A DNA stretch of 44,868 bases from positions 1 to 44,868 of the forward strand of contig JAKAPE010000004.1 of assembly GCA_021811945.1 (NCBI GenBank), in the 5' to 3' direction. The stretch comes from Pseudomonadota bacterium (GTDB lineage Bacteria > Pseudomonadota > Alphaproteobacteria > Rhizobiales > Xanthobacteraceae). Positions within the stretch are counted from its first letter, which is position 1. Each line of letters starts with the position of its first letter. Shown piece by piece: positions 1-44,868 of the stretch. The notes under the pieces are model-generated. The model was not told the DNA's origin. It saw only the letters and a program-made list of their open reading frames with translations, and did no database searches. The position numbers and the translations under genes are program-made.

Positions 1-49
1 AAAGTCCCCCTCACCCCGACCCTCTCCCCGCAAGCGGGGAGAGGGAGAC
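1..49. repeat. Palindromic repeat, CCTCACCC/CTCTCCCC family (copy 1)
   Basis: A perfect 12-bp stem (20-31 with 34-45) around an AA loop follows a pyrimidine-rich CCCCTCACCCC stretch. The same pattern recurs at 2117-2245, 19142-19267 and 35882-36017, so this is a dispersed repeat rather than a local terminator. The left side may be cut by the window edge. Nothing else is recognisable between it and the toxin gene at 239. Confidence 0.7.
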
Positions 50-238
50 GGCGCGCCGTGCCGCTTGACGCGGCCGGGCCATTTGCCGCGCGACCAGTCG
101 CGCGGCCCGGCCATTCCTCTGCCACCGCCCGGTTGCCGTGGCCCGCTTTTTCCCTTCATAAAATCTCAAACCGATAGATCGGAGAACATTGCTCTTTCCA
201 GGATTGCAGCTTTCGCACAAAAGACCTCTGTCCGCGCA

Positions 239-514
239 TCAGAACCGTCGATTGCGAGAGGTGTGAAAAACAGCGACGATCCTCACCGTGTCGTCACTAA
301 TCCGATGAATGACGATGTAAGGCAGGCCGGCGACCGAAAGAAGTCTGACCCCACGTGGACCGGGGCGGCCGGAAAAAGGAAAGCTCTCAAGTCGCGCGGT
401 CGCCTGCCTGATACGTGCGACAACCCGGTTGGCGGCATCCAGATTGTCTTTGGCGATGTAACTGTGGATGGCCTCCAAATCCCTTAGCGCGCTTCTGTGA
501 TAAACGATTCTCAT
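239..514 (-). CDS. ParE/RelE-family toxin of a type II toxin-antitoxin pair
   Basis: A 91-residue basic protein that begins MRIVYHRSALRDLEAIHSYI, then an Arg-rich helix, FPFSGRPGPRGVR, and a C-terminal strand IVAVFHTSRNRRF. This matches the compact ParE/RelE fold: two N-terminal helices, then a beta sheet with a basic face. ParE members poison gyrase and RelE members cleave mRNA on the ribosome; sequence alone does not settle which applies, though the layout looks more ParE-like. The ATG at 514 shares one base with the antitoxin stop (TGATG). A GTG at 517 in the same frame would instead give a 4-nt overlap. Either way the pair is translationally coupled. Confidence 0.85.
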   Translation of the reverse strand: MRIVYHRSALRDLEAIHSYIAKDNLDAANRVVARIRQATARLESFPFSGRPGPRGVRLLSVAGLPYIVIHRISDDTVRIVAVFHTSRNRRF

Positions 515-726
515 CACTTGATGCGTTCAAAAACTCTTCTTACCTCCTCGTCAGTCGCAATGTCGTCCTCCGCCAACCGGCGCTCGATCTCCGCAACCTG
601 CTCGGCCGTCAGTACGATGTCTTCGCCGTGCTCAAGGAAGTCCAAGAGCAAGACTGCGGCCGCTTGCTGCCGGTCCTCCGGCAATTCCCGTAACCGGCTG
701 ATCGCTTCATCCAATTGCTTGATCAT
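514..726 (-). CDS. Antitoxin partner of the ParE/RelE-like toxin
   Basis: A 70-residue acidic, helix-rich protein directly upstream of and overlapping the toxin gene. The N-terminal part (IKQLDEAISRLRELPEDRQQ) and the C-terminal EIERRLAEDDIATDEEVRRV resemble small antitoxins that wrap ParE/RelE toxins with a C-terminal helix. No ribbon-helix-helix or HTH domain is clearly visible, so DNA binding is uncertain. I chose the ATG at 726 because GGAG lies eight bases upstream; a GTG at 744 in the same frame would add six residues. The role follows mainly from context and size. Confidence 0.75.
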   Translation of the reverse strand: MIKQLDEAISRLRELPEDRQQAAAVLLLDFLEHGEDIVLTAEQVAEIERRLAEDDIATDEEVRRVFERIK

Positions 727-745
727 GAGCCGATCTCCATTCACA

Positions 746-756
746 ATACATTGTAT
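746..756. promoter_or_regulatory. Short palindrome ahead of the antitoxin, possible operator
   Basis: ATACA-T-TGTAT is a perfect 5+5 palindrome just upstream of the antitoxin start, in the AT-rich gap after the rarA stop. On the minus strand it overlaps TATACAAT, which could be a -10 box. Toxin-antitoxin operons are usually autorepressed at such sites; this assignment is inference. Confidence 0.35.
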
Positions 757-758
757 AG

Positions 759-2102
759 TTATTTATCTCGTTCTCCAACCCGCTCTCTCCGCAGCTTCGC
801 CCAATACTCCAGGCGTTTGCGAATCTCCCGCTCGAAGCCGCGCTCCGGCGGATCGTAAAATTTCTGTCGGCCGAGTTTTTCGGGGAAATAGTCCTGGCCT
901 GAAAACGCGTCGGGCATGTCGTGATCGTAGAGGTAGCCGGCGCCGTAGCCTTCAATCTGCATCAGCCCGGTCGGCGCGTTGAGGATGTGCTTGGGCGGGA
1001 GCAGCGAGCCCGCTTCCTTCGCCGTGTGCATGGCTTTGCCGAAGGCCACATAGGCCGCGTTCGATTTCGGCGCCGTGGCGACGTAGATGACGGCTTCGGC
1101 GATGGCGAGTTCGCCTTCGGGACTGCCGAGGAAATCGTAGGCGTCCTTCGCCGCATTGGCGACGACGAGCGCTTGCGGATCCGCGAGCCCGACATCCTCG
1201 GCCGCCATGCGCACGACGCGGCGCGCGAGATAAAGCGGGTCTTCGCCGGCGTCCAGCATGCGGCAGAGATAGTAGAGCGCGGCGTCGGGATCGGAACCGC
1301 GCACCGATTTGTGCAGGGCGCTGATGAGGTTGTAGTGGCCGTCCTGCGTCTTGTCGTAGATCGGGGCGCGGCGCTGCACCACCTCCTGCAGCGCCGCGGC
1401 ATCGAAGGTCTCGCCGCGGCGGGCGGCGCGCCAGATCTCCTCGGCGAGCGTGAGCGCGGCGCGGCCGTCGCCGTCGGCCATGCGAATGAGGGCGGCGCGC
1501 GCTTCGGCGTCGAGCGGCAGTTGCTTGCCTTCGCTCGCCTCGGCGCGCGCGAGCAGCTTTTCCAGCGCGACGGCATCCAGCGGCTTGAACACCAGGACGC
1601 GCGCGCGTGACAGCAGCGGCGCGATCAGCTCGAAGGAGGGATTTTGCGTGGTCGCGCCGATCAGCACGATGGTGCCGTCCTCGACGACCGGCAGAAAGGA
1701 ATCTTGCTGGGCGCGGTTGAAGCGGTGAACCTCGTCGACGAAGAGGAGCGTGCCCTGCCCGCTCTCGCGACGCTGCCGTGCGGCGTCAAACACCTTCTTC
1801 AGATCAGCGACGCCGGAATAGATCGCCGAAATCTGATCGAAATGGCAATCGGTCGCCTGCGCAAGGAGCCGCGCCACCGTGGTCTTGCCGGTGCCCGGCG
1901 GTCCCCAGAAGATGAGCGAGCCGAGCGTCCGCGTCTCCAGCATGCGCGTCAATATGCCGTCGGGACCGAGCAGATGATCCTGGCCGACGACGTCGGCGAG
2001 CTTGTCGGGCCGCAGCCTGTCGGCGAGCGGCCGCGGCGCCTCGCGCTCGAGGCCGGCGGCGGCGAACAAGCTCGGCGATCTCGATTTCGGGCGCGAACTC
2101 AT
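759..2102 (-). CDS. rarA: Replication-associated recombination protein A (RarA/MgsA)
   Basis: A 447-residue AAA+ ATPase of the clamp-loader-like RarA/Mgs1/WRNIP1 family, which acts at stalled replication forks and binds SSB and single/double-strand DNA junctions. Walker A GPPGTGKTT is at about residues 67-75, Walker B LLFVDEVHRF near 119-128, and the sensor-1 segment GATTQNPSFE near 149. The C-terminal half holds the lid and tetramerisation regions typical of the family, including HPPERGFE-like YDPPERGFEREIRKRLEYW near the end. Length is usual for the family. It lies downstream of degP, an order common in Rhizobiales, with a palindromic repeat in the 168-bp gap. ATG at 2102 begins MSSRPKSRSPSLF. 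Confidence 0.95.
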   Translation of the reverse strand: MSSRPKSRSPSLFAAAGLEREAPRPLADRLRPDKLADVVGQDHLLGPDGILTRMLETRTLGSLIFWGPPGTGKTTVARLLAQATDCHFDQISAIYSGVADLKKVFDAARQRRESGQGTLLFVDEVHRFNRAQQDSFLPVVEDGTIVLIGATTQNPSFELIAPLLSRARVLVFKPLDAVALEKLLARAEASEGKQLPLDAEARAALIRMADGDGRAALTLAEEIWRAARRGETFDAAALQEVVQRRAPIYDKTQDGHYNLISALHKSVRGSDPDAALYYLCRMLDAGEDPLYLARRVVRMAAEDVGLADPQALVVANAAKDAYDFLGSPEGELAIAEAVIYVATAPKSNAAYVAFGKAMHTAKEAGSLLPPKHILNAPTGLMQIEGYGAGYLYDHDMPDAFSGQDYFPEKLGRQKFYDPPERGFEREIRKRLEYWAKLRRERVGERDK

Positions 2103-2116
2103 CTACTGGCTTCCTT

Positions 2117-2245
2117 CCCTCTCCCTCGCGGGAGAGCGAGCAGCTCAGCTGCGAGCCAGGTGAGGGGTCAATAGTTTCAGGGCAGATAATCCCCCTCACC
2201 CGACCTCGCTACGCTCGGTCGACCTCTCCCGCCAGGGGAGAGGTG
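2117..2245. repeat. Palindromic repeat, CCTCACCC/CTCTCCCC family (copy 2)
   Basis: This fills the rarA-degP gap. It has two inversely oriented halves: CCCTCTCCCTCGCGGGAGAG then GGTGAGGGG on the left, and CCCCCTCACCCGACC then CCTCTCCCGCCAGGGGAGAGG on the right. It is the same family as 19142-19267 and 35882-36017, more diverged. Confidence 0.7.
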
Positions 2246-2270
2246 AAAGAGAGACCATCAGCGCGCAATC

Positions 2271-3677
2271 TCATCCACTGACCATCATTGAAATTTGCTG
2301 GCCGCCGCGGCTGATGGTGATGCGCCACAGCCGGCTGCCGGCGCGGGCGATGCGCGCGAGATCACTGGGCCTGACCATCTTCTGGTGGTTGACCGAGACG
2401 ACGATATCGCCCTTCTGGAACCCGATCGTGCTTGCCGCCGAGCCCTCGGTGACGCGGACGATGACGACTCCCCGGGTCTGCGGATCGAGGCGCAGCTCGT
2501 CGGCGAGCGCCGGAGAAAGGTTGGCGACCGTGGCCCCGCGGAACGGCGAGTTCGAGCTAATTTCGATTTCCTCGCGCGGCGTGTCGGGAATGCTCTGCAG
2601 CGCCACCGTCGCGGCCGCCGGCTTCCCCTGGCGCAGGAGACCGACGCGTGCGTCGCCGCCGAGCGCCTTGGTGGCGAAGCGGTAATCGAAGGCGTCGGGG
2701 TCGTCGACGGGTGTTCCGTCTATACTGACGATGAGGTCACCGGTCTTGATCCCGGCACGTGCCGCAGGACTGCCGGGAACGAGGCTTGCCACGAGAGCGC
2801 CGGTGGGACGAGCAAGGCCGAGGCTTTCGGCGATCCCCGGAGTCACTTCCTGCAGCTTGGCGCCGAGCCACGGCCGCTTGACCGTCGTGCTGCCGCCCTC
2901 GGCCGAAGCCACGACCACACGCACCATGTTCGCGGGGATGGCAAAGCCTATTCCTTGCGAGCCGCCCGAGCGCGAATAGATCGCGGTATTGATGCCGACG
3001 AGCCGGCCATTGATATCGACCAGCGGGCCGCCAGAATTGCCGGGATTGATGGCGGCGTCAGTCTGAATGAAGAACTGATAATCGGAAATTCCGACCTGCG
3101 TGCGCGCAACCGCCGAGACGATGCCCTGGGTCACGGTCTGCCCGACACCGAACGGATCGCCGATTGCCAGAACCAGATCGCCAACCTCCAGCGCATCGGA
3201 ATTGGCGAATTCGAGGGTGGAAAAACGCTCGTGTGCGCCTTCGATGCGAAGCACGGCAAGATCGCTGCGGTGATCCTTGAGCACGATCTTGGCGTCGAAC
3301 TCGCGCTTGTCGGCGAGCGCCACCTTCACTTGGCTGGCACCCTCGATGACATGGTAATTGGTTACGATGAGACCCCTGGGATCGACGATGACGCCGGAAC
3401 CGAGCGAACGCTCGACCTGCTTGCGCGGGATGCCGGCACCGAAAAACTGGCGAAAGATCGGATCGTCCAGAAACGGGTTGCGGTTTTCAACGACGCGAGC
3501 GGCATAGACGTTCACCACCGCGGGCGCCACCCGTTTGACCACCGGGGCGAAGGAAAGCTGCAGTTCGGCGACCGATGACGGCACCCGACGCTGTTGCGCG
3601 CCGGCGCCCGGCGCCAGGGCCGCAAGCCCAAGCGCGAAGGCGCCGGCAAGCGTGGCGGCGATGCGCAGTTGTGGCAT
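2271..3677 (-). CDS. Do-family periplasmic serine protease (DegP/DegQ-like)
   Basis: A 468-residue trypsin-like protease of the HtrA family that degrades or refolds damaged envelope proteins. A signal peptide is visible (MPQLRIAATL, a hydrophobic run, then AGAQQ). The catalytic triad is His109 (VTNYHV), Asp139 (HRSDLAVLR) and Ser215 (NPGNSGGPL). Two PDZ domains follow, roughly 260-350 and 380-465. The start at 3677 puts the signal peptide at the N-terminus; an in-frame ATG at 3704 (MGRIDWGF) is the alternative. The reading frame runs open further upstream to 3809, but that part looks non-coding. It follows rplQ with 138 bp between them. DegP, DegQ and MucD cannot be told apart from this sequence. 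Confidence 0.93.
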   Translation of the reverse strand: MPQLRIAATLAGAFALGLAALAPGAGAQQRRVPSSVAELQLSFAPVVKRVAPAVVNVYAARVVENRNPFLDDPIFRQFFGAGIPRKQVERSLGSGVIVDPRGLIVTNYHVIEGASQVKVALADKREFDAKIVLKDHRSDLAVLRIEGAHERFSTLEFANSDALEVGDLVLAIGDPFGVGQTVTQGIVSAVARTQVGISDYQFFIQTDAAINPGNSGGPLVDINGRLVGINTAIYSRSGGSQGIGFAIPANMVRVVVASAEGGSTTVKRPWLGAKLQEVTPGIAESLGLARPTGALVASLVPGSPAARAGIKTGDLIVSIDGTPVDDPDAFDYRFATKALGGDARVGLLRQGKPAAATVALQSIPDTPREEIEISSNSPFRGATVANLSPALADELRLDPQTRGVVIVRVTEGSAASTIGFQKGDIVVSVNHQKMVRPSDLARIARAGSRLWRITISRGGQQISMMVSG

Positions 3678-3815
3678 GGGAAATCCCCAATCGATGCGTC
3701 CCATATAGGCGCGTCGGCGGGGCTTTAGAAGAGCACAGCTTGGCTGCGTTGAGACTCCTCGCCTGTCCCCATGGAACGGGGGAGCCGGTTTGGCGACAAA
3801 GAAAGCCAATTCCCG

Positions 3816-4244
3816 CTACGCAGCAGCCGGCGCGCTCTCCGCCGCGCGCATCTGCGGCGGACCGGAATCCTTGCCTTTGGCGTCAGCATCGCGGTCGACG
3901 AATTCGATCACCGCGACGGAAGCGGAATCGCCGTAACGGAAGCCCGCCTTGAGCACGCGGGTATAGCCGCCGTTGCGTTCCTTGTAGCGCGGGCCGATCA
4001 CCTCAAAGAGCTTCTTCACCATGGCAAGATCGCGCATCTGCGCAATCGCCTGCCGGCGCGCATGCAGATCGCCGCGCTTGCCGAGCGTGACCAGTTTCTC
4101 GACGACCGGCCGCAAATCCTTTGCCTTGGGAAGGGTGGTGACGATCTGCTCGTGCTTGATCAGCGCCGCCGCCAAGTTCGCCAGCATGGCGCGGCGATGG
4201 TCCGAGCGCCGGTTGAATTTCCGGTGGGTTTTTGCGTGATGCAT
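3816..4244 (-). CDS. rplQ: 50S ribosomal protein L17
   Basis: A 142-residue large-subunit protein near the exit tunnel. The family core is clear: [50 protein letters not shown], and the C-terminal [16 protein letters not shown] followed by AVIEFVDRD. About 25 further residues ([20 protein letters not shown]) form an Ala/Pro-rich tail that many L17 proteins lack. It is the last gene of the alpha operon, after rpoA. An 80-bp purine/pyrimidine hairpin repeat fills the rpoA-rplQ gap. Confidence 0.97.
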
Positions 4245-4254
4245 GTGACTTCGT

Positions 4255-4336
4255 CAGACGACGGACGACAGAAGACGGACGACGGAAAAGAAGTTTTTCA
4301 TCCTCTGTCCTCTGTCCTCCGTCGTCTGTCCTCTGC
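4255..4336. repeat. GACGGA/CAGAGGA hairpin repeat (copy 1, rpoA-rplQ gap)
   Basis: The plus-strand left arm is built of GACGACGGACGACAGAAGACGG units. The right arm is built of CTCTGTCCTCTGTCCTCCGTC units and can pair imperfectly with the left over about 30 nt. The right end touches the rpoA stop codon. The same layout occurs at 10308-10399 and 28405-28487. Confidence 0.75.
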
Positions 4337-5455
4337 TCAGTAATGATCCTCAAACCGCTTGGCCAATTCCTCGATGTTCTCCGGCGGCCAGCCGGGAACT
4401 TCCATCCCCAGATGCAGGCCCATCTGCACCAGCACTTCCTTGATCTCGTTGAGCGATTTTCTGCCGAAATTCGGCGTCCGCAGCATCTCCGCCTCGGTCT
4501 TCTGCACCAGGTCGCCGATATAGACGATATTGTCGTTCTTCAGGCAATTCGCCGAGCGCACCGACAATTCGAGCTCGTCAACCTTTTTGAGGAAAGCGGG
4601 GTTGAAGGCAAGATCAGGAATGGCCTCGGCCGCCGTTTCGCGCTTGGGCTCCTCGAACGTGACGAAGACGCTGAGCTGGTCCTGCAGAATGCGCGCGGCA
4701 TAAGCGAGCGCATCCTCCGGGCTCACGGCGCCGTTGGTCTCGATGGACAAGGTGAGCTTATCGTAGTCAAGAATCTGCCCTTCGCGCGTGTTCTCCACCT
4801 TGTAGGAGACCTTGCGCACCGGCGAATAGAGGCTGTCGACCGGGATCAGGCCGATCGGGGCGTCCTCCGGGCGGTTTCTTTCCGCCGGCACATAGCCCTT
4901 GCCGGTGTTGACTGCAAATTCCATGCGGATCTCGGCGCCCTCGTCGAGCGTGCACAGCGCGAGGTCCGGATTGAGCACGACGATGTCGCCCACGGTCTGG
5001 ATGTCGTTTGCCGTCACCGTGCCGGGACCCTGCTTCTTCACCACCATGCGCTTGGGCCCTTCGCCCTGCATCTTGATGGCGATGTCCTTGATGTTGAGCA
5101 CGATGTCGGTCACGTCTTCGCGCACGCCGGCGATAGAAGAGAATTCATGCAGCACGCCATCGATATGCACCGACTGCACTGCGGCGCCTTGCAGCGAGGA
5201 CAGCAGAATGCGCCGCAGCGCGTTGCCGAGCGTCACGCCGAAGCCGCGTTCCAGCGGTTCGGCAATCACCGTCGCCACGCGCCGCGCGTCGGCGCCGGAG
5301 GCGACCTGCAGCTTGCTCGGCCTGATCAGTTCTTGCCAGTTTTTCTGAATCGTCACGTTATCACCCATCGCGTTGCGCGGCGCAAAACTGTCGCGCGCCC
5401 CACTCCGCTCCATGGGGCCAAGGTCAAGCGGCGGCAGATGTTCCATTTGATCCAT
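4337..5455 (-). CDS. rpoA: DNA-directed RNA polymerase subunit alpha
   Basis: The alpha subunit, whose dimer starts RNA polymerase assembly. The N-terminal domain shows [41 protein letters not shown] and [20 protein letters not shown]. The C-terminal domain that contacts UP elements and activators shows [21 protein letters not shown] and [14 protein letters not shown]. The protein ends KRFEDHY. The start is uncertain. ATG at 5455 has AGGA overlapping the rpsK stop and gives 372 residues. The start used for most alphaproteobacterial RpoA would correspond to ATG 5368 ([11 protein letters not shown], 343 residues), which has no visible Shine-Dalgarno sequence. The gene follows rpsK by 12 nt. Confidence 0.97.
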
Positions 5456-5467
5456 CGACCGGATGTC

Positions 5468-5857
5468 CTATACACGCCGCCTTTTGCGCGGACGGCAGCC
5501 GTTATGCGGGATCGGGGTCACGTCGCGGATCGAGGTGATGGTGAACCCCGCCGCCTGCAGGGAGCGCAATGCCGACTCCCGTCCCGAGCCTGGTCCTGCG
5601 ACTTCCACTTCAAGCGTGCGCATGCCATGCTCTTGCGCTTTCTTGGCCACGTCTTCGGCAGCGACCTGCGCCGCATAGGGCGTCGATTTTCGCGAACCCT
5701 TGAAACCCATCGTGCCCGCCGATGACCAGGCAATGGTGTTGCCCTGCACGTCGGTGATGGTGATCATGGTATTGTTGAACGTCGCATTCACATGCGCGAC
5801 GCCGGAGGCGATGTTCTTGCGTTCGCGTCGGCGCACGCGTGTGGCTTCCTTGCCCAT
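5468..5857 (-). CDS. rpsK: 30S ribosomal protein S11
   Basis: A 129-residue small-subunit platform protein. Recognised by [56 protein letters not shown], and the universally conserved end [18 protein letters not shown]. The length is usual. It lies between rpsM and rpoA in the alpha operon. It ends in TAG, which shows that amber is an ordinary stop codon in this genome and bears on the secY amber. Confidence 0.98.
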
Positions 5858-5934
5858 TCTGAACCCTTATCCTGGATTGCAACCGGCCGCTCCATGCCGG
5901 TCGTATGGTCCTGCTCGATCAGTCCTGCTCGACG

Positions 5935-6303
5935 CTATTTCTTCTTGCCGGCAATCGGCTTGGCCGGACCCTTGCGGGTCCGCGCATTGGTATGGGTCCG
6001 CTGGCCGCGGACCGGCAGGCCGCGCCGGTGGCGCAACCCGCGGTAGCAGCCAAGATCCATCAAACGCTTGATATTCATGGCGACTTCACGTCGCAGATCG
6101 CCCTCGACCATATAGTCGCGGTCGATGACCTCGCGCAGTTGCAACACCTCCTGGTCGGTCAACTGCGCCACCCGGCGCGACTCAGGGATCGACACTTTCC
6201 CCGTGATTTCCTTGGCTTTGGCCGAGCCAATGCCATGGATATATTGCAACGCGATCACGACCCGCTTGTTGGTCGGGATGTTGACACCAGCGATACGGGC
6301 CAC
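5935..6303 (-). CDS. rpsM: 30S ribosomal protein S13
   Basis: A 122-residue protein of the 30S head that contacts the P-site tRNA and forms bridges to the 50S. The start [15 protein letters not shown], the helix-hairpin-helix region [13 protein letters not shown], and the basic tail [20 protein letters not shown] ending AKPIAGKKK are diagnostic. It is the first gene of the alpha operon here, because a strong promoter match lies upstream at 6467-6495. The infA and rpmJ genes that sit near this point in some bacteria are absent. Stop codon TAG. Confidence 0.98.
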
Positions 6304-6466
6304 GTCAGTCGCTCCTTGCGCGGGCGGGCTGCGGCGTTTTCGGTGCCGCCCGGCCGCTATCTATCGATTCCAATGTCACCTGAGAAGGCCACAAACGTAA
6401 AAAGCCAACGGCCTGCCTGCCGCTGCGGCTCGGCATCGCTGACTGCATCTCCGGATATTCTCTGCT

Positions 6467-6495
6467 TATTAAGGGATATCGCTTCCCTTCGTCAA
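6467..6495 (-). promoter_or_regulatory. Predicted promoter for rpsM-rpsK-rpoA-rplQ
   Basis: On the minus strand TTGACG (6490-6495) is separated by exactly 17 bases from TTAATA (6467-6472), a good match to a housekeeping sigma promoter. It lies about 165 bp before rpsM in the adk-rpsM gap. It would let the alpha operon be transcribed apart from the secY-adk end of the spc operon. Confidence 0.6.
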
Positions 6496-6503
6496 CCTCG
6501 GCC

Positions 6504-6658
6504 GACAAATTCGGTAAGAGGGGCAAAACTCGTGGCACGCAGTGCGGCATTGCACTGGAGCCGCTCCGAAAAGTAAGGCATTCCGGGCTTTTCGCGCGAC
6601 CGCACGCATCCGAAAACTCACTCTTGCCACGAGTTTTGCCCCTCTTACCAAATTCGTA
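6504..6658. repeat. Long inverted repeat around an 87-bp core (MITE-like)
   Basis: Arms 6513-6537 and 6625-6649 are perfect 25-bp inverted copies (GGTAAGAGGGGCAAAACTCG...), with weaker similarity reaching 6504 and 6658. The core (6538-6624) shows no gene. With the promoter at 6467-6495 this accounts for most of the 384-bp adk-rpsM gap. The layout resembles a small non-autonomous mobile element. No target-site duplication is evident. Confidence 0.6.
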
Positions 6659-6687
6659 CACAACCTCTTGACTGTGCAAGCGCTTTT

Positions 6688-7470
6688 TCATGCTTTCGGC
6701 TTGCGCGCAACCGTTCTGCGTGCTGTCGTTCGGCGCGGCCTGAGCTTGCGCCGCGCGCCGGTGTTGTGACGCAACCCGGCCGTCGCCCGACCTTTGGCTT
6801 TTTTTCCTACCACCGTGACCCGTGGGGACTTCCCCGGTCTTTTTGCCGGTCGGCGCGATCGCCGCGGCGCGCTCGCGGCCTTACCTGCTTCGCTCGCCAG
6901 AATTCTTTTAATCTCAGCGGCGACATCCCCAATTGGCGCCATGCCGTCGACCGAACGCAGCATCCCGCGTCGCCGGTAATAGGCAATGAGGGGTGCGGTC
7001 TGTTCACGGTAGGCGGCCAGCCGGCGGCGAAGGACCTCGGGGCTATCATCGTCGCGCAACGGCTCGCCACGCGCCTGCGTCTCTGCAATGCGGCTTTCGA
7101 TCCGCCGGACGAGCGCCGCCTCGTCGACGCGCAACTCGATCACCGCGTCAAGCGCCTGACCATGTTCCGTCAGCAGCCGGTCGAGCGCCTGCGCCTGCGG
7201 CACCGTGCGTGGAAAGCCGTCGAGAATGAATCCGTCGCGCGCATCCGGCTGTTCGATCCGCTCGCCAACAATGCTGACGACGATGTCGTCGGGGACCAGC
7301 GCACCGCGCGCCATGATATCTTGCGCCTGCTGGCCGATCGGAGTGCCGGCGCTCACGGCCGCCCGCAGCATGTCGCCGGTCGAGAGTTGGATCAAACCGT
7401 ATCTGGCGACCAGGTGCCCGGCCTGCGTTCCCTTGCCCGCCCCCGGCGGGCCCAGCAAAATCAATCTCAT
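6688..7470 (-). CDS. adk: Adenylate kinase with a basic C-terminal extension
   Basis: Catalyses ATP + AMP = 2 ADP. P-loop [10 protein letters not shown] is at residues 8-17, the AMP-binding STGDMLR at 30-36 and the DGFPRT motif near 84-89. The LID is the short, zinc-free form ([20 protein letters not shown]). The enzyme core ends near residue 194. The last ~65 residues are rich in Arg, Lys and Ala ([39 protein letters not shown]) and look like a disordered, nucleic-acid-binding tail; ordinary Adk lacks this. The ATG overlaps the secY stop by 4 nt (ATGA), as expected for the secY-adk pair. Confidence 0.95.
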
Positions 7471-7976
7471 CTACGGCGCCCCCTCAGTTTCGACTTTTTT
7501 ATCAGACCTTCGTACTGATGCGCCAGCAGGTAGCCCTGGACCTGCGACACGGTATCCATGGTCACGCTGACCACGATCAGGAGCGACGTGCCGCCGAAAT
7601 AGAACGGCACCGCCGCGTAAGAAATCAGGAACTGCGGCACCAGACAGACGATCGCAAGATACGCGGCGCCGACGACGGTGATCCGCGACAGCACGTAATC
7701 GATGTACTCGGCCGTGCGCTCGCCCGGCCGGATGCCGGGAATGAAACCGCCGTGCTTTTTCAGGTTGTCGGCGGTCTCCGTCGGATTGAAGACGATCGCG
7801 GTATAGAAAAAGGCGAAAAAGACGATGAGGCCGACATAGAGGGCGAGGAACAGCGGCCGCCCCTGTCCAAGCTCGGTCGTAATCGCAGTGAGCCATCCCG
7901 GTCCCCGCCCCGCGGTGAAGTTGGCGACCGTCGTCGGCAGCAACAACAGCGAGGAGGCGAAGATCGGCGGAATCAC
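7467..7976 (-). pseudogene. secY: SecY C-terminal half, downstream of an in-frame amber codon
   Basis: This continues the upstream secY frame without any shift. After the TAG at 7992-7994 the frame reads LDTSGVIPPIFASSLLLLP, the usual start of SecY transmembrane segment 7. It then runs through TM7-TM10 to the C-terminal cytosolic tail (SQVQGYLLAHQYEGLIKKSK). A GTG at 7976 could start translation, but no Shine-Dalgarno sequence is visible before it. Sequence constraint looks intact: there are no further stops or frameshifts and the family motifs are kept. That fits a very recent mutation, a sequencing error, or readthrough rather than decay. adk overlaps the stop by 4 nt. Confidence 0.8.
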
Positions 7977-7991
7977 GCCGGAAGTATCGAG

Positions 7992-8798
7992 CTAGAGAGG
8001 CAGATGCGAAGATTGGCCCTCGAACATGCGGTTGCCGACCTGGCGTTTCGGATACTGTATCAGCAGGCGGCGTTGCGCGCGCTCCATGAACACGATGAAG
8101 GTTATGACGGCGACCGCCATCACCAGCACGATGAGAATGAGTCCGGTCGACAGCGCACCCTGGCGGCCGAGTTCAAGCGTGCCGGCGATGGCCGAGGGCA
8201 ATTGGGCCACGATGCCCGCCATGATGATGAGCGAAGAGCCATTGCCGATGCCCCGCTGGGTGATCTGCTCACCGAGCCACATCAGGAACATAGTGCCGCC
8301 GGTCAGTGTGATCACCGTAGAGATGACGAAGAACAGGCCCGGCGAGGTGACCACGTTGGTAGCGCCTTCGAGGCCGACGGAAATGCCGTAAGCCTGGAAT
8401 GCCGCAAGCACCACGGTGAGGTAGCGCGTATATTGGTTGATCATCTTGCGGCCCTGCTCGCCCTCTTTCTTGAGGTTTTCGAGCGTGGGCGACACCGTCG
8501 TCATCAGCTGGATGATGATCGAGGCGGAAATATAGGGCATGATGTTCAGCGCGAAGATCGCCATGCGGTGGATGCCGCCGCCAGCGAACATATTGAACAT
8601 GCCTAAAATGCCGCCGGATTGCTGATTGAAAATCTGGTTCCAGGCGTTGGGATCGATGCCCGGCAGCGGGATGTAGGTGCCGAGCCGGTAGACCAGGAGC
8701 GCGCCCAACGTAAACCAGATGCGCTTCTTCAGCTCCTCGGCCTTGGCCAGCGCCGAAAAGTTGAGATTGGCCGCCAATTGCTCTGCCGCAGAAACCAT
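7992..8798 (-). CDS. secY: Preprotein translocase subunit SecY, N-terminal 268 residues before an amber codon
   Basis: SecY forms the protein-conducting channel with SecE and SecG. This part holds TM1-TM6: KKRIWFTLGALLVYRLGTYIPLPGIDP, the plug region with FNMFAGGGI, SASIIIQLMT, and the cytosolic loop RRLLIQYPKRQVGNRMF. It ends SSHLPL-stop where the family has SSHLPLK. The stop is TAG at 7992-7994, one base from the expected AAG. Read through, the product would be 443 residues, a normal SecY length. It stands after rplO in the spc operon. SecY is essential, so the true product is unclear. ATG at 8798. Confidence 0.88.
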   Translation of the reverse strand: MVSAAEQLAANLNFSALAKAEELKKRIWFTLGALLVYRLGTYIPLPGIDPNAWNQIFNQQSGGILGMFNMFAGGGIHRMAIFALNIMPYISASIIIQLMTTVSPTLENLKKEGEQGRKMINQYTRYLTVVLAAFQAYGISVGLEGATNVVTSPGLFFVISTVITLTGGTMFLMWLGEQITQRGIGNGSSLIIMAGIVAQLPSAIAGTLELGRQGALSTGLILIVLVMAVAVITFIVFMERAQRRLLIQYPKRQVGNRMFEGQSSHLPL

Positions 8799-8839
8799 CC
8801 GCCGAATGCTCCCGTGTGCCGCCCGGCTTTATATAGGGG

Positions 8840-9331
8840 TCAGGCCGCCTGTTCGCCCGCCGCCGGCTTGGGGCCGAGAATTTCAACCGTACCGCCCGCC
8901 TCTTCGACGGCGGCGATTGCCGCCTTCGAGGCGCCGAAGACCGCGAGCGTGAGCTTGGTCTTAAGCGCGCCACCGCCAAGAAGACGCACGCCGTCCTTGG
9001 CGCGGCGGAGCACGCCGGCCGTGACGAGCGCCGCCGCGTCAATCTTACCCGCCGGATCAAGCCGGCCGGCATCGATTGCTTGCTGCAGGCGTCCGAGATT
9101 GACCTCGTTGAGCCGGCGCGCAAACGCCACGTTCTTGAATCCGCGCTTGGGCAGGCGGCGGTGCAACGGCATTTGGCCGCCTTCAAATCCCTTGATGCGC
9201 GCGCCGGAGCGGGCTGTCTGGCCTTTGCCGCCGCGTCCGCCGGTCTTGCCCTTGCCGGAGCCAATCCCACGGCCGATGCGTTTTCCCACTTTGCGCGCAC
9301 CGGGCCGATCGGCAAGTTCGTGGAGTTTCAT
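8840..9331 (-). CDS. rplO: 50S ribosomal protein L15
   Basis: A 163-residue late-assembly large-subunit protein. The start [20 protein letters not shown], the glycine-rich [19 protein letters not shown] and [20 protein letters not shown] are diagnostic. I chose ATG 9331 because AAGGGA lies upstream and homologues start here. The open frame upstream to 9397 translates a palindromic repeat (9352-9462), not protein. It is between rpmD and secY in the spc operon. Confidence 0.97.
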
Positions 9332-9351
9332 TTTTCGCATCCCTTCGTTCG

Positions 9352-9462
9352 CCGTCATCCTGAGGTGCACGCCGCAGGCGCGCCTCGAAGGATGCACCCG
9401 CAGCGCCGGGGCCGTCGCCCTTCGAGGCTCGGCGCTTTGCGCCGAGCGCCTCAGGGTGACGG
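9352..9462. repeat. CCGTCATCCTGAGG-type dispersed palindrome (copy 1, rpmD-rplO gap)
   Basis: Ends CCGTCATCCTGAGGTGC (left) and GCCTCAGGGTGACGG (right) are inverted copies. Inside are GCCTCGAAGGATG and its inverse, and a perfect 9-bp hairpin (9427-9435 with 9439-9447). It shares these parts with 16069-16242. It stops just short of the rplO ribosome binding site. Confidence 0.75.
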
Positions 9463-9465
9463 AAA

Positions 9466-9690
9466 TTATTTCTCCGCCACGCGCACCAGATGCGCGACCT
9501 TGGCGATCATCCCGCGCGTCTGCGGCGTATCCAAAAGCCTGGCGACACGCCCGATCTTGTTGAGCCTGAGGCCGACCAGCGTCTCGCGCTGGGCATGATG
9601 GCGGCGTAGTGGACTGCCGGTCTGCTCGACCGTGATGGTCTTGCCCGCCGTGCCGCCCGCCGTCTTGCCCGAGCTGTTACCGGTATTCAT
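9466..9690 (-). CDS. rpmD: 50S ribosomal protein L30
   Basis: A 74-residue protein of the large subunit. The core is [31 protein letters not shown] followed by [18 protein letters not shown], matching bacterial L30. An extra N-terminal Gly/Thr/Ser-rich stretch of about 16 residues precedes the usual start. It is downstream of rpsE and upstream of rplO in the spc operon. Confidence 0.95.
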
Positions 9691-9713
9691 TCGCTCACTC
9701 CCGGACGCGGCGC

Positions 9714-10274
9714 TCAGTCGGCCGCCGCCTGTTCAACCTCGACATCGCGGCGGCGCGCCTGCAGCGCTGAAACCTTGACGTTCCTTCGCGCCGCGACCGC
9801 GCGTGGCGAATCCTGATGTTTGAGCGCATCGAAAGTGGCCCGCACCACATTGTACGGGTTCGAGGTGCCCAGCGATTTCGCCACCACGTCCTGCATGCCG
9901 AGCGTCTCGAAGACGGCGCGCATCGGACCGCCGGCGATGATGCCGGTGCCGGGCGGTGCCGCGCGCAGATGGACCTTGCCGGCGCCGTGGCGCCCGGCAA
10001 CGTCGTGATGCAATGTCCGCCCTTCGCGCAGCGGCACGCGGATGAGCGCGCGCTTTGCGGCGTCGGTCGCCTTGCGGATGGCCTCCGGCACCTCGCGCGC
10101 CTTGCCGTGGCCGAAGCCGACGCGGCCTTTCTGGTCGCCGACGACGACGAGCGCCGCAAAACCGAAACGACGCCCGCCTTTCACGACCTTGGCGACGCGG
10201 TTGATGTGGACGAGCTTGTCGACGAACTCGCTCTCGCGCTCTTCGGTTCGCCGCTCGCGGGATTCACGGGCCAT
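9714..10274 (-). CDS. rpsE: 30S ribosomal protein S5
   Basis: A 186-residue small-subunit protein involved in decoding accuracy and mRNA helicase activity at the entry site. The N-terminal double-stranded-RNA-binding-like domain shows [21 protein letters not shown] and [20 protein letters not shown]. The C-terminal domain shows [37 protein letters not shown] and the basic tail [14 protein letters not shown]. It lies between rplR and rpmD. The rplR-rpsE gap carries a hairpin repeat (10308-10399). Confidence 0.97.
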
Positions 10275-10307
10275 GTCTGTCTGCCATGTTGTTCAACCCT
10301 TTGCTCC

Positions 10308-10399
10308 GAGACGAGAGGACAGACGACGGACGACAGAAGACGGAAATATCTGTGCCGGGTCGCTTGCCTTATCTGTCCTCCGTCGTCCGTCCTCCGTCC
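10308..10399. repeat. GACGGA/CAGAGGA hairpin repeat (copy 2, rplR-rpsE gap)
   Basis: The left arm AGAGGACAGACGACGGACGA and right arm ATCTGTCCTCCGTCGTCCGT are nearly inverse copies around a spacer of about 35 nt. The right end touches the rplR stop codon, as in copies 1 and 3. Confidence 0.75.
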
Positions 10400-10762
10400 T
10401 CAGAAATTAAGCCCGGCCTCTCGCGCCGCTTCCGCCAAGGCCTTGACGCGGCCGTGATAGAGATAACCGCCGCGGTCGAAAACCACGTCCTTGACGCCCG
10501 TTTGCTGCGCCCGCTCCGCGATGAGCCTGCCGACGGTTTTTGCCGCCTCGACATTGGCGCCGGTCTTGAGCTCGCTACGCGTCGGCTTCTCGATCGAGGA
10601 GGCCGAGGCCAAGGTGACACCGCGGTCGTCGTCGATCACCTGCGCATAGATATGCTTGGAGGAGCGGAACACGCAGAGCCGTTTGCGGCCCTGCGCCGCC
10701 GCGCGCAACGCGCCCCGGACCCGGCTCCGCCGCCGCTCTATTCTGTGCTGCAACTTGCTCAT
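10400..10762 (-). CDS. rplR: 50S ribosomal protein L18
   Basis: A 120-residue protein that binds 5S rRNA with L5 and L25. Recognised by [20 protein letters not shown], the strand [21 protein letters not shown], and the C-terminal [28 protein letters not shown]. The length is usual. It is between rplF and rpsE in the spc operon. Confidence 0.97.
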
Positions 10763-10773
10763 CGGCGGCTCCG

Positions 10774-11307
10774 TTATTTCTTCTTGCCTTCCTTGCGGAA
10801 AATGCGCTCGCCGGCGTATTTGATGCCCTTGCCCTTGTAGGGCTCCGGCGGCCGGTAGCCGCGAATCTCGGCGGCGACTTGCCCGACCTTCTGGCGGTCG
10901 ACGCCTGAGATCACGATCTCGACCGGGCGCGGGGTCGCGATGGTGATACCCTCTGGGATCGGATAGACCACGTCGTGGCTGTAGCCGAGCGCGAGTTGCA
11001 GGTTCTTGCCCTGCACCGCCGCGCGGTAGCCGACGCCGTTGATCTCGAGCCGCTCTTCAAAGCCCTTGGTCACGCCGGCGACCAGATTGGCCACGAGCGT
11101 GCGCGAGGTGCCCCATTGCGCCCGCGCGCGCTTGCTCTCGACGCGTGGATCGATCTTGATCTCGCCCCCCTCGATCTTGACCGCCACGTCGTCATGCAAC
11201 ACGGCCGACAGCGCGCCTTTCGGGCCTTTCACCTTTACGATCTGGCCTTCGACATTGGCAGTGACGCCGGCGGGGACCACGATCGCCTTCTTGCCGATGC
11301 GGGACAT
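10774..11307 (-). CDS. rplF: 50S ribosomal protein L6
   Basis: A 177-residue protein near the sarcin-ricin loop and factor-binding site. The start [15 protein letters not shown], the middle [19 protein letters not shown] and the C-terminal [16 protein letters not shown] with EGKKK are diagnostic. I chose ATG 11307 by homology; the upstream in-frame start at 11325 lies within rpsH. It follows rpsH by 2 nt, so the two are probably coupled. Confidence 0.97.
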
Positions 11308-11309
11308 GC

Positions 11310-11705
11310 TTAAAACACCGTGCAAAGGATTTCGCCGCCGACATTGGCGTCGCGGGCATCGTGGTCGGCCATCACGCCTTTCGGCGTCGATACAATGGCG
11401 ACGCCGAGGCCGTTGTTGACCCGCGGCAGATTGCGGACCGAGGTATAGACGCGGCGCCCGGGCTTTGAAACGCGCTCGATCTCGCGGATGACCGGCTCGC
11501 CGTCGAAGTATTTAAGCTCGATCTCGATCTCCGAGTGGCCTTCGCGCTCAACCACCGCATAGCCCCGGATGAAGCCTTCGGTCTTGAGCACGTCGAGCAC
11601 CCGCTCGCGCAGCTTCGAACTCGGGCTTGAGACCTTGCTCTTGTTGCGCATCTGCGCGTTACGGATGCGGGAAAGGAGATCGCCAAGCGGATCGTTCATC
11701 ATCAT
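11310..11705 (-). CDS. rpsH: 30S ribosomal protein S8
   Basis: A 131-residue primary 16S rRNA binder. In many bacteria it also represses the spc operon at an mRNA site near rpl[40 protein letters not shown], and the C-terminal [20 protein letters not shown] with GGEILCTVF are clear. Three consecutive ATG codons open the gene; AGGAGG lies best placed for the first, at 11705. The frame stays open far upstream, into rpsN, but that is a shadow. Confidence 0.97.
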
Positions 11706-11716
11706 TTTCGATCCTC

Positions 11717-12022
11717 CTACCAGCTCGACTTCAGCAGGCCGGGAATCAACCCTTTCGAGCCGAGTTCGCGCAGGGCGATGCGCGACAGCTTGTGCTTGCG
11801 GTAAAACCCGCGCGGCCGCCCCGTCACCTCGCAGCGGTTGCGGACGCGGGTGGCGGATGAGTTGCGCGGCAATTCGGCAAGCTTGAGCGTGGCGGCGAAG
11901 CGATCCTCCACGGGCTGCGTCCGGTCGCGCGCGATCGCTTTGAGCCGCGCCCGCCGCCCGGAGAATTTCTTCGTCAGCCGGCGACGCCGGCTGTTCTTCT
12001 CGATCGCACTTTTCTTCGCCAT
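11717..12022 (-). CDS. rpsN: 30S ribosomal protein S14, zinc-independent type
   Basis: A 101-residue protein of the 30S head. It is the long form without the CXXC zinc site: [47 protein letters not shown], and the C-terminal [23 protein letters not shown]. Only one cysteine is present. It is between rplE and rpsH. Confidence 0.97.
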
Positions 12023-12097
12023 CTCCCTTCTCTCCTTGCGGTTCCGCGTCTGAGGCCCTTCTCGGAAGTCGCTTTGCTGGTCTCGGGCTTCTCGGCC

Positions 12098-12853
12098 TCA
12101 CTGCCGGAACGGAAAATTGAATGCCGTTAATAAGGCCCGCGCCTCTTCGTCGTTGCGCGCGGTGGTGCACACGGTGATGTCCATGCCCCAGATGTCGGCG
12201 GTCTTGTCGTAGTCGATCTCGGGAAACACGATGTGTTCCCTGATGCCCAGCGTGTAGTTGCCGCGACCGTCGAAGCTCTTCGGGCTCAGGCCGCGGAAGT
12301 CCCGCACGCGCGGCAGCGCGATATTGATGAGCCGGTCCAGAAATTCGTACATCCGCGTCTTGCGCAACGTCACCTTGCAGCCGATCGGCTGGCCGGTGCG
12401 CACCTTGTAAGTGGCGATCGACTTGCGCGCCTTGGTAATGACCGCCTTCTGCCCGGCAATCAGGGCGAGATCGGCGGCGGCCGACTCGACCTTCTTGCGA
12501 TCGGCGACACCTTCGCCGATGCCCATGTTGATGACGATCTTGTCGAGCCGCGGGGTCTGCAAGCGATTTTTGTAGTCGAACTGGTCGACCAGCCGGCCGC
12601 GGATCGCGCTTTCGAAGGCGACCTTCAGACGCGCCGGCGGCGGCGGCTCGGCCGCGACCGGCCGCGAGGCCGCTTTAGCTTGAACGGCGCCCTTATCGCC
12701 AGCGCCGGCCGCGGCCGTGTCGGCCTTTTCAGGCTTCGGCGCCTTGCCGGCTTTTTCGGCCTTGGCCGGCTTCGCCTCCTTCTCGGCCTTCCCGGGCTGC
12801 GGCTTCCCGCTCTTGTCGCCCTTTTTGGCCTTCTTCTTTTCACCGTCAGTCAT
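12098..12853 (-). CDS. rplE: 50S ribosomal protein L5 with a long Lys/Ala/Pro-rich N-terminus
   Basis: A 5S rRNA-binding protein of the central protuberance. The usual L5 begins near residue 76: [76 protein letters not shown] and the end [12 protein letters not shown]. The first ~72 residues are low-complexity ([20 protein letters not shown], then KAEK/KPEK-type repeats), about 65-70 more than the common ~185-residue protein. ATG 12853 overlaps rplX by 8 bp. No later in-frame ATG occurs before the conserved core, so the extension is probably translated. Confidence 0.93.
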
Positions 12854-13172
12854 GGATATCGACTCCCGATCGCTTGGCGACGCGCACCTTCTTGCGCGCA
12901 TCGCCTTCGCCCTCGAATCTGAAGCCCACCCGCGTCGGCTTGCCGTCCTTGGGATCGGCAAGGGCGATATTGGAAAGGTGGATCGGCGCCTCCTTGGAGA
13001 CGATGCCGCCTTCCTGGGCGGCGCTCTGCTTCTGGTGGCGCTTGACCATGTTGACGCCACGCACCAGCGCGCGAGCCTCGGCTGGGCGCACCTCGATCAC
13101 CTCGCCGGTGCGGCCCTTGTCGCGGCCGGCGATCACCACCACCGTGTCGCCCTTTCTGATGCGCGCCGCCAT
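12846..13172 (-). CDS. rplX: 50S ribosomal protein L24
   Basis: A 108-residue assembly-initiator protein near the exit tunnel. [20 protein letters not shown] (KOW motif), [41 protein letters not shown], and the tail [15 protein letters not shown] are clear. ATG 13172 shares one base with the rplN stop (TGATG), and its end overlaps rplE by 8 bp, so rplN-rplX-rplE are tightly coupled. The frame open upstream to 13631 is a shadow. Confidence 0.96.
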
Positions 13173-13540
13173 CACAGCACCTCCGGCGCCAGCGAGATGA
13201 TCTTCATGTGGTTCTTGGCCCGCAGCTCCCGCGGAACCGGACCGAAAATGCGGGTGCCGACCGGCTCCATCTGCGGCGTGATCAGCACTGCCGCGTTCCT
13301 GTCGAAGCGAATGATCGAACCGTCGGGACGCTTGATGTCCTTGGCCACGCGCACGATCACCGCCTTCATCACGTCGCCTTTCTTGACGCGGCCGCGCGGA
13401 ATCGCCTCCTTGACCGAGACGACAATGACGTCGCCGATGGTGGCGTATTTGCGCTTTGAGCCGCCGAGCACCTTGATGCACATGACGCGGCGCGCGCCGG
13501 AATTGTCGGCGACATCGAGGTTGGTCTGCATCTGGATCAT
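13172..13540 (-). CDS. rplN: 50S ribosomal protein L14
   Basis: A 122-residue protein that forms part of the intersubunit bridge and is the docking site for RsfS-type silencing factors. [65 protein letters not shown] and the C-terminal [13 protein letters not shown] are diagnostic. First of the rplN-rplX-rplE group, after rpsQ. Confidence 0.98.
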
Positions 13541-13552
13541 GGTGAAACGTCC

Positions 13553-13801
13553 TTACGACGCCCTCTTCTTCTCGCCGCGCACCACGGCCCAGCGCTTGAG
13601 CTTGGAGATCGGGCGGTGCTCCTCGATCCACACGATGTCGCCGACCTTGAACTCGTTGTTCTCATCGTGCGCATAATATCTTTTCGAGCGGCGCACCGTC
13701 TTCTTGAACAACGGATGGGTGAAGCGGCGCTCCACGCGCACCACCAGCGTCTTGTTCTGCTTGTCGCTAACCACGACGCCTTGCAAGCTGCGCTTGGGCA
13801 T
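13553..13801 (-). CDS. rpsQ: 30S ribosomal protein S17
   Basis: An 82-residue primary 16S rRNA-binding protein of OB fold. [41 protein letters not shown] and [13 protein letters not shown] match the family. I chose ATG 13801 by homology; the open frame upstream to 13906 translates a palindromic repeat. It is separated from rpmC by that repeat (13832-13895). Confidence 0.97.
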
Positions 13802-13831
13802 TTTCTTCCGTCCTCGTTGGCTTTTCCGCTC

Positions 13832-13895
13832 ATTCCCGCGCAAGCGGGAATCCAGGTGACGCAGCCTGGAACCGGGTCCCCGCTTTCGCGGGGAC
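13832..13895. repeat. Double-hairpin repeat (ATTCCCGC family) between rpmC and rpsQ
   Basis: Two perfect 8-bp stems: ATTCCCGC/GCGGGAAT (13832-13851) and GTCCCCGC/GCGGGGAC (13876-13895). This resembles a common dispersed repeat of proteobacterial genomes. It sits ahead of rpsQ within the S10 block. Confidence 0.65.
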
Positions 13896-13935
13896 GAGCG
13901 GGTCAAAATGCTGGCTCGATCCCATCGGGTTCACT

Positions 13936-14133
13936 CTAGCGTTTCGGCGCGCGCTTCTGCTGCGCGATGGTCTTGAGCCGGGCGATGTCGCGCCGCACTT
14001 CGCGCACGCGCGCGGTATTCTCCAACTGGCCGGTGGCGCGCTGGAACCGCAGGTTGAACTGCTCCTTCTTCAGCTTGAGCACCTCGTCGTCGATCTGGTC
14101 GAGCGTCATCGTTCTGATGTCGGCAGACTTCAT
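13936..14133 (-). CDS. rpmC: 50S ribosomal protein L29
   Basis: A 65-residue helical hairpin protein at the tunnel exit. [41 protein letters not shown] and [15 protein letters not shown] are typical. It stops with TAG after KRAPKR. ATG 14133 follows the rplP stop by 5 nt; the longer open frame upstream is a shadow of rplP. Confidence 0.97.
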
Positions 14134-14138
14134 GATGG

Positions 14139-14552
14139 CTACTCGCTGATGCGCTCGACGAAACGGGTCTTTACCGGCAGCTTGGCGGCGGCGAGCGCCA
14201 GCGACTCTTTCGCGACCTGGATGCTGACGCCGTCGACCTCGAACAGAATGCGGCCCGGCTTGATTCGGGTCACCCACAGCTCGGGCGCGCCCTTGCCCGA
14301 GCCCATGCGCACCTCGAGCGGCTTCTTCGACACCGGCACGTCCGGAAATACCCGAATCCAGACCCGTCCCGAGCGTTTCATGTGCCGGGTCATGGCGCGG
14401 CGGGCGGCCTCGATCTGGCGCGCCGTGATCCGTTCCGGCTCGAGTGCCTTGAGCCCGAACTGGCCGAACGCCAGCGTCACCGCGCTTGATGCGGCGCCGT
14501 GGATCCGGCCCTTGTGCGCCTTGCGGAATTTCGTGCGCATGGGTTGCAGCAT
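14139..14552 (-). CDS. rplP: 50S ribosomal protein L16
   Basis: A 137-residue protein next to the A-site tRNA elbow. [48 protein letters not shown] and [27 protein letters not shown] are diagnostic. The length is usual. It is between rpsC and rpmC. Confidence 0.98.
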
Positions 14553-14590
14553 GACGAACGCCTCTCAAATCCTCTCTTGCCGTCGTCGGC

Positions 14591-15289
14591 TCACGCCGCC
14601 TCGCGGCGCGGCCGGCCGGCCTCGCTTTCCGCGATGCGCCTGTCCTGCGCCATCGGGTCGTGCTCCATGATCTCGCCTTTGAAGATCCACACCTTCACGC
14701 CGCAGGTGCCATAGGTGGTGAAGGCCGTGGCCACGCCGTAATCGACATCGGCGCGCAGCGTGTGCAGCGGTACGCGACCCTCGCGGTACCATTCCATGCG
14801 CGCGATCTCGGCGCCGCCGAGCCGACCGGAACAATTGATGCGGATGCCGCCGGCGCCGAGCCGCATCGCCGATTGCACCGCGCGCTTCATGGCGCGGCGG
14901 AAAGCCACGCGCCTTTCCAGTTGCTGCGCGATCGATTCAGCGACGAGCTGGGCGTCGAGTTCGGGCTTGCGGATCTCGACGATGTTGATGACGACGTCGC
15001 TGTCGGTGAGCTGGGCGACCTTGCGCCGCAGCTTCTCGATATCGGCGCCTTTCTTGCCGATGACCACGCCCGGGCGCGCCGAATGAATGGTGACGCGGCA
15101 TTTCTTGTGCGGGCGCTCGATCACGATCTTGGAGACCGCCGCCTGCTTGAGGTCCTTCATCAGCACCTCGCGGATCTTCATGTCCTCGTGGAGGAGCGAG
15201 CCGTAGCTTGTCTTGCCCGCATACCAGCGCGAGTCCCAGGTGCGGTTGATGCCGAGCCGAAGCCCGATCGGATTGACCTTTTGACCCAT
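14591..15289 (-). CDS. rpsC: 30S ribosomal protein S3
   Basis: A 232-residue protein at the mRNA entry site. [20 protein letters not shown] opens it. The KH domain follows, with [20 protein letters not shown]. The C-terminal domain shows [27 protein letters not shown] and [31 protein letters not shown]. The length is usual for alphaproteobacteria. It is between rplV and rplP. Confidence 0.98.
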
Positions 15290-15307
15290 CTCTGTCTCTC
15301 CTCGCCC

Positions 15308-15688
15308 CTAAGCCTGCGCCTCGACCTCACGCACCACGATGGTGAGGTTGGAAAACGGCTTGAAAATCCTGCCGACGCGGCCCCGCGCCCGCGGCATGTG
15401 ACGCTTGATCACGAGTGCCTTGCCGACATGGGCTTCGGCGACGACGAGATCGTCGACATCGAGATCGTGATTGTTCTCGGCATTGGCAATCGCCGATTCC
15501 AAACACTTGCGCACGTCGCGGGCGATGCGCTTGCGCGAGAATTCGAGATCGGCGAGCGCCGTCTCGACCTTCTTGCCGCGAATGAGTTGCGCCAAGAGAT
15601 TGAGCTTCTGCGGACTTACCCGCAGCATGCGGGAAACGGCCTTGGCCTCGTTCTCGGCCAAAGAGCGTTCACGTCCCTTCTTGCTCAT
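15308..15688 (-). CDS. rplV: 50S ribosomal protein L22
   Basis: A 126-residue protein whose beta-hairpin lines the peptide tunnel and is a known macrolide-resistance site in other species. [50 protein letters not shown]-like [20 protein letters not shown] and the hairpin [22 protein letters not shown] are clear, with no hairpin deletion visible. I chose ATG 15688 ([18 protein letters not shown]) by homology; the upstream open frame lies within rpsS. Confidence 0.97.
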
Positions 15689-15704
15689 GATCGTCCTCCG
15701 CGCC

Positions 15705-16040
15705 TCACGATGCGCTTGCCGCCGGCGCCGCCGGCGCCGCAGCGCCGCCCGCCGCGGGCGCGGCGCTGCGTTTTGCCTTGCGGTCGGACGCATGGCCGTA
15801 AAACGAGCGGGTCGGTGCGAATTCGCCGAACTTGTGGCCGACCATCTCCTCGGTGACGATCACCGGGATGTGCTTCTGCCCGTTGTAGACGCCGAAGGTG
15901 AGCCCCACGAATTGCGGCAGGATGGTCGAGCGGCGCGACCAGATGCGGATCATTTCGTGGCGCCCCGACGAACGCGCGGCGTCGGCTTTTTTCAAGAGAT
16001 AACCGTCGACGAACGGACCCTTCCAGACCGAACGCGTCAT
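15705..16040 (-). CDS. rpsS: 30S ribosomal protein S19 with Ala/Pro-rich tail
   Basis: A 111-residue protein of the 30S head. The core [48 protein letters not shown] and [21 protein letters not shown] is complete by about residue 90. The remaining ~20 residues ([20 protein letters not shown]) are a low-complexity tail beyond the usual ~92-residue protein. Its start is preceded by AGGATA. A nested palindromic repeat separates it from rplB. Confidence 0.96.
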
Positions 16041-16068
16041 GATCGCTTATCCTTTAACCACACGTGAA

Positions 16069-16242
16069 CCGTCATCCTGAGGTGCGAGCGAAACGAGCCT
16101 CGAAGGATGAGCGGCCGAGGCGCCAATTGAAATCGGCTTCGCCGATTTCGACAATGTGTAGTACCCAAGTCGGCAACAGCCGACTTGGGTGCCGTCGCCT
16201 TTCGAGGCTCGACGCTGCGCGTCGCGCACCTCAAGGTGACGG
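16069..16242. repeat. CCGTCATCCTGAGG-type palindrome with nested hairpins (copy 2, rplB-rpsS gap)
   Basis: The outer arms CCGTCATCCTGAGGTGC and GCGCACCTCAAGGTGACGG are inverse copies, as are GCCTCGAAGGATG and TTTCGAGGC. Two extra perfect hairpins sit inside: 9 bp (16129-16137 with 16141-16149) and 11 bp (16164-16174 with 16179-16189). The inner hairpins are absent from copy 1. Confidence 0.75.
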
Positions 16243-16266
16243 AAGAAAGATCGATCGTCATCTCAT

Positions 16267-17097
16267 TCACTTTTTCTTCTTCCGCGCATGGCGGCTGACC
16301 ATGACGAATTTGTCGGTCGCCTTGTTCTTGCGCGTCTTCTTGCCCTTGGTGGGCTTGCCCCACGGCGTTACCGGATGGCGGCCGCCGCGCGTGCGCCCGC
16401 CGAGCGGATGGTCGACTGGGTTCATGGTCTCGCCGCGCACATGGCCGCGCCGACCCATCCAGCGTGTTCGCCCGGCCTTGCCGATCGCGATGTTCATGTT
16501 GTCGGGGTTCGAGACCGCACCGACGGTAGCGATGCAGCGGCCGTGCACCAGCCGCTGCTCGGTGGAATTAAGCCGCACGATCACATAATCGCCGTCGCGG
16601 CCAACGATCTGCGCATAGGTGCCGGCCGAACGCGCGATCTGCCCGCCCTTGCCGATCTTGAGCTCGATATTGTGGACGATGGTGCCCACCGGAATGCTGG
16701 CGAGCGGCATGGCGTTGCCGGGCTTGACGTCGACATGTTCGCCGGCGACGACGGTATCGCCGACGGCAAGCCGCTGGGGCGCCAGGATGTAAGCGCGTTC
16801 GCCATCGTCATATTTGATCAGTGCGATGAAGCCGGTGCGGTTGGGATCGTATTCGAGTCGCTCCACCTTGGCGGGAACGTCGAACTTGCGGCGCTTGAAG
16901 TCGAGCACCCGGTACGCCCTCTTGTGGCCGCCGCCACGATAGCGGCTGGTGATCGAGCCCGAGTTGTTGCGCCCGCCGCTCGAGTGCTTGCCTTCGGTGA
17001 GCGCCTTCACCGGATCGCCGACATGAAGACCGGAGCGATCGGCGAGCACCAGTTGGCGCTGGCCCGGCGTGACAGGATTATAGTTCTTGAGTGCCAT
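16267..17097 (-). CDS. rplB: 50S ribosomal protein L2 with a variant conserved loop
   Basis: A 276-residue core large-subunit protein near the peptidyl-transferase centre. [54 protein letters not shown] and [22 protein letters not shown] are typical. The conserved loop reads [22 protein letters not shown], where nearly all bacteria have NPVDHPHGGGEGR. The second His is Leu and about three residues (GEG) are missing, with the frame kept. The His of VDHP, reported as functionally important in E. coli L2, is present. Between rplW and rpsS. Confidence 0.97.
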
Positions 17098-17106
17098 CGA
17101 CCGCCC

Positions 17107-17406
17107 CTACAAGCCCGTGGTTACGTCGATGCGCTGCCCCTCCTCGAGGGTCACGACGGCGCGCTTGGTCTGCGATTGGAGTCCGAAGCGGCCCTTCACG
17201 ACTTTCCATTTGCCGCGCCGCCGCAGCGTGTTGACGCTCTTGACCTTTACATCGAACAATTTCTCGACCGCCTCCCTGATCTGCGGCTTAGTCGCCGTGA
17301 GCGCGACCTTGAAGATCACCTTGCCGTGCTCGGAGGCCGCGGTCGCCTTCTCGGTAATGACCGGCGACAGGATCACGTCGTAATGGCGCGGATCGTTGGT
17401 GCTCAT
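17107..17406 (-). CDS. rplW: 50S ribosomal protein L23
   Basis: A 99-residue protein at the tunnel exit that docks trigger factor and [58 protein letters not shown] and the C-terminal [15 protein letters not shown] match the family. ATG 17406 overlaps the rplD stop by 4 nt (ATGA), so translation is coupled. The longer open frame to 17922 is a shadow of rplD. Confidence 0.97.
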
Positions 17407-18023
17407 TTGAATCGCGCCTCCAGCGCATCGATCGCGGCGCGGGTGAGCATCAGCTTGTGCCGGCGCAGGACATCGTAGACGTTTATGCCAGCAACCGGCA
17501 GCACATCGACGTTGGGAATGTTGCGTGCGGCCATGCGCACATCCGCCGCCACTTCGCCCCCCTCGATGATGAGCACATTGGCAAGCCCGAGCGCGGTGAG
17601 GCCGGCGCGCAGTGCCTTGGTCTTCGCTTCCTTGATTGCCAAGGCGTCGATGACGACGATGCCGCCGTCCTTGGCCTTTGCCGAAAGCGCATGCTTGAGC
17701 GCCAATGCGCGCACCTTTTTCGGCAGGCCGATCTCGTGGCTGCGCGGCTGCGGCCCGAATGCGCGACCGCCGCCGCGGAACAGATTGACGCGCGCCGAGC
17801 CATGACGGGCAGAGCCGGTCCCCTTCTGCCGGTACATCTTCTTGCCGGTGCGATTTATGTCGGCGCGGTTTTTCACGGCATGGGTACCGCGCCGTCGCTT
17901 GGCAAGCTGCCACACCACGCAACGATGGATGATATCCTGGCGCGGCTCCAGCCCGAAAATCGCGTCGGACAAGGTCACCGATCCGACCTCGCCGCCGTCA
18001 AGCGTCATGACTTTCAGCTCCAT
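17403..18023 (-). CDS. rplD: 50S ribosomal protein L4
   Basis: A 206-residue protein with a tunnel loop; in gammaproteobacteria L4 also represses the S10 operon. [57 protein letters not shown] and [22 protein letters not shown] are diagnostic. ATG 18023 chosen by homology. The rplC stop lies 1 nt upstream, and the end overlaps rplW. Confidence 0.97.
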
Positions 18024-18024
18024 G

Positions 18025-18798
18025 TCACGCGCCCTCCTTTGCCGCAGGAGCCGCGGGGGCGGTCGGTTCGGCACCCGTCGGCGCCGCCGCTGCGGGCGCG
18101 GCGGGCGCGGCCGACGCGGTCTCGGCGAGCTTGAACCTGCCGGGTTTCGGCACGCTGTCCGGCAGTTTCTTCTTCACGGCGTCGCGCACCGTGATCCAGC
18201 CGCCCTTGACGCCCGGCACCGCGCCCTCGACCAGGATGAGGCCGCGCTCGACATCGGTCTGCATCACCTTGAGATTGAGCGTGGTCACCCGCTCGACCCC
18301 CAGATGGCCGGCCATCTTCTGGTTCTTGAATGTTTTTCCGGGGTCCTGGCGGCCGCCGGTCGAACCGTGCGAGCGGTGCGAGATGGATACACCGTGACTG
18401 CCGCCCAACCCGCCGAAATTCCACCGCTTCATTGGCCCGGCCCAACCCTTGCCGGTCGAGGTGCCGGTAACATCGACATATTGCCCGACGACGAAGTGGT
18501 CCGCCGTGATCTCGGCGCCAACCGGGATCAGAGCGTCATCGTCGACGCGGAATTCAGCAAGCTTGCGCTTGGGCTCGACCTTGGCGACGGCGAAATGGCC
18601 GCGGTCGGCCTTGGTCGTGCGCTGAGCCTTGCGCGCCCCGGCGCCCAGTTGCAGGGCAACATAGCCGTTTTTTTCCTTGGTGCGATGGGCCACCACCTGG
18701 CAATGAGCAAGCTGGAGCACCGTCACCGGCACGTGCTCGCCGGCCGCGGTGAAGAGGCGCGTCATCCCGACCTTCTGTGCCAGCACTCCGGAGCGCAT
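18025..18798 (-). CDS. rplC: 50S ribosomal protein L3 with long Ala/Pro-rich tail
   Basis: A 257-residue primary 23S rRNA binder. [75 protein letters not shown] and [19 protein letters not shown] are clear. The glutamine that is methylated in E. coli L3 falls in GGRQDPG and is present. From about residue 215 the sequence is Ala/Pro-rich to the end ([20 protein letters not shown]), beyond the ordinary ~210-residue length. It lies between rpsJ and rplD. Confidence 0.96.
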
Positions 18799-18816
18799 TT
18801 TTGTCCCCTCCGCGCC

Positions 18817-19125
18817 TTACAGCTTGATCTCGACGTCGACGCCGGCGGCAAGATCGAGCTTCATCAACGCATCGACGGTCTGCGGCGTCGGATCGACAAT
18901 GTCCAAGAGCCGCTTGTGCGTGCGCATCTCAAACTGCTCGCGACTCTTCTTGTCGATGTGCGGCGAGCGGTTGACGGTGAATTTCTCGATCTTGGTCGGC
19001 AGCGGAATTGGCCCGCGCACCTGCGCGCCGGTGCGTTTGGCGGTATTGACGATCTCGCGTGTCGATGCATCGAGGATGCGGTGATCGAACGCCTTGAGCC
19101 GGATGCGTATGTTCTGGCCGTTCAT
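18817..19125 (-). CDS. rpsJ: 30S ribosomal protein S10 (NusE)
   Basis: A 102-residue 30S head protein that also acts with NusB in transcription antitermination. [56 protein letters not shown] and [21 protein letters not shown] are diagnostic. It opens the S10 group and follows tuf, with a palindromic repeat (19142-19267) in the gap. Confidence 0.98.
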
Positions 19126-19141
19126 CAGTCGTCTCGCTTTC

Positions 19142-19267
19142 TCCCCCTCTCCCCGCTTGCGGGGAGAGGGGCGGGTGAGGGGGTTTTGCCGCTTGGCTCA
19201 GTATCGCGGCAAGGCCCCCTCACCCGCTCGCTTCGCTCGCGACCTCTCCCCGCGCGCGGGGAGAGGT
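19142..19267. repeat. Palindromic repeat, CCTCACCC/CTCTCCCC family (copy 3, tuf-rpsJ gap)
   Basis: The left half has a stem CCCTCTCCCCGC-TT-GCGGGGAGAGGG then GCGGGTGAGGGGG. The right half GCCCCCTCACCCGC then CCTCTCCCCGCGCGCGGGGA is its inverse, so the whole unit can fold as nested hairpins. Closest to copy 4 at 35882-36017. Confidence 0.75.
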
Positions 19268-19275
19268 AAATTTCG

Positions 19276-20466
19276 TCATTCCAGAATGCTCGCCACCACG
19301 CCGGCGCCGACCGTGCGGCCGCCTTCGCGAATGGCAAAGCGCAGCTTTTCCTCCATGGCGATGGGCACGATCAGCTCGACTTCCATGGCGATGTTGTCGC
19401 CGGGCATGACCATTTCGGTGCCCTCCGGCAGCTTCACCACGCCGGTCACGTCGGTGGTGCGGAAATAGAACTGCGGCCGGTAATTGGTGAAGAACGGCGT
19501 ATGGCGTCCGCCCTCCTCCTTGGTGAGGATATAGGCCTCGGCCTTGAACTTGGTGTGCGGCTTCACCGAGCCCGGCTTGCACAGCACCTGGCCGCGCTCG
19601 ACCTCTTCGCGCTTGGTGCCGCGCAGGAGACAACCGACATTGTCGCCGGCCTCGCCCTGGTCGAGCAGCTTGCGGAACATCTCGACCCCGGTGACGGTCG
19701 TCTTCTGCGTCGGCCTGATGCCGACGATCTCGACCTCGTCGCCGACCTTGACGATGCCGCGCTCGATGCGGCCGGTGCATACCGTGCCGCGGCCGGAGAT
19801 CGAGAACACGTCTTCGACCGGCATCAGGAAGGGCTGGTCCTTCGGACGCTCCGGCTGCGGGATGTAGTCGTCCACCGCCTTCATCAGCTCCAGAACGGAG
19901 TCGTGGCCGAGCTTGGGATCCTTGCCGTCGAGCGCCATCAGCGCCGAGCCCTTGACCACCGGAATCTTGTCGCCGGGGAAATTGTATTTGGAAAGCAGCT
20001 CGCGCACCTCGAGCTCGACGAGTTCAAGAAGCTCCGGATCGTCCACCATGTCCACCTTGTTGAGATAGACGACGAGCGCCGGCACGCCGACCTGGCGCGC
20101 GAGCAGGATGTGCTCGCGGGTCTGCGGCATCGGCCCATCGGCCGCGCTCACCACCAGGATGGCGCCGTCCATCTGCGCGGCCCCGGTGATCATGTTCTTC
20201 ACATAGTCGGCGTGGCCGGGACAATCGACGTGGGCATAATGGCGCTTGTCGGTTTCGTATTCGACGTGGGCGGTGGCAATCGTGATGCCGCGCGCTTTTT
20301 CCTCCGGCGCCTTGTCGATCTGGTCGTAGGCGGTAAAGGTCGCCTGGCCCTTCTCCGCCAGCACCTTGGTGATCGCCGCCGTCAGCGTCGTCTTGCCGTG
20401 ATCGACATGGCCGATCGTGCCGATGTTGCAATGCGGCTTGGTGCGTTGGAATTTCTCCTTGGCCAT
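19276..20466 (-). CDS. tuf: Elongation factor Tu
   Basis: A 396-residue GTPase that delivers aminoacyl-tRNA to the A site. G1 [10 protein letters not shown], switch I region [19 protein letters not shown]3 [10 protein letters not shown]4 NKVD and G5 GSALMA are all present. Domains 2 and 3 follow, with [29 protein letters not shown] and [22 protein letters not shown]. The end is [17 protein letters not shown]. Length is canonical. It is downstream of fusA by 44 nt in the str operon. Only one copy is visible in this window; many alphaproteobacteria carry two. Confidence 0.98.
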
Positions 20467-20510
20467 GGGATTCTCCGTTCCGGGTCTCTTTAGGCTGGTG
20501 AAAGTGAAGC

Positions 20511-22583
20511 TCAGGCGTATTTCGCCTGAACCTCGTCGGCGATGCCTTTCGGCACCTCGGCATAGTGATCGAACTGCATGGTGAACGTGGCGCGCCCCTG
20601 ACTCATCGAGCGCAGATTGTTGACGTAGGAGAACATGTTGGCGAGCGGCACCATCGCGGTGATGACGTTGGCGTTGCCGCGCATGTCCTGGCCCTGAATG
20701 TGGCCGCGGCGCGAGTTGAGGTCGCCGATGACCGCGCCGGTATAGTCCTCGGGCGTCACCACTTCGACCTTCATGATCGGCTCGAGCAGCACCGGAGCGC
20801 CCTTGCGCAGCGCTTCGCGCAAGGCGGCGCGCGAGGCGATCTCGAACGCGAGCGCTGAGGAGTCGACGTCGTGATAGGCCCCGTCAATCAGCGACACCTT
20901 CAGATCAACCACCGGAAAGCCCGCGAGCACGCCGGAGCCCAGCACTGACTCCAGACCCTTCTCGACGCCGGGAATGTATTCCTTGGGCACCGCGCCGCCG
21001 ACGATCCCGTTGGCGAACTCAAATCCGCCGCCCGGCGGCAGTGGTTCGGCGACGATCTTTACCCGCGCATATTGGCCGGCGCCGCCCGTCTGTTTCTTAT
21101 GGGTATAGTCTTCGGTTGCCCGCCGGGAGATCTTCTCGCGATAAGCGACCTGCGGTGCGCCGATGTTGGCTTCCACCTTGTAGGTGCGTTTCAAGATGTC
21201 GACCTTGATGTCGAGATGCAGTTCGCCCATCCCTTTGATGATGGTCTGACCGGACTCCGGATCGGTAGAGACGCGGAAGGACGGGTCCTCCGCCACCAGC
21301 TTGGCGAGCGCGACGCCGAGCTTCTCCTGGTCGGCCTTCGACTTCGGCTCGATGGCGATCTCGATGACCGGATCGGGAAATTCCATCTTCTCCAGAATGA
21401 CCGGCTTCTGCGGATCGCACAGCGTATCGCCGGTCCGCACCTCCTTGAGCCCGGCCAGCGCCACGATGTCGCCGGCGAAGGCCTCTTTGATGTCCTCGCG
21501 GTTGTTGGCGTGCATGAGGAGCATGCGGCCCACGCGTTCCTTGCGCTCCTTGGTCGAGTTCAGCACGCCGGTGCCGCTATCGAGCCTTCCCGAATAGATG
21601 CGGCAGAACGTGATGGTGCCGACGAACGGGTCGTCCATGATCTTGAACGCCAGGATCGAAAGCGGCTCTGAATCGGAGGAACGGCGCGCGACCTCGTTGC
21701 CCTTGAGGTCGACACCCTTGATCGGCGGCACGTCGAGCGGCGACGGCAGGTAGTCGATCACGGCATCGAGCAGCGGCTGCACGCCTTTGTTCTTGAAGGC
21801 GGAGCCGCACAGCACCGGAAAGAACGTACCGGCGACGGTGGCCTTGCGGATGAGGCGCTTGAGCGTCGCCTCGTCGGGCTCGCGGCCTTCGAGGTAAGCC
21901 GTCATGGCTTCGTCATCGAGTTCCACGGCGGCCTCGACCAGCTTCTCGCGATATTCGCTGGCCTGATCCTTAAGCTCTGCCGGAATTTCGATGTCGTGAT
22001 ATTTCGCCCCGAGCGTCTCCTCGTTCCAGACGACGCCGACCATGCGCACGAGATCGATGACGCCTCTGAACTGGCTCTCGGCACCGATGGGAAGCTGGAT
22101 CGCCACCGGCTTGGCGCCCAGGCGGTCGACAATATCCGTCAGGCACCGGAAGAAATCCGCGCCGATCTTGTCCATCTTGTTGCAGAAGACGATGCGCGGG
22201 ACCTTGTAGCGGTCGCCCTGCCGCCACACCGTCTCGGTCTGCGGCTCGACGCCCTGGTTGGAATCGAGCACGCAAACGGCGCCGTCGAGCACGCGCAGCG
22301 AGCGCTCCACCTCGATGGTGAAATCGACATGGCCGGGCGTATCGATGATGTTGAGGCGCTTGCCGCCCCAGAACGCCGTGGTCGCCGCCGACGTGATGGT
22401 GATGCCGCGCTCCTGCTCCTGTTCCATCCAGTCCATGGTCGCGGCGCCTTCATGCACCTCGCCCATCTTGTGGCTCTTGCCGGTGTAATAGAGGATGCGC
22501 TCAGTCGTGGTGGTCTTGCCGGCATCGATGTGGGCCATGATGCCGAAATTGCGGTAATCCTCGATCGGATGGCTGCGGGGCAT
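20511..22583 (-). CDS. fusA: Elongation factor G
   Basis: A 690-residue translocase GTPase that moves tRNA and mRNA and helps ribosome recycling. G1 [15 protein letters not shown], the switch region [21 protein letters not shown]3 [27 protein letters not shown] and G4 [10 protein letters not shown] are intact. Domain II shows [18 protein letters not shown], domain [17 protein letters not shown], and domain [27 protein letters not shown]. Length is normal. It is between rpsG and tuf. Confidence 0.98.
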
Positions 22584-22613
22584 GGAAAAAAGAATCCTTC
22601 GCTGTCGCGTGCT

Positions 22614-23186
<573 letters not shown>

Positions 23187-23204
23187 ACTGCGCAAAGAGG
23201 CCGA

Positions 23205-23576
23205 CTATTTCGGCCGCTTTGCTCCGTATTTCGAGCGTCGCTGCTTGCGGTTCTTCACGCCCTGCGTATCGAGCACACCGCGCAGAATATGGTAGCGCAC
23301 GCCGGGCAGATCCTTGACCCGGCCGCCGCGGATCAGCACCACCGAGTGCTCCTGCAGGTTATGGCCCTCGCCGGGTATGTAGCCGATAACCTCGAAGCCG
23401 TTGGTCAGCCGCACCTTGGCGACCTTGCGCAAGGCCGAATTCGGCTTCTTCGGTGTCGTGGTGTAAACGCGCGTGCACACGCCGCGTTTCTGCGGCGACT
23501 GCTGCAAGGCCGGCACCTTCTTCTTCGCATGCTGCACCACCCGCGGCTTGCGAATGAGCTGATTGACCGTCGGCAT
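23205..23576 (-). CDS. rpsL: 30S ribosomal protein S12
   Basis: A 123-residue decoding-centre protein. [84 protein letters not shown] and the end [10 protein letters not shown] are diagnostic. The lysines in TPKKPNS and GRVKDLPGV, where streptomycin-resistance mutations occur in other species, are wild type. It is the first gene of the str operon, preceded by a ~400-nt leader and a promoter match at 23986-24013. Confidence 0.98.
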
Positions 23577-23985
23577 CCTTCACCATGCTCCAAGACGGGG
23601 CACTCGCCCCTTTGGCCTGAACTCTCGCTTTCGGGACTTTCGCCCCGGTTGTCATTTTTCGGGACCTGGATCCCGTTGCAGCCTCGGCCCGCACCGCCCC
23701 GCGGCAGCACGCCATTCGCGCAAAACCACAGCGCGCCATCCGCCTCCGAGACGGGGAGCGCTTGACCTTCGCAGAGGACCGCGATCACGCGAGCGCGGTC
23801 ATGCCCCGATGATCTGACTTCCGAAGCCAGAGGCAGCGTTTGGACTTCCTGCGTCGAGGCGTCACGCCGCGTCCCCAACAGCCCCGACAGGGGGCCCAAG
23901 AAAGCAAGGACTTTCAAGACCTTGTCAGGAACCCGGCAGGCCGTTCCGACGGGCGAAGTTCACCGCCTGCCGAAAAGTGTGGCGT
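23577..23985 (-). other. Long untranslated leader upstream of rpsL
   Basis: No convincing gene lies in the 558-bp rpoC-rpsL gap. From the predicted promoter, about 400 nt of leader would precede rpsL. It has inverted repeats, for example GACCGCG/CGCGGTC around 23781-23804 and CCCC-GACA-GGGG near 23887. No known riboswitch or r-protein leader was recognised. Confidence 0.4.
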
Positions 23986-24013
23986 ATCTATCGGCGCGGT
24001 CGCGCGAAGTCAA
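23986..24013 (-). promoter_or_regulatory. Predicted promoter for the str operon (rpsL-rpsG-fusA-tuf)
   Basis: Minus strand TTGACT (24008-24013, as part of CTTGAC), 16 bases, then ATAGAT (23986-23991). The -35 is a strong match to alphaproteobacterial housekeeping promoters; the -10 is moderate. It lies just downstream of the predicted rpoC terminator. Confidence 0.5.
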
Positions 24014-24076
24014 GCCGACACGGACGAAAAAGTGCGGTGGCGCAAGCACATCTGCGCCGACCGTTTCATCAAACGG

Positions 24077-24100
24077 AAAAGCGGCCAGTCGGCCGCCTTC
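24077..24100 (-). terminator. Rho-independent terminator after rpoC
   Basis: In minus-strand sense GCGGCC-GACT-GGCCGC is followed by TTTT. It is 35-58 bp past the rpoC stop and just before the predicted str promoter, so it separates rpoBC from str transcription. Confidence 0.6.
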
Positions 24101-24134
24101 CCGTAATTTGCGAACGCCCCCGCTCCTGCCCCGC

Positions 24135-28394
<4,260 letters not shown>

Positions 28395-28404
28395 CGTCTT
28401 CTCC

Positions 28405-28487
28405 GTTTCAGATGACAGACGACGGATGACAGACGACAGATCGCCGTCTCTTTCTCCGTCCTCTGCCCTCCGACATCTGTCCTCTGG
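28405..28487. repeat. GACGGA/CAGAGGA hairpin repeat (copy 3, rpoB-rpoC gap)
   Basis: The left arm GATGACAGACGACGGATGAC and right arm CTCCGTCCTCTGCCCTCCGA...CTGTCCTCTG can pair imperfectly. The right end touches the rpoB stop codon, the same placement as copies 1 and 2. Confidence 0.75.
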
Positions 28488-32606
<4,119 letters not shown>

Positions 32607-32926
32607 CATGTCCTCTCGCTCAATCGACGTCGGTTCGAGCGGCTTGGCTCGAACCGCTATGCCCGAACCCGGCGTTTAGGGTCCGGGATACCGGGGCATC
32701 GAGGCGATCAGGGCGACTCTCCAGAAGACCGCCATCCATCGCGGCCGTCGGGACAGGCGTCGAACCGCCTTATCTTCTGCGATTCGGCAAAGGCCGCCGA
32801 ATCTGTGCCGCTAGGCGGCAATCATGGCGATTCGGCAGCTTGAACCGCCGAAATCACCGCTTTCCACTGTTTCCGTCTGCGTTCTTGCCCGCGGCGTCGG
32901 CCCGGCCATCCGCGTCTTAGCCTCTC
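32607..32926 (-). other. rpoB upstream region
   Basis: No gene is supported between the rpoB start and the double-hairpin element. A perfect 10-bp stem CGGTTCGAGC/GCTCGAACCG (32631-32640 with 32647-32656) lies in the leader about 25 nt before the start codon. No clear promoter was found. Confidence 0.4.
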
Positions 32927-33089
32927 GTGTCCCGCTTCCGACGTTCGTATCACTTTGCCGCATGCCCTATTACGAACGTCGGAAGCAAAGGGACACCAGC
33001 AACTTTATGAATCTAGTGTGGTTTTGGATTTGACGCTCCGATGACGAGTTGCCGCAATGATGATCGGAGCGTCAAATCCACCACACTAG
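32927..33089. repeat. Double-hairpin variable-stem element, copy A (rplL-rpoB gap)
   Basis: Hairpin 1: outer GTGTCCC (32927-32933) pairs with GGGACAC (32990-32996), and inner CTTCCGACGTTCGTA (32935-32949) pairs perfectly with 32971-32985. A 16-nt linker CAGCAACTTTATGAAT follows. Hairpin 2: outer CTAGTGTGG (33013-33021) pairs with CCACACTAG (33081-33089), and GGATTTGACGCTCCGAT (33026-33042) pairs perfectly with 33063-33079. Copy B (37272-37433) shares ends, linker and loops but has different stems. No open reading frame is credible in it. Confidence 0.8.
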
Positions 33090-33128
33090 GGCCCAGGCTT
33101 TGCCTTACCCGGGATCCATCGGTTCCGT

Positions 33129-33151
33129 TTAAGTAAGCATTGCTTACTTAA
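33129..33151. terminator. AT-rich hairpin overlapping the rplL stop codon
   Basis: TTAAGTAAGCA (33129-33139) and TGCTTACTTAA (33141-33151) form a perfect 11-bp inverted repeat about one base. The rplL stop (33144-33146) lies in one arm. No U-run follows on the minus strand, so termination activity is uncertain; it could instead be a processing or stability hairpin. Confidence 0.35.
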
Positions 33152-33524
33152 GCTCAACCTTTGCCCCGACTTTTTCCAGTTGCGCCTTGATCTTGGCGGC
33201 GTCGTCCTTGTTGACGCCTTCCTTCACCGGCTTGGGAGCGCCTTCGACCAAATCCTTGGCCTCTTTGAGGCCGAGGCCAGTAATGGCCCGAACCTCCTTG
33301 ATCACCTCGATCTTCTTGTCGCCGACCGCCGAAAGCACGACCGTGAATTCGGTCTTTTCCTCTACTGCAGGGGCGGCCGCCGCACCGGCGGCCGGACCGG
33401 CCGCAACTGCTACCGCCGCCGCTGCCGAGACGCCCCATTTGTCCTCGAGCAGTTTGGCAAGCTCGGCCGCCTCAAGCACCGTGAGGCCGGACAGGTCGTC
33501 AACGATTTTTTGCAGATCAGCCAT
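33144..33524 (-). CDS. rplL: 50S ribosomal protein L7/L12
   Basis: The 126-residue stalk protein, present in several copies per ribosome, which recruits translation GTPases. The N-terminal dimer domain is [31 protein letters not shown]. The Ala-rich hinge runs [18 protein letters not shown]. The C-terminal domain shows [51 protein letters not shown] 33524 chosen by homology. It follows rplJ by 43 nt. Confidence 0.98.
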
Positions 33525-33567
33525 GATTTTTTCCCTCGGTTCTAACCTTCGAATTTGAGGATGCGCT

Positions 33568-34095
33568 TCAAGCCGGGGCGCTTTCCTCGCCCTTTTTGGC
33601 ATAGGCCTGGACGACCCGGGCGACCTTGGCGGCGGGAGCGTTCACCACCTGCGCGATCTTGGTCGCCGGCGCCTTGATGAGACCGATGATCCTTGCCCGC
33701 AGTTCGTCGAGCGAGGGCAGCGTCGCCAGCGCCTTCACCGCATTCGGGTCGAGCGTGGTCTTGCCCATCGCACCGCCCAGAATGACGAATTTTTCGTTCG
33801 TCCTGGCGAAATCGACGGCAACCTTCGGAGCCGCCACCGGATCGCCGGAGAAGGCGATCAGCGTCGGCCCCTTGAGCAACGGCGCGATGGCCGCGACATC
33901 GCTGCCGTCGAGTGCGATCTTGGCCAAGCGGTTCTTCGCTACCTTCACGCTGGCGCCCGCCTGTTTCATCTGCCGCCGCAGAACCTGCATTTGGGCAACG
34001 GTCAGGCCCGAATAATGCCCAACGACGACGACTTTGGCCGTCTTGAAGATCTCGCCCAGAGCGCCGACGAGCTCGCTTTTTGCCGCACGATCCAC
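33568..34095 (-). CDS. rplJ: 50S ribosomal protein L10
   Basis: The 175-residue stalk base protein; with L7/L12 it binds its own mRNA leader in many bacteria. [58 protein letters not shown] and [18 protein letters not shown] are diagnostic. I chose GTG 34095 because homologues begin with this sequence and GGAGAG lies five bases upstream. An ATG at 34176 would add 27 atypical residues. It is separated from rplA by a leader and promoter. Confidence 0.96.
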
Positions 34096-34507
34096 AAGCT
34101 CTCTCCGCGCTTGGCGGTCGCTGCGAGAACCGCCGGGCCGCACCTGCCGTCTTAGCCACGCCCCTCCCGGCAACACCGGAATGACGGGCAGGACGGCACT
34201 TCTACACCCTGCCCTCCCGGCGCAGTCTTGCTTGCACTGGGCCTATCGGGGTTAGAACCAAGCTCACGACCTTCCGTCCCACTCGCAGGACGGAAAAGGC
34301 ACACTTGGCCCCTCACCCGTCTATGCCGGCCCTTGCGGATTAAGCTGTTTCCGGCGCCGGCAGTCTCGGACAGGAGCGCTTCGCGATTCCCAACTAAGCT
34401 ATTCCTTCTCTTAGGAAAATCCGCTCAGGATCAGGGCTAAGAGAGCTTGCTTTTCAGGTTTTCGAGAAGCGCACAACAGCGTACCGGCAAATCGGGCCGG
34501 CGCGCCC
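34096..34507 (-). promoter_or_regulatory. rplJ leader, likely L10(L12)4 autoregulatory region
   Basis: About 410 nt of leader from the promoter at 34515-34543 to rplJ. Visible stems in RNA sense include CTCTTAG/CTAAGAG, TGCCGGC/GCCGGCA with AATCCGCAAGG between, and TTCCGTCC/GGACGGAA (around 34275-34300). L10 leaders are widespread upstream of rplJ. The match here is by position and general structure, not by a covariance model. Confidence 0.5.
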
Positions 34508-34514
34508 GAAACAG

Positions 34515-34543
34515 TATTTAGCTTTCCGGAAACGGTTTGCCAA
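34515..34543 (-). promoter_or_regulatory. Predicted promoter for rplJ-rplL
   Basis: Minus strand TTGGCA (34538-34543), 17 bases, TAAATA (34515-34520). It lies in the 594-bp rplA-rplJ gap. No other feature was found between it and the rplA stop at 34690. Confidence 0.5.
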
Positions 34544-34689
34544 GCGATTTCGACCGAGTGATTACCAAGTGATTTCGCACAGTTTGCGCCGTGGCAAGCG
34601 CGTGCGGGTTCAATCGTCGCACGATCGCCGGGGCACGCGTGATCAAGCCCGGCAATAACGAATCAGTTCAACACCCCACGAAATCCGCT

Positions 34690-35391
34690 TCAGGAGCCGG
34701 TAAACAGGCTCGCGGGCTCGACCTTCACCCCCGGCCCCATGGTCGAGGAGATGGCCACGCGGTTGATGAAGTGGCCCTTGGCGCCTGCCGGCCGTGACTT
34801 CTGCACCGCATCGGCAAAAGCGCGGATGTTTTCCGCGAGCTGTTCGGCGCTGAATGACGCCTTGCCGATGCCGGCCTGGACGATGCCGGCCTTTTCGACG
34901 CGGAACTCGACCGCGCCGCCCTTGGCCCCCTTGATGGCACCGGCAACATCCATGCTCACGGTCCCGACCTTGGGATTGGGCATAAGTCCGCGCGGCCCCA
35001 AAACCTTGCCCAGGCGGCCGACGAGCGGCATCAGATCGGGCGTGGCGATGACGCGGTCGAAATCGATGTTGCCGCCCTGCACCCGTTCGACCAGGTCCTC
35101 GGCGCCGACCACGTCGGCGCCGGCGGCCTTGGCCTCGTCGGCTTTCACGCCGCGGGCGAAAACCGCGACGCGCACCGTGCGGCCCGAACCATTCGGCAGA
35201 TTAGCGACGCCGCGCACCATCTGGTCGGCATGGCGCGGATCGACGCCGAGATTCATCGCCACTTCGATGGTTTCGTCGAATTTCGCCTTGGCCCGCTCCT
35301 TGACCAGCTTGACCGCTTCCGCAAGCGGATAGAGCTTTTGCCGGTCAATCCCTTCGCGTGCCGCCATGGTGCGTTTTCCGGGTCCGGTCAT
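34690..35391 (-). CDS. rplA: 50S ribosomal protein L1
   Basis: The 233-residue stalk protein that helps release E-site tRNA and, in many species, represses its own operon. [85 protein letters not shown] and [18 protein letters not shown] are diagnostic. The ATG overlaps the rplK stop by 4 nt. Confidence 0.98.
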
Positions 35392-35816
35392 GACTTCACC
35401 TCCAGACCCATGGAACGTGCTGAGCCTTCAATCATGCGCACCGCCGCATCGATGGTGTCGCAATTCAGGTCCTTCATCTTCTTCTCGGCGATTTCGCGCA
35501 CTTGTGCCTTGGTGACGGAACCGGCTGTGTCGCGGCCGGGGGTCTTGGACCCGCTTTCGAGCTTGGCCGCCTTCTTGAGGAAATGCGACACCGGCGGCGT
35601 GCGCAATTCGAAGGCGAAGGAGCGGTCGGCATAGACCGTGATGGTAACGGGGATGGGCGCGCCCTTTTCCATCTGCTGGGTCTGGGCGTTGAACGCCTTG
35701 CAGAACTCCATGATGTTGAGGCCGCGCTGGCCAAGCGCAGGACCGATCGGCGGCGACGGATTGGCCGCTCCCGCCGGCACCTGCAGCTTCACGTATCCGG
35801 TGATTTTCTTTGCCAT
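35388..35816 (-). CDS. rplK: 50S ribosomal protein L11
   Basis: The 142-residue protein of the GTPase-associated centre, also needed for RelA activation. [63 protein letters not shown] and the C-terminal [30 protein letters not shown] are diagnostic. ATG 35816 chosen by homology. Its start is separated from nusG by a palindromic repeat. Confidence 0.98.
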
Positions 35817-35881
35817 TCCACTCTCCTTTGTGGTGCGGCTGTTGGCGGCTGGCAAACCGCCTCACCTCCCACGTTGCGTCT

Positions 35882-36017
35882 CCCTCTCCCCGCTTGCGGG
35901 GAGAGGGTCGGGGTGAGGGGGCGTCGCCGCTTTGCTCAGACTCGAGGTGAGGCCCCCTCACCCGCCATCCTTCGCTTACGCTTGGATGGCGACCTCTCCC
36001 CGCACGCGGGGAGAGGT
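35882..36017. repeat. Palindromic repeat, CCTCACCC/CTCTCCCC family (copy 4, nusG-rplK gap)
   Basis: The left half CCCTCTCCCCGCTTGCGGGG then GGGGTGAGGGGGC and the right half GCCCCCTCACCCGCC then CCTCTCCCCGCACGCGGGGA are mutually inverse. An internal CCATC/GATGG pair flanks a short loop in the right half. Most similar to 19142-19267. Confidence 0.75.
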
Positions 36018-36023
36018 GAAGAC

Positions 36024-36554
36024 TTACAGCTTCTCCACCTGCCCGAACTCCAGCTCGACCGGCGTGGCGCGGCCGAAGATCGACACCGCGACCTTGAGCC
36101 GCGACCGGCCTTCGTCGACCTCTTCCACCGTACCGTTGAAGGAGGCGAACGGGCCGTCCGACACGCGCACCTGCTCGCCGACCTCGAAAGAGACCGAGGG
36201 CTTCGGCCGCTCGATGCCTTCCTGCACCTGGTGCAGGATGCGCTCGGCCTCGGCATCCGACAGCGGCATTGGTTTGTTGTCGGAGCCGAGAAAGCCGGTC
36301 ACCTTCGGCGTATTCTTGATGAGGTGGTAGGCCTCGTCCGTCATCTCCATCTTTACGAGGACATAGCCCGGGAAGAATTTGCGCTCGGCGTCGACCTTGC
36401 GGCCGCGCCGGACCTCGACCACCTTCTCCTTGGGGACGAGGATTTCCTCGAACAGATGCGAGAGCCCACGCTGTTTGGCCTGCTCCCGGATCGATTCCGC
36501 CACCTTGTTCTCGAAATTCGAGTAGGCGTGGATCGCGTACCACCGGCTCGTCAT
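36024..36554 (-). CDS. nusG: Transcription termination/antitermination factor NusG
   Basis: A 176-residue elongation factor linking RNA polymerase to Rho or to ribosomal S10. The N-terminal domain shows [50 protein letters not shown]. The C-terminal KOW domain shows [33 protein letters not shown] and [19 protein letters not shown]. Length is usual. It lies 48 nt after secE. Confidence 0.98.
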
Positions 36555-36602
36555 GTCATAAATTCCGCATCGTGAATTTTCGCGCTCGCGAACGGCAAAT
36601 AC

Positions 36603-36800
36603 TCAAGTGTTGATGCCGAGCAGGAAGCTCACCGCAAGGCGCATGACTTGATCGGCGAGCAGGAAGAAAATCGCTGCAACAAACACCATCACGAACACCA
36701 TGAGCGTGGTGACGGTGGTCTCCTTGCGCGTGGGCCAGGTCACTTTCTGCGCTTCGGCACGCACCTCCTGCAGGAACTTGATTGGGCTGATCTTCGGCAT
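36603..36800 (-). CDS. secE: Preprotein translocase subunit SecE
   Basis: A 65-residue single-span form of SecE. The conserved cytosolic amphipathic segment is KFLQEVRAEAQKVTWPTRKET, and the membrane span is MVFVMVFVAAIFFLLADQVM. It clamps the SecY halves together. Start ATG 36800 (MPKISPIKF) by homology; the longer open frame to 37028 covers promoter and leader. It is first in the secE-nusG unit. Confidence 0.96.
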   Translation of the reverse strand: MPKISPIKFLQEVRAEAQKVTWPTRKETTVTTLMVFVMVFVAAIFFLLADQVMRLAVSFLLGINT

Positions 36801-37012
36801 TCTCGGTTGTCCGTTGTCGCCAGGATTGCCCTCTTGCCGCCCGCCCAGCCCATCCAAAATGACCTCTGCGGCCGGCAAACGGCAATATTCCCCTGCCGCT
36901 CGGATCCACGGGCGACCCAACGGCGAGAGGAAAGCACCAGGAGCGACAAGACTTTCTTTTGGTCGCCGCGCCTGCCCACAGAGGGCCGTTCGGCGAGCCC
37001 GCTCAGAGCGGT

Positions 37013-37041
37013 GAAATACGGCGTTCACCGGTGTCGGTCAA
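37013..37041 (-). promoter_or_regulatory. Predicted promoter for secE-nusG
   Basis: Minus strand CTTGACC with -35 TTGACC (37036-37041), exactly 17 bases, then TATTTC (37013-37018). A good housekeeping match, placed between the tandem repeats and secE. Confidence 0.6.
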
Positions 37042-37052
37042 GAGGACGACAG

Positions 37053-37136
37053 CCGGAAGTCAGAAGGCAGAAATGGAAAGCCGGAAGTCAGAAGGCAGAA
37101 ATGGAAAGCCGGAAGTCAGAAGGCAGAAATGGAAAG
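37053..37136. repeat. Three tandem copies of a 28-bp repeat
   Basis: CCGGAAGTCAGAAGGCAGAA... begins at 37053, 37081 and 37109, each copy identical and 28 bp long; a partial fourth begins at 37137. There are no spacers, so it is not a CRISPR array. Confidence 0.9.
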
Positions 37137-37194
37137 CCGGAAATCGGCAGCAAAAGGACGCAAACTCCGATTTTCGGCTTTTCACTTCCGAAAC

Positions 37195-37270
37195 TGGCAG
37201 GAGTGGAGGGACTCGAACCCCCAACCCCCGGTTTTGGAGACCGGTGCTCTGGCCATTGAGCTACACTCCT
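37195..37270 (-). tRNA. trnW: tRNA-Trp (anticodon CCA)
   Basis: A 76-nt cloverleaf including the encoded 3' CCA. Acceptor AGGAGTG pairs with CACTCCT, the anticodon loop is CTCCAAA with CCA at 37235-37237, and the T arm contains GGTTCGAGTCC. It precedes secE on the same strand, a common arrangement. The 5' end of the mature tRNA lies one base from the double-hairpin element B, so the promoter must be within or beyond that element. Confidence 0.97.
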
Positions 37271-37271
37271 A

Positions 37272-37433
37272 GTGTCCCGATTCCGAAGTTCGCATCATTT
37301 TGCGGCTCGCTCGTTTGCGAGCTTCGGAATCGAAGGACACTGGCAACTTATTGATCTAGTGTGACTTTGGTTCAGAAGTCCGCATGACGAGTACGCGGCA
37401 AGAATGATGCGGACTTCTGAACCGCCACACGAG
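37272..37433. repeat. Double-hairpin variable-stem element, copy B (upstream of tRNA-Trp)
   Basis: Hairpin 1: GTGTCC with GGACAC (37335-37340), and ATTCCGAAGTTCGCA (37280-37294) with 37316-37330 (one T-G wobble). Linker TGGCAACTTATTGAT. Hairpin 2: CTAGTGTG (37356-37363) with CACAC-GAG (37426-37433), and GGTTCAGAAGTCCGCAT (37369-37385) pairs perfectly with 37407-37423. Loop 2 GACGAGTACGCGGCAAGA resembles the copy A loop GACGAGTTGCCGCAATG. Confidence 0.8.
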
Positions 37434-38006
37434 ACGGCCGTCTGGGCTCAACGGCCTTTCCTTTATAGGCTAGAAATCGCAAGTCGGAAATCGGAAATCG
37501 GCAGGATGCTGGCGCGCTAAGGCGCTTGCCCTTTCGGCCGCCGGGCGACGCGGCCGAATGAGACCCGGGCGATGGGCGTCGTGCATGATCAGACGGCGAC
37601 TAGGACGAAGTTGTGCGTTTTGACGATTGTCGACACGTTCTGCCGCTTCTCGCCGGCGGTCGAGCCGCGGTGACGTTGCCGCGAACTTCTATCCAGTGGC
37701 AATTGGCGTCTGGGGTTCGATGTTACCCAATTGGGCGGTGATGGCGGCGGTCCGCGGGGCCGATTTCTCGCGCCCGAAAGCTGCTGCTTGCCACCAACCC
37801 CATCTGGGTACGTTCCCTCTGGCCACAAGCATCGTCCTGAAAGGCCTATTGCCGCAAAGGCCTGTTGCCGCTAGTTCTGAGTGGGGTGCAAAGCGGCGAA
37901 TATCTCGGCGAGGACACATCGCGCGATTCGATGATGTTTATGGCAGGGCGTAAAGTCGGGTCCGTGAGATATCTCCTATCTCGAATAAAGCCCATGTGAG
38001 GATAAG
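37434..38006. other. Gap before the glycosyltransferase gene, no gene supported
   Basis: Short open frames on both strands (for example 37627-37953 plus and 37689-37919 minus) show no recognised family and no ribosome binding site that stands out. An AAATCGGAAATCGG stretch near 37485 resembles the purine-rich repeats elsewhere. This is the transition from the housekeeping block to the accessory region. Confidence 0.4.
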
Positions 38007-39593
38007 ATGCTTCGCAGGCTCTATCGCTTTATGGCTAGGTTGAGTCCGTTTCTCAGCATTTTCATTCGCGAGAGCTATTATACACTTAATGGGTGGCGCT
38101 TTCTTGATCTGAAAGAGGCCATCGCCCGCAATCATGGGACTTCACCCACGCTCTCCCTCGAGTGGACTTTGGCAGATGCAAATAATATTGCGTTGCCAAA
38201 TGACTCCCGAATGGCATTTGTTACTTGTCTGCCGCCCGATAAAACAGGCATAGCCACCTGCAGCCTGTATTCTTGGTTGAAGACCAGCCGTGCTGTTGAT
38301 ATCTTTTGTCCACCACAGAACGATGACTGGTTTTTTGCGCTTCACCGTTATCTCGAACGGGAATCAAAGGGCAAAGCCAGAGTTCTTGATGTCAACGGCT
38401 TTCTTTCAGCCGATATGAGCAAGCGGTACGAGTTCATCGTAATTGCCGTTGGCAATTCACATCACAACGCGTACGTTATACCATTAATAAAGAAGTTATC
38501 GACCTTCGGCTCCCTGGAGCGAGTTACGTTGTATTTGCACGATCCATGCTGCCTTAATCTGCTGGAAGACGAGCTCGGGCTGGGCGCCGTCGCCCTTAGC
38601 AAAGGTCTTTCTTATTTCGCCGCTATTTATCCTGAGGTTATGAGGTCAAGCGGCGCCCGTTTTGCGAACCTTGCCGGGTCCGGCGTCATGGGGATTCGCT
38701 ACTTCTATCAAAAAGGCATTAGGCGTTACATTGTCAATTCAGAGGCGGCGTTACGTCTAGTTGAAGCGGACATCGGATCGGACGACGTATTCATAGATAA
38801 ATTGTTTCACCCCATTTTTTCGCCGATCGAGGAGAGGACATGTGACGATACTTTGGACACTATAACGACTGGAATCGGCGGGAATCAAAGTGCAACAAAA
38901 ATGCGAAACGAACAAGACGTCGATCTGCGGATAGGAACTTTCGGCATCCCAGGTCCCGACAAATGCACGGACCTCGTATTACAAGCGGTATCTATAATGG
39001 CAAAACAAGGCGTAAGAGCTCATTTGACTATGGCGGGGTATAATGTCCGCCAATATTACGCCACTTATGCTGGTGACTTAGCGAAAATTCCACACACGCT
39101 TGTCGACGCACCCACCGACCTGCAGCTTTGGACCCTTATGAGTCGGATTGATTTGGCGGTGCAATTAAGGAGCAACAACAGAGGCGAAAGCTCTGGTATC
39201 GTGGCTCAATTGATCAAGCTTAATAAGCCTATGATTTTGTCGGATGTAGGCTCGTTCAGCGAGATCGGAAAAGCTTTTGAGCGGGGAATCATCTGTGTTC
39301 CGCCGCGTATCACGAGCCAACAACTAGCTGAGCGAATTGTGGCTCTAATGAAAAGCGAAAATGGCGTCAGCTTATTTGAGCAATACGCAACTGATCGGTG
39401 TCCGGCGAAATGGCGAGACCGTCTTTATGCAATCTTGAGGTCGCGAGCGCCCGGCAATGGAGCTATGTTAGAAGAAGCTAGCCGCCCTTCGGCTGGTTTG
39501 CCAAGAGGTACCAATGAAGCGCCTTTGGAGGTGGATCTTGACTCAAGCAGCGGACCCTCGAGACGAGTTTATTCAACGGGTAGTGTTGAATAA
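38007..39593 (+). CDS. Glycosyltransferase, GT4-like, G+C-poor
   Basis: A 528-residue protein. The N-terminal Rossmann-like domain includes FVTCLPPDKTGIATCSLYSW near residue 70, the PP..GIA motif of GT4 enzymes. The C-terminal donor-binding domain shows LRIGTFGIPGPDKCTDLVLQAVSIM, HLTMAGYN, DLAVQLRSNNRGESSGIVAQLI and KPMILSDVGSFSEIG, where the GESSG segment is the place of the GT4 nucleotide-sugar site. The substrate is unknown; surface polysaccharide assembly is likely. The gene is visibly lower in G+C than its neighbours (26 of 60 bases at 38881-38940), suggesting transfer. GAGGAT precedes the ATG. Its end overlaps the next gene by 80 bp. Confidence 0.85.
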   Translation: MLRRLYRFMARLSPFLSIFIRESYYTLNGWRFLDLKEAIARNHGTSPTLSLEWTLADANNIALPNDSRMAFVTCLPPDKTGIATCSLYSWLKTSRAVDIFCPPQNDDWFFALHRYLERESKGKARVLDVNGFLSADMSKRYEFIVIAVGNSHHNAYVIPLIKKLSTFGSLERVTLYLHDPCCLNLLEDELGLGAVALSKGLSYFAAIYPEVMRSSGARFANLAGSGVMGIRYFYQKGIRRYIVNSEAALRLVEADIGSDDVFIDKLFHPIFSPIEERTCDDTLDTITTGIGGNQSATKMRNEQDVDLRIGTFGIPGPDKCTDLVLQAVSIMAKQGVRAHLTMAGYNVRQYYATYAGDLAKIPHTLVDAPTDLQLWTLMSRIDLAVQLRSNNRGESSGIVAQLIKLNKPMILSDVGSFSEIGKAFERGIICVPPRITSQQLAERIVALMKSENGVSLFEQYATDRCPAKWRDRLYAILRSRAPGNGAMLEEASRPSAGLPRGTNEAPLEVDLDSSSGPSRRVYSTGSVE

Positions 39594-40236
39594 ATCATTT
39601 GTTGATGTCGGCGGATTGTCGAATGTTATTTACGAGAGGGTTTCGGTGGCGGCGAAGGCCGGCGCAAAGTCGCTTTGCATGATCGATGTCGAGGCTGAGG
39701 AGTGTGTTTGGTGGAGGGAACTATCCGAGAGACTTGTTGAGCGCAACATCGAATGTGAGTTCGTTTCGGCAGATATCTTGACTTGTCAACCAAAGGCCTA
39801 CGATGTTGTTCATTCCTCAGGGGTTTTGTATCATTTGCCTAAACCTATGGAATACCTTCTACAATTAAGGAGGATGACGAGGGACTATTGCATTCTTACA
39901 TCAACAACAATATCCCGCTCGTTGAAAACCAAATACGGAGACCTGGAATTGCCGGAGGCTTGTATCGTGTTCGTCCCTGCGCTGAGCGGTCGAGAGCGGG
40001 AGATTGTTAAGGAATGGTTTGTTCACGGCGGTCGAGGCGATGTTACGGAGAGGGAGGAGAGATTCGGGGGGTGGAATAACGTAACTAATTACTATCCGAA
40101 TTGGTTTATTCCAACGGTTTCGGCGTTTAAGGAAATGGCGTGCAGCGCGGGGTTTGATATCGTCGATGGCCGTGCTGTTGAGCCAAATGATTATTCTTAT
40201 TGCCTTTTGCTCAAACCTCGTCAGAAAGAATCATAG
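39514..40236 (+). CDS. Class I SAM-dependent methyltransferase-like protein
   Basis: A 240-residue protein. SFVDVGGLSN near residue 28 is a short motif I (SAM-binding Gly loop), CMIDVEAEE the acidic motif II, FVSADIL motif III and DVVHSSGVLYHLPKPMEYLLQLRRMTRDYCILTST the motif IV/post region typical of the Methyltransf_11/23 fold. The start ATG 39514 has GAGG five bases upstream and lies inside the preceding glycosyltransferase, an 80-bp overlap that suggests coupling. Low G+C like its partner. The acceptor is unknown; methylation of a glycan or lipid made by the neighbouring transferases is plausible. The 190 bp after it hold no supported gene. Confidence 0.75.
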   Translation: MKRLWRWILTQAADPRDEFIQRVVLNKSFVDVGGLSNVIYERVSVAAKAGAKSLCMIDVEAEECVWWRELSERLVERNIECEFVSADILTCQPKAYDVVHSSGVLYHLPKPMEYLLQLRRMTRDYCILTSTTISRSLKTKYGDLELPEACIVFVPALSGREREIVKEWFVHGGRGDVTEREERFGGWNNVTNYYPNWFIPTVSAFKEMACSAGFDIVDGRAVEPNDYSYCLLLKPRQKES

Positions 40237-40426
40237 GGGACAATTGGGGGAGAGCCATTGCCGGCGGCTATCGAAGACCGTCGGGCCGTGTGGGGCGTCC
40301 GCCCCCGAGCGCGACATTCGAGCCGACATGCGCTACCGCCTATTCGCTGCTCCCGCCGGGCGTGCCGCACCGATATCTCCCGCGGCCACGGGCCGGACCG
40401 TACTGCGATGACCAGCATTGGCGATC

Positions 40427-41554
40427 ATGGGTCAGCCGAAAAAAATCGCCTTCTTGTGTTACGATACCGCATTTTTCGTCCGCCATTTTCGGCCGGCGGT
40501 CGAAGCCGCGCGCGGATGCGGATTTGAGATTGCCGCGCTGCTGCCGCGTGCGCCAGAGGAATCGGTTGATTTTCTTCGCGGCGTACAGATCGTGCGCATA
40601 AGGGCCGGCCGAAGCCGTCACCCGCTGCTTTCGCTCGTTCCCGATTTGATGTCGCTTGTTGCATCGCTGCGCGACTGCCGACCGGACATCGTGCAAGTGT
40701 TCGGCGCTCACGGTTGTCTCGTTCTAAGCCTGGCATCGTGGCGGGTTTCCCTGCCGGCCAGAATCTACACGGTCACCGGCCTCGGTCTGCTCGATATCGA
40801 TACGCGATGGAAACACCGGATCGCACGGTGGCCGATCTACCGGTTCTTGAGAGCAGCGGACACCGGCGACCGCACCTGGTTCGTATTCGAAAACGCGACG
40901 GATCCAATTCGGCTCGGCTTCCGCCGTGGTCGCCCAAAGCACAGCCTGACGTTGATGGGCGCCGGGGTGAACACGAGCGAGCTGTCGCCGGAGCCGCTGC
41001 CGCCGCTGCCGCCGCTGAAGACCGCTGTTGTGGCGCGGATGATCTGGTCGAAGGGCGTCGACCTCGCGGTCGAAGCGGTATCGGGATTGATTGCACGGGG
41101 CGTGCCCGTCGAGCTCGACATCTACGGCGCGCCCGACTTCCACAATCAGCGGTACCTTGCGCCGCAGATCCTTGAACAGTGGGGACGGCGGCCGGGCATA
41201 CGCTGGCATGGTCACTTGTCCGACATTCGCCGGATATGGCGTGAGCATCACCTCGGCCTGGTTCCGAGCCGGGGCGGCGAAGGCCTTCCGCGCGCCATGC
41301 TGGAAGCGGCGGCTTGCGGGCGCGCCCTGGTCACGACCGACGTGCCGGGTTGCGCCGATTTCGTGCGTTCCGGCATTGACGGCATCGTGGTCAAACCAAA
41401 TTCGGTCGAGGCGCTGATGGATGCCATCAAAACGTTTGTCGGTCAGACTGAGCTCCTGGAACGGATGGGCCGGTCGGCGCGTCAGCGCGTGGTCGAGAAT
41501 TCGACGGAGCAGCTGATTTCCTCGCGCTATCGCGCGCTGTACTCGAAATTATAA
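40427..41554 (+). CDS. GT4-family glycosyltransferase
   Basis: A 375-residue GT-B transferase. The N-terminal domain begins MGQPKKIAFLCYDTAFFVRHFRP and contains VFGAHGCLVLSLASWRV and TVTGLGLLDI. The C-terminal domain has AVVARMIWSKGVDLAVEAV, ELDIYGAPDF, HGHLSDIRRIWREHHLGLVPSRGGEGLPRAMLEAAACGRALVTTDVPGCADFV, with the EGLPRAMLEA nucleotide-sugar motif intact. It resembles PglA/EpsD-type transferases acting on undecaprenyl-linked sugars. G+C is high like the chromosome, unlike the preceding pair. ATG 40427 is preferred; TTG 40418 is in frame. Confidence 0.9.
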   Translation: MGQPKKIAFLCYDTAFFVRHFRPAVEAARGCGFEIAALLPRAPEESVDFLRGVQIVRIRAGRSRHPLLSLVPDLMSLVASLRDCRPDIVQVFGAHGCLVLSLASWRVSLPARIYTVTGLGLLDIDTRWKHRIARWPIYRFLRAADTGDRTWFVFENATDPIRLGFRRGRPKHSLTLMGAGVNTSELSPEPLPPLPPLKTAVVARMIWSKGVDLAVEAVSGLIARGVPVELDIYGAPDFHNQRYLAPQILEQWGRRPGIRWHGHLSDIRRIWREHHLGLVPSRGGEGLPRAMLEAAACGRALVTTDVPGCADFVRSGIDGIVVKPNSVEALMDAIKTFVGQTELLERMGRSARQRVVENSTEQLISSRYRALYSKL

Positions 41555-41700
41555 ATGTCCGGGCCGGATCAAACCTGATGCGGCCTTGTATTCGGGCCTC
41601 GCCGGCGCGATCGCAACGGGCCGAATTTTTTGACTTACTGTGCTTTGGAGGGCACACATTAGGACAAATCTGAGCGCTATGATGCTTGCCGGGGGCTACC

Positions 41701-43785
41701 ATGAAACGCGTCTGCGCTGCGGTGCTGGGCGTGCTTGCCGTCTCGGGAAGCGCCTTCGCTGACGATGTTCCTGCGCTGGTCTACAAGGCGCCTGTCGCCA
41801 AGCCGGCTCCGGCGTACAATTGGGCCGGGCTGTACTTCGGTGGACATCTCGGCGGTGCGTGGGCCAATAACGACTGGTCTTTTCCGTTCGACCCGCTCAA
41901 TTCCGTCGCCCAGCATCCAACCGGCACCCCGTTCAGCGTTTCCTTCCCGAATTCGCCGGCGGGCTTGCGGGCCGCCCTCCGGACCGGCTACCGGGGTCCA
42001 ACCGTCGGCCCGTTCAACGTTTCCTCCGGAGCGAATACGGCGGCGAGCTTGCTGGGCGGCGTGCAGATCGGCTACAATTATCAGATTCAAAACTGGGTGC
42101 TGGGCGTGGAGGGCGAGGCCAGCGGGACTGGTCTGCAGGGATCGAACCGCGACCCGATCTATCCGAACATCAATCAGAGCGAGACCGATTTCGTCGGCGT
42201 CCTGGGCGGACGCATCGGCTATGCCTGGGACCGGCTGCTGCTCTACGGCAAAGCAGGCGGCGCCTGGGCTCACGATGAGTACTCTGTCTTCTCCAACACG
42301 ACGTTCACAGTCGGAGGTGGTTCGCCTCCGCCGGTGACGGTGACAACGGGCACGTTGGTAGATGCGGCGACCGTGAACCGCTTCGGCTACATGCTCGGGG
42401 CCGGCGTCGAATATGCGCTCACGCCGTCGTGGTCGATAAAGGCCGAATACGAGTTTTTGGATTTTGGCCGGCAGCGCGTCACGCTTACTCCCACCACCAC
42501 CGTCGTATCGCCATTCGATGAGGATATCGCCCAACGCATCCAGCTTGCCGAGATCGGTTTCAATTACAAGCTCGATCCAACCCTGGGCGGCCTGGGGGCG
42601 GCTTCGGCCGCGGCGCATCCGCTATTCGATCAGGTCGGGCAACTCCCTGACAATCAGCGTTTTTATGGCGGCGCGGAATACCTGCTGTGGTGGGTCAAGG
42701 GCGCGCCGCTTTCGGTGCCGCTCGTTACCACCGGGCCGAGCAAAACCGACGAGGGCATTATTAACAGCAATCAAACGACGGTACTTTACGGTGCGCCGTT
42801 GTCTCCGGCGGTCGGCGGCAACGACACGCAGAATTTCAGTGGATTGTCGGGCGCCAGATTACGGCTCGGCTATTGGCTCGACGATGCACAGCATCTTGCG
42901 GTCGAAGTCGGCGGCTTTGCGCTGCAACAGGGGAGCGCCCCCTTTAACATACAGTCGAATTCCGCCGGTTCGCCGGGACTGTCCGTTCCGGAGTACAACA
43001 GCTTGTTCTACCTCCCGGAAGGCCGGTGCGGACTCTCGCGATATTGCGGCCTCGCGCCTGGCGAAGATCGCTCGCCGGTTGCGGTCCCCAACGAGCTGGC
43101 CGGATCGGTGAGCATTTCCAACAATCTGCAATTATGGGGCGTGCACGCCAACGCGGTGGAGAACATCATCCGCACTCCGACCTGGGAGGTCAGCGCGCTG
43201 GGCGGCTTCCGCTATCTGAACCTGGGCGAAGACTTCAACATGCATTCCACTCTCGCTGGTCTCAGCGGGACGCCCTTTGCCGGCCAGTCCGGATATACCA
43301 ACGACAACTTCGCCACGCTGAACCAGTTTTACGGTGCGTTGCTCGGCCTGCGCGCGCTCGGCGTGTATGGACCGTTCTCGCTGGAAACCACGTTGACGGC
43401 AGCGCTGGGCGTCAGCCACGAAACGATCAACATCAATGGCGTTTACCAGGCTTACGGCTTCTACAATACGACTGGACCCTATGGGATATTTGCGACGCCG
43501 GCGAACGAGGGCGAGAGTTCCACGAACCAGTTTGCGGTTGTGCCGGAGGGGCAGATCAAGCTGGGCTACAACATCACGCCGGCGGTAACAGTGACCGTCG
43601 GTTATGATTTTATCTATTACAGCAACGTTGTGCGGCCTACCGACCAGATCGATCGCAATCTGATCAAGGGCCAGTTTTATCAGGAAGATCCGCATAGCAC
43701 GAGCCTCGCCTATCCGCAGCGGCTCGACAAAACCACCGACTTCTACGCCCAGGGCTTGAGCATTGGTCTTGAGTGCGTTTTCTGA
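41701..43785 (+). CDS. Outer membrane protein: Omp25/RopB-like barrel plus BBP7 domain
   Basis: A 694-residue protein. A signal peptide opens it (MKRVCAAVLGVLAVSGSAFA). Residues ~30-300 match small rhizobial outer membrane barrels: YNWAGLYFGGHLGGAWA, LLGGVQIGYNYQIQNWVLGVEGE, VLGGRIGYAWDRLLLYGKAGGAW, FGYMLGAGVEYALTPSWSIKAEYEFLDFG. From about residue 318 the BBP7 (putative beta-barrel porin-7) domain starts with RFYGGAEYLLWWVKGAPLSVPLVTTG and runs to the C-terminal Phe (GLECVF), a typical outer membrane insertion signal. The fusion of two barrel-type domains is unusual. ATG 41701 is chosen over TTG 41686 for the signal peptide. It is followed after 5 bp by a paralogue. Confidence 0.85.
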   Translation: MKRVCAAVLGVLAVSGSAFADDVPALVYKAPVAKPAPAYNWAGLYFGGHLGGAWANNDWSFPFDPLNSVAQHPTGTPFSVSFPNSPAGLRAALRTGYRGPTVGPFNVSSGANTAASLLGGVQIGYNYQIQNWVLGVEGEASGTGLQGSNRDPIYPNINQSETDFVGVLGGRIGYAWDRLLLYGKAGGAWAHDEYSVFSNTTFTVGGGSPPPVTVTTGTLVDAATVNRFGYMLGAGVEYALTPSWSIKAEYEFLDFGRQRVTLTPTTTVVSPFDEDIAQRIQLAEIGFNYKLDPTLGGLGAASAAAHPLFDQVGQLPDNQRFYGGAEYLLWWVKGAPLSVPLVTTGPSKTDEGIINSNQTTVLYGAPLSPAVGGNDTQNFSGLSGARLRLGYWLDDAQHLAVEVGGFALQQGSAPFNIQSNSAGSPGLSVPEYNSLFYLPEGRCGLSRYCGLAPGEDRSPVAVPNELAGSVSISNNLQLWGVHANAVENIIRTPTWEVSALGGFRYLNLGEDFNMHSTLAGLSGTPFAGQSGYTNDNFATLNQFYGALLGLRALGVYGPFSLETTLTAALGVSHETININGVYQAYGFYNTTGPYGIFATPANEGESSTNQFAVVPEGQIKLGYNITPAVTVTVGYDFIYYSNVVRPTDQIDRNLIKGQFYQEDPHSTSLAYPQRLDKTTDFYAQGLSIGLECVF

Positions 43786-43790
43786 GCACC

Positions 43791-44868
43791 ATGAAACGCA
43801 TCTGCAAGCGCATCGGCGCGGCCGCGGTGGGCGTGCTTGCCGTTTCGGGAAACGCCTTCGCTGACGACGCTTCTGCGCTGGTCTACAAGGAGCCTGTTGC
43901 CGAGCCGGCTCCGGCGCACAGTTGGACCGGGCTGTATGTCGGCGGACATCTCGGCGGTGCGTGGGCCAATAACGACTGGTTCTTTCCCAACGATCCGATC
44001 AATTCCGTCGCCCAGGCTCCGATCAGCTACCCGCCCCTCCTTTTCTTCCCGGGTACGCCGGCGGGTTATCGGGAAGCCCTGGCGATCGGCTACAGGCAAC
44101 CGCCCAGCGGCCCGCTCAATGTTTCCTCCGGATCAAATTCGGCGGCGAGCTTGCTGGGCGGCGTGCAGCTCGGCTACAATTATCAGATCAAAGATTGGGT
44201 GCTGGGCGTGGAGGGCGAGGCCAGCTGGACTGGTCTCCAAGGATCGAATCCCGATCCGAGCTTCCTCAACATCAATCATACCGACACCGATTTCATCGGC
44301 GTCCTGGGCGGACGCATCGGTTATGCCTGGGACCGGGTGCTGCTCTACGGCAAAGCAGGCGGCGCCTGGGCTCATGATAAGTACTCCGTTTACAACAACA
44401 CGACCTTCACGGTCGGCAGTGGCTCACCGGCGCCGGTGACAGTGACACCGGGTATGATGGTGGACCAGGCGACCGTAAACCGCTTCGGCTACATGCTCGG
44501 GGCCGGGGTCGAATATGCGCTGACGCCGTCGTGGTCGGTAAAGGCCGAATACGAGTTTTTGGACTTCGGCCGGCAGCGCACCACGCTTACTCCCACCACC
44601 GCCGTCGCATCGCCCTTCGACGAGGATATCGCCCAGCGCATCCAGCTCGCCGACATCGGCTTCAACTACAAGCTCGATCCGACCCTGGCGGACCTGGGGG
44701 CGGCTTCGGCCGTGGCCCCTCCGCTGTTCGATCAGGTCGGGCAACTCGAGCACCCGCAGCGATTCTATGCCGGCTCGGAGTACCTGCTGTGGTGGGTCAA
44801 GGGCGCGCCGCTTTCGGTGCCGTTCGTTAGCACCGGGCCGGACAAAGGCGCTGCCTATGCCATCATTA
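43791..44868 (+). CDS. Second Omp25-like/BBP7 outer membrane protein, cut by window end
   Basis: Open from ATG 43791 to the window end (359 codons seen). It is a close paralogue of the preceding gene: signal peptide with VGVLAVSGNAFADD, then SWTGLYVGGHLGGAWANNDW, VLGVEGEASWTGLQGSN, LLYGKAGGAWAHDKYSVYNN, FGYMLGAGVEYALTPSWSVKAEYEFLDFGRQR, and the start of BBP7 RFYAGSEYLLWWVKGAPLSVPFVSTG. Differences cluster in the loop after NNDW and in exposed-looking segments. It begins 5 bp after the first gene, so the two form a tandem duplication and probably one transcript. Confidence 0.85.
   Translation, partial: MKRICKRIGAAAVGVLAVSGNAFADDASALVYKEPVAEPAPAHSWTGLYVGGHLGGAWANNDWFFPNDPINSVAQAPISYPPLLFFPGTPAGYREALAIGYRQPPSGPLNVSSGSNSAASLLGGVQLGYNYQIKDWVLGVEGEASWTGLQGSNPDPSFLNINHTDTDFIGVLGGRIGYAWDRVLLYGKAGGAWAHDKYSVYNNTTFTVGSGSPAPVTVTPGMMVDQATVNRFGYMLGAGVEYALTPSWSVKAEYEFLDFGRQRTTLTPTTAVASPFDEDIAQRIQLADIGFNYKLDPTLADLGAASAVAPPLFDQVGQLEHPQRFYAGSEYLLWWVKGAPLSVPFVSTGPDKGAAYAII

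What the first reader, a model, noticed from the sequence alone, without database searches (positions are those of the whole stretch)
32927..33089. Double-hairpin element A: conserved frame with interchangeable stems
Copies A and B share ends (GTGTCC...ACAC, CTAGTGTG...CACAC), linker (GGCAACTTA/GCAACTTTA) and hairpin-2 loop (GACGAGT...). Their stems differ with compensating changes. In hairpin 2, 8 of 17 positions differ and both copies stay perfectly paired; in hairpin 1, 3 of 15 differ, all compensated. Such covariation means the fold (RNA or cruciform DNA) is kept while the arm sequence drifts or is exchanged. Within one copy the two stems also resemble each other (copy B: 13 of 15 bases identical), so stem 1 could pair with stem 2 as an alternative fold. 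Copy A lies between rplL and rpoB, a known control point. I do not recognise a described family with this design.
Basis: partly seen in the sequence, partly recalled or inferred. Interest (0 to 1): 0.85.

Follow-up and report, generated by a model that had tools for sequence, protein, structure and literature searches.

The report
Twin-hairpin mobile DNA repeat (IS630-related)
The double hairpin next to rpoB is one of dozens of copies of a small gene-less jumping DNA element, seen in many Alphaproteobacteria, whose outer ends resemble those of IS630-type transposons and which lands at the four-letter site CTAG, sometimes at a gene's stop codon.

Summary
The element is 166 bp (32924-33089; second copy 37269-37433). 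This genome holds at least 15 near-full and 23 partial A places and 26 near-full B places. The stems covary: 101 compensatory branch events against 0-6 in slid controls. The constraint looks like DNA: G·T and A·C stem mismatches are equal, 100 v 105. It is a non-autonomous mobile element (MITE) of the IS630/Tc1-mariner kind. Nested insertions show target CTAG, with CTAG on both sides. The outer arms match the ends of an IS630 clade (best 23 of 27; all 32 ends). The inner arms do so weakly or not at all in register, because they carry extra bases, the conserved AA/AAA bulge. A covariance model matches 21 of 289 genomes of the class, one by chance. Closest described kind: CIR repeats of Caulobacter/Brucella, mobility unresolved. 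Not shown: transposition, and why inner arms stay paired. Only 6 of 25 element-bearing genomes had the IS clade.

The parts
32924..33089 (.). Copy A of the twin-hairpin element (166 bp, subfamily A), between rplL and rpoB
   Evidence: folds z -11.0
32924..32949 (+). Copy A left outer arm: CTCG tag + TGTCCCGCTTCCGACGTTCGTA; this arm position matches IS630 terminal repeats across the family
32971..32999 (-). Copy A hairpin-1 inner arm with the AAA insertion and the mid-1 tag (CCAG)
33000..33012 (+). Linker CAACTTTATGAAT between the two hairpins
33013..33042 (+). Copy A hairpin-2 inner arm with mid-2 CTAG and the TTT insertion
33063..33089 (-). Copy A right outer arm ending in CTAG
37269..37433 (.). 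Copy B (165 bp, subfamily B), abutting the 5' end of the tRNA gene 37198-37270 (minus strand)
   Evidence: folds z -9.1
37269..37294 (+). Copy B left outer arm CTAGTGTCCCGATTCCGAAGTTCGCA, the arm used for comparison with IS630 ends
37407..37433 (-). Copy B right outer arm ending in CGAG (variant of CTAG)

Best explanation
The element is a miniature inverted-repeat transposable element of the IS630/Tc1-mariner kind, built as twins. An IS630-type transposase supplied by an autonomous insertion sequence (IS) binds the two outer arms, excises the 166-bp unit and inserts it at a CTAG site, leaving CTAG on both sides (TA, or all of CTAG, duplicated). Each hairpin is two inverted-repeat arms facing each other. 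Only the outer arm of each has the spacing of the IS ends. The inner arm carries a few extra bases, seen as the AA/AAA bulge, which I infer spoils it as a transposon end, so that the pair moves as one unit. Shown: repetition, near-identical copies at different sites, CTAG target in nested insertions, arm homology to IS630 ends, outer/inner asymmetry, strand-symmetric covariation, spread across the class. Inferred: the enzyme that moves it today, the silencing role of the bulge, and the reason the inner arms stay paired (selection for an extrudable DNA hairpin, or arm-to-arm copying during replication).
For: Nested insertions of one element in another with CTAG on both sides of the insert (L240, L022, L145, L045; L012 with altered bases), junctions at a CTCG (L007, L034), and tandem copies sharing one CTAG (L173, L175, L198). 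Three own-genome copies sit at a gene's stop codon, and relatives' genes end at the same place without the element, some with TAG in CTAG; the downstream flanks are not conserved, so a full empty site was not seen. Transposases found by Pfam DDE_3 without regard to ends score 268-274 bits against the IS630 equivalog model, cut-off 100 (4 proteins). IS ends match hairpin 1's outer arm at up to 23 of 27. For all 32 ends of the 16 IS loci with an end pair, the mean best match is 14.5 of 22 to left outer arms (shuffled 8.5, sd 0.3) and 14.2 to right outer arms (8.6, sd 0.3), but 10.6 (9.0) and 8.3 (8.8) to the inner arms in register; for the 12 ends of six of the seven transposases ranked highest the outer means are 16.6 and 15.8. 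CTAG at both ends in 19 of 29 IS630-hit loci where a repeat pair was found, of 71 given. Inner arm longer than outer by 2-4 bases in 177 of 184 measured hairpins 1 and by 1-5 in 187 of 188 hairpins 2 (of 225, 26 had no measurable stem, then 15 and 11 no tag match). All 10 single-hairpin copies among 25 hits outside my full-length list have an outer-type right arm, read by eye; the search pattern itself demanded an outer-type left arm.
Against: Of 25 element-bearing genomes only 6 had a transposase of this IS clade at E<=1e-20, two of them as fragments; absent from G192 (1 contig) and from G026, which has identical copies. G028, complete and with at least 11 copies, has no DDE_3 hit at all. Among the 25 family genomes at least 90% complete, DDE_3 occurs in 9 of 15 with the element and 4 of 10 without, Y1_Tnp in 8 of 15 and 2 of 10, so co-occurrence does not single out IS630 (my count). 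No IS carrying twin hairpins at its ends was found. IS ends match the hairpin-1 arm at 10-23 of 27 in CTAG-type pairs, never exactly. Left and right tags of one copy are sometimes CTCG and CGAG (5 of 226), which a simple duplication of the target does not give. Within genomes most stem changes are one-sided: 19 both, 52 outer only, 55 inner only (82 copies). One own-genome copy (L090) shows hairpin 1 with its inner arm followed by other DNA, probably a truncation.
Confidence: 0.8

Rival explanations
1. The covariation is mutational, not selected: the long palindromes renew themselves by template switching between arms at the replication fork, and the element is an ordinary IS630 MITE whose inner arms are relics.
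For: Stems are near-perfect palindromes with no strand preference in mismatches. Inner arms are as invariant as outer arms although they lack the IS spacing (52 v 55 single changes).
Against: One-sided changes outnumber two-sided ones within genomes (107 v 19). The extra bases in the inner arm survive in almost all copies measured and in the class-wide loci that I read by eye, where arm-to-arm copying should erase them.
Confidence: 0.25
2. A host-used RNA or DNA hairpin, such as a two-way transcription terminator or mRNA stabiliser behind genes, spread by transposition and kept for that use.
For: Some copies sit directly on stop codons. At 329 element ends with a TAG tag, a single long open frame ends at that TAG in 47 cases, against 22 and 24 for the two other frames; at 83 ends without TAG the figures are 9, 5 and 9. 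In a Roseibium plasmid it lies between convergent genes.
Against: CTAG target choice plus removal of harmful insertions gives the same placement. No excess of G·U over A·C mismatches. No Rfam match at gathering score for the element; below that score, matches to microRNA and snoRNA families only, the best at E 5.8e-6 and 31 bits against a cut-off of 57, which I take as chance fits to long hairpins.
Confidence: 0.15
3. A REPIN-like element moved as single-stranded DNA by a RAYT (Y1) transposase.
For: Hairpins with fixed tags. Y1_Tnp genes occur in 19 of 61 genomes including this one, and in family genomes at least 90% complete they are commoner with the element (8 of 15) than without (2 of 10; my count).
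Against: No match to copies A or B at the 21 Y1 loci held, beyond a 13-bp one; other subfamilies were not used as queries. G028 is complete, carries the element and has no Y1 hit. No orientation bias with GC skew (86 of 157). The outer arms match IS630 ends.
Confidence: 0.05

Closest known systems
CIR repeats (Caulobacter/Brucella intergenic repeats with GANTC; review PMC2229807, passages and its section 4; the original paper, Chen and Shapiro 2003, is not held)
   Same: Two long inverted repeats forming two arms joined by a linker, the 5' and 3' sections folding independently; TA at the termini; GANTC sites; intergenic; alphaproteobacterial.
   Different: CIR is about 110 bp with GANTC at or partly in a terminal loop. 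Here mostly 164-168 bp (117-133 bp forms exist), with GANTC mainly in the stems and linker. The review marks CIR without terminal repeats, target duplication unknown, mobility unresolved; here outer arms match IS630 ends.
RUP of pneumococcus and other IS630-linked small repeats (PMC2229807, passage read, table)
   Same: Gene-less, TA ends, terminal repeats resembling those of IS630-Spn1, mobilisation in trans inferred.
   Different: The review says that repeat elements other than CIR have no arms or linker but one stem-loop formed by 5'-3' pairing; here two hairpins, four arms, an inner-arm insertion and a conserved linker.
IS630 family / ISY100 (PMC2170065, abstract and passages read)
   Same: Insertion into TA with TA duplicated; two-HTH transposase; 24-bp repeats thought sufficient. 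A preference of IS630 for TA in CTAG is the title of Tenzen and Ohtsubo 1991, seen only as a reference-list entry.
   Different: Autonomous, with a transposase gene; twin hairpins are not mentioned in what I read.
REP/REPIN with RAYT (PMC3733652, start of abstract and passages read)
   Same: Repeated intergenic palindromes with a fixed tetranucleotide tag, sometimes as dimers.
   Different: REPs are 20-40 bp with an unpaired GTAG or CGTC tag; here about 75-bp hairpins with a largely paired CTAG tag and no RAYT link found.
RIME of Rhizobium (named in PMC2573895, passages read; its length and two-palindrome design are recalled)
   Same: Repeated palindromic intergenic elements in Hyphomicrobiales.
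   Different: No match of copy B in 72,556 plasmids; the same collection holds S. meliloti pSymB. RIME sequences themselves were not compared.

Membership tests
IS630-type MITE | Short and without a transposase gene | tested here: met
   160-184 bp in the 225 copies kept by length
IS630-type MITE | Terminal repeats shared with an autonomous IS630 element | tested here: met
   Up to 23 of 27; 32 ends, 14.5 and 14.2 of 22 v shuffled 8.5 and 8.6; 4 transposases above the IS630 model cut-off. The match is never exact
IS630-type MITE | Target TA (CTAG) present on both sides after insertion | tested here: met
   Nested insertions; gene ends of relatives without the element
IS630-type MITE | Matching transposase present in genomes with recent copies | tested here: inconclusive
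   6 of 25 genomes; G026 with identical copies lacks the clade; G013, also with identical copies, is only 75% complete
IS630-type MITE | Mobilisation by the transposase | not testable with these tools
   needs an assay
CIR repeat | Two inverted-repeat arms joined by a linker, TA at termini | tested here: met
CIR repeat | Length about 110 bp | tested here: not met
   164-168 bp in 209 of 225 copies; 117-133 bp forms in other families of the class
CIR repeat | GANTC at or partly in a terminal loop | tested here: not met
   GANTC mostly at alignment columns 11 (199), 59 (192) and 86 (96), i.e. stem arms and linker; a hairpin-2 loop site at column 124 in 41 of 225
CIR repeat | Sequence homology to CIR1-4 | not tested
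   sequences not held
REPIN/RAYT | Unpaired GTAG or CGTC tag on a 20-40 bp palindrome | tested here: not met
   CTAG the commonest tag at both ends (180 and 164 of 226), about 75-bp hairpins
REPIN/RAYT | RAYT gene flanked by the repeats | tested here: not met
   no match to copies A or B in 21 Y1 loci beyond 13 bp
Structured RNA family of Rfam | Match at gathering score | tested here: not met
   only a tRNA in the window

The most novel reading that the evidence does not exclude
A class-wide lineage of twin transposable elements has been held together by a built-in device: a 2-4 base insertion in each inner arm disables the inner ends, so that neither hairpin can leave alone, while selection for paired arms keeps all four arms evolving in step with changing IS630 transposases. 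CIR repeats, whose mobility is unresolved, would be short members of the same lineage.
Probability: 0.35. Interest if true: 0.75.

Novelty: new variant of a known kind. Interest (0 to 1): 0.56.

Why it matters
It would give a mover (IS630-type transposase, CTAG target) for two-armed intergenic repeats of Alphaproteobacteria, whose mobility a 2007 review leaves open. It offers a natural test of how arm spacing controls which ends a mariner-type transposase uses. It also warns that strong stem covariation in bacterial intergenic DNA can come from mobile DNA hairpins and not from RNA, which matters for RNA-discovery pipelines. Insertions that reuse a CTAG stop codon show how such an element can multiply with little harm.

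Tried and rejected
RAYT/REPIN origin: Y1_Tnp search, flanks of 21 Y1 loci, protein types, GC-skew orientation; disfavoured, though Y1 genes are somewhat commoner in element-bearing genomes. RNA element: Rfam and mismatch symmetry; not supported. Autonomous copy with a gene between the hairpins: half-element scan of the loci held then, with every third non-redundant copy as query, and reading frames around six hits; none found. The sequence shared by L092, L093 and L095 behind a truncated copy is a different repeat, not shown to be the source. Plasmids and phages: no match of copy B; a Nitrobacter copy with flanks matches Roseibium and Labrenzia plasmids. Tags as a plain target duplication: variants are oriented to the element, not to the target, so unsettled. 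Insertion at stop codons as the rule: only about a two-fold excess.

Rows dropped: 232 candidate elements to 226 after removing repeats and N, to 225 by length, to 159 at 95% identity. One search was given 46 of the 47 references chosen (L025, a partial copy, left out). In one search flanks of 30 of 39 own copies were joined; three pairs were used. In one search, 118 pattern hits: 93 in full copies of my list, 25 others, of which 4 are full copies removed earlier as duplicates, 11 are truncated, disrupted or at contig ends, and 10 are single hairpins. One search used 12 IS ends of my choice; one search repeats it with all 32 ends (one pair per locus, the CTAG-bounded pair for L373). Searches scored 40 of 91 and 40 of 80 candidates, so copy numbers are lower bounds.

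Full report
What is there. Each has the same anatomy: tag CTAG (or a variant such as CTCG), hairpin 1 (outer arm, loop, inner arm), tag, a 12-13 base linker, tag, hairpin 2 (inner arm, loop, outer arm), tag. Hairpin 2 is a diverged inverted copy of hairpin 1, so the element reads alike from both ends. As single-stranded DNA both copies fold far better than shuffles (z -11.0 and -9.1). Copy A lies between rplL and rpoB; copy B abuts the 5' end of a tRNA gene.

How many copies. In this genome (399 contigs) subfamily A gives 15 near-full places at 96-100% identity and 23 partial ones, 20 of these at or within 10 bases of a contig end, so that some pieces may be halves of one copy (40 of 91 candidates scored; contig lengths where the end is not base 1 or 2). 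Subfamily B gives 26 near-full places at 82-100% (40 of 80 scored). Of 60 other genomes, 20 have matches by DNA similarity, all in the same family. A covariance model built from 46 copies matched 21 of 289 genomes of the class, including this one. Of the 20 non-own loci read, one (L401) is a chance hairpin; shorter 117-133 bp forms are among the matches.

Covariation. On 159 non-redundant copies I counted changes along a tree: 36 compensatory branch events in hairpin 1 and 65 in hairpin 2, against 0-2 and 0-4 when partners are slid by 1-3 columns; breaking events were 134 and 184, against 158-254 and 210-292. On alignment A2, 95.6% of 2389 cells pair, 36 of 52 pairs have double changes (shuffled mean 20.3), and the covariation score is 0.348 against 0.134. 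A home-made tree-based null with background correction gave only 4 significant pairs, all in the hairpin-2 stem; the stems change in few, clade-wide steps. G·T (100) and A·C (105) mismatches are equal in the stems. RNA selection on one strand should favour G·U, so the constraint looks to be on DNA, or on both strands.

How it moves. Some copies lie inside or against others. In L240, L022, L145 and L045 an element sits in the CTAG of another, and the outer element resumes after a CTAG; L012 is a like case with altered bases; L007 and L034 join at a CTCG; tandem copies in L173, L175 and L198 share one tag. At three own-genome copies the left CTAG holds the TAG stop codon of a gene, and the genes of relatives end at the same codon without the element, some with TAG in CTAG; their downstream flanks are too different to show a full empty site. 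Single open frames of 150 or more codons reaching the tag use the TAG frame in 47 cases against 22 and 24 for the other frames (329 ends with TAG; 9, 5 and 9 at 83 ends without).

The partner. A search for the IS630-type catalytic domain (PF13358) was made without regard to ends. One locus, L320, turned out to be an IS with ends CTAGTGTTCCGTCCCGGAAATTCGC; L319, L342 and L340 (this genome) followed. L342's transposase is 62, 52 and 51% identical to the other three, and all four score far above the IS630 model's cut-off (Pfam domains). A wider search (149 genomes of the family, 31 with a match) gave more ends. Against hairpin 1's outer arm the best reach 22 and 23 of 27 (L352, L355), the poorest CTAG-type pairs 10-11 (L371). 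All 32 ends of 16 loci match outer arms at 14.5 and 14.2 of 22 positions on average (shuffled 8.5 and 8.6), and the inner arms in the same register at 10.6 and 8.3 (shuffled 9.0 and 8.8), so that only the hairpin-1 inner arm keeps a slight excess (12 ends of top-ranked transposases). CTAG flanks both ends in 19 of 29 IS630-hit loci with an end pair. A 107-bp insert in copy L080 has ends like those of another IS630 element of this genome (L341), a second example of the same habit.

The bulge. The extra bases that bulge in each stem lie on the inner arm: hairpin 1, +2 to +4 bases in 177 of 184 measured; hairpin 2, +1 to +5 in 187 of 188. They put the inner arms out of register with the IS ends. 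All ten single-hairpin copies seen have an outer-type right arm, the left one being fixed by the search pattern. Yet inner arms are about as constant as outer arms within genomes, and both are more constant than loops in all six groups compared. I infer that the insertion disables the inner ends and keeps the twin together, and that pairing is kept for a separate reason, which is not shown.

Against this. The IS clade was found in only 6 of 25 element-bearing genomes, and not in some that are complete or have identical copies; G028 has neither a DDE_3 nor a Y1 hit. Co-occurrence within the family does not favour IS630 over Y1 (DDE_3 in 9 of 15 with and 4 of 10 without the element; Y1 in 8 of 15 and 2 of 10; genomes at least 90% complete, my count). 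The tags vary in a way that a plain target duplication does not explain: often A to C in the base next to the element's G, at all four tags, in this genome above all. No transposition was observed.

What it is called. It works like an IS630 MITE and meets the tests that could be made, apart from the open one on the partner. It resembles CIR closely in design, but length and GANTC position differ and the CIR sequences were not held, so I do not file it there. No title or start of abstract listed or 97 describes this family; most subscription papers are not in that library.

Noticed in passing
window 37269-37272 and 37198-37270: Copy B's CTAG overlaps the first bases of the tRNA gene (minus strand), so the element directly abuts the tRNA's 5' end.
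   Followed up: no
window 19146-19266 and 35883-36016: Another repeated palindrome (CCTCTCCCCGC..GCGGGGAGAGG), present at two places as pairs of near-identical copies (I5 and I6).
   Followed up: no
window 4255-4335 and 10315-10401: Imperfect inverted repeats made of short GACGACGGACGACAGA-like units (I2, I3, I17).
   Followed up: no
window 6505-6657: A 33-bp inverted repeat, 94% complementary, 87 bases apart (I1).
   Followed up: no
L080 about 1552-1666: A single-copy insert of 107 bp between two CTAGs, in the mid-2 CTAG of an A copy; its ends resemble those of the IS630 element in L341.
   Followed up: partly
L092, L093, L095: Three B-type first hairpins end at GATCTA and continue into a shared sequence of about 150 to 310 bases, then diverge; an unidentified repeat.
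   Followed up: partly
L165:3400-3475 and L336:801-877: In Nitrobacter the element abuts a repeat that also matches S. meliloti pSymB at five places; in the one read it too ends in CTAG.
   Followed up: partly
tags of G000 copies: CTAG tags of this genome mostly vary more than its stems (left tag 0.107 v 0.013 in subfamily A), often by A to C; in G013 and G011 most tags vary less than loops.
   Followed up: partly
L335:2501-2674: In a Roseibium plasmid the matched stretch lies between convergent genes and an annotated SDR gene ends inside its last bases.
   Followed up: no
window, CTAG sites: CTAG occurs 14 times against 29.1 expected from its trinucleotides; four of the 14 starts (33013, 33086, 37269, 37356) are element tags.
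   Followed up: no
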